Source: Clostridia bacterium | Lineage (GTDB): Bacteria; Bacillota; Clostridia; Christensenellales; Borkfalkiaceae | Reading direction: 5' to 3' | NCBI GenBank assembly: GCA_029061155.1 | Contig: JAIDSQ010000068.1 | Location: 1-37,194 of the forward strand | DNA: 37,194 nt | Shown: positions 1-37,194 of the stretch, one piece after another | How positions within the stretch are numbered: position 1 is the first letter of the stretch | Layout: every line of letters begins with the position of its first letter | Position numbers and translations under genes: made by a program | The notes under the pieces: generated by a model | Seen by the model: the letters and a program-made list of their open reading frames with translations, nothing else | Database searches by the model: none | What the model was told of the DNA's origin: nothing

Positions 1-143
1 ATATTTTAGTTTTCAAGTATTTTTTATATGTTTTAAACTATTTTCAAATGTGCGTATAAATACCGCGCCTTAGAGTAAAATATTAAAAACGGCGTTAGCC
101 GAGGCAAATATTTCCTTTACTTGCAATTTTTTACGTTTATTCC

Positions 144-172
144 TTGACAGTTAAGTCGTTTTGTATTACAAT
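144..172 (+). promoter_or_regulatory. sigma-A-type promoter of the proline-rich membrane protein gene
   Basis: TTGACA (144-149), a 17-nt spacer and TACAAT (167-172). The start site should fall near 179, giving a leader of about 60 nt. That leader carries AGGAG seven bases before the ATG at 240, so this gene has a conventional leadered message. The rest of 1-143 shows no gene. Confidence 0.75.
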
Positions 173-239
173 GATATAACACAGAAATATAATTACCCGC
201 CATATATATGCAGGTTAAAGTTATATCAGGAGAAATCTA

Positions 240-2351
240 ATGGAAATTTCCGAAACAAAAAAATCGAATAAGTATGCAGCGTTAGTTACATACTTAGTCG
301 CTATTGTATGTTTATTGCTCGGGCTGTTCCTTCCGCTCTTTAACGGCAACGGAATACTTGCCCTGTCTTTACCCGACGTACTCAATCAATTGATAGGCAG
401 CGAAGTTATCAGTGCAGGCAACAAACTGGACCTTTCGTTCAGCGCCGACCTGTTCGGGCTGGGCGTAAACGTAGACATAATGGCATACGTAATTTTCCTT
501 TACGCCGTTGTCACCTTGCTCGGACTTTTAGCTCTCGTACCCATCGGACTTGCCTTCAACAAGCAAAGTAAAGTTCCAGTAATATTTGAATACATCATAC
601 TTACCGCGTCCACTCTCGTGCTGTCGCTGTATGTAATTATGGCGCTCCAGCTCGTGGCGGAAACGGCTGTAAGCTTAAACCTTATAATTGCATTCGGCGG
701 TTCGCTGCTTGCGCTTATGGTGCTCAGCTGTATCAACAAAAAAGGTGCGGGCGTGGCGAAATTGTTCTTATGCCTCTTCTCCGCGGTTGCGCTTTTACTT
801 TTATTTGATTTAACCGTAGTTATCCCCGCGCTTAAAGAACCTCTGGAAAGTTTGGGAACAAGCATAGGAGTTTACCCCGCTCTGTTCAGGGCAAACGAAG
901 TTAACGTTTCGGCTATAGATTACTTTACGCTTTTCTTTGCGGGCAGTGAAGGCGCAAACTTTTCGGCGCTCTTAGGCACGACTGAAGTCGTTGCGGAAAA
1001 GATTATGTGCTGTGCCGCGCTTGCCGCTGCAATAATCGTTTTGTTTAACTTCTTCATAGACGTAATCAGCCTTTCCACTAACGGCAAAAAGGTTGGGCTG
1101 TTATTCAACATCGTAAGATACGGACTTGCGTTTTTAATTATCGTACTCCTTATTATAATGACTTTTGTATGCAAGTACAATTTCGGTCTGTTTACGATAA
1201 CAATTGCCGTGATTGTCACTCTGCAGCTTTTAATAAGCGTACTGCGCTTTATAATGCACTTAAAGAAAGTTTCGGAAGAAAAGCGTGAAAAGGACTTTGA
1301 AAGCCAGAAGATAAAGTTTGTAAAGCCAGTTAAACAGCCCAAACAAAAGCCCGAACCCGAGGTTCAGAACGTTCCTCAGATACCCGCGTTTGTCGGTGCT
1401 CAGCCCATTGTTTCAGAACCTATCGTAGCAGAGACCATAGAACCTCCCAAGCCTCAGGATGAGCAGATGGCGTTTATAGAACCCGCGCCCGAGGTCAAAG
1501 AGGAACCCGAATACGAAGAACCCCTTCACGAGACTCCCGGCGAAGTTCAGATGGAAATGGATGGAATGCCCGAGCCTGAAACACACGAGGACGAAACCTT
1601 CTATGTTCCCGAAGAGAAACCCGCAGAACAACCCGAAGGTTCTTACGAAACTCAGGAAGAATACGAGAAACCCGTCTACATCGGAACTGAAGAAGTTCAG
1701 CCCGAACAGACCGAAGAGCCTGTTCAGACATACGAACCTGTTCCCGCATACGAGCCTCAACCTGAACCTACCTACGAGCAGCCCGCTTACGTTCAGCCTG
1801 TACAACCTGTCGTGTCCGAGGAACCCGAGCCTGTTGCTCAGCCCGAACCCGAAGTTGTAACGCCTGTATATCAGCAGCCTGTTTACCAGCAACCTATATA
1901 TCAACAGCCTGTATATCAGCAACCCGCTTATGTTCAGCCCGTACAAAAGGTTGAAGAACCTAAGCCTGCACCTGCTCCTACACCAGTAGCAACACCCGCG
2001 CCTACTCCGGCACCTGCTCCTGCTCCCGCTCCTGTGCCCGTACGCGTAGAAGTTAAGCCTCAGCCCGCTCAGGACCGCACGGCGCGTCCCTATATCGACA
2101 AGCGCATTTACAGTGAGATGTACGAGCAGTCCGACAGCTTTATAAGCAAACTTTCCGATGCGGAAAAGGTTGAGTTTACAAGAACGTTTATCGAAAGAGC
2201 AAACGGAGATTTAGCGAATATACCCGAATACGTAATCGGCGGAAATAATAAAAAGTTCTTCTCGGCAGTGTTTATCTACCTCGGCAGAATACGCGGAATG
2301 ATTTCCGACGGACTTTTGAACAAGATGTTTAAAGAACTGAATATGCTTTGA
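240..2351 (+). CDS. polytopic membrane protein with long Pro/Glu-rich linker and conserved-looking C-terminal domain, unknown function
   Basis: This 703-residue protein was not recognised. Residues about 13-340 hold roughly eight hydrophobic stretches. Residues about 345-615 form an acidic, proline-rich, low-complexity linker that ends in YQQPV repeats and a run of alternating Pro-Ala. The last ~90 residues return to ordinary composition, are predicted to be mostly helical and contain no catalytic motif I know. The architecture suggests a membrane anchor holding a small cytoplasmic or surface domain on a flexible arm. The start is supported by AGGAG seven bases upstream and a TTGACA-17-TACAAT promoter. 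The gene is monocistronic and ends at a shared palindromic terminator. The linker composition means antisense ORFs on the minus strand (1413-1946) are artefacts. Confidence is high that it is a gene and low for any role. Confidence 0.85.
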   Translation: MEISETKKSNKYAALVTYLVAIVCLLLGLFLPLFNGNGILALSLPDVLNQLIGSEVISAGNKLDLSFSADLFGLGVNVDIMAYVIFLYAVVTLLGLLALVPIGLAFNKQSKVPVIFEYIILTASTLVLSLYVIMALQLVAETAVSLNLIIAFGGSLLALMVLSCINKKGAGVAKLFLCLFSAVALLLLFDLTVVIPALKEPLESLGTSIGVYPALFRANEVNVSAIDYFTLFFAGSEGANFSALLGTTEVVAEKIMCCAALAAAIIVLFNFFIDVISLSTNGKKVGLLFNIVRYGLAFLIIVLLIIMTFVCKYNFGLFTITIAVIVTLQLLISVLRFIMHLKKVSEEKREKDFESQKIKFVKPVKQPKQKPEPEVQNVPQIPAFVGAQPIVSEPIVAETIEPPKPQDEQMAFIEPAPEVKEEPEYEEPLHETPGEVQMEMDGMPEPETHEDETFYVPEEKPAEQPEGSYETQEEYEKPVYIGTEEVQPEQTEEPVQTYEPVPAYEPQPEPTYEQPAYVQPVQPVVSEEPEPVAQPEPEVVTPVYQQPVYQQPIYQQPVYQQPAYVQPVQKVEEPKPAPAPTPVATPAPTPAPAPAPAPVPVRVEVKPQPAQDRTARPYIDKRIYSEMYEQSDSFISKLSDAEKVEFTRTFIERANGDLANIPEYVIGGNNKKFFSAVFIYLGRIRGMISDGLLNKMFKELNML
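1863..1932 (+). repeat. tandem ~15-nt repeats encoding YQQPV/YQQPI units
   Basis: Four consecutive copies of a pentapeptide unit (YQQPV, YQQPV-like, YQQPI, YQQPA) are encoded here inside the linker of the first gene. The copies differ at synonymous sites, so this is a protein-level repeat that has drifted rather than a fresh slippage array. Codon-level variability argues against an assembly collapse. Confidence 0.7.
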
Positions 2352-2362
2352 TAAGCAAAACA

Positions 2363-2394
2363 AAAACGGCTCAGGCAATTGCCTGAGCCGTTTT
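2363..2394. terminator. bidirectional intrinsic terminator
   Basis: A perfect 32-nt palindrome, AAAACGGCTCAGGCAA followed by its complement, lies between two convergent genes. It has A residues on the left and T residues on the right, so it can terminate both the gene ending at 2351 and the sigma operon ending at 2402. Confidence 0.9.
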
Positions 2395-2401
2395 AATATA
2401 T

Positions 2402-2776
2402 TTATTTACGTTTAATCTCTACTTTAATCTGTCCCTGCTCTCCCGCCTGAATTTCGCCGCACAGGCTTTTGATAATGTACAGCCCCCTTCCGCTTTCGGC
2501 GAATACGTCGGGCGCGGAACGGCACAAATCAAGCCCGATAAGACTTTGCGCGCTTACAGTAATTTCAATCTTGTCGCCTGTAAGCGTACCCGTGAACTGC
2601 GCCTCGTCGCCGCCGTGACGAATGACGTTTGTAATAAGCTCGCACGAAACAAGCTTACTTGAAAAAATCTCGTCGTCGCCGACGCCCGCGCCGCGCAAGA
2701 AGTCGGCAAAGGCTTGCAGCTCGCAATTCATATTTTTTAAGTTGTCAACCTTAAAACTTATTTTCAAAGCAGACAT
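2402..2776 (-). CDS. RsbW/SpoIIAB-type anti-sigma serine kinase (HATPase_c_2)
   Basis: A 124-residue GHKL-fold ATPase of the anti-sigma family. Visible motifs are the N box CELITNVIRHG (about residues 45-55) and the G box GRGLYIIKSL (about 95-104). Family members bind a cognate sigma factor and phosphorylate a STAS anti-anti-sigma protein. It is the last gene of a four-gene operon, directly after the sigma gene, whereas SpoIIAB and RsbW are usually encoded just before theirs. Start choice: the ATG at 2776 has GAGGG only one base upstream, which is too close. A TTG at 2767 has the same GAGGG ten bases upstream and overlaps the sigma read-through stop as TTGA, the same style as the ATGA junctions upstream. 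I list the ATG as the outer limit and think the TTG is more likely used. Confidence 0.85.
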   Translation of the reverse strand: MSALKISFKVDNLKNMNCELQAFADFLRGAGVGDDEIFSSKLVSCELITNVIRHGGDEAQFTGTLTGDKIEITVSAQSLIGLDLCRSAPDVFAESGRGLYIIKSLCGEIQAGEQGQIKVEIKRK

Positions 2777-2883
2777 TCCCTCAGTTTTTCGACTATTTTT
2801 CTTTCGGCGCGCGAAACGAACATCTGACTTACGCCAAGTATTTTGCCCACTTCCGCCTGTGATTTTCCCTGTACGAATCTTTA
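2764..2883 (-). pseudogene. detached 3' part of the sigma factor gene (region 4.2), in frame beyond a TAA
   Basis: Reading the sigma frame through the TAA at 2883-2881 gives 38 more codons before TGA at 2766-2764. They encode RFVQGKSQAEVGKILGVSQ and then MFVSRAERKIVEKLREC, a clear region 4.2 helix-turn-helix most like SigB and SigF. With one residue in place of the stop, the total would be 241 residues, a normal length for the family. The stop sits where relatives have leucine, so one change from TTA to TAA explains it. No plausible separate start or ribosome binding site precedes this piece. Confidence 0.88.
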
Positions 2884-3489
2884 CGCAACAACCTTCTGTT
2901 CGGTGGGGTCAAGCTTTTTTATTTCCGCCCTTAACGCCTCGCCGTCCTCAAAGCTTTCAAACTTGTCGGACATATCGGGGATAATATCGTAAAGATGACC
3001 TTCGCCGTCCTCAACCCCTACTTTTGCGTCAAGGCTTACGGGCGAGCGGTATTCAAGCGCCTCGATAACCTGTTCCTCCGTTACCCCGAGTTTTTCCGAA
3101 AGCTGTTTTACAGTGGGTTTCACACCGTTATATTTATAGTAATCGTTCATTTCTGCACGAACCTTTGAGGCAAGCGAATACAGCCTTCTCGGCGGGCGTA
3201 CCGAACGCGAGTAGTCGCGGAAGTAATTTTTGATAATTCCCGTAACGGTTGGAGTTATGTACGTGGTGAACTGAACGCCCATGTCGGGGTCGAAACGCTC
3301 GACTCCCGAAATTAGACCTTCGGACGCAACCTGAAAAAGATCGTCGTACTCCACCCCTCTGCCCGCAAATTTCTTGGCGAGAATTTCGGCGACGTATATG
3401 TAGTTTTCAACGAGCCTGTTCCTTATTGTGATATCGCCTGTCCGGCGGTATTCGCGGAACAGCCCGTCCGCCTCTTTCGCGTCAATCAT
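2881..3489 (-). CDS. SigB/SigF/SigG-family sigma factor, interrupted by an in-frame stop before region 4.2
   Basis: This 202-residue ORF encodes sigma-70 region 2 (DDLFQVASEGLISGVERFDP, about residues 49-68, and the TTYITPTVTGIIKNYFRDY segment) and region 3 (about 95-150). It stops at the beginning of region 4 after LDPTEQKVVA. The family is the general-stress or forespore class controlled by partner-switching kinases, as the neighbours suggest. The start ATG overlaps the stop of the upstream gene as ATGA. As it stands the protein lacks the -35-binding helix-turn-helix and should not direct normal transcription. The missing 38 codons are present in frame downstream. The lesion could be a real loss-of-function mutation, a strain variant, a sequencing error or read-through. 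TAA is used as a normal stop by many genes here, so code reassignment is unlikely. Confidence 0.9.
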   Translation of the reverse strand: MIDAKEADGLFREYRRTGDITIRNRLVENYIYVAEILAKKFAGRGVEYDDLFQVASEGLISGVERFDPDMGVQFTTYITPTVTGIIKNYFRDYSRSVRPPRRLYSLASKVRAEMNDYYKYNGVKPTVKQLSEKLGVTEEQVIEALEYRSPVSLDAKVGVEDGEGHLYDIIPDMSDKFESFEDGEALRAEIKKLDPTEQKVVA

Positions 3490-3833
3490 ATCCCGAGCGT
3501 TACCTTACTTATAATTCCGTCACTTTTTTTAATGTCACAGTAGTCGACGAGCGCGCCTATAAGTGCAAGCGAAAGCTCGCTTTCGCCCGCAACGGCTTTT
3601 CCGCCCAAGCCTTCGAGCTCGGCAGTTATTTTATCCTGCGCGTTGAAAACCGCCCTCACCCTTTCAAAACCGCAGTTTTTCAGGATAAGCGCGCTTTCTG
3701 TCACGCACACTTTAAAATCTTCGAGCATATCTACGTCGACGTCGGCACACGAACAGACGGCGCCCGCTACAAGCCTTAAAGCAGTCATATATTCGCTGTC
3801 TTTAAGATAAAATTCAACCGTTAAACTGTTCAT
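3486..3833 (-). CDS. degenerate RsbW/SpoIIAB-like protein lacking ATP-binding motifs
   Basis: A 115-residue protein in the position normally held by SpoIIAB or RsbW, between the STAS gene and the sigma gene. Its pattern follows the anti-sigma fold: a helix DFKVCVTESALIL where the N box should be, and a C-terminal SLALIGALVDYCDIKKSDG segment resembling the end of the fold. The N-box asparagine and the glycine-rich lid are missing, so ATP binding looks lost. The start is set at the ATG at 3833, which overlaps the STAS stop as TAATG and has GGAG upstream; the track's start at 3866 would run into the STAS gene. The gene ends in an ATGA overlap with the sigma gene. It may be a non-catalytic sigma-binding scaffold. 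The family call rests on weak similarity plus position. Confidence 0.65.
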   Translation of the reverse strand: MNSLTVEFYLKDSEYMTALRLVAGAVCSCADVDVDMLEDFKVCVTESALILKNCGFERVRAVFNAQDKITAELEGLGGKAVAGESELSLALIGALVDYCDIKKSDGIISKVTLGI

Positions 3834-4138
3834 TATCTTATCTCCATTATGGTGTCGAGCGAGCATATCTGGAAAAGCTTTCTTATCCTAGGCTGAACGT
3901 TTTTAAGTACGGTAGTATGCCCTTCGGCTTTAAGCGTCTTGAAAATCTTTACAAACGTGCCGAGCATTGTGCTGTCGATAAACGTAAGCGCAGTGCAGTC
4001 GAACAGCATATCCTTTTTATCGTGCCTGTAAGCCGCCATAACCTCGGCGTAAAAGTCTTCGCTGGTGGCGGAATCTATTTCACCCGAAAGCGAAAACTCA
4101 AGCGCGTTATCGGTAGAAACGAGTTTTACCTGTTGCAT
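3833..4138 (-). CDS. STAS-domain anti-anti-sigma factor (SpoIIAA/RsbV-like)
   Basis: A 101-residue STAS domain. The phosphorylatable motif is FIDSTMLGTFV, corresponding to the DS(S/T)G motif of SpoIIAA and RsbV with Met in place of Gly. In the family the unphosphorylated form releases the sigma factor from its anti-sigma kinase, and a PP2C phosphatase such as SpoIIE resets it. The start at 4138 is chosen because GAGGG lies about seven bases upstream; the track start at 4225 adds a sequence with no such site. It is the first gene of the operon and is divergent from citrate synthase. I saw no convincing sigma-A promoter for it in 4139-4213. A GCGTT/AACGC dyad lies at 4187-4200. Confidence 0.88.
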   Translation of the reverse strand: MQQVKLVSTDNALEFSLSGEIDSATSEDFYAEVMAAYRHDKKDMLFDCTALTFIDSTMLGTFVKIFKTLKAEGHTTVLKNVQPRIRKLFQICSLDTIMEIR

Positions 4139-4213
4139 AATTACCCTCTTAAAAAAAATTACTACTAATTTTATAAACACTTTTAAGCGTTCCGAAACGC
4201 AGGCGCATATAAT

Positions 4214-4243
4214 TTGACACGCCACGCACCGTTATGATAAAAT
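4214..4243 (+). promoter_or_regulatory. promoter of citrate synthase, apparently leaderless
   Basis: TTGACA (4214-4219), an 18-nt spacer and TAAAAT (4238-4243). Only six bases separate the -10 element from the ATG at 4250, so transcription should begin at or next to the A of the start codon. No Shine-Dalgarno sequence is present. Confidence 0.6.
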
Positions 4244-4249
4244 AAGCGT

Positions 4250-5620
4250 ATGGATTTTAATGACGCTGACCTTATCGTCAAATATTCGCACTCCATTTCG
4301 GAGCTTGCAAAAAAGACGAAAGAAAATGTAATCGACCCCTCGTTCTACGAAAAGTACGACGTAAAGCGCGGACTGCGCGACAAAAACGGCAAGGGCGTAC
4401 TGTGCGGTCTTACGGAAATTTCCGAAGTCACCGCGTGGGAAACAATAGACGGAAAACGCACGCCCGTTAACGGCACGCTGTGTTACCGCGGATATAACGT
4501 TAAGGACCTTGTGGGGGGCTGTATTTCAGACAACCGTTTCGGGTTTGAAGAAACGGTGTATTTGCTGTTGTTCGGCTCGCTCCCCCAAAAGCGCGATCTT
4601 GAAGAGTTCAGCGAAATGCTTGCCGAATTCAGGGTTCTGCCCAAAAACTTTGTGCGCGACGTGATAATGAAGTCGCCCTCCAAGGATATGATGAATATGC
4701 TTGCGAGGTGCGTACTTAACCTTTACAGTTACGACCCTGACCCCGACAACATTTCCATACCAAACGTTTTAAGGCAGTGCCTCGGGCTGATTGCGCAACT
4801 GCCCATGATTTCGGCATACTCTTACAGGGCGTACCGCTATTATAACACAAACGACGGGTCGCTTGTAATACATAAGCCCGTTTCCGAATACTCCACCGCG
4901 CAGAACATACTGCACGTTTTAAGAAAAGATAATCAGTTTACCGACCTTGAGGCAAAAGTTCTGGACGTGTGCCTTACCCTTCACGCAGAGCACGGCGGCG
5001 GTAACGCCTCGACCTTTGCAACCCACCTTGCCACGTCCACGGGCACGGACACCTACTCTTCCACAGCAGTTTCGCTCGGTTCTCTCAAAGGTCCCAAGCA
5101 CGGCGGCGCAAACATCAAGGTTATGCAGATGTTTGAAAACATCAAAGAAAACGTCGGCAAGCGTACGGAAAGCAATATTTACGACTACGTAAGAAAAATT
5201 TTAGATAAAAAGGCTTTTGACAGAACTGGGCTTATATACGGAATAGGTCACGCCGTATACACCCTGTCCGACCCGAGGGCGGAGATTTTGAAAGTGTATG
5301 CGGGCAAGCTTGCAATCGAAAAGGGGCGCGAGGACGAGTTCAGACTGTACGACACAGTCGCGCGCGCTGCCTGCGAAATTATCTCCGAAAATAAAAATAT
5401 CAACAAGCCCGTAACGCCCAACGTGGACTTTTATTCGGGTTTTGTATATTCAATGCTCAACCTGCCCGAAGAGCTGTTCACTCCCCTTTTCGCCATAGCG
5501 AGGATTGCGGGCTGGAGCGCGCACAGAATAGAAGAGCTTGTTTCGGGCGGCAAAATTATACGCCCCGCATACGAGTGCGTATTGCCGAGGCGCGCATATA
5601 AGCCCATTGAAAGGCGTTAA
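4250..5620 (+). CDS. citrate synthase
   Basis: A 456-residue type I citrate synthase that condenses oxaloacetate with acetyl-CoA at the entry of the oxidative TCA branch. The active-site regions are visible: LHAEHGGGNAST (about 244-255), GPKHGGANIKVM, the second histidine in GIGHAVYTLSDPRA (about 334-347), and the catalytic aspartate in NVDFYSGFVY. The length and the roughly 45-residue N-terminal extension fit clostridial members. The neighbouring genes contribute no other TCA enzyme. A 2-methylcitrate synthase role cannot be excluded from sequence alone. The gene seems to be expressed from a leaderless promoter. Its stop codon overlaps the stop of the convergent rluA gene (TTAA at 5617-5620), with no terminator between them. 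Confidence 0.93.
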   Translation: MDFNDADLIVKYSHSISELAKKTKENVIDPSFYEKYDVKRGLRDKNGKGVLCGLTEISEVTAWETIDGKRTPVNGTLCYRGYNVKDLVGGCISDNRFGFEETVYLLLFGSLPQKRDLEEFSEMLAEFRVLPKNFVRDVIMKSPSKDMMNMLARCVLNLYSYDPDPDNISIPNVLRQCLGLIAQLPMISAYSYRAYRYYNTNDGSLVIHKPVSEYSTAQNILHVLRKDNQFTDLEAKVLDVCLTLHAEHGGGNASTFATHLATSTGTDTYSSTAVSLGSLKGPKHGGANIKVMQMFENIKENVGKRTESNIYDYVRKILDKKAFDRTGLIYGIGHAVYTLSDPRAEILKVYAGKLAIEKGREDEFRLYDTVARAACEIISENKNINKPVTPNVDFYSGFVYSMLNLPEELFTPLFAIARIAGWSAHRIEELVSGGKIIRPAYECVLPRRAYKPIERR

Positions 5621-6429
5621 AGCGAATAACTGCTTTCAAACGTTTTAGCGTTTAAATAACTTAAACTTCCTTCAAAATCAAAACTAAGATATTTTGCAAT
5701 AAGACGCTGCCTTACGGCGGCGTACTTTTTGTTTAAAATTTCGTCGCCGTACTTGTTATCGCCGAGCACGGGACAGCCGATAAACGCCATATGCGCACGT
5801 ATCTGGTGCGTTTTGCCCGTGTGCAGAGTTATTTCCACAAGCGAGATATCCCCGCGGTTTTCCTTCACGCAGTACTCGGTAACTATCTTTTCCGCGTCCG
5901 CGCGGGGGGACGAGTACACTTTTACCTCGCTCTTTATTTCGTCCTTTACAAGGTAAGCGGTGAGCGTTCCTTCGTTATTTTTGAAATTGTTTTTGCACAA
6001 TGCGATATATTTTTTGGTAACCGTGCGCCCCTTAAACGCGTTTAAAAGCTGCTTTTCCGCGTCCTCAGTTTTGGCGTAAACAATAAGCCCCTGCGTGTTT
6101 CTGTCCAGTCTGTGTACCGCATAAAACTGTCCGCGGGACTGCAGCTCGTAAAAAAGTCCCTCGCTCGAAACGCCCGAAGGCTTGTCCGCGATATATATGT
6201 TTTCGTCCTCGTACACTGCCGTGTGCGAGGGCTTTTGTTCCTGCTTTGAAGTTGTGTAATAGACGACCTCGTCCCCCGCGTTTAAGGGCACGTTGGACCT
6301 GACGCGAATGCCGTTTACTTTAACGTCCTTTGCTTTAAGAAGGACGTTAAGGCAAAACGAACCCTGCGGATATACGCTGTCGGTAAAATCTTTTAAGTTT
6401 GTCTTTTGCGATACGAGGAAAGTTTTCAT
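5617..6429 (-). CDS. RluA-family pseudouridine synthase with N-terminal S4 domain
   Basis: A 270-residue enzyme that isomerises uridine to pseudouridine in rRNA or tRNA. Residues about 12-70 form an S4-like RNA-binding domain (FCLNVLLKAKDVKVNG). The RluA catalytic signature HRLDRNTQGLIVYAK (about 126-140) contains the essential aspartate, and KTHQIRAHMAFIGCPVLGD is the usual C-terminal motif. The start is placed at 6429, where ATGA overlaps the feoB stop. The track's 6579 start would extend deep into feoB. There is no good Shine-Dalgarno, so translation is probably coupled to feoB. The target RNA position cannot be decided from sequence. Confidence 0.9.
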   Translation of the reverse strand: MKTFLVSQKTNLKDFTDSVYPQGSFCLNVLLKAKDVKVNGIRVRSNVPLNAGDEVVYYTTSKQEQKPSHTAVYEDENIYIADKPSGVSSEGLFYELQSRGQFYAVHRLDRNTQGLIVYAKTEDAEKQLLNAFKGRTVTKKYIALCKNNFKNNEGTLTAYLVKDEIKSEVKVYSSPRADAEKIVTEYCVKENRGDISLVEITLHTGKTHQIRAHMAFIGCPVLGDNKYGDEILNKKYAAVRQRLIAKYLSFDFEGSLSYLNAKTFESSYSL

Positions 6430-8105
6430 AAGATAAATATAAGGTGAACAATATATGCGCCTATGAAGGCGATTACCGTCTGGACGGCAAAACATTTTAA
6501 AGTGAACTTTACCCCCACTTCCTTGCACGAAACGGAGAATGCCGAAACGCACGCGGGGCATAAAAGTATGAACGCGCACATTGCAAGCGCGGAGGACATA
6601 TCAAGCCCCGCGCCGAAGGGCATAAGCATTGCAACCGTTGCCGCCACGTTTTCCTTGGCGATAAACCCGCACAGCGCCGCGTAGGCAATGCGCCAGTCGG
6701 TTATTCCCATTGGATAAAACGCAGGCACAAGCACCCTGCTTATATGCGCGAGCATACTTTTATCGGGCGGGACAAACTCAAAGGAAAACGAAAAGTGCGA
6801 CAAAAGCCAGCTTGCAATGCAGAACAGCGTTACTATCCCCGCCACCTTTATTATAAACCCTTTTAAGTTAAAATACAACTTTTTTACGACCGTCAGTGCG
6901 TCGGGGAAAACTATCGGCGTGACTTCGGACAATAGCCCCTCCGTACCGCCCTTCAAAAGCTTTGAAAAGGCAAGCGAAATTAAAATACCCGCAAAATACA
7001 GACAGGTTATAACGGGAAAGGGGTCTTTGAACAGAGGGGATAAAAAGGTTAAAAATACGGGGAGTTTTGCTCCGCACGGAATGTATGCAAGCACGGCAAC
7101 CGTCCTCTTCTGCGCACTGCCAGTAGAATATCCGCGCGTTGTGGAAATTGCAACAGAAGTACACCCGAACCCCGACACGAGCGAAAAAGCCGCCCTGCCC
7201 GATAAGTTAACCTTTTCAAACAGTCCGTCCGTTGCAAACGCAAGCGCGCTTAAAATGCCGCTTTCGTCCAGTAAAATTAAAAACAGGTACAGTATCGCAA
7301 GCTGCGGAATAAAACAGAGTACCCCGCCCGCACCGCTTATAATACCTTCTTCCAAAAGCGAAATCACGACCTCGTTCTGCATACGGCTTGTAATCAAACC
7401 GCACAAATCTTCGCATATAAGCTTTTCGCACAGGTCCTTTAAAATCGCCCCCGGCATTGACGAATGGAACGCCGTAAAGAACATTACCGCAATCGATATG
7501 ATAAAAAACGCCAAGGCAAAAAAGCGGTTATAGAACAGCTTATCCGCTCTACTCGGCTCCTCTTTACCGAACTTATAAACTTCCGGAAAGGGTACGCCGC
7601 TTTTCTGTATGCTGAAGTTAATACCGCTTTCAAGCTGCTTTTTAAACTGTTTAGGCGGGCAGTTAAATACAGGTATGCCGAGCATTTTTGAAAGTTTTTG
7701 TATATCAACGCTCCCGCCCCGCCTTTTAAGCCTTTCACACTTCGTTAAATACATCACAACGGGTTTTCCCGACGCAATCAGCTTATGCGTCAGGTTGAGG
7801 CTGTTTTCAAGCGTAAGCGCGTCTACGACGTTTATTATAACGTCCGCGCCCTTGACTTCTTCCCCTGCCGACACCTCTTCCATAGAGTATGCGGAAAGCG
7901 CGTAAAGCCCCGGCGCGTCCACGTAAGTTATACCGCCGTGCGTCTTTTGCGCGGGTGAAGTGGTTACGCCGTGGAAGTTGCCCGTGCGCAGATTACTCTT
8001 AGTAAGCGCGTTGAAAAGTGTGGTCTTGCCCGCGTTGGGGTTACCCGCAAGCACTGCGCGCATTGCGGTTTTTTCAGGGGTTGAGGTTTTAGCTTTTACG
8101 CGCAT
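6426..8105 (-). CDS. feoB: FeoB-type ferrous iron transporter with altered G domain
   Basis: A 559-residue FeoB homologue, shorter than the usual 650-770. G1 GNPNAGKTTLFNALT (about 21-35), G2 GVTT and G3 DAPG are intact. G4 should be NxxD but reads TKCE (in VVMYLTKCERLKRRGG), and the G5 SA motif is replaced near FNCPPKQ. Only about 45 residues separate the G domain from the first membrane helix, so the usual GDI region is short or missing. The membrane part (about 195-559) keeps both Gate cysteines, in GFGCTSVA and PCGAKLPVF, but the CNVPA proline is gone. The start at 8105 has GAGG seven bases upstream and overlaps feoA. It clearly belongs to the FeoB family, but nucleotide specificity and substrate may differ from classical FeoB. 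Confidence 0.88.
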   Translation of the reverse strand: MRVKAKTSTPEKTAMRAVLAGNPNAGKTTLFNALTKSNLRTGNFHGVTTSPAQKTHGGITYVDAPGLYALSAYSMEEVSAGEEVKGADVIINVVDALTLENSLNLTHKLIASGKPVVMYLTKCERLKRRGGSVDIQKLSKMLGIPVFNCPPKQFKKQLESGINFSIQKSGVPFPEVYKFGKEEPSRADKLFYNRFFALAFFIISIAVMFFTAFHSSMPGAILKDLCEKLICEDLCGLITSRMQNEVVISLLEEGIISGAGGVLCFIPQLAILYLFLILLDESGILSALAFATDGLFEKVNLSGRAAFSLVSGFGCTSVAISTTRGYSTGSAQKRTVAVLAYIPCGAKLPVFLTFLSPLFKDPFPVITCLYFAGILISLAFSKLLKGGTEGLLSEVTPIVFPDALTVVKKLYFNLKGFIIKVAGIVTLFCIASWLLSHFSFSFEFVPPDKSMLAHISRVLVPAFYPMGITDWRIAYAALCGFIAKENVAATVAMLMPFGAGLDMSSALAMCAFILLCPACVSAFSVSCKEVGVKFTLKCFAVQTVIAFIGAYIVHLIFIL

Positions 8106-8323
8106 AAGGCTACCTCTATATTTTTGGCAATGGCTTTTCTCAGTCCTAACCTTACACCTCCGCAGGAAATAAGTATACTGCTTTTAAAGAGTGAAAAGCA
8201 AAGCGCGGTTACCTGTTTGCCCGTGCATATGCCCAGTGAGTTAAGCCTTGTAAGCGCGCCGCCCGAAACATTTACAGCCGTTATCTGCGCCCTTTCGCCG
8301 CTTTTTAAATCATAAACGCTCAT
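8096..8323 (-). CDS. feoA: FeoA-domain protein
   Basis: A 75-residue SH3-like FeoA protein, the small cytoplasmic partner of FeoB in ferrous iron uptake. It shows the typical opening DLKSGERAQITAVN, LGICTGKQVTAL in the middle, and GGVRLGLRKAIAKNI near the end. It overlaps feoB by ten bases, so the two should be co-translated. No Shine-Dalgarno precedes the ATG. Instead the start codon is inside the 3' arm of a strong hairpin (8313-8345). No clear sigma-A promoter was found upstream on the minus strand. Confidence 0.9.
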   Translation of the reverse strand: MSVYDLKSGERAQITAVNVSGGALTRLNSLGICTGKQVTALCFSLFKSSILISCGGVRLGLRKAIAKNIEVALCA

Positions 8324-8345
8324 AGATTATTTCTATGAGCGTTTA
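8313..8345 (-). promoter_or_regulatory. 14-bp stem-loop covering the feoA start codon
   Basis: TAAACGCTCATAGA, a five-base loop and the exact complement TCTATGAGCGTTTA. Read on the minus strand, the ATG of feoA sits in the second arm. The hairpin could block initiation or be a processing signal. It is not followed by a T run on the minus strand, so it does not look like an attenuator for feoA. On the plus strand a short T run follows after three bases, so a terminator role in that direction is possible, although no plus-strand gene lies upstream. Confidence 0.6.
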
Positions 8346-8407
8346 CCGTTTTTAATGCTTGTTATCGCTATTTACCTTTTCAAGCAAATAATGGATAACC
8401 CGCACGG

Positions 8408-8436
8408 TTGACAATTAGACTTTTATATAATACAAT
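8408..8436 (+). promoter_or_regulatory. promoter of the 468-residue membrane protein, apparently leaderless
   Basis: TTGACA (8408-8413), a 17-nt spacer and TACAAT (8431-8436). The ATG at 8444 begins after only seven bases, which coincides with the expected start of transcription. No Shine-Dalgarno is present. Confidence 0.7.
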
Positions 8437-8443
8437 ATAGGCG

Positions 8444-9850
8444 ATGAAACTAAAGCGTTATACCGATATCGGACTGGAGGTGTCGGCGGGGCTGCTGCTT
8501 GCAATTGCCCTTTTGCTTACCTTTACGGTATCCGATTATTACATATTCAACAGAATAAGCGAGTACGGGTTTATATTTACACTTTCACAGTGGGTAAAAA
8601 AGGCGGGGCTTTTACTTATCCCCCTTGCCGTGTACTATAACAAAAAGTGCTGCGCGGATATTGCAAAGTACGTGTTGCCCGTGTTTGTAATTATATCTTG
8701 TTGCACGTTCGGCAGCTTTTTCGACGCGACGGCAATAACCGAAACAAGCACGCCCGCACAGCTTGTATTTGCGCACATAAACGAGTTTATGCCCAAAGCG
8801 GCAAATATGGCGTTGTTCTTTGTTTCCAACGCGCTGTATATCATAATCTGCGCGGGGCTGTTTATACGCGACGGTTACAAAGTAAACGCAAAAAGCTTTA
8901 TATGGCTGCCGTTTGCATTTGTTGCGTGTATGCCGTTAAATATATTTGAAAACTTTTTCGATATAAATGAAATCCCCGCGGACAGCTTTTTAAGGTTTAA
9001 AAACTTTACCGTATGGCACGCTTTGGCGATAATCGTGCTTGCGGGGTTCACAGTTGCCTCCTACTACTTTTTAAGGAACAAAGACAAGCGCACGCAGGAC
9101 GGATTTTTGATTGCGGGCGCGATTGTAATGCTTATCCAGTACCACAGCAAAGACTCTATGGTTATGGGCGACGGATACAACGTGTACAACACGATTTTCG
9201 CGTGCATACCGCTGTTTATATGCAACATAGGCGTTTACGTTGCCGCGCTTTCCGTCATAATAAAAAAGAGAATAACCTACTCAATCTCGTTCTTCGTACA
9301 CGCGGCGGGCGCAATTTCGGTGTTTGTGTACTTCGGCAGGGACGAAATATCAAACTACGGAATATTCTGCAGTTATTCAATACTTTACTTCTGCGCGACG
9401 CACTGCCTTCTGTTTGCGCTGTCCGTTCTGCCCTCGGCGCTCGGGCATTATAAATTCAGGCTGAAGGACTGCATAATACCTCTTGTATATTATTTGTGTG
9501 TCATAATAATCGCCTCCGTCGCAAGTGCGCTTGTAACTTCAGCGTCTATGGAGTTCAGTTATAACGGCTATGTGCTTGACGAAAGCGAATATATCTTACC
9601 AAACTATGCGTTCACGCAAATTAACCCTCTGCCATTTGAAGTGCCTCTTGTCGGGCTTACTATCTGGCGGTATGATTTAAGTGTTTTGTACATACTTGGC
9701 TTATACGCCTTTTACGTGGGTATATTCGCGGTGTTCAATATTTTTTATTACTCATTCCTGTTTATCCGCAAAAAGCTTTTACACAGGAAAATACAAGTCC
9801 CCGAACTTCAAGCCGAGGCGGCGGCAACCAACGACGAAAACCAAGAATAG
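8444..9850 (+). CDS. polytopic integral membrane protein, unknown function
   Basis: A 468-residue protein with about twelve hydrophobic helices spread along nearly its whole length and a short polar C-terminal tail (about 445-468). It was not recognised. The polar or charged residues within the membrane region (HINEF, YHSKDSMVMGDGYN, HAAGA) could line a site, but no known transporter or enzyme signature stands out. It is monocistronic, preceded by a consensus promoter and followed by a strong terminator. It is divergent from feoA, and the two share 120 bases of upstream DNA. A role in iron uptake is possible from position only. Confidence 0.85.
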   Translation: MKLKRYTDIGLEVSAGLLLAIALLLTFTVSDYYIFNRISEYGFIFTLSQWVKKAGLLLIPLAVYYNKKCCADIAKYVLPVFVIISCCTFGSFFDATAITETSTPAQLVFAHINEFMPKAANMALFFVSNALYIIICAGLFIRDGYKVNAKSFIWLPFAFVACMPLNIFENFFDINEIPADSFLRFKNFTVWHALAIIVLAGFTVASYYFLRNKDKRTQDGFLIAGAIVMLIQYHSKDSMVMGDGYNVYNTIFACIPLFICNIGVYVAALSVIIKKRITYSISFFVHAAGAISVFVYFGRDEISNYGIFCSYSILYFCATHCLLFALSVLPSALGHYKFRLKDCIIPLVYYLCVIIIASVASALVTSASMEFSYNGYVLDESEYILPNYAFTQINPLPFEVPLVGLTIWRYDLSVLYILGLYAFYVGIFAVFNIFYYSFLFIRKKLLHRKIQVPELQAEAAATNDENQE

Positions 9851-9867
9851 CAAAAAATCATCAATAT

Positions 9868-9899
9868 CAAAAGCTCCCGAAATTGTTCGGGAGCTTTTG
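9868..9899 (+). terminator. intrinsic terminator after the membrane protein gene
   Basis: CAAAAGCTCCCGAA, loop ATTG, TTCGGGAGCTTTTG. It lies just after the stop at 9850 and before the PadR promoter. Confidence 0.88.
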
Positions 9900-9940
9900 G
9901 TATTCATTTTGAAAATTTATAAAAAATTTAAAAAAAACAG

Positions 9941-9969
9941 TTGACAAACACACTACTTTGCATTACAAT
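9941..9969 (+). promoter_or_regulatory. promoter of the PadR operon
   Basis: TTGACA (9941-9946), a 17-nt spacer and TACAAT (9964-9969), giving a start near 9976. The -10 element lies within the first of two operator-like dyads. Confidence 0.8.
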
Positions 9970-9998
9970 GTAGTCAGTACTTGGCAATACAAAGTACT
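9952..9998 (+). promoter_or_regulatory. two tandem 23-bp dyads, probable PadR operators
   Basis: Two imperfect palindromes, one at 9952-9974 with arms ACTAC/GTAGT and one at 9976-9998 with arms AGTACTT/AAGTACT, share the core pattern CTT-G-CA-TAC-AA. Their centres are 24 bp apart, slightly more than two helical turns. They cover the -10 element and transcription start, ideal for autorepression by the dimeric regulator encoded next. Confidence 0.75.
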
Positions 9999-10011
9999 CA
10001 GGAGCGATAAC

Positions 10012-10344
10012 GTGTTTGATAAAAGTCAATTATTAAAGGGCATTCTCGAAGGATGCATTTTAAAGTACATTAAGTCCGAGCCTGCATACGCGTACGGGGC
10101 AATAATCTATCTGCGTGAAAAGGGATTTACAGACCTTACGGAAGGCACTCTCTATCCCCTTCTTCTTCGGCTGGAAAGGCAAAAGCTTATCTATTCCGAA
10201 TTGAAGGAATCTGCCGTAGGACCTAAACGCAAATACTATTATATCACTGCCGAGGGTGAAACTTATTTAAAGGACTTTGAAAGAGAATACTTATCGCTTG
10301 ACAGAATAGTAAAAAATATTATGGAGAATAAAAATGAAAACTGA
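10012..10344 (+). CDS. PadR-family transcriptional regulator
   Basis: A 110-residue PadR winged-helix repressor. Recognisable family features are the opening helix QLLKGILEGCILKYI, AYGAIIYL, the recognition-helix segment LTEGTLYPLLLRLERQKLI and the wing KRKYYYITAEGETYL. The GTG start at 10012 is chosen because AGGAG lies seven bases upstream; the track's earlier start lies inside the promoter and operators. It overlaps the next gene by eleven bases, the usual PadR plus membrane-partner arrangement. In the family these pairs respond to membrane-active agents or envelope stress. Autoregulation is inferred from the two dyads over the promoter. Confidence 0.9.
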   Translation: MFDKSQLLKGILEGCILKYIKSEPAYAYGAIIYLREKGFTDLTEGTLYPLLLRLERQKLIYSELKESAVGPKRKYYYITAEGETYLKDFEREYLSLDRIVKNIMENKNEN

Positions 10345-10975
10345 TACGTCGAAATTGAACACGGAAAACCGCACGTTATTGCACGATATGAAAAGCTATC
10401 TTTCCGAAAAGCGGATTAATCGCAGCGATTACCGCCGCGTCTGTGGGGATATCACATTAATGCTTTACGATGCGCAGGAGCGCGGTGAAAGCGCGGAAAG
10501 CCTGTTCCCCGAAGGTTACAGAAAATTTCTCGACGACGTTGCCTCTAACTGTTCGAAGGAAAAATGGTATGAGACCCTTCTTACCGTGCTAACGTGTGCG
10601 CTTGCTATGCTCACCGTCATGACGCTGTTTTTAACGTTAAATACGCATCTCGAACCGGTAGATGGCGAATACGTTTCGGGAGTTATGGCGAGTTTCACGC
10701 TTTCAAGTTTTGTCGGTTCAAGCGTCGCCGGTTGCATAGGCTCTACAGTGGTCATATTCCACCATGTCTTTTCCTTCGAAAAAAAGCGTTACTATTACGT
10801 TTCGGTAGTCGGCTTGTTCATAGTTGCATTTGTTGCCGCTTTTCTCGTCAGCCTGCTGTTCAGAAATGCGTTTATAACGGTTAACTGGGTTGCGCTTGCC
10901 TGCGCCTCGGCAGGAGCGGCGGTACTTCTCTGGGCTGTAAAATGGGGAATTTCAAAGCTTAATTCAAAAAAATAA
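10334..10975 (+). CDS. HAAS-domain membrane protein paired with PadR
   Basis: A 213-residue protein. Residues 1-75 resemble the HAAS (HTH-associated alpha-helical signalling) domains of DUF1048/DUF1129-type proteins, with LNTENRTLLHDMKSYLSEK, ITLMLYDAQERGESAESLF and YRKFLDDV. Four hydrophobic helices follow at about 80-103, 117-140, 150-172 and 180-200. Such proteins are encoded directly after PadR genes and are thought to sense the membrane or modulate the regulator. GGAG precedes the ATG inside the padR coding sequence. The exact DUF assignment is uncertain. Confidence 0.8.
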   Translation: MKTDTSKLNTENRTLLHDMKSYLSEKRINRSDYRRVCGDITLMLYDAQERGESAESLFPEGYRKFLDDVASNCSKEKWYETLLTVLTCALAMLTVMTLFLTLNTHLEPVDGEYVSGVMASFTLSSFVGSSVAGCIGSTVVIFHHVFSFEKKRYYYVSVVGLFIVAFVAAFLVSLLFRNAFITVNWVALACASAGAAVLLWAVKWGISKLNSKK

Positions 10976-10996
10976 CGTACGTGCTATGAAACGCAC

Positions 10997-11031
10997 AAAA
11001 GGCTCTCGGATTGAATTTCCGAGAGCCTTTT
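10997..11031. terminator. bidirectional intrinsic terminator
   Basis: AAAAGGCTCTCGGA, a short AT-rich loop, then TCCGAGAGCCTTTT. It separates the convergent PadR operon and the Na/Pi transporter gene and has A/T tracts on both sides. Confidence 0.9.
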
Positions 11032-11075
11032 ATTTGTGTGTATATTCCGAAAGCAAAGAAACAAATATGTTTTGA

Positions 11076-12803
11076 TTATTCCTTTATTACGTGTCCGTAT
11101 TCCTTTACGGAATTTGCTATGTTGTGCATATGGTCGCCGATACGTTCCATACATACCGCGAGCTGCAGGAACAGCGCGCCTGCCTCCGCCGAGCATTGAC
11201 CTTCGTTCATTCTCGTAAGGTGCGATTTCTGCATTAAGTTGTTCATGCGGTCAGTTTCCTGTTCCTCGCGTTCAACGTCGGGCATATATGCAAGATTGAT
11301 TTGAGAGAACACTTTTGTTACATAACTGTAAAGTTCTGTGATATGTAAATCCATCTCGCGGATTTCATTTACCGCGTTTTCAGTAAAGTCAACGTTGTCC
11401 TCGACAAGCTTTTCGGCGTATTCGGTAATGTTTTCGGCATAGTCGCCTATACGCTCGATATCAGAAACAACGTGGTAGAAAGAACTTATCTTCTTTTCGT
11501 CCGTTTCGGAAATTTCCTGCATAGCAAGCCTTACAAGGAAGGAGAAAATCATTTTGTTCTGACTGTTTATATCGCTTTCACGGTTTGAAAACTGGGTTTT
11601 CGATGAAAGGTCTTTTGAAAGCAGCATATCCATTGAAAGCTTGTAGTTTGCAAACGCCTCGTCGCTCATTCTGAGGATTTGTTTTCTTACCTGACCGACG
11701 GCGATTGCGGGAGTCTTTAAAAGACGTAAATCGAGGGTGTCGTCGGGGCTTTCTTCCGTCGGCTTTTCGTGCACGATAAGGCAGGCAAGCTTTACTAAAA
11801 CATTGATAAACGGCAGTAAAATTCCCGTTGTTAACAGGTTGAAAATCATATGGAATATGGCTATCTGCCACTGCGTCTGGGGTATGAAACTGTTTAAAAA
11901 CTGCGCTATGTATTTGCCTGCAAACGCCACGGGGAATATGAAAATCACGCAGCCTGCGACGTTAAACAAAAGGTGAACCATTGCGGCACGCTTTGCGTTT
12001 ACGCTTGCCCCCATTGATGATATCAACGAGGTCAAACAGGTACCTACGTTCGCGCCCAGAATAATGCACATTGCCATCTGCAATGATATAAGGTTGGAGC
12101 TTGCAAGCGAAATTATGATTGCCGTAAGCGCGGCGGACGACTGCATTAACGCCGTCAGGATTACGCCGAGAAGAAACAGCACTATTATTTCCCAGGTCAG
12201 AATTTCCTTGCCGTTACCTATGGCAATGAACATACCTTCGACCGCGCCTTTGACGTTGGGATTGGCAAGCATATCCGAAACTGCGCCCGACATAACATTA
12301 AGACCTATAAAGATAAGTCCTATGCCCTCGAAAATCATTCCCACTTGTTTGAGCCTGTCGGTCTTGCCGACAAGGTTGATTACAAAGCCCGCAAAGGCGA
12401 CAAGTGCGAACAGCGCGGCGATTGAAAACTGCGCTCCACCCGCCGACGACAGCGCCATTATGAACGCCGAAATGGTAGTACCGATGTTTGCGCCCATTAT
12501 GACGGAGGCCGCCTGCGTCAAGGTCATAAGCCCTACGTTAACGAAACCGACTATCATGACGGTCGTTGCAGCCGAGCTGTTTACAATGGCGGTTACCGCC
12601 GCGCCCGTACCGACGCCGACAAAGCGGTTGCGCGTTGCCTTACCCATAAGGCGGCGCATCGACTTGCCCGCCGCTTTTTCAATGTTGCTACCCATCATAC
12701 TCATGCCGATCATAAATACCGTTATGCCGCCGAGAATGAAAAACAGGCTGTTGACAATTGTCAGGATGTCCGAACCGTTCATAGCCAAAAGGCAATTAGA
12801 CAT
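11076..12803 (-). CDS. Na+/phosphate cotransporter (NptA/PNaS family) with C-terminal PhoU domain
   Basis: A 575-residue secondary transporter for inorganic phosphate. The two inverted PNaS repeats are visible: TAIVNSSAATTVMIVGFV (about 70-88, with NSS where QSS is usual) and TALMQSSAALTAIIISLA (about 216-233), each followed by an ILGAN/IMGAN-type loop (VIMGANIGTTIS, IILGANVGTCLT). Residues about 370-570 form two PhoU-like helical repeats (YHVVSDIERIGDYAENI and CMERIGDHMHNIANSV). The ATG at 12803 follows GGGGA by seven bases. Transcription is probably from the TTGACA-18-TAAAAT promoter at 12859-12888. It is monocistronic, and no Pst or Pho genes are nearby. Confidence 0.92.
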   Translation of the reverse strand: MSNCLLAMNGSDILTIVNSLFFILGGITVFMIGMSMMGSNIEKAAGKSMRRLMGKATRNRFVGVGTGAAVTAIVNSSAATTVMIVGFVNVGLMTLTQAASVIMGANIGTTISAFIMALSSAGGAQFSIAALFALVAFAGFVINLVGKTDRLKQVGMIFEGIGLIFIGLNVMSGAVSDMLANPNVKGAVEGMFIAIGNGKEILTWEIIVLFLLGVILTALMQSSAALTAIIISLASSNLISLQMAMCIILGANVGTCLTSLISSMGASVNAKRAAMVHLLFNVAGCVIFIFPVAFAGKYIAQFLNSFIPQTQWQIAIFHMIFNLLTTGILLPFINVLVKLACLIVHEKPTEESPDDTLDLRLLKTPAIAVGQVRKQILRMSDEAFANYKLSMDMLLSKDLSSKTQFSNRESDINSQNKMIFSFLVRLAMQEISETDEKKISSFYHVVSDIERIGDYAENITEYAEKLVEDNVDFTENAVNEIREMDLHITELYSYVTKVFSQINLAYMPDVEREEQETDRMNNLMQKSHLTRMNEGQCSAEAGALFLQLAVCMERIGDHMHNIANSVKEYGHVIKE

Positions 12804-12858
12804 ATGTTATTCCCCGTTAAAATTTATAAATCGCGATAATGCAAATTTCAACAGTTTA

Positions 12859-12888
12859 ATTTTAGCAGAAAAAATATTATACTGTCAA
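12859..12888 (-). promoter_or_regulatory. promoter of the Na/Pi cotransporter gene
   Basis: On the minus strand, TTGACA (12888-12883), an 18-nt spacer and TAAAAT (12864-12859). This predicts a leader of about 50 nt. It lies back to back with the trmL promoter. Confidence 0.65.
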
Positions 12889-12921
12889 ATAAAATTTAAA
12901 TTATTGTAACCGCGCTTTTGT

Positions 12922-12950
12922 TTGCAAATTTTTTACATTTATTTTACAAT
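12922..12950 (+). promoter_or_regulatory. promoter of trmL, apparently leaderless
   Basis: TTGCAA (12922-12927), a 17-nt spacer and TACAAT (12945-12950). Six bases later the ATG at 12957 opens the TrmL frame. The track ORF start at 12918 lies inside this promoter and is not used here. Confidence 0.65.
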
Positions 12951-12956
12951 ATTTAT

Positions 12957-13448
12957 ATGTTTAATATAGTTTTGGTTGAACCTGAAATACCCCAGAATAC
13001 AGGCAATATCGTGCGCACCTGCCACGCAACGGGCTGCGCCCTTCATCTTGTGCGCCCGCTCGGGTTTGAAGTGACGGATAAATATTTAAAACGCGCGGGG
13101 CTTGATTACTGGGACGAAGTGCAAATAACCTACTACGACGGCTTTGAAGAGCTGTTAAAAAAATACCCGAAGTCCCGCTTTTTCTACTTTACCACAAAGG
13201 GACTGAAAAGGCACAGCGACGTCAAGTTTGAAGAGGGTGATTTTTTAGTTTTCGGCAAGGAAACAAAGGGGCTGCCCGAAGAGCTTTTAAAGCAAAATAA
13301 AGATTATTGTTTAAGAATACCTATGATAGGCGAAACGCGCAGTTTAAACCTTTCCAATTCGGTTGCGATTGCCGTGTACGAGGGGTTAAGACAGCTTGAC
13401 TTTAAGGGGTTTAAAACCGAAGGGCAACTTCATAATCTCAAGTGGTGA
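12957..13448 (+). CDS. trmL: tRNA (cytidine(34)-2'-O)-methyltransferase, TrmL family
   Basis: A 163-residue SPOUT methyltransferase that methylates the 2'-hydroxyl of the wobble nucleotide in tRNA-Leu isoacceptors using SAM. The family pattern is complete: NIVLVEPEIPQNTGNIVRTC at the N-terminus, FGKETKGLPEELL in the middle, and the knot region RIPMIGETRSLNLSNSVAIA near the C-terminus. The length matches TrmL (about 155-165). The start at 12957 is chosen because it begins exactly at the conserved N-terminus and lies six bases after a -10 box; there is no Shine-Dalgarno. The next gene has its own promoter. Confidence 0.93.
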   Translation: MFNIVLVEPEIPQNTGNIVRTCHATGCALHLVRPLGFEVTDKYLKRAGLDYWDEVQITYYDGFEELLKKYPKSRFFYFTTKGLKRHSDVKFEEGDFLVFGKETKGLPEELLKQNKDYCLRIPMIGETRSLNLSNSVAIAVYEGLRQLDFKGFKTEGQLHNLKW

Positions 13449-13457
13449 TTAAACCGC

Positions 13458-13486
13458 TTTACATTTTTAAGGTTACATTGTATAAT
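13458..13486 (+). promoter_or_regulatory. promoter of rdgB, apparently leaderless
   Basis: TTTACA (13458-13463), a 17-nt spacer and consensus TATAAT (13481-13486). The ATG at 13494 follows after seven bases, without a Shine-Dalgarno. Confidence 0.72.
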
Positions 13487-13493
13487 ACTAAAA

Positions 13494-14063
13494 ATGAAAC
13501 TTGATAAAATTGTTGTTGCCAGCGGAAACAAAGGCAAAATCAAAGAAATTCAACAGATATTTACGGACGCGGAAATTGTGCCCATGCGCGAGCTCGGATT
13601 TGACGGCGACATTGAAGAAACGGGCGAAACCTTTTCGGAGAATGCAATTATAAAGGCTAAGTTTATTTCCGAAAAGTTTAATCTTCCCGTGCTTGCCGAC
13701 GATTCGGGGCTGTGCGTCTACGCTTTAAACGGCGCGCCCGGCATACGCTCCGCCCGCTTTTCGGGCGAAGGCGAAAGTGCAAACAGAAAACTTTTGCTTA
13801 AAAAACTCGAAGGTAGCAAGGACAGAGGCGCGCACTTTACAAGCGCTGTCTGCCTGTATTTCCCCGACGGCAATTATATTTTAGGAGAAGGTAAAACCTA
13901 CGGTAAAATTCTTACCGAGGAAGTCGGTGAAAACGGATTCGGCTATGACAGTCTGTTTTATTCGGACGATCTTAAAAAGAGTTTCGGGCAGTCGACGGAC
14001 GAAGAGAAAAATTCGGTTTCACACCGCTACCGCGCCTTATGCGATTTGAGAAATAAGCTATGA
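13494..14063 (+). CDS. rdgB: XTP/dITP diphosphatase (RdgB/HAM1 family)
   Basis: A 189-residue house-cleaning enzyme that hydrolyses non-canonical purine nucleoside triphosphates such as XTP and dITP to monophosphates. Diagnostic motifs are VVASGNKGKIKEI at the N-terminus, the metal and substrate site LADDSGLCVYALNGAPGIRS (about 66-85), ARFSGEG, and FGYDSLFY followed by SHRYRAL. The length is normal. It overlaps the phosphoesterase gene by four bases (ATGA). It appears to start a two-gene operon from a leaderless promoter. Confidence 0.94.
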   Translation: MKLDKIVVASGNKGKIKEIQQIFTDAEIVPMRELGFDGDIEETGETFSENAIIKAKFISEKFNLPVLADDSGLCVYALNGAPGIRSARFSGEGESANRKLLLKKLEGSKDRGAHFTSAVCLYFPDGNYILGEGKTYGKILTEEVGENGFGYDSLFYSDDLKKSFGQSTDEEKNSVSHRYRALCDLRNKL

Positions 14064-14530
14064 AAACAATTGTTGTAGTTTCGGACACGCACGGTTTTCG
14101 GCGGGGGCTTGAAGAACTCTTGCCAGTGTTTTCCGAAAACGATATGATAATTCACCTCGGCGACACTTCGGGCGACGGTTCGTATTTAAGGGGGTTGTTC
14201 CCCGACAAAACCGTAGTCATAAACGGCAACTGCGACCTTACAGGTCTCGGCGACGACGAAAAGGTTATCTCCGTTGAGGGCGTTAAAATTTTTGCCTGCC
14301 ACGGACACAGGTATTCGGTAAAGTCCACCCTTTCAAGGCTTGCCTTAAAGGCGCATAACGAAGGCTGTCAAATTGCGCTTTACGGTCACACCCATGCTGC
14401 ACGCGAGGACGAAATCGACGGCGTTACCCTTTTAAACCCCGGTTGCGGGACAAGATACGGCGCAAGAAGTTATTTGTATCTGGTTGTAAACGGTGAAAAG
14501 TTTACATATAAAATAGTACCCCTGAATTAA
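14060..14530 (+). CDS. YfcE/MJ0936-type metallophosphoesterase
   Basis: A 156-residue calcineurin-like phosphodiesterase. The metal-binding blocks are visible: DTHGF (about 9-13), HLGDTSGDG (31-39), NGNCD (54-58), CHGHRYSV (about 74-81) and the C-terminal GHTHAA (about 110-115). Small family members hydrolyse phosphodiester model substrates in vitro; the physiological substrate is generally unknown. The ATGA overlap with rdgB means it is translated with it, a common clostridial pairing. No U-tract terminator follows; an unusual inverted repeat lies downstream. Confidence 0.88.
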   Translation: MKTIVVVSDTHGFRRGLEELLPVFSENDMIIHLGDTSGDGSYLRGLFPDKTVVINGNCDLTGLGDDEKVISVEGVKIFACHGHRYSVKSTLSRLALKAHNEGCQIALYGHTHAAREDEIDGVTLLNPGCGTRYGARSYLYLVVNGEKFTYKIVPLN

Positions 14531-14548
14531 CATAAGCCCGTACTCCGT

Positions 14549-14591
14549 TTGGAAAGCAGTCACGCAGTATCACGCGATGTATGCTTTCCAA
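14549..14591. repeat. 10-bp inverted repeat enclosing a duplicated TCACGC element
   Basis: Arms TTGGAAAGCA (14549-14558) and TGCTTTCCAA (14582-14591) enclose 23 bases holding two copies of TCACGC. No T run follows, so it is not a normal intrinsic terminator. It lies between the phosphoesterase and the next membrane protein and could be an RNA structure in the leader or an operator. Confidence 0.55.
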
Positions 14592-14615
14592 CTACATTAA
14601 CACAGGATTAATATT

Positions 14616-15584
14616 ATGAAATTCAAACACTCAATCAACGTATTCATTGACAACTTTTCAGTTACGTACAAACAGCTTTTGTACAGGCTGATAATTACGG
14701 TTATAGCCTTTGTGCTGTATGCCCTTATTATAACGCCGTACATAAAAGCGGTGACCGGTTCGCCCGACTACATTCACCTTGTAGAGGGCGTGAAAGAGTT
14801 TTTGCAGAGTCTTGTGCGCGGTAATCCCGAACAGATAGGTTTAGCCACGGATAAAATTGAAAGCGCGGCGGCCGCTCTCCTTGAAATGATTGCTAAAAAG
14901 CGCGCCAATATCGCCTGGGGCATTGTGGGTATAATTGCCGTTCATGCGGTGGAAAAGTTCTTTTCAGGGCTTGGCAACTATGCGGCGGCAGCCGTTATAA
15001 ACGACAAGATGGCTTTAAGAGCAAATTCTCCCTTCCTTCTCACCCTTGTGCGCAACCTGAAAGAGGCGTCGCTTTACAACCTTATGTACGTACCTCTTTC
15101 GCTCGTCTACGACGGCGCGTGCTATATAGGAATTTACTTTTTTGTTTTCAAGCTGCTTGCACTTTTACCGTTTGTAAACATACTCGCGCAACTCTTCCTT
15201 GCGGTGACCGCTGTCGTGGTTGTCATTGCAGTTAAAATGACGTTTACTTCCGACTGGCTCCCCTCGCTTATCCGCGGGAAAGCGGGACAGAAAAAAGCCT
15301 TTGTCAACACCTTTAACAGAAAGAACAAAAAAACGTTTAACGTACTTTCAAACTTCCTGGTTTTAGTACTTATCGTGTTTGCGGTAAATATGATAAGCGT
15401 AGTGTTCACGTTCGGTTCGGCGGCGCTTTTGACAATTCCTTCAAGCTATATTATCTTTATCTGTTTCGAGTTTGTAAACTACTACGACAGGGAAGAGCTC
15501 AAATACTTCATTGACAAAAACACCATTATCAAACCCGAGAAAGAACACACCGTTACCCGCGAACAATTTTTCAGGGGAGAGTAA
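14616..15584 (+). CDS. membrane protein of unknown function
   Basis: A 322-residue protein not recognised as a known family. Hydrophobic helices lie at about 20-45, 102-120, 165-190, 192-212 and 245-285. A soluble segment (about 48-100) and a charged C-terminal tail (about 290-322) flank them. The basic loop GKAGQKKAFVNTFNRKNKK is probably cytoplasmic. The start is supported by AGGA eight bases upstream. It has its own terminator and no obvious functional partner; the inverted repeat upstream may regulate it. Confidence 0.82.
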   Translation: MKFKHSINVFIDNFSVTYKQLLYRLIITVIAFVLYALIITPYIKAVTGSPDYIHLVEGVKEFLQSLVRGNPEQIGLATDKIESAAAALLEMIAKKRANIAWGIVGIIAVHAVEKFFSGLGNYAAAAVINDKMALRANSPFLLTLVRNLKEASLYNLMYVPLSLVYDGACYIGIYFFVFKLLALLPFVNILAQLFLAVTAVVVVIAVKMTFTSDWLPSLIRGKAGQKKAFVNTFNRKNKKTFNVLSNFLVLVLIVFAVNMISVVFTFGSAALLTIPSSYIIFICFEFVNYYDREELKYFIDKNTIIKPEKEHTVTREQFFRGE

Positions 15585-15599
15585 AATAAATTATATTCA

Positions 15600-15637
15600 G
15601 CCGTGCGCATATATGCAATGCGCGCGGCATATTTTTT
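15600..15637 (+). terminator. intrinsic terminator
   Basis: GCCGTGCGCAT, a seven-base loop and ATGCGCGCGGC (one G-T wobble), followed by ATATTTTTTTG. It closes the unknown membrane protein gene. Confidence 0.9.
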
Positions 15638-15711
15638 TGTGATATAACATTTTTACTGTTGAAAAAATTTAAAAAAATATGAAAATATTTAAAATATTTT
15701 GTTAATCCCTC

Positions 15712-15740
15712 TTTACATTCTCAAAAAAATTTTATATAAT
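15712..15740 (+). promoter_or_regulatory. promoter of phosphoglucomutase
   Basis: TTTACA (15712-15717), a 17-nt spacer and TATAAT (15735-15740). The leader is about 58 nt and ends with GGAG seven bases before the chosen ATG at 15805. Confidence 0.78.
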
Positions 15741-15804
15741 TGTGTTAACTAACTGTGTCCTTATGAAAATTACACGGTCGGTACACTTAATTTGGAGTTT
15801 AATA

Positions 15805-17526
15805 ATGAATTATTCAGATATATATAATAACTGGTTGCAGGACGCAAGGCTTAACGCCGAGGGCAAAAACGAGCTTGAAAGTATAAGCGGAGACAACGAA
15901 AAAATCGAATACCGTTTCGGTGCGGAGCTTGAATTCGGTACCGCGGGTATGCGCGGAATTATAGGTTACGGCACTAACATGATGAACGTTTACACCGTTA
16001 AACGCGCGACTTCTGGACTTGCCGAGTTCATCAAAACGTTAGGCGCCGAGGCTATGGCAAGGGGCGTTGTAATTTCCTACGACACGCGTCTGAAGAGCGA
16101 CGAGTTCGCGCGTGCGGCGGCTGAAGTGCTTGCGGCAAACAACATTAAAGCCTACCTCTTTGACGACGTTCACCCTGTGCCCATGCTGTCGTTTGCGGTA
16201 AGAAATCTGCACACTATCGCGGGTATTATGGTCACCGCCTCGCACAACCCCAAGGACTACAACGGCTACAAGGTTTACGGCGAGGACGGCGCACAGATGA
16301 GCCCCGAGGACACCGACGTTGTCGTTAACTTTATCAAGAAGATTGACGACTATCTCGGCGCACCCGCTCCCACTGCCGAGCAGGTCAAAAAGTACATAAA
16401 GAAAGTACCTTCAAAGGTTGATAAAAAGTATTACAAGGAGCTTACAAAGCTTACCCTTTCCAAGCGCGCGGTTAAAGCGTGCGGCAAGGATTTAAAGCTT
16501 GTCTATACGCCTGTACACGGTTCGGGTTACATCCCCGTCACCACCATTCTCAAAAAGATTGGTATTAAGGCTGATGTCGTAAGAGAACAGACCGTCAAGG
16601 ACACGAGTTTTTCCACCGTTGAAGTGCCCAACCCCGAGTTCAAGGAAACGCTTTCAATGGGTATTAACCTTGCAAAGAGAATAGGCGCGACGGTTGTATT
16701 CGGCACTGACCCCGACAGCGACAGGCTCGGCGTTGCCGTGAAGAACGGCGAAGGCGAGTTCGAGGCGCTTTCCGGCAACCAGGTAGGCATACTTCTTCTT
16801 GACTATATCCTTACAAGGCTCAAGGAGGAAGGCGCACTTCCTTCAAACGCGGCTGTCGTTAAGTCCTTCGTTACTACGGGTATGGCTAAAGCTATATGCC
16901 GCCAATTCGGTGTGGAGCTTTTTGAAGTGCCCGTAGGCTTTAAGTTTATAGGCGAAAAAATCAAGCTGTGGGAGAAAGACCACAACTATACGTATGTGTT
17001 CGGCTTTGAAGAGAGCTGCGGCTACCTCAGAGGAACGCACGCGCGCGATAAGGACGCCGTAGTTGCATCTATGCTGTGTGCGGAAATGGTTTGCTACTAC
17101 ACTTACCACAACAAGACGGTTTACCAACGTCTTATGGAAATTTACGATACTTACGGCTATGTACTTGACTGCAACATTTCGATACCCTTCAAGGGGCTGA
17201 ACGCAATGAAGGATATGAACGCCGTTGTTGACGGACTTAAGACGACACCCGTTACTAAGTTTGACATTTACGACGTTACCACTATCCGCGACTATTCCGC
17301 AGACAAGAAGACGGACGTTGCTACCGGCGCGGTATCTCCTATAGGTTCTCCCCTTACCAACTGCGTATATTACGAGTTGGAGAACGGCAGTTTCATCTGC
17401 GTACGTCCTTCGGGCACAGAACCCAAGCTTAAGATTTACTTCTCCGTAAAGGCGCACCACAAAGCAGATGCAGAGATTGCGCTTGAGAAGATGAAGGCAG
17501 CCGTACAGCAGCTTATCAAAGCATAA
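15805..17526 (+). CDS. pgcA: phosphoglucomutase/phosphomannomutase (alpha-D-phosphohexomutase)
   Basis: A 573-residue enzyme interconverting glucose 1-phosphate and glucose 6-phosphate. All four family sites are visible: the catalytic phosphoserine loop in GIMVTASHNPKDYNGYKVYG, the metal loop FGTDPDSDRLGVAV, the sugar loop FGFEESCGYLRG, and the phosphate loop RPSGTEPKLKIYF near the C-terminus. The length fits the PgcA type. The start at 15805 (MNYSDIYNNW) has GGAG seven bases upstream, and the track start at 15742 is not supported. With malQ elsewhere on the contig it fits glycogen or maltodextrin use and cell-envelope sugar supply. The symbol is given by family resemblance, and a mannose-phosphate role is possible. 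Confidence 0.92.
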   Translation: MNYSDIYNNWLQDARLNAEGKNELESISGDNEKIEYRFGAELEFGTAGMRGIIGYGTNMMNVYTVKRATSGLAEFIKTLGAEAMARGVVISYDTRLKSDEFARAAAEVLAANNIKAYLFDDVHPVPMLSFAVRNLHTIAGIMVTASHNPKDYNGYKVYGEDGAQMSPEDTDVVVNFIKKIDDYLGAPAPTAEQVKKYIKKVPSKVDKKYYKELTKLTLSKRAVKACGKDLKLVYTPVHGSGYIPVTTILKKIGIKADVVREQTVKDTSFSTVEVPNPEFKETLSMGINLAKRIGATVVFGTDPDSDRLGVAVKNGEGEFEALSGNQVGILLLDYILTRLKEEGALPSNAAVVKSFVTTGMAKAICRQFGVELFEVPVGFKFIGEKIKLWEKDHNYTYVFGFEESCGYLRGTHARDKDAVVASMLCAEMVCYYTYHNKTVYQRLMEIYDTYGYVLDCNISIPFKGLNAMKDMNAVVDGLKTTPVTKFDIYDVTTIRDYSADKKTDVATGAVSPIGSPLTNCVYYELENGSFICVRPSGTEPKLKIYFSVKAHHKADAEIALEKMKAAVQQLIKA

Positions 17527-17538
17527 AATAAAAAATTT

Positions 17539-17571
17539 AAGCGGAGCGCTTTTTAAAAAAGCGCTCCGCTT
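17539..17571. terminator. bidirectional intrinsic terminator
   Basis: AAGCGGAGCGCTTTTT and AAAAAAGCGCTCCGCTT form a long near-perfect palindrome. It is shared by the convergent phosphoglucomutase gene and the small 61-residue gene. Confidence 0.9.
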
Positions 17572-17589
17572 GGTTTTTATATGCAATTT

Positions 17590-17775
17590 TCAGATAACCT
17601 TGCTCATTTTAAGCCTTTCAAGTGTGTTTAAACCTTTAAGCGAGTTTAAGTCGCTGAAAAGTTTTTCACTTTCGTTTAAAGGTAGCGTTTCACCGTTGTG
17701 AATTAAAAAGGTTTCACCCTCGTGTCTGTTTCTTATAAGTCTTTTCTGCCTTTCGATATATGCCGTAAAATTCAT
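17590..17775 (-). CDS. small protein of 61 residues, unknown function
   Basis: A short, charged, soluble protein, not recognised. It begins MNFTAYIERQKRLIRNRHEG and ends with a leucine-rich KGLNTLERLKMSK stretch that may be helical. The case for a real gene is a strong ribosome site (GGAGG nine bases before the ATG), its own terminator on the 3' side, and a TATAAT at 17844-17839 upstream, although the -35 is poor. It is divergent from the WYL regulator, so it may be that regulator's target. Confidence 0.7.
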   Translation of the reverse strand: MNFTAYIERQKRLIRNRHEGETFLIHNGETLPLNESEKLFSDLNSLKGLNTLERLKMSKVI

Positions 17776-17842
17776 TTTTACGCCCCTCCTCTTTGTTTAT
17801 TTTGCAATCGGCTGAACCGCTGCCCACGTTATGTTTACATTA

Positions 17843-17884
17843 TATCATACTATACTTGACAACATATGTCATATATGATAAAAT
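17843..17884. promoter_or_regulatory. divergent promoter region with dyad between small gene and WYL regulator
   Basis: On the plus strand TTGACA (17856-17861), 17 nt and TAAAAT (17879-17884) form a promoter for the WYL gene. An inverted repeat TATCATA (17843-17849) and TATGATA (17874-17880) brackets the -35, with an inner TGACA/TGTCA pair. It also overlaps a minus-strand TATAAT. It is a candidate operator for autoregulation. Confidence 0.55.
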
Positions 17885-17968
17885 TTTTTTAAGAATTTTA
17901 AAAAAAATTTTTTACGTTTTATTTTATTAGCTTGAAACAGGGTTTATGCATATAAAAAGGTTACAATT

Positions 17969-18886
17969 ATGAAATCGCAATTAATGATAGAAATTTTAAT
18001 AATGCTGCTTTCGGGCAAAAAGGTAAGCGCGTCACAGATTGCGGACAAGTACGAAGTCTGCGTGCGCAGCGTTTACCGCTACATTAACGAACTTTCATTA
18101 TGCGGAATACCGCTTGAAGTGACGCGCGGGCGTTACGGCGGAATAAGAATTGCCGACACCTACCGCCTGCCTGCGGGATTTTTTACACGCGAAGAATATT
18201 CGGCAATGCTCAACGCCATCAATGCGATGCTGTCGCAGGTGGGCGACAAAAATTTAAGCTCGGCACAGGAAAAGTTATCCATACAGCAAAAGACAGACAA
18301 GCGCGAACTTGCCGTGTGCGGCAACATTATCATAGACGGCGGAACCTGGGGCGGAAGTCAGAAGTTTTACGAAAAAATGCGCATATGCGAACAGGCCGTC
18401 AATCAAAGCAAGTGTCTGATAATCGACTACATCTCGCGCGACGGCGAACACAGCAAAAGGGTTATCGACCCGCACGTTCTGATATTTAAACAGAATATCT
18501 GGTATGTGTACGCCTTCTGCCACACAAAGCAGACGTTCAGGACATTTAAAATAGGCAGAATCAAGAGCGCGTCATTCACGGGCGCAAGCTTTGAAAAGCA
18601 CGAGTTTACAAAGGACGATATCAACCTGAATTTCTCGGGCTACTCGGACAAGATGATTGAGGTGACGTTCGGGATAGAAAAAAGCTCGCTTGCCGACGTT
18701 GAGGACTGGCTGGGCATAGACAATATCGAACCGCGCGGGGACGGATTTATTGCAAATTTACTGTTGCCCGATGACGGCGGACTGGTAGACAAAATATTAG
18801 GTTTCGGCGGAAAGGTTAAGGTGCTTGAACCGCAATCGCTCAAAGAACGCGTAAAACTTGCGGCAAAGAACATTTGCGACAATTAA
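17969..18886 (+). CDS. YafY-type HTH-WYL transcriptional regulator
   Basis: A 305-residue regulator. Residues about 1-60 are a winged helix of the HTH_11 type (SASQIADKYEVCVRSVYRYINEL), with the wing GRYGGIRIADTYRLP. Residues about 140-215 contain the WYL domain (LIIDYISRDGEHSKRVIDPH, then IWYVYAFCHTKQTFRTFKIG). The C-terminal WCX-like region follows. Family members sense ligands, including nucleic acid fragments in some DNA-damage or defence regulators, through WYL. No defence genes are nearby. It is monocistronic, divergent from the 61-residue protein gene, and ends at a strong terminator. Confidence 0.9.
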   Translation: MKSQLMIEILIMLLSGKKVSASQIADKYEVCVRSVYRYINELSLCGIPLEVTRGRYGGIRIADTYRLPAGFFTREEYSAMLNAINAMLSQVGDKNLSSAQEKLSIQQKTDKRELAVCGNIIIDGGTWGGSQKFYEKMRICEQAVNQSKCLIIDYISRDGEHSKRVIDPHVLIFKQNIWYVYAFCHTKQTFRTFKIGRIKSASFTGASFEKHEFTKDDINLNFSGYSDKMIEVTFGIEKSSLADVEDWLGIDNIEPRGDGFIANLLLPDDGGLVDKILGFGGKVKVLEPQSLKERVKLAAKNICDN

Positions 18887-18926
18887 AAATGCGCCGCGCA
18901 ACTTATAAGTTGCGCGGCGCATTTTT
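18886..18926. terminator. bidirectional intrinsic terminator
   Basis: A 20-bp-arm palindrome, AAAATGCGCCGCGCAACTTA with its complement, begins at the stop codon of the WYL gene and ends just before the stop of the convergent epimerase gene. T runs are present on both strands. Confidence 0.92.
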
Positions 18927-18929
18927 TAT

Positions 18930-19748
18930 TCACTTATTTATTTCAAGAGTGTATGTAAACTTACTTCCCTCTTCATCAGCAAAGTTTATAAAAGGTTTTT
19001 CCGACAGCTCGGAAGGGCTGTCTTCACTGTCGTTAATGCCCCACCATGGCTCGACGCAGATATACTCACCGCCTTCTTCATTGCTCCAGAATGCGAATAC
19101 CGGACAGTCGGATTTATATGTATACGAATATCCGTCGGTGGTGTGCGCGGTTATTGCCCCGCCCGAAAGCCCGCCGAGCTGTAAGGTTTTACATTCTCTG
19201 AAAAACTCTTTATTGGCAACAAACCGCTTTAAAGTTTCCATCTTTACGGGTTCACCGCCCCCTACAGGGTAGCACAGGGGTGACTCTTCGTTTTCAAACT
19301 CAATAACCGCCTCGCCGCCCGGCGCCTTCATACCGGGGTGTCCGCCGACATAGAACGGAATTTTACCTTCCTTGGACTGAACTGTATATGTAATTTCAAT
19401 CTTGTTCTTTTTAAGCTTGTATGTAATTTTAAGCACGAAGTCGAAGGGGTAAGTCTTGCGTGTAACGGGGTTGGACGTAAGTTCGAGAGTAAGATTATCA
19501 ACTCCGATATCGGCAAGTGCAAACTCTGCGTACCTCGCAACGCCGTGCGACTTAGGCTCGTAAGTCTTGCCGTCCACGGTGTATTCGCCCGCGTGTCCGA
19601 CTATCGGGAAAATAACTACGTCCTGACTTTGCCAGAATTCGTCACCCTGCCACAGTCTCTCTTCGCCGAGATAGTTTATCGATGTCATACTCCCTCCGTC
19701 CGAATTGACTGAAAGAGTTATAAATTTGTTTTTGATTATATAAATCAT
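18930..19748 (-). CDS. aldose 1-epimerase (GalM/LacX-like) family protein
   Basis: A 272-residue galactose-mutarotase-like beta-sandwich protein. Family features are the opening FITLSVNSDGGSMTSINYLG, the catalytic-type histidine segments FPIVGHAGEY and KSHGVARYAEF, GGHPGMKAP, and the C-terminal CVEPWWGINDS. LacX-like members probably act on hexose or hexose-phosphate anomers; the substrate is not known here. AGGAG lies five bases before the ATG. It follows the HIT gene by 58 bases, so it may be the distal gene of the mgtC-prmA operon or have its own promoter. Confidence 0.88.
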   Translation of the reverse strand: MIYIIKNKFITLSVNSDGGSMTSINYLGEERLWQGDEFWQSQDVVIFPIVGHAGEYTVDGKTYEPKSHGVARYAEFALADIGVDNLTLELTSNPVTRKTYPFDFVLKITYKLKKNKIEITYTVQSKEGKIPFYVGGHPGMKAPGGEAVIEFENEESPLCYPVGGGEPVKMETLKRFVANKEFFRECKTLQLGGLSGGAITAHTTDGYSYTYKSDCPVFAFWSNEEGGEYICVEPWWGINDSEDSPSELSEKPFINFADEEGSKFTYTLEINK

Positions 19749-19806
19749 ATATTCTCCTGAAATTAAAATTAAATCTAATCACAACGCCGCATTTCGCGAT
19801 GAATAC

Positions 19807-20145
19807 TTACCAAGGAAGGGGTTCGCCGCCTAAAATGTGTATATGCAAATGGAATACAGTCTGTCCCGCGTCGTCGCCCTGATTGATTATAAGGCGGTAA
19901 CCGTTTATAAGTCCGTTGTCCTTTGCTATCTGCGGAATTTTGCACAGCATATACTTTACAAGCTCTGCACGGCTTTCGTCCATTTCGGATAAAAGCTTGA
20001 AATGGTCTTTACCTATTGCAAGCAAATGAACCTTTGCTTTGGGTTCAATGTCCTTAAAGACGAGCATTTTATCATCCTCGTACACCTTTGCCGAGGGAAT
20101 TTGCCCGTCGATTATTTTACAGAATATGCAGTTACTATCCTTCAT
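19807..20145 (-). CDS. HIT-family nucleotide-binding protein
   Basis: A 112-residue histidine-triad protein of the HINT class, which hydrolyses purine nucleoside phosphoramidates. It shows CIFCKIIDGQIPSAKVYEDD at the N-terminus and the signature VFHLHIHILGG close to the C-terminus. The two cysteines near the start suggest the zinc-type N-terminal motif, although only CxxC is visible. It overlaps prsW by eleven bases and is the next member of the operon. HIT genes commonly follow mtaB in clostridia. Confidence 0.93.
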   Translation of the reverse strand: MKDSNCIFCKIIDGQIPSAKVYEDDKMLVFKDIEPKAKVHLLAIGKDHFKLLSEMDESRAELVKYMLCKIPQIAKDNGLINGYRLIINQGDDAGQTVFHLHIHILGGEPLPW

Positions 20146-21715
20146 TTTTTAATCTACCTCTCAATTTTATTCTGAACGCTACCAAAACCACACAGCAAGC
20201 CGCCGATATTGCAACGCCTGCCGCGCACAGTCCTATAAGATAGCCGTAACCTTCAAAATCTTCGGCGTCCACTATCGCGGTAACGCTGCCGTCACGGTTG
20301 TATCTGTAATCTCTAAGCTCTAACGCATTGACTTCAAACAGCCACTCGGTTTCATCGCCGAACGTGTACTCCTTAGCCAGATAACGGCTGTACCGTCCGT
20401 TAAATTCCAAACCTACGGAAATACTGTCAAGCTCGCCCGTGCCGTCGCCCCTCAGATAATAACCGTAAAAGTACTCGCCGTCGACACCTTCTATACCGTC
20501 GCACTGCACGGCATAGGTAATTTCGTTTTCAATATACTTTACTTCAACGTTCACGCCGTCCGGGTCGTACTTCCTTGAAAGGTCGGCGTCAAGTTCATAC
20601 CCGCCCTGAATATAGGCGACAAATTCATCCTTATCTGCAAACTCGCGGTTAGTGTATTCTATTCCTATAGGCAAGGCGCAAAGCAAAAGCATTATAACCG
20701 AAAGAAGTCCGACCGTAAAAGCAAACGTGAACGACGCGGCGTTGGTGTACAGCGTGCGCGCGTTAATGAGCTTTGCCTCGCGGATTATGGCTGCGTTTAC
20801 GCGCGTCAAATCAATTTCGGAGGCAAGTGTAGTCACGCGTGATATGTGCACGATTGCAATATTGATTGCCGAGGCAACAAGAACGCAGGCTGCTATATCC
20901 ACAACTTTAACCCAGCCTGTCAAAGGCAGATTCCAGCAAAAATGCATTAATATGCTTGTCATAAGCACGAACAGACTGAACGAGCGGTAAGGTTTTTTTA
21001 TGCTGAAAGCCCATCCTATAGCGCCCGTCCACAGAAGGTGCGTACACATCGAGGAAAGCCCTCTTTCCACAAACAATATAATTATATTCCCGACACCCGT
21101 ACTGTAAAACTGAACGAGTTTATCCGAATAATAAAAGATATACCCCATATCCTCTATTACCGAAAAGCCCGCGCCGACAGAGGCGGCAATCAAAAAGCTT
21201 GCATACGAATTTTTCTGTTTGCACACAAGTATTGCTATTAGTGCGGGGGCCGCCTTGCACGTTTCCTCGACAAGCCCCGTAATAAGCGCGCCCACCCAGT
21301 CGTTATTTACTTTGATTACAGAAAACGCAAGCTGGCTTAAAACGCCAGATATCGTTCCGCCTATTACAAGTATTGCAAGGAGTACAAAAAGCGCAATGTC
21401 GCGCTTGGGGTACAGCTCGAAAAAAAGTATGATAAACGGAATTGTAAACGTTATACCGCCGAGGAAGGTTATCGACGGCAAATACAGCATATTGTCGGTA
21501 AGTCGGAGTATGACTATGTTTACCGTAAATAAAATGAACAGTGCAAGAAAGGCGCGCACGTACAGAAATGGATACGCGCCAGTAACTCCGCTGTTGTCCT
21601 CGTTAAGACCGCGCGAAAAAATTTCCCTGTACTCCGCTCTGGAGTGGGCACGGAAAGTTTCCTTGAAAAAGTATACAATTTTCGCACGCGCTACAACGCC
21701 CTTATTCTTATCCAT
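20135..21715 (-). CDS. PrsW-family intramembrane protease with extra C-terminal ectodomain
   Basis: A 526-residue membrane protein. The PrsW signatures are present: GLVEETCKAAPAL (about 148-160), GFSVIEDMGYIFYY, HLLWTGAIGWAF with a preceding ERG, and LMHFCWNLPL. Residues about 45-280 contain eight or so helices carrying these motifs. A further helix (about 325-350) and an extracytoplasmic region (about 355-490) follow, then a last helix and a basic tail. The latter part has no counterpart in minimal PrsW. PrsW of Bacillus cleaves the anti-sigma factor RsiW; no anti-sigma/ECF pair is nearby. The gene overlaps mtaB by eight bases and hit by eleven, so it is embedded in a translation-related operon. 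Confidence 0.87.
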   Translation of the reverse strand: MDKNKGVVARAKIVYFFKETFRAHSRAEYREIFSRGLNEDNSGVTGAYPFLYVRAFLALFILFTVNIVILRLTDNMLYLPSITFLGGITFTIPFIILFFELYPKRDIALFVLLAILVIGGTISGVLSQLAFSVIKVNNDWVGALITGLVEETCKAAPALIAILVCKQKNSYASFLIAASVGAGFSVIEDMGYIFYYSDKLVQFYSTGVGNIIILFVERGLSSMCTHLLWTGAIGWAFSIKKPYRSFSLFVLMTSILMHFCWNLPLTGWVKVVDIAACVLVASAINIAIVHISRVTTLASEIDLTRVNAAIIREAKLINARTLYTNAASFTFAFTVGLLSVIMLLLCALPIGIEYTNREFADKDEFVAYIQGGYELDADLSRKYDPDGVNVEVKYIENEITYAVQCDGIEGVDGEYFYGYYLRGDGTGELDSISVGLEFNGRYSRYLAKEYTFGDETEWLFEVNALELRDYRYNRDGSVTAIVDAEDFEGYGYLIGLCAAGVAISAACCVVLVAFRIKLRGRLKNEG

Positions 21716-22916
21716 TAACTACGGCAAGCGCTCCGTCTTTATATAATTCTTTTAATTGTACTTTATATTTCTTTCCCGCGGCAAGTTCGCCCTGAACGTA
21801 AACGCGGATATAGTTGCCCGTATAACCGCAGGTGTACCCCTCTGAAAAGTCCTCTGAAATAATTTCATAATATGCGCCGAGGCGCTTTGATATAAACTCT
21901 TTCGCGCACTTTTCTCCTTCCTGTAAAAGACGGTGAAGGCGCTGCGACTTTACTTCGGGCGGCAGGTCTTTTAACTTATAAGCAACCGTTCCCTCCCTCG
22001 GAGAAAACGCGAAAGCGTGTATTCTTGAAAACCCCGCCTTCTCTATTATGGACAGGCTCTCTTCAAAATCTTCCTGTGTTTCGGTTGCGAAACCCGCAAT
22101 AATGTCCGTGGTTATGCCCGCGTCGGGGAAGTATTTGTATATAAGCGCGCACTTTTTAAGATACTCTTCGCGGGTGTAATGCCTGTTCATGCTTTTAAGC
22201 ACGCGCGTGCTGCCGCTCTGCAACGACAGGTGGAACTGCGGAGCAAAATCGGCAAGTCCTTTTAAAGCCGTCAGAAGTTCGTCGGTTATTACACTACATT
22301 CAAGCGAACCTAATCTTATGCGCTTATTTACGCCGTGAAGTGCGCAAATTAATTTATCCAACCCGCCTTCGTACGAAGAAATGTTTATTCCGTTTAAAAC
22401 TATCTCGGGGCTGTCGGTAAGTTCGACTTCGCGCACAACGTCCTCTACCGTGCGTGAAGTTTCTCTTCCGCGAAGGTAGGGTATTATGCAGTACGAACAG
22501 AAGTTATTACAGCCGTCCTGAATTTTAATGAAGGCGCGCGTCTTGGTCTGTTTGGGGTAGGCAAGCCTTTCGCCGCCCGCGCCGTAGACTTTGGTAAACG
22601 CCTTTAAAACTTCTTCCTTTTTTCTTGCGCCCGTGACGAAGGTTACGCCGCGCTCTTCAAAACTCTTTTTATCCTTTTCTGAGGCGCACCCGCACACGAA
22701 AATGTTTGCCTGAGGGTTGAACTTCCGCACCCTCGCAACAAGCTGCCTGCTCTTCTTTTCAGCCTCGCGCGTGACTGCGCAAGTATTGAGTACATACGCG
22801 TCGGCAAAGCTAAGCTTGTCGTCGGTCTGCCAGCCTGCCGCCTCCAACGCAGACATAATCGAGGCGGACTCCACCTCGTTAACCTTACAGCCGAGGGTAA
22901 AAACTACGGCTTTCAT
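21708..22916 (-). CDS. mtaB: tRNA t6A37 methylthiotransferase MtaB
   Basis: A 402-residue radical-SAM enzyme that converts t6A37 of tRNA to ms2t6A37. Visible parts are the UPF0004 N-terminal domain (FTLGCKVNEVESASI, LNTCAVTREAEKKSRQ, VCGCASEK), the radical-SAM cysteine motif CNNFCSYCIIPYLRGRETSR (about 135-154), and a C-terminal TRAM domain (GYTGNYIRVYV and what follows). The first half carries the cysteines for the auxiliary cluster. Length is a little under the usual 430. ATGA overlap with rsmE shows operon membership. Confidence 0.93.
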   Translation of the reverse strand: MKAVVFTLGCKVNEVESASIMSALEAAGWQTDDKLSFADAYVLNTCAVTREAEKKSRQLVARVRKFNPQANIFVCGCASEKDKKSFEERGVTFVTGARKKEEVLKAFTKVYGAGGERLAYPKQTKTRAFIKIQDGCNNFCSYCIIPYLRGRETSRTVEDVVREVELTDSPEIVLNGINISSYEGGLDKLICALHGVNKRIRLGSLECSVITDELLTALKGLADFAPQFHLSLQSGSTRVLKSMNRHYTREEYLKKCALIYKYFPDAGITTDIIAGFATETQEDFEESLSIIEKAGFSRIHAFAFSPREGTVAYKLKDLPPEVKSQRLHRLLQEGEKCAKEFISKRLGAYYEIISEDFSEGYTCGYTGNYIRVYVQGELAAGKKYKVQLKELYKDGALAVVNG

Positions 22917-23641
22917 TTAAGTTCTCCAAGCGCAAACGCCGTAACCGCCAACAGGCTTATTGCCGCGGTTTCTGCGCGGAGTATTCTTTTGCCGAGCGTA
23001 ATTCCGCTGAACCCGAGACTTTCAGAAAGGGCGTATTCCTCTTGCGAGAACCCGCCTTCGCTGCCCACTACAAGCGCGGTTGAACCGTCTATAGTTGAAA
23101 TATCACTTTCCGAGGTTGCTATAAACTCGCACGCAAACAGTTTGTTATTGTAATTCTGCGCCGATTGAAGGGCGTCTTCCAAATTGTCAAAATACTCTAT
23201 CAAAGGCGCGCGCGAACGCATACACTGCTTTGCCGCCTCGCGTGCGACCTTGTTTAGACGCTCGAGTTTATTTTCGTTCATAAACGCCGAACAGTATTCC
23301 GAAGAGAATATTCCTATTTTGCTTGCGCCCAGCTCGCACGCCTTCTGCACTACAAGCTCGGTCTTGTCGCCTTTAAGCGCCCCGCATAAAAGGTAAATGT
23401 CGGCGTTAGGTTCTCTGTCGCCTGTTTCCGCCTTTATTATATGGGCGGTGAGACTGCGCTTTTCAACCTTGGCTACGATTGCCGTGTATTCCTGACCGCT
23501 GCCGTCAAGGAGAATTATTTCACTGCCCTCTTCAACGCGCTGTACTGTCTTGGCGAGGACGAACTCGTCGCCGTCAAGAATGACTTCTTGCGTTTTGGGG
23601 TAGTCTATTGTATCGATAAAAAATCTCTTGCGCCCGCTCAT
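22913..23641 (-). CDS. rsmE: 16S rRNA (uracil(1498)-N3)-methyltransferase RsmE
   Basis: A 242-residue SPOUT methyltransferase that methylates N3 of U1498 in 16S rRNA. It has the PUA-like N-terminal domain (residues about 1-70), the ALKGDKTELVVQKACELGASKI motif region, and the knot ALVVGSEGGFSQEEYAL followed by LGKRILRAETAAISLLAV. The length is typical. Both ends overlap neighbours by four bases (ATGA). Confidence 0.94.
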   Translation of the reverse strand: MSGRKRFFIDTIDYPKTQEVILDGDEFVLAKTVQRVEEGSEIILLDGSGQEYTAIVAKVEKRSLTAHIIKAETGDREPNADIYLLCGALKGDKTELVVQKACELGASKIGIFSSEYCSAFMNENKLERLNKVAREAAKQCMRSRAPLIEYFDNLEDALQSAQNYNNKLFACEFIATSESDISTIDGSTALVVGSEGGFSQEEYALSESLGFSGITLGKRILRAETAAISLLAVTAFALGELK

Positions 23642-24579
23642 GCTTTAAACGAAAGTGCGAACCATTCGCCGTCCTTGATTTGTTTATCGGGGGTAAGTCC
23701 CTGCGCGGTGAATGCTTTAAGCACCGCCTCAAGTCTGCTTTCGATTATTCCGCTTAAGATGAGAATACCGCCCTTTTTGAGATTTTTGGGGATAGAGGGT
23801 GCAAGACGGCAAAGTATTTCCGCCGTGATGTTTGCAAGCATTATATCGCCCTTTATATCTGCATTTTCCAAAAGGTCCGAACGGCTTACTTTCACGCTGT
23901 CCTCTACGCCGTTTATCTTGCAGTTGTGCTGCGCGCTCTTTACGGCTATTTCGTCAATGTCTGTAAGGTATGCAAACTTTGCGCCGAGCTTGATTGCCGA
24001 TATTCCTAAAATACCGCTGCCGCAACCCACGTCTATACACACGGACTGCGGGGTAAGGTACTGCTGTAAAAGCTTTAAGCACATTGAAGTGGTTTCGTGT
24101 TCGCCAGTCCCGAACGCCATATTGTTATCTAACTTTACGACCTCTTCTCCGTCCTTCTTTTTGTACTCAATCCATTCGGGGCAGACGACTATTTTTTCGC
24201 CTATGTGCAAAGGACGGAAGTGCTTGCGCCATATTTCAAGCCAATCGTCGCCTTCTATCTCGCGTTTTGTCATTTCAAGCGAGCCGAAGTTTATAAAGCC
24301 CTGACCGTTTAAAGCCGCCTCTTCCGCGTCCTGTCTTATAGCGGGAAGAACTTTGTCCGTTTCGTCCAAAGAAATGAACGCCTTAACAAGCACGTCGCTG
24401 CCCTGACTTAAAAGACTGTCGTCCATATAGTCCCAGTACATGGCTTTGTCGTTGCGCAGAGCGATTACGTCCTTTACGTCGGAAATCGCCACGCCGTAGT
24501 TGGTGTAGCGCCAAAGTATGTCGGCAATTATTTCACTGCCCTCGTTTGTGGTATGTATGGTAAGTTCGGTAAATTTCAT
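23638..24579 (-). CDS. prmA: ribosomal protein L11 methyltransferase PrmA
   Basis: A 313-residue SAM-dependent enzyme that methylates ribosomal protein L11. The L11-recognition N-terminal domain (about 1-110) is followed by the catalytic domain with FGTGEHETTSMCLKLL (about 156-171), the SAM-binding CIDVGCGSGILGISAIKLGA, and MLANITAEIL, which is the NxxA-like active-site segment. The ATG overlaps the mgtC stop as TAATG and the stop overlaps rsmE as ATGA. In many Firmicutes prmA follows dnaJ; here an MgtC-like gene takes that place. Confidence 0.95.
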   Translation of the reverse strand: MKFTELTIHTTNEGSEIIADILWRYTNYGVAISDVKDVIALRNDKAMYWDYMDDSLLSQGSDVLVKAFISLDETDKVLPAIRQDAEEAALNGQGFINFGSLEMTKREIEGDDWLEIWRKHFRPLHIGEKIVVCPEWIEYKKKDGEEVVKLDNNMAFGTGEHETTSMCLKLLQQYLTPQSVCIDVGCGSGILGISAIKLGAKFAYLTDIDEIAVKSAQHNCKINGVEDSVKVSRSDLLENADIKGDIMLANITAEILCRLAPSIPKNLKKGGILILSGIIESRLEAVLKAFTAQGLTPDKQIKDGEWFALSFKA

Positions 24580-25235
24580 TATCTGCTGCTCTCGGTCTTT
24601 TCAATTGAAATTACAAAGGGATAGTCGTTTATAGCGTTGTAAATAAACGCCGCGTCAATCTGTTTTTTAGTGTTGATTACGGCGTAATAAATTATCTCGT
24701 CATCCTGCTTTTTTGCCCTGAATTCAGAAAAGGTTTTTATGTCGAATAACTTTTTAATTACATCGGGACAATCGTCAGTAGGGCTTTTGAAGGTAACTTT
24801 AATTTCGTTGTAATATTTATCTTTGAAAATGTTCAAAGGTATATGAAAAATAAACTGTACCGCTATTACTATAGCCGTTGCGCCGAGCGATACGAAGTAC
24901 ATTCCTGCACCCACCGCCATACCTATCGCCGCTGTCAACCATATACCCGCCGCCGAAGTAAGACCGTGTACCGACTGCTGACGGTACATAATCATTCCCG
25001 CGCCGAGAAAGCTTATTCCCGAAACGACCTGCGAGGCTATGCGCGCAGCGTCGAAGTCGGCTGAATCCGAAAAACCGTATTTTGAAACAATCATTAAAAT
25101 ACACGCGCCCGCGGCAACCACGGCGTGTGTACGTATTCCCCCGACCTTTAAGCGGATCTGGCGCTCAAAACCCATCATAAAGCCGAGTGCCACCGCGAGG
25201 ATTATTCTTAAAAGATATTCAACCCAATCAGGCAT
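24579..25235 (-). CDS. MgtC/SapB-family membrane protein
   Basis: A 218-residue protein. The N-terminal 130 residues are hydrophobic with the family pattern LGFMMGFERQIRLKVGGIRTHAVVA, then ASQVVSGISFLGAGMIM and LTSAAGIWLTAAIGMAVGAG. A cytoplasmic domain of about 80 residues follows, with ACT-like secondary structure. Family members have been tied to magnesium homeostasis and to modulation of ATP synthase in pathogens, but most clostridial ones are uncharacterised. GAGGTGAACT precedes the ATG. It is the first gene of the operon and has its own promoter. Confidence 0.9.
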   Translation of the reverse strand: MPDWVEYLLRIILAVALGFMMGFERQIRLKVGGIRTHAVVAAGACILMIVSKYGFSDSADFDAARIASQVVSGISFLGAGMIMYRQQSVHGLTSAAGIWLTAAIGMAVGAGMYFVSLGATAIVIAVQFIFHIPLNIFKDKYYNEIKVTFKSPTDDCPDVIKKLFDIKTFSEFRAKKQDDEIIYYAVINTKKQIDAAFIYNAINDYPFVISIEKTESSR

Positions 25236-25261
25236 AGTTCACCTCGTTTAATACTTCTTTT

Positions 25262-25290
25262 ATTTTACCACTTATAGTGTTTAAACGCAA
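25262..25290 (-). promoter_or_regulatory. promoter of the mgtC-prmA-rsmE-mtaB-prsW-hit operon
   Basis: Minus strand: TTGCGT (25290-25285), 17 nt, TAAAAT (25267-25262). The leader is about 20 nt and carries GAGG. Confidence 0.65.
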
Positions 25291-25308
25291 GTGTTTTTTG
25301 AGATATGA

Positions 25309-25341
25309 ATACGCCCGCGGCAATGATTGCCGCAGGCGTAT
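25309..25341. terminator. stem-loop terminator after the flavoprotein gene
   Basis: ATACGCCCGCGGCAAT, one loop base, ATTGCCGCAGGCGTAT. It sits between the mgtC promoter and the stop of the minus-strand thioredoxin reductase-like gene. The T run on the minus-strand side is weak. Confidence 0.7.
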
Positions 25342-25347
25342 ACTTAT

Positions 25348-26202
25348 TTATTTTTTTAACTGTGCCAGATACTCGACGGCGGAGTGTGCGGCAACATTGC
25401 CTTCGCCCGCAGACTTAACGTACTGGTAAGGTCTGCCGGTGCAGTCGCCCGCGGCGAATATACCCGCTATGTTGGTAGACAGGTCGCGTTTAACCATTAT
25501 ATGCCCCCCTTCGACAGCCAATCCGTGAACGAGAGTTGCAGGTGATACCGCGCCTTTTAATATGAACATTCCGTCGATATCCAGCCCGCCGCCCTTATAT
25601 TCGACGCGTTCCAAGCGGTTACTGCCCGTAAGTTTTAAGGGTGCTTTTAAAACTATCTCCGCGTTTTTGGATTTAATTTCATAACCTGAATACAGCGGAA
25701 AAACATAAGCTTTCTTGGCAATATCCGCCAAAAACTCTATTTCGTGCTCGTATTTTTTATCAGTGCACAAAACGCCTATAGTCTTGCCCTTGTATAAAAA
25801 TCCGTCGCAGGTTGCGCAGTAGCTTACCCCTCTGCCGACGAACTGTTCCTCTCCTTCTATAGGTTTTACGTTTTCAACGCCTATGCACAGTATTACGCAC
25901 TTTGCCTCGTACTGCTTATCTCCTGCAAGTAAAGTGAAATAGCCGTCCGTTACGTACACGCCGCTTACAACTTCCTGCATAAGCTTTATGTTCATTCCCT
26001 CGTAATGGTTTTGAAAAGTCAAGGCAAGCTGACTGCCCGTTATATCGGGAAGTCCGGGATAGTTTTTAATGAGGTGCGCCTGTTCCACTTTTTTTGAAAC
26101 GCTGCCGCTTGAAAACCATATAAAATTTTTATCGAGCGCTTTAAGCGTCAAAACGGCTGAAACGCCCGCAGGCCCGCTGCCTATTACGGCGATATCATAC
26201 AT
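25348..26202 (-). CDS. thioredoxin reductase-like flavoprotein, probably ferredoxin-dependent (FFTR-like)
   Basis: A 284-residue member of the low-molecular-weight thioredoxin reductase family. The FAD dinucleotide fold is at the N-terminus (IAVIGSGPAGVSAVLTL), the redox-active pair is in CATCDG (about 131-136), and the second FAD motif is GIFAAGDCTGRP. The domain that binds NADPH in classical enzymes is altered: neither the GGGxSA nucleotide motif nor the HRRxxxR stretch is present; the corresponding part reads GVLCTDKKYEHEIEFLA and FPLYSGYE. This matches the clostridial ferredoxin-dependent flavin thioredoxin reductases (FFTR). Start 26202 is chosen because GAGG lies just upstream. The adjacent [FeFe] hydrogenase supports a ferredoxin-based role. 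No thioredoxin gene is adjacent. Confidence 0.85.
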   Translation of the reverse strand: MYDIAVIGSGPAGVSAVLTLKALDKNFIWFSSGSVSKKVEQAHLIKNYPGLPDITGSQLALTFQNHYEGMNIKLMQEVVSGVYVTDGYFTLLAGDKQYEAKCVILCIGVENVKPIEGEEQFVGRGVSYCATCDGFLYKGKTIGVLCTDKKYEHEIEFLADIAKKAYVFPLYSGYEIKSKNAEIVLKAPLKLTGSNRLERVEYKGGGLDIDGMFILKGAVSPATLVHGLAVEGGHIMVKRDLSTNIAGIFAAGDCTGRPYQYVKSAGEGNVAAHSAVEYLAQLKK

Positions 26203-26251
26203 AATATTACCTCTGATTTTGCAATACTTATTACCTTTTCGTACCAATTTT

Positions 26252-26274
26252 AAACCCCGCATTATGCGGGGTTT
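26252..26274. terminator. terminator hairpin after the hydrogenase gene
   Basis: AAACCCCGCAT with its complement ATGCGGGGTTT forms a perfect stem. It lies between the hydrogenase stop at 26278 and the flavoprotein gene. Confidence 0.85.
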
Positions 26275-26277
26275 AGT

Positions 26278-27792
26278 TTAATCCATTTTAGAAAGCTTTT
26301 GTGCCAAATCTTCCATTTCTTTGGGAGGAAGTTTTGTCCCGCTTGTCTTTACCGTCTGCTCGACGACAATCTTTGCGCGCTCGGGCGGGATTATCGTTCC
26401 CACACCTGCTACGCATCCGCCGGGACAGCCCATACCCTCAATCATATATCCGTTGAGCTTGCCCGCTTTTGCAAGCGTTAAAATCTTCTTACAGTCGGCA
26501 AGTCCTTCCGCGTGCTGAATTTTTACCTGCGTACCAGGGTAATACTCGTTTATACATTGTTCGATTGCACTTGCAACCCCGCCTGCGCATGCGTAACCTC
26601 TGCCCGCGCCCGTAGCCTCGATATTTACGGGAAGTTCGTCAAGCTCCTCAAGTTTCAAGCCTTTGGCGTCGAACATACCGGCAAGTTCTTCAAATGTGAT
26701 TACAAAGTCAACGTAACTTCTTATTGTTCTTCTTGACGCCTCAAGCTTTTTAGCCGCGCACGGACCTATGAACACTACCCTTGCGTTGGGGCGGTTTACC
26801 TTTATTGAACGAGCGGTTGCAACCATTGGCGTAAGCTCTTCCGAAACCTCGGAGGCGAGATCGGGGAACTGCGTTTTTACAAGAACTGCCCAAGCGGGAC
26901 AACAGCTTGTAAAAAGGAAGGGAAGTTCGCCTGTGGCGACTTTATTTACATAATGATGCGCCTCGGCGATACAGCCTACGTCCGCGCCGACAGCGACTTC
27001 AAACACGTCTTTAAAGCCGAGTGCAAGCAGGGCGGACTTCATCTTGCCGGGGGTAACCTTTGCTCCAAACTGACCTATGATTGCGGGCGCAACGGCGGCT
27101 ACTATATCGTCGCCCTTCTTGATTGCCTGAATTAACTGATAAATCTGCGACTTGTCAGCAATTGCGCCGAAGGGGCAAGCCGACATACACTGACCGCATG
27201 CCACGCACTTATCGTTGTCTATGTGCGCCCTTCCGTACTCGTCGGTAGAAATTGCCTTGACTCCGCAAGCCGCGGCGCAAGGTCTTATGTGGTGCGCGAT
27301 TGCGTCGTAGGGACACGAGGCTTTACATCTTCCGCACTTTATGCACTTGGACTGGTCGATAAACGATTTACCGTTCACAATGGAAACGGCGCCCTTAGGG
27401 CAGTTTTTAATGCACGAATGAGCCACGCAGTTGCGGCACTGGTCTGAAACGACGTACTCGTTGTCGGGGCACTTATCGCACGCCGAAGGGATTACCTGCA
27501 TAAGAGGGGGTTCGTAATATTTTTCCGCTATATTACTCTTATCCACGCCAGCGGTGATATGTACGGGTTTATTTGCCGGTCTTAAAGATAAGCCCATTGC
27601 AAGACGGACGCGTTCAGACGCTATCTGTCTTTCGCGGTAAATGCTTTCGCGGTACTTGGGAATCTCGTCGGGAGTTATCTTGAAGGGAATTTCTTCAAGA
27701 TCGCTTGCGGGGTTATCCGACTCGTACGCGACGCGCGCAACTTCGGTAAATACTTTTCTTCTTAAATCGGTTACTACACTTTGACTTTTCAT
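26278..27792 (-). CDS. [FeFe] hydrogenase, group B-like, with N-terminal ferredoxin clusters
   Basis: A 504-residue iron-sulfur protein that should interconvert H2 with protons using ferredoxin electrons. Residues about 100-215 contain many cysteines: a cluster near CDKCPDNEYVVSDQCRNC and two [4Fe-4S] motifs, CIKCGRCKASCP and CVACGQCMSACP. The H-cluster ligands are all present: TSCCPAW (L1), GPCAAKKLE (L2) and EGMGCPGGCVAG (L3). The spacing and the GPCAAKK form resemble group B (not the classical CpI-like group A with MPCxxK). Physiological partners of group B enzymes are poorly known. Start is the ATG at 27792 with GAGG seven bases upstream; the track's TTG start at 27798 overlaps that site. 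No hydF/E/G maturase genes are in the window. Confidence 0.9.
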   Translation of the reverse strand: MKSQSVVTDLRRKVFTEVARVAYESDNPASDLEEIPFKITPDEIPKYRESIYRERQIASERVRLAMGLSLRPANKPVHITAGVDKSNIAEKYYEPPLMQVIPSACDKCPDNEYVVSDQCRNCVAHSCIKNCPKGAVSIVNGKSFIDQSKCIKCGRCKASCPYDAIAHHIRPCAAACGVKAISTDEYGRAHIDNDKCVACGQCMSACPFGAIADKSQIYQLIQAIKKGDDIVAAVAPAIIGQFGAKVTPGKMKSALLALGFKDVFEVAVGADVGCIAEAHHYVNKVATGELPFLFTSCCPAWAVLVKTQFPDLASEVSEELTPMVATARSIKVNRPNARVVFIGPCAAKKLEASRRTIRSYVDFVITFEELAGMFDAKGLKLEELDELPVNIEATGAGRGYACAGGVASAIEQCINEYYPGTQVKIQHAEGLADCKKILTLAKAGKLNGYMIEGMGCPGGCVAGVGTIIPPERAKIVVEQTVKTSGTKLPPKEMEDLAQKLSKMD

Positions 27793-27823
27793 ATTCAAAC
27801 CTCATACGTATTTCGCTTTTTAT

Positions 27824-27852
27824 ATTATATCATAAACTTATACGAATTACAA
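27824..27852 (-). promoter_or_regulatory. promoter of the [FeFe] hydrogenase gene
   Basis: Minus strand: TTGTAA (27852-27847), 17 nt, TATAAT (27829-27824). The leader is about 25 nt with a GAGG ribosome site. Confidence 0.7.
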
Positions 27853-27884
27853 TATCTAAATTGAAATTTCCGACCTTCGACATA

Positions 27885-27913
27885 AAAAATACCCGACAAA
27901 ACGTCAGGTATTA
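27885..27913 (-). terminator. intrinsic terminator of the Wzz-like gene
   Basis: Minus strand: AATACCTGAC, loop GTTTT, GTCGGGTATT (one wobble), followed by TTTT. It lies ten bases past the stop at 27923. Confidence 0.85.
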
Positions 27914-27922
27914 AGATTTTAT

Positions 27923-29215
27923 TTATTCCTGATTTTGTTTTTCGTCAGTCTGCTCATTTTGAACCGCGTTTGGAGCGGCAGGCTTTTTAAGCTTTACTCT
28001 GCCTACGATGTATGCTACTACGCAAGCTATTATTATTGCCAAAACAAAGCTTATAGCGACTATCATTACTAAGCCTATTCCGCTTTCCTCTTTCATAATA
28101 TTTGCGTCCGAGAAACTTACGGAAGTATTCTTCGCGTTTACCGCGGATGCAACTTTTGCAAAGTCGTTTGTGAATTCGTCTACCTTGTTCTCTATTTCAA
28201 TTATACTCTTAGCAAACTCTTCACTTGGAACGCCCTCGTCCGCATACTTAGAATATATTTCTATTTTCTGTTTAAGAGATTCGACGAGTCTTGCCTGATT
28301 AAGAACTTCGCTGTTTATAATGGGGGTTGTCGAACCGTCGTTTGTCGTTAAGTCTTTTAAAATATCGAGCGTTCTTTCTTCAACCTCAAGCTGTCTTTTA
28401 AGCCCTTCCACTTCTATGCTGTATTCGTTTTTAGCGTCTTGCGACTTAATATATTTATTGGTAGTTACCTCTGTTCTTCTGTTGCTTATCGTATTGTTCT
28501 GAATAAATACGCTCAGAGCCGAATTGTAAGAATTAAGCGTCTTAACGCCGTCAACTATGAAATTTGCACCGTACGAACTGATGTAGCTGCTATACGCAGA
28601 CTGCAGATAACTGACCTGACGTTCGATGAAGTCTAACTCAATGTCGTACCTGTTTGCCTCTTTAGCAGAGGAGAGATAGAGGTCGTAGTCTATATCCAGC
28701 TTGCTTATATACACGCAAGGCAAATTAGCAATATCTATTAAAAAATCCCTTGCAAGCTCGCCGCTTGTAAAATACTTGGCGGAAACTTTAATGGTATACG
28801 TCGTTTCAACCACAACCGCCTCCGTTACATTTTCCTGTTCAATATAATTACGCTTAATGGAAATATCACCTTGTTTAAGCATTTCGGCGGTATTTATATC
28901 AGCGTAAGTCTCATCGGATTTTTTTACTTCCTCTAAATATTCCGACGATATAAGATCTGTATAATAGAATGAAGTACCATCGGGATAAGTGTACGATATA
29001 GGCGTAATCGCCCCAGGAAGACGCAATACAAACGTTACCGAATATTCTGTCTTAAATTTGCTGTAAAAATACAGTCCTACAGTACCGACGATAAAAATTG
29101 CCGCGGCTACTATCAAGGCAAGCCATTTCTGAGAAAAAATTGTACGGAATATATCCCCCAGAGATATGCCCTTTTCCTCTATTTCTTCATCCATATTATT
29201 AATATATTTCTCCAT
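27923..29215 (-). CDS. Wzz-like (chain-length determinant superfamily) membrane protein
   Basis: A 430-residue protein with two membrane helices, at about 32-52 and 378-402, enclosing an extracytoplasmic region of about 325 residues. That region includes coiled-coil-prone stretches (about 180-350, rich in E/K/L/Q). The layout, including the GDIFRTIFSQKWLALIVAA entry to helix 1, resembles polysaccharide co-polymerases (Wzz/CapA), which set the chain length of surface glycans. It lacks the tyrosine-kinase partner, and no glycosyltransferase or polymerase genes are nearby, so the exact role is uncertain. Upstream is TTGACT-17-TAGAAT with the ATG about 11 bases after the predicted start of transcription and no Shine-Dalgarno. 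An internal ATG at codon 8 is an alternative start. Confidence 0.78.
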   Translation of the reverse strand: MEKYINNMDEEIEEKGISLGDIFRTIFSQKWLALIVAAAIFIVGTVGLYFYSKFKTEYSVTFVLRLPGAITPISYTYPDGTSFYYTDLISSEYLEEVKKSDETYADINTAEMLKQGDISIKRNYIEQENVTEAVVVETTYTIKVSAKYFTSGELARDFLIDIANLPCVYISKLDIDYDLYLSSAKEANRYDIELDFIERQVSYLQSAYSSYISSYGANFIVDGVKTLNSYNSALSVFIQNNTISNRRTEVTTNKYIKSQDAKNEYSIEVEGLKRQLEVEERTLDILKDLTTNDGSTTPIINSEVLNQARLVESLKQKIEIYSKYADEGVPSEEFAKSIIEIENKVDEFTNDFAKVASAVNAKNTSVSFSDANIMKEESGIGLVMIVAISFVLAIIIACVVAYIVGRVKLKKPAAPNAVQNEQTDEKQNQE

Positions 29216-29232
29216 TTGATTATTACTACATA

Positions 29233-29261
29233 ATTCTACACAATATTACAAATTAAGTCAA
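29233..29261 (-). promoter_or_regulatory. promoter of the Wzz-like gene
   Basis: Minus strand: TTGACT (29261-29256), 17 nt, TAGAAT (29238-29233). The expected leader is only about 10 nt and lacks a Shine-Dalgarno. Confidence 0.6.
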
Positions 29262-29368
29262 TAGTTTACAGGTATTTTTTAAACTTAGTTAACCCTACCG
29301 AGCGGTTTTTTAGTTATTTTTCTGCATTTTTAAACAATTTAAGACAAAATAACCACCCGATATATGTG

Positions 29369-29374
29369 TATAAT
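29369..29374 (+). promoter_or_regulatory. -10 element of spoIIE, apparently leaderless
   Basis: A consensus TATAAT six bases before the ATG at 29381. No good -35 is visible at 15-19 bases, so an activator may be needed. I see no clear Spo0A box. Confidence 0.5.
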
Positions 29375-29380
29375 TTTGCT

Positions 29381-31630
29381 ATGCATATTAAGATTAACGC
29401 CAAAAGCGCGCTTTTATACGCCGTTTATGCCGCGGCATTACTTTTGTTAAACAAGACCGTCAGCGGAGTTCCCCTCTCTGTCGCACTGTACTTTGCAATG
29501 CTGATGTGCGGAGCGAATATATTTCTTTCGCCCGCATTATATATGCTTTGCGCAATTGTGCATCTGAGGCTCATAACCTGCCTTCTCGCAATTTATGAGG
29601 GCGCATTTCTGGGCGTTATAACCTTTATCTACCGCAGATGCCGCCGTAAAATAAGGTTGGAGGCTGGCGCATACATTTTGATTGCGCTTGCGCCGTATAT
29701 CGCCTTTGCCCCCATTGACGGTATAGATTTGATAAGCAACGAATACATATTGAAATCAATTGCCGCCGCAGGCACAACGCTGTTTACATACTTTTGTTTC
29801 AAAACAGTTTATGCACTCATTTACAGAACAATGCGTTGCCGTCTGAGAGAGGACGAGCTTTTGTGTTGCGGAGTAACTTTTGCCGCCATAGGTACAGGCT
29901 TTTACAACATAGCTGGAATATACGCATACACTGCGTTTGCGGCGGGCGCCGTCGTATTCTTTACAAGACTTTTGAGAAATCCTTCCGCAATTATCGCCGC
30001 GCTCATACTCGCATTCCCGCCCGCAATTTTGTCGCTTTCACTTACTCCCGTAACCGTTTACGTAATAGCCGCGTCCGTCGCACTGCTTTTTGCAGGTGCA
30101 GGACGTGCGGCGAGCGGGATTGTAACCTGCGCGCTTACCGCAGCTTACTTTTATTTTACTGGCGGTTTTAACTGCCCGCCGCTTATGATAGCACTCAGGG
30201 CTGTAATTATATTTTGTTTCATATTGCCGCCTTCTATACCGTCCGACCAAACAATGTGCAATTTAAAAGACAGACTTACCGTAACGCAGGTACTTTCAGA
30301 CACCGCAGTACAGCGCAGCCGAAGGCGGACGGGCGACAAGCTCTACAGAATTTCCGAAGTGTTCCGCGAGATTGAGTGCGCGTTTAAAGCGCTTGATGAA
30401 AACATCGACGACCGCGCGCTTAAAGGGCGAATGTTTACCGAACTGAAAGAAAAGTGCTGTAAAAACTGCGAGCGGGCAAAAAAATGTTCCGTAACAAACG
30501 TTTATACGGGTTTCATCAAGCTTATCGACGCCGGGTGCGTAAAAGGCAAGGTAAACCTTATTGATCTCCCGTCCGAAGTCACGCTGAACTGCACTATTCC
30601 CGCCGAAGTTTTAGCAAGACTCAACTCGCTTTTGGCGGAATACAGGCGCTATATGACCGAGGCGGAAAACGCGCGCAGCGGGCGTGCACTGCTTGCAGAA
30701 CAGGCGCACGGCGTTGCCGACGTTATGAAAAACTGCGCGGTGGAGCTTTGCACAAGCCCCTCAGAGGATAACAGATTAAACAGAAAAATAATTACCGAGC
30801 TTTCCACCCGCGGAATTTCCTGCCCCGAACTTTTTGTGAGCGGCGACGAAGTAACCGCCGTGATTTGCGGAAAAGCCGACGTGGACGTTATGACGCAAAT
30901 AATTTCGCGCGTGCTCGAAAGAAAATATGCGCTCAAAGACTCTATATGTTACGACAACGAAAAGCGCTGCTACATATTCGGCGTGCCGCCGAGGCTTGAC
31001 GCGGTGTTCGGAGTAGCTTACGCAATCAAGAGCGGCGAAAGTGTGTCGGGAGATACTCACACCGTAATACGCATAAACGAACACAGCTTTTTAATGGCGC
31101 TTTCCGACGGTATGGGAAGCGGCGAATACGCAAAAAAAGTTTCCGCCACCGCAATTTCGCTTATAGAGGCGTTTTACCGCGCGCAAATGCCCGAAGGCAC
31201 CGTGCTTAAAACTATAAATAAACTGCTGTCTTTTAACCGCGACGAACGTTTTACGTGCATAGACATTGCCGCAGTAAACCTTGAAACGGGCATTGCCGAC
31301 TTTGTCAAGATAGGCTCGCCGGCAGGTATCATCATAAGAGAAGGCGAAATAAAGATTCTGGAAAGCGAAAGCCTGCCCCTCGGAATACTCGATAATCTGC
31401 GCCCCACAGTCTGTTCAGAACAGCTAAGAGGCGGGGACATAGTAGTGTTTATGAGCGACGGAATAACTTCGGCATTCCCTTCCGCAACCGAATTGTATGA
31501 ATTTATGCGCGGATTGAAACCGCTGAACCCGCAAAACCTTGCGGATAAAATACTTGCAGGCGCCAGGGCGCGAAGTAAAAAGACCGCCGATGATATGACG
31601 GTGCTGTGCACAAGAATATTTGAAACTTAA
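29381..31630 (+). CDS. spoIIE: stage II sporulation protein E (SpoIIE), membrane PP2C phosphatase
   Basis: A 749-residue SpoIIE. The N-terminal ~290 residues are hydrophobic with about ten helices. A central regulatory region (about 300-530) contains the cysteine cluster CCKNCERAKKCS. The C-terminal PP2C phosphatase domain (about 545-749) keeps the metal motifs MALSDGMGSGEYAKK, GDIVVFMSDGITSAF and KKTADDMTVLC. In sporulating Firmicutes SpoIIE dephosphorylates SpoIIAA to activate sigma-F at the division septum. The start is the ATG at 29381, six bases after TATAAT; the track's start at 29366 (GTG) would lie inside the promoter. It is monocistronic, ending at a strong terminator. The matching anti-anti-sigma candidate is at 3833-4138. 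Confidence 0.93.
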   Translation: MHIKINAKSALLYAVYAAALLLLNKTVSGVPLSVALYFAMLMCGANIFLSPALYMLCAIVHLRLITCLLAIYEGAFLGVITFIYRRCRRKIRLEAGAYILIALAPYIAFAPIDGIDLISNEYILKSIAAAGTTLFTYFCFKTVYALIYRTMRCRLREDELLCCGVTFAAIGTGFYNIAGIYAYTAFAAGAVVFFTRLLRNPSAIIAALILAFPPAILSLSLTPVTVYVIAASVALLFAGAGRAASGIVTCALTAAYFYFTGGFNCPPLMIALRAVIIFCFILPPSIPSDQTMCNLKDRLTVTQVLSDTAVQRSRRRTGDKLYRISEVFREIECAFKALDENIDDRALKGRMFTELKEKCCKNCERAKKCSVTNVYTGFIKLIDAGCVKGKVNLIDLPSEVTLNCTIPAEVLARLNSLLAEYRRYMTEAENARSGRALLAEQAHGVADVMKNCAVELCTSPSEDNRLNRKIITELSTRGISCPELFVSGDEVTAVICGKADVDVMTQIISRVLERKYALKDSICYDNEKRCYIFGVPPRLDAVFGVAYAIKSGESVSGDTHTVIRINEHSFLMALSDGMGSGEYAKKVSATAISLIEAFYRAQMPEGTVLKTINKLLSFNRDERFTCIDIAAVNLETGIADFVKIGSPAGIIIREGEIKILESESLPLGILDNLRPTVCSEQLRGGDIVVFMSDGITSAFPSATELYEFMRGLKPLNPQNLADKILAGARARSKKTADDMTVLCTRIFET

Positions 31631-31667
31631 AAACCGTATAGTGCAAAAGCGTACTTTCTGTAATTAT

Positions 31668-31697
31668 AAAAACTCTCGGATAATCCGAGAGTTTTTT
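31668..31697. terminator. bidirectional intrinsic terminator
   Basis: AAAACTCTCGGAT and its complement ATCCGAGAGTTTT, followed by more T. It is shared by spoIIE and the convergent small membrane protein gene. Confidence 0.9.
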
Positions 31698-31731
31698 GTT
31701 CGTAATTAAATAAGCTAAATTTACCGTATTT

Positions 31732-32124
31732 TTAATTTGTTTTAATTGATGAGTTCCTATCAGCTATTTTCTTTTTTATTTGTACAATCAAAGTGCTGAC
31801 TTCCAAAATAAGAGCAATTCCGAGAATGACAAACATTGATACAGCAAAAGGCAATTCGTCTTCCACTATTCCACTCACAAAAGCGAGTATTAATAATATC
31901 GCATAAGGCAGAAAAATATATGTAACCGAAAAAATATTTTTTCGCAAAGATACTTCATTCCAACCTTGATATATGCAAATAGCTATGTAAATCATAGAAT
32001 ATACAGTATATCCGTATAGCCAACCAATGTCATTAATGCGATTACCGCAACCGTATTCATAACCTATTTTACCAATCATAAGCTCAAATAATATAATTGC
32101 AACGACAGTTTTAACATACCTCAT
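31732..32124 (-). CDS. small four-helix membrane protein, unknown function
   Basis: A 130-residue protein with about four hydrophobic helices (about 5-20, 33-52, 65-85, 92-113) and a basic, polar C-terminus. It was not recognised. GGAG lies before the ATG. It follows the lipoprotein gene by 38 bases and is probably co-transcribed with it. Both genes are AT-richer than the rest of the window, which could indicate acquired or fast-evolving genes. Confidence 0.72.
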   Translation of the reverse strand: MRYVKTVVAIILFELMIGKIGYEYGCGNRINDIGWLYGYTVYSMIYIAICIYQGWNEVSLRKNIFSVTYIFLPYAILLILAFVSGIVEDELPFAVSMFVILGIALILEVSTLIVQIKKKIADRNSSIKTN

Positions 32125-32162
32125 TACCTTTCTCCTCTAAATTGAAATTTATATCACAGTAA

Positions 32163-32597
32163 TTATAGTCTGCTATCGGAAATATTATCGGGAGCGTATT
32201 CTTTCAAATAAGAATTTAAAAAGTCGAATTTCTCTTTTGTTTTGCAAAATTTCCCGTTAAAATATAAATATCCGCCATTATTAATCATAGTCCAAACATC
32301 GTACAAATCGATATTATCGTTTCCGATAGTAATTCGCAAATGATCGTGGGAAGGGCCGAAATCAATATGCTCTTTTACTTCACTATAAGTTATTTTATTT
32401 AAGAAAAGAATAAAGTTTCGCGACTGCTCAGTAGTTAGTTCCGCATCAAAGTTCTGTTCTTCGTCCATACAAGTATATGCTAATTTTACAATGCTGTTTT
32501 CGTCAAAATTAAATTCAGTACCGTTTAAACAAGCCGAAAAAGCAAGCATACAGATTATTATGAGTAACAACGGTATCAGCAACTTTTTAATCTTCAT
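32163..32597 (-). CDS. small secreted lipoprotein, unknown function
   Basis: A 144-residue protein with a classic lipoprotein signal peptide: basic MKIKKLL, a hydrophobic core, and the lipobox FSAC with the modified cysteine at about residue 22. The mature part is acidic and hydrophilic with no family I recognise. GGAGG lies six bases before the ATG. It is upstream of the small membrane protein gene, suggesting a pair acting at the outer face of the cell membrane. It may be lineage specific. Confidence 0.78.
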   Translation of the reverse strand: MKIKKLLIPLLLIIICMLAFSACLNGTEFNFDENSIVKLAYTCMDEEQNFDAELTTEQSRNFILFLNKITYSEVKEHIDFGPSHDHLRITIGNDNIDLYDVWTMINNGGYLYFNGKFCKTKEKFDFLNSYLKEYAPDNISDSRL

Positions 32598-32693
32598 AAA
32601 ATCCTCCTATATTAAACGGATTGAGTATTCATTTTACTCACTATTATAACGATTTGAAATTAGCTTTTGTCCCGTTAAATTACTGTTTAACGT

Positions 32694-32720
32694 AAAGGCG
32701 AAGCTTTACACTTCGCCTTT
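32694..32720. terminator. stem-loop terminator after malQ
   Basis: AAAGGCGAAG, loop CTTTACA, CTTCGCCTTT. It lies seven bases past the malQ stop. The T run is better on the plus strand than on the minus strand that malQ uses, so efficiency is uncertain. Confidence 0.75.
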
Positions 32721-32726
32721 TATTTA

Positions 32727-34229
32727 TTATCTGTTTAATCCGTCAATCATTTTGCGTAAAATTGCCATATGCTTGCGTGAAGGGAAGTCAGCCATTCTGA
32801 ACTGCCAGTTGCCTTCCGCCGTGGACGGAATGTTCATTCTGTCATATGTATCGAGATACATTATATCCTGCACGGGCAATACCGCAATACGTGCGGGCGA
32901 GGCGAGTGCGCACACGTTCATAGCCGTAACCGCGTCCTCACGCGATACAAAGGGATATGTTATACTCTCGCTCTTAAGTGCATTCCTTAGCATCTTTTTA
33001 AACTGCCTGAAGTCCGCGTCGGACATCCCGTTTATAAACCCGAGCGTCGTATCGTTGTCGTGCGTTCCCGTATAAACTACGCTGTTTTCGTCTATGTTTG
33101 CGGGAAGATAAGGATTATCCGCACTTCCGTCAAACGCGAATTGCAACACCTTCATTCCGGGGAAACCCGTCCTTTCCCTAAGACGGTGAACGCCGCTGTC
33201 GAGCGCGCCCAAATCTTCGGCAATAATTTCGATATCGCCCAAACGACGCTTAACTTCGCTGAACAGCCTTAGCCCTGGACCTTGCAGCCACTCTCCTTCC
33301 TTTGCCGTCGTGCTGTCGGAAGGAATAGAATAATACCTGTCAAAGCCGCGGAAATGGTCGATACGGATTATATCGTAAAGCTTAGCCGACTTTTCGATTC
33401 GTTTAATCCACCATTCGTAATTTGTTACAGCCATTCCTTCCCAGTCGTAGAGGGGATTGCCCCAAAGCTGACCGTCCTCAGAGAAGTAATCGGGGGGAAC
33501 GCCCGCCACCGCCTCGGGATTCAAATGTCTGTCGAGTTTAAATAACTTGGGATTGCCCCACACGTCCGCCGAATCGTATGCGACGTACAAAGGGATATCC
33601 CCTATTATTTTTATGCCGAGCGAATTGACGTAATTTTTTAGCTGTTTCCACTGTACGTCAAACTTGTACTGGACGAACTGCCAGAAGAGATAATCGCTCT
33701 TATAGACCGAACGCTTAAATTCGAGTAAAGCTAATTTTTCCTTATACTTATACGCGTCGGGGAAGGTATCGAACGTACCGCCGTACCGCGATTTGAGCGA
33801 CATAAATATGGCGTAATCGTCGTACTCGCCGCTTTCCACAAAGGCGACAAAGTCCTTGTTTTTCACATTAAAACGCGCATATGCGAGACGGAGAATATTA
33901 TACCTGTTTTCGTTTAGAGTCTGATAGTCCACCTTGCCCAAGGGCATTTCAGCCGACTTAAGCTCTTCTTCGTCCAAAAGCCCCTCTTCTCTGAGCGCTT
34001 TTAAATCTATGAACAGAGGGTTGCCCGAATTACAGCACACAGACTGATAGGGACTGTCGCCGAACCCCGTCTGCACCAGAGGCAGAATCTGCCAGTACTT
34101 GACGTGCGCAGTCTTTAAAAGGCGCGCAAAGTCATACGCCTCGTCGCCGAGCGAACCTATTCCGTATTTTCCGGGTAACGAAGATATATGGCAAAGAACG
34201 CCGGCTCCTCTCTCGTAAACACCTTCCAT
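32727..34229 (-). CDS. malQ: 4-alpha-glucanotransferase (amylomaltase), GH77
   Basis: A 500-residue enzyme that disproportionates maltodextrins by transferring alpha-1,4-glucan chains. The GH77 hallmarks are present: GVLCHISSLPGKYGIGSLG at the N-terminus, IIGDIPLYVAYDSADVWGNP, the nucleophile region IIRIDHFRGFDRYY, the acid/base region IIAEDLGALD, and VVYTGTHDNDTTLGF. The length is typical for the bacterial type. It lies eight bases after dapL, so it belongs to the pyrG-dapL-malQ transcription unit. Together with phosphoglucomutase it supports glycogen or starch breakdown. Confidence 0.95.
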   Translation of the reverse strand: MEGVYERGAGVLCHISSLPGKYGIGSLGDEAYDFARLLKTAHVKYWQILPLVQTGFGDSPYQSVCCNSGNPLFIDLKALREEGLLDEEELKSAEMPLGKVDYQTLNENRYNILRLAYARFNVKNKDFVAFVESGEYDDYAIFMSLKSRYGGTFDTFPDAYKYKEKLALLEFKRSVYKSDYLFWQFVQYKFDVQWKQLKNYVNSLGIKIIGDIPLYVAYDSADVWGNPKLFKLDRHLNPEAVAGVPPDYFSEDGQLWGNPLYDWEGMAVTNYEWWIKRIEKSAKLYDIIRIDHFRGFDRYYSIPSDSTTAKEGEWLQGPGLRLFSEVKRRLGDIEIIAEDLGALDSGVHRLRERTGFPGMKVLQFAFDGSADNPYLPANIDENSVVYTGTHDNDTTLGFINGMSDADFRQFKKMLRNALKSESITYPFVSREDAVTAMNVCALASPARIAVLPVQDIMYLDTYDRMNIPSTAEGNWQFRMADFPSRKHMAILRKMIDGLNR

Positions 34230-34237
34230 AATTCACC

Positions 34238-35422
34238 TTATTTCTTTAAAAGATTTTCAATCCTTGAAACTGCCTCTTGGGTAACTTCCTGACTTCCGAA
34301 CGCGGTAAGACGGAAGTACCCTTCGCCGTTCTGTCCGAATCCCGCGCCGGGAGTTCCCACAACCTGCGCGTTTTCCAAAAGGTAGTCGAAAAATTCCCAG
34401 CTGCCCATTCCGTTCGGACATTTAAGCCATATGTACGGCGAATTTTTTCCGCCCGTGTACCAGATGCCCAGTCTGTCCATACAGTCCGCAATCAGTTTTG
34501 CATTGCGTCTGTAGTATGCGATATTTTCTTTAATCTGCTTTTGTCCTTCTTCGGTAAACACAGCCGCCGCGCCCTTCTGAACAATGTACGGCACGCCGTT
34601 GAATTTAGTTGCCTGACGTCTGAGCCACATCTTGTTTGCGTTCAAGCTGTCCTTTTCAAGCTCGTGAGGGATAACGGTATAACCGCATCTCGTGCCTGTA
34701 AACCCTGCGATTTTGGAGAACGAACAAAATTCTATCGCGCACGTTCTCGCTCCCTCTATCTGAAAAATGGAACGCGCGGTGTCGTTATCGGTAATGAAAC
34801 ACTCGTAAGCGGCGTCGTATAAAATTACCGCACCCAGCTTATTTGCGTAAGCTACCCATTCTTTAAGCTGTGCGGGCGAATATGCCGCGCCCGTGGGATT
34901 GTTGGGCGAGCAGATATAAATTATGTCCGCTTTGACGGAGTAATCGGGCATAGGCAAAAAGCCGTTTTGTGCGTTTGCGCAGGCGTAAATAACCTTTCTG
35001 CCCGCCATAAGGTTGGTATCCACGTAAACGGGATATACGGGGTCGGGGACGAGGATTGTATTGTCCTTCGCAAATATATCGAGTATATTTCCAAGGTCTG
35101 ATTTAGCGCCGTCGGAAACGAAAATTTCGTCCAGTCCGACCTTTACGCCGTAAGTCACATAATAATTTTTAATGCTTTCCCTTAAAAACTCGTAACCTTC
35201 ATAAGGACCGTAGCCCTTGAATGTTGCGCTTTCAGACATTTCGTCTACAGCGCCGTGGAGCGCCTCTATTACAGCAGGCGCGAGGGGAAGAGTTACGTCG
35301 CCTATGCCGAGTTTCAAAACCTTTTTATCGGGGTGGGCTTTAGCGTAAGCCGCACTTCTTGCTCCGACTTCGGCAAAGAGATAGCTTTCTTTTATGTCGT
35401 TGAAATATGCGTTGAGTTTCAT
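34238..35422 (-). CDS. dapL: LL-diaminopimelate aminotransferase DapL
   Basis: A 394-residue fold-type I PLP enzyme that converts tetrahydrodipicolinate directly to LL-diaminopimelate, the short route to lysine and peptidoglycan cross-links. Motifs seen are LGIGDVTLPLAPAV near the N-terminus, GYGPYEGYEFLRESI, FVSDGAKSDLGNIL, the substrate loop ICSPNNPTGAAYSP, and the PLP lysine in FCSFSKIAGFTGTRCGY. The C-terminal GFGQNGEGYFRLTAFGS is also typical. Its ribosome site overlaps the end of pyrG, only four bases away, so the two are coupled. Confidence 0.94.
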   Translation of the reverse strand: MKLNAYFNDIKESYLFAEVGARSAAYAKAHPDKKVLKLGIGDVTLPLAPAVIEALHGAVDEMSESATFKGYGPYEGYEFLRESIKNYYVTYGVKVGLDEIFVSDGAKSDLGNILDIFAKDNTILVPDPVYPVYVDTNLMAGRKVIYACANAQNGFLPMPDYSVKADIIYICSPNNPTGAAYSPAQLKEWVAYANKLGAVILYDAAYECFITDNDTARSIFQIEGARTCAIEFCSFSKIAGFTGTRCGYTVIPHELEKDSLNANKMWLRRQATKFNGVPYIVQKGAAAVFTEEGQKQIKENIAYYRRNAKLIADCMDRLGIWYTGGKNSPYIWLKCPNGMGSWEFFDYLLENAQVVGTPGAGFGQNGEGYFRLTAFGSQEVTQEAVSRIENLLKK

Positions 35423-35426
35423 TTTT

Positions 35427-37028
35427 TTAACCTCTCTTTGAGTATAACACAGCGTGCTTTATAAACTCCCTGAATATGGGGTGCGCAGACTGCGGACGGG
35501 ATTTGAACTCGGGGTGGTACTGTACGCCTATAAAGAAGTCGTTTGCGGGAATTTCCACCGCCTCAACAAGCAGTCCGTCGGGCGACGTGCCCGCTATCTT
35601 CATACCCGCGCCCTCTATCTGTTCACGATATTCGTTGTTGAATTCGTATCTGTGGCGGTGGCGTTCGGAAATTTCGTCCGCGCCGTAAGCCGTCTTCATT
35701 ATGTCGCCCAAAACCTTGCAGGGGTATGCGCCTAAACGCATTGTCCCGCCCATTTTTACGCCGTGCTGGTCGGGCATTAAATCGATTACGCAATGCTTTG
35801 AATGTGCGTCAAACTCCGACGAATTAGCGTCATGATAGCCCAAAACGTTTCTTGCGTATTCTATAACCGCCGTCTGCATACCGAGGCAAATTCCGAAGTA
35901 AGGAACGTTATTTTCACGCGCATACTTTGCGCAGAGAATCATTCCCTCTATTCCGCGGTTGCCGAATCCTCCGGGGACTATAATTCCGTCCATACCCTTT
36001 AAAAGCTTGCTTATATTCTGTTGGGTAATTCCTTCGGTGTCTACCCACTTGATTTCTACTTTCGCGCCGTTTTCATAGCCCGCGTGCGCAAGCGATTCAG
36101 CTACCGAAAGGTAAGCGTCGTGCAGTTGAACGTACTTTCCGCACAGTGCGATTTTAACCGTCTTGTCGCGCGTTTGTATCCTTTCAAGCATTTTATTCCA
36201 TTCGGTTAAATCTATTACGCGGGGGTCAAGCTTAAGCCTCTTACACACGATTTCCGAAAAGTTGCTCTCTTCAAGCATTATGGGACACTGATACAGCACT
36301 GGAAGAGTTAAATTTTCAAGACAGCACTCGGGTTCGACATTGCAGAACATCGCAATCTTTTCCCTGACTTCCCTGGGAAGGGGATTATCAACGCGCGCCA
36401 TTATAATATCGGGGTTAATGCCCATTCCCTGCAATTCCTTTACGGAGTGCTGCGTGGGCTTGGACTTGAACTCTTCCGAGCCTGAAATGTAGGGAACGAG
36501 CGTCACGTGGATAAAACAGTAATTGTCCCTGCCCACTTCTCTTGCAACCTGACGGATTGCCTCGATAAAGGGCTGGCTTTCGATATCGCCTATCGTTCCG
36601 CCTATCTCGGTTATTACAACGTCGGCGTTCGTGGTTTTGCCTACGTTGTAGATAAAGGTCTTTATCTCGTTGGTAACGTGGGGAATTACCTGAACGGTCT
36701 GACCGAGGTATTCGCCGTTACGCTCCTTGTTTAAAACGTTCCAGTAAACTTTACCTGTCGTGAGATTGGAATACTTGTTTAAATTTTCGTCTATGAACCT
36801 TTCGTAGTGACCTAAGTCAAGGTCTGTTTCTGCGCCGTCGTCGGTTACGAAAACTTCGCCGTGCTGAAAGGGGCTCATCGTGCCGGGGTCGATATTAATA
36901 TAGGGGTCGAGCTTTTGGGAGGCAACTTTATAGCCCCTGCACTTTAACAGCCTGCCGAGCGACGCGGCGGTTATGCCCTTGCCTAAACCAGATACGACAC
37001 CGCCCGTAACGAAAATGTATTTTGTCAT
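35427..37028 (-). CDS. pyrG: CTP synthase PyrG
   Basis: A 533-residue enzyme that aminates UTP to CTP using glutamine. The N-terminal amidoligase domain (about 1-265) begins [21 protein letters not shown] and has [30 protein letters not shown] and STTQHSV-type loops (here [11 protein letters not shown]). The C-terminal class I glutamine amidotransferase has the oxyanion site GGFGNRG, the nucleophile cysteine in FGICLGMQ, and the histidine-glutamate pair in [12 protein letters not shown]. Start 37028 has GGAG eight bases upstream; the track start at 37094 runs back through the promoter. It is first in the operon with dapL and malQ. No C-tract attenuator of the Bacillus type is visible in the short leader. 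Confidence 0.96.
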
Positions 37029-37065
37029 TAATAATACTCCAACGCGTGTATTTACATTCCTGAAT

Positions 37066-37094
37066 ATTGTAACATAAAGGCGGCTCAATTGCAA
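37066..37094 (-). promoter_or_regulatory. promoter of pyrG embedded in a terminator hairpin
   Basis: Minus strand: TTGCAA (37094-37089), 17 nt, TACAAT (37071-37066), predicting a leader of about 31 nt. The -35 hexamer is made from the loop and one arm of the hairpin at 37077-37109. Confidence 0.68.
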
Positions 37095-37109
37095 GAATTG
37101 AGCCGCCTT
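37077..37109. terminator. stem-loop, probable terminator of the gene upstream of pyrG outside the window
   Basis: AAGGCGGCTCAATT, loop GCAAG, AATTGAGCCGCCTT. It has T residues on both sides and overlaps the pyrG promoter. Confidence 0.8.
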
Positions 37110-37177
37110 AATTTTTAATTGTGAATTTTATTTTATGCTTTCGTATATAAACCGTAACCTAATCCTGAAATAGCCTT

Positions 37178-37194
37178 GTGTAGATCTAGGTGGT
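37178..37194. other. probable Illumina P5 adapter remnant at the contig end
   Basis: GTGTAGATCTAGGTGGT matches GTGTAGATCTCGGTGGT, the reverse complement of part of the P5 adapter (AATGATACGGCGACCACCGAGATCTACAC), at 16 of 17 positions. It is the very last sequence of the window. It should be trimmed and not interpreted biologically. Positions 37110-37177 show no gene. Confidence 0.75.

Follow-up and report, generated by a model that had tools for sequence, protein, structure and literature searches.

In Clostridium acetobutylicum, ferredoxin-dependent flavin thioredoxin reductases (FFTRs) have been solved alone and with thioredoxin (PDB 6GNA, 6GNC and 6GND). Clostridioides difficile encodes two enzymes of the same class, TrxB1 and TrxB4, which are devoid of NAD(P)H motifs and whose genes lie in operons with trxA, alongside two NADPH-type reductases; the motifs GxGxxA and HRRxxxR, which mark NAD(P)H enzymes, have been used to separate the two reductase classes (PMC10880999). 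For the cyanobacterial FFTR of Gloeobacter violaceus (PDB 5J60 and 6XTF), measured potentials favour ferredoxin, the FAD being too negative for NADPH (PMC12796991). Reduced ferredoxin is also the substrate of the group B [FeFe]-hydrogenases of gut bacteria, which reoxidise ferredoxin reduced by pyruvate:ferredoxin oxidoreductase (PFOR; PMC12578642). Here we analyzed a 37,194-nucleotide stretch of DNA from an uncultured Clostridia gut bacterium of the Borkfalkiaceae (the window), in which the gene for a flavoprotein with predicted FFTR activity adjoins that of a group B hydrogenase and, unlike the situation in C. acetobutylicum, probably provides the sole thioredoxin reductase.

The two genes are encoded on the minus strand, and the span 25348-27792 named in the original prediction extends from the stop codon of the FFTR to the ATG of the hydrogenase. 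The FFTR gene occupies 25348-26202 and encodes 284 residues from ATG 26202, where its homologues also start; the start at 26262 given in the list of open reading frames is too early. Alignment of the window protein with five NADPH-type sequences and 6gna revealed that it contains the FAD motifs GSGPAG (residues 8-13) and AAGDC and the redox-active disulfide CATC (25807-25818, minus strand; residues 129-132, with Cys129 and Cys132), and that it lacks both GxGxxA and HRRxxxR, while the HRR motif and a glycine-rich stretch are kept in all five NADPH-type sequences. A deletion after the second NADPH motif is common to the window protein and 6gna, and the length, fold and AAGDCTGxPYQ tail motif of the C. 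acetobutylicum enzymes are likewise shared. The absence of the NADPH motifs, which had been noted for the window protein in the original prediction, extends to 60 of 60 relatives: neither motif occurs in any, and CxxCD is present in every one. The columns of the FAD motifs and of both CATC cysteines are invariant in an alignment.

The best phmmer matches of the flavoprotein were 6gna, 6gnd and 6gnc (E 1.8e-76 to 8.9e-75), with NADPH enzymes next at 5e-32, and with a profile built from 28 relatives 6gna scored 389 bits, whereas no NADPH enzyme exceeded 224. The structure modelled with AlphaFold2 (mean pLDDT 88) superimposed on 6gna/6gnc with TM-scores of 0.85-0.88, compared to approximately 0.57 for most NADPH enzymes; similarity to the Gloeobacter FFTR was also evident (TM 0.76) despite only 22% sequence identity and the absence here of the cyanobacterial C-terminal Trp tail. 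Identification as an NADPH thioredoxin reductase was rejected, as the protein scores 174 bits with TIGR01292, below the cut-off of 343, and the NADPH motifs are missing. By sequence, motifs and modelled fold the flavoprotein thus belongs with the clostridial FFTRs, in keeping with the original prediction; enzymes of this kind have been described before in Clostridium, and ferredoxin would be its electron donor. Carriage of the FFTR by phage was also considered and rejected, as only two weak or partial matches were obtained, both from unannotated human faecal 'bacteriophage' records. The thioredoxin-reductase-like genes in these records, MT835515.1 (35% identity) and MT838743.1 (48% identity, partial), may be bacterial DNA.

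A TIGR01292 search of 37 congeneric genomes recovered FFTRs from most of them and no separate NADPH-type thioredoxin reductase, the exception being a 553-residue AhpF-type protein in one genome (G025). NADPH enzymes that match this model with high scores are present in the majority of the other genera of the order. The absence of a separate NADPH reductase from the 37 congeners is a stronger result than the gene adjacency, and on this basis the bacterium and its congeners probably have no thioredoxin reductase besides the FFTR. Among the 37-60 congeneric genomes searched, four carry the hydrogenase and are missing the FFTR (G001, G023, G029 and G040); these assemblies are 67-94% complete, and the G040 contig stops at the hydrogenase gene. 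When thioredoxin genes were sought, as had been proposed, a single clear one was found in the genome of the window (G000:C119:1630-1923), on a different contig and not adjoining the FFTR, and nearly every congener has a thioredoxin gene. The arrangement thus differs from that of C. difficile, as trxA is not linked to the FFTR gene and the search for a separate NADPH-type reductase was negative. A promoter motif common to trxA and the FFTR gene was not seen.

The adjoining gene (26278-27798, minus strand) encodes an [FeFe]-hydrogenase, hereafter HYDB, of 506 residues from TTG 27798 or 504 residues from ATG 27792, the TTG lying two codons upstream of the ATG. It matches PF02906, and its TIGR04105 score of 613 bits, well above the cut-off of 450, allows the earlier designation "group B-like" to be replaced by group B. 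As in the enzymes of gut bacteria the H-cluster ligands are intact: Cys300, Cys347, Cys458 and Cys462, together with the proton-relay residue Cys299, do not vary among the 62-63 homologues encoded at the fetched loci. The partners of this group had been described as poorly known, a statement outdated by the finding that PFOR-reduced ferredoxin is reoxidised. The genome encodes a second hydrogenase, an NADH-dependent group A6 enzyme located beside a NuoF-like subunit (G000:C163).

Maturation genes, which the original prediction had suggested looking for, were unexpectedly missing: no match over cut-off to HydE, HydF or HydG was detected in any of the 37 congeneric genomes, 24 of which are at least 90% complete. 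Sub-threshold matches to the HydG and HydF models are probably related radical-SAM proteins and other GTPases, respectively. Four other genera of the order have HydE and HydG matches over cut-off, three of them with HydF as well, and the three maturases were also undetected in about 20 of the 24 other genera of the order that were sampled. For Rhodospirillum rubrum, an [FeFe]-hydrogenase without maturases was judged probably inactive (PMC4967309), and a literature search returned no case of an [FeFe]-hydrogenase without maturases from Clostridia. The absence of HydE, HydF and HydG leaves H2 chemistry itself unproven in these bacteria, and the maintenance across the genus of two hydrogenases with intact H-cluster ligands argues for function. 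One could envisage that HYDB and the A6 enzyme are both active, their H-clusters being built by a novel route that does without HydE, HydF and HydG, and that the two hydrogenases and the sole thioredoxin reductase jointly determine how a single ferredoxin pool is divided between H2 and thiol reduction; we regard this as a rather doubtful proposition.

Of 59 congeneric genomes with the hydrogenase, 40 have the FFTR after it on the same strand, as read from the coordinates of the loci. The adjacency seen in the window is thus conserved across 40 congeneric species, and the refuting case named with the original prediction, adjacency in no relative, does not apply; no published hydrogenase-FFTR gene pair was found in a literature search, and an FFTR neighbour distinguishes these loci from the group B hydrogenases described from gut bacteria. 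Among 391 genomes sampled across the class, FFTRs were detected in 57 at E <= 1e-45, hydrogenases in 158 and both in 32, of which about 30 belong to other genera; in these, no placed pair was adjacent, as judged by comparing coordinates by hand. In the co-occurrence check that had been proposed, the two genes are thus only weakly associated (odds ratio of 2.1 with p 0.013, a statistic that ignores descent). Downstream of the FFTR on the minus strand of the window lie mgtC (24579-25235), identified by profile scans, and prmA (23638-24579), rsmE (22913-23641) and mtaB (21708-22916), named from their protein sequences. In the fetched neighbourhoods of the linked group the order hydrogenase-FFTR-(mgtC)-prmA-rsmE-mtaB is kept across relatives, with FFTR-prmA retained in 33 of 35 and hydrogenase-FFTR, by definition of the group, in 40 of 40, while the genes upstream of the hydrogenase have changed repeatedly. 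The conserved order is not special to the hydrogenase-FFTR pair. As the FFTR lies between the hydrogenase and prmA-rsmE-mtaB, conserved equally on both sides, its adjacency to the hydrogenase is weak evidence for a hydrogen-to-thiol route. In two related species (L070 and L073; G006 and G017), approximately 1.2 kb with an opposite-strand open reading frame lies between hydrogenase and FFTR.

A different arrangement was found in other congeners, in which the hydrogenase abuts or lies near prmA, some members also being without the prmA link, and the FFTR follows glycerol kinase, in many cases accompanied by genes for a permease and a metal pump; the position behind glycerol kinase is kept across more than 10 species (L097, L098, L100, L102, L123, L125, L126 and L142). 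Phylogenetic analysis placed the 40 hydrogenase-linked FFTRs on one side of a branch with SH-aLRT support of 100, and in a second, more careful tree the branch parting the linked FFTRs from the glycerol-kinase group and the FFTRs of sister genera had support of 98/99. In the careful tree an outgroup sequence on a very long branch (G094) is placed among the linked FFTRs, which makes a single origin likely, not proven. The trees thus suggest that the adjacency likely arose once, by a single move in the ancestor of about 40 species. Elsewhere in the window, a SigB/SigF/SigG-type sigma factor gene (2776-3489, minus strand) is broken by one in-frame TAA after 202 codons; genes nearby specify an RsbW-like ATPase (2405-2776) and a STAS antagonist (3836-4225). 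The genome of the window has no SigG match over cut-off, though a SpoIIE-like phosphatase gene (29366-31630, plus strand) is located two genes from the hydrogenase.

The sequence between the HYDB stop and the FFTR start contains a terminator- or attenuator-like hairpin (26251-26275, minus strand; fold z -4.3), which is found in 27 of 36 relatives, compared to 0.4 expected by shuffling, and whose sequence varies between relatives. The terminator predicted between the genes is thus real as a hairpin, but its T-run is short (GGGGTTTAAAATT) and a simple terminator scan gives no score. A strong 15-bp inverted repeat directly follows the FFTR stop (25309-25341; fold z -5.7). Upstream of HYDB, a promoter scan identified a candidate sigma-70 promoter, TTGTAA-17-TATAAT with a TG before the second hexamer (27824-27852, minus strand), although sigma-70-type sites in the region overall show no excess over shuffles; no such site was found on the minus strand between HYDB and the FFTR. 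Most hydrogenase-FFTR gaps are below 100 nt and many are only 46-80 nt, with a median of 81 nt between blast-aligned ends. Given the hairpin, and as no sigma-70 promoter is evident between the genes, the simplest reading is that transcription of the FFTR may depend on transcripts that start at the hydrogenase promoter and partly read through. A sporulation-type sigma F/G promoter before the FFTR appeared suggestive by eye and by a two-element score, and was rejected as the -10 element alone was equally enriched before the control genes prmA and galM; an unbiased 7-mer test returned nothing decisive. Sequences resembling GGCAATAAT recur near the FFTR start in several species (window 26203-26240 and equivalents), often without a clear ribosome-binding site, and could reflect a leaderless transcript, although they are not significant against controls.

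Given these observations, the pairing could be read in several ways. The original prediction linked the proteins in a route from ferredoxin to H2 or to thiols, of which both identities and the adjacency stand, while a functional module is not supported. Such a dedicated module could run from H2 through ferredoxin and FFTR to thioredoxin, for example after oxygen stress, with the hydrogenase reversed or acting as a ferredoxin buffer, or the hydrogenase could guard the FFTR against over-reduction. Use of ferredoxin by both proteins, as judged by family, and their short spacing on the same strand in 40 species are consistent with this, as are a ferredoxin/flavoprotein route to thioredoxin attributed to Hammel et al. 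1983 in PMC12796991, the O2-induction of the C. difficile FFTR TrxB1 and the presence of ferredoxins and an iron hydrogenase in its spores (PMC10880999). However, the pair is limited to one genus, prmA stays as close to the FFTR as the hydrogenase does, a hairpin separates the genes, class-wide co-occurrence is weak and other congeners keep their FFTR with glycerol kinase, and we therefore consider a dedicated module improbable. At the other extreme, the genes may share nothing but position, the hairpin being a true terminator and the FFTR having a promoter of its own. The frequency of the hairpin, the strong second hairpin after the FFTR and the recurrent GGCAATAAT-like sequences would fit separate transcription, but in many gaps a promoter would scarcely fit downstream of the hairpin, the motif tested was unspecific and no sigma-70 site lies between the genes; pure accident thus seems a possible though less probable reading. 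That the flavoprotein instead serves a different disulfide, or draws on another flavoprotein or an unrecognised nucleotide, is very unlikely: its donor is not readable from sequence, but nothing direct favours such a role, its fold and motifs match those of the solved FFTRs, and the thioredoxin of nearly every congener would otherwise have no reductase.

We instead favour, with reasonable confidence, an explanation in which the FFTR, as the probable sole thioredoxin reductase of the genus, and HYDB are parallel users of one ferredoxin pool, their adjacency being inherited from a single move. The FFTR would take single electrons from reduced low-potential ferredoxin into its FAD, from which they would reach the CATC disulfide and finally the thioredoxin encoded on the other contig, while the neighbouring hydrogenase would drain the same reduced ferredoxin to H2, such that the two would not be consecutive steps of a dedicated chain. 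The FFTR gene would have come between the hydrogenase gene and prmA in the ancestor of about 40 species and been inherited thereafter; we infer both the sharing of ferredoxin and the direction of this move. Against this explanation, hydrogenase and FFTR have stayed together in 40 species while upstream genes changed, which could reflect selection. On balance, common descent and the use of one electron pool probably account for the pairing better than a dedicated hydrogen-to-thiol pathway does.

These results indicate that a conserved pair of neighbouring genes can be an accident of lineage. The missing maturases raise the testable question of how, or whether, these hydrogenases become active. 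Ferredoxin-only reduction of thioredoxin, so far described as the sole system in a few cyanobacteria, apparently extends to an entire genus of Clostridia that are uncultured and in part derive from animal guts, and, if this is true, protein repair in these bacteria would depend directly on fermentation and hydrogen release.
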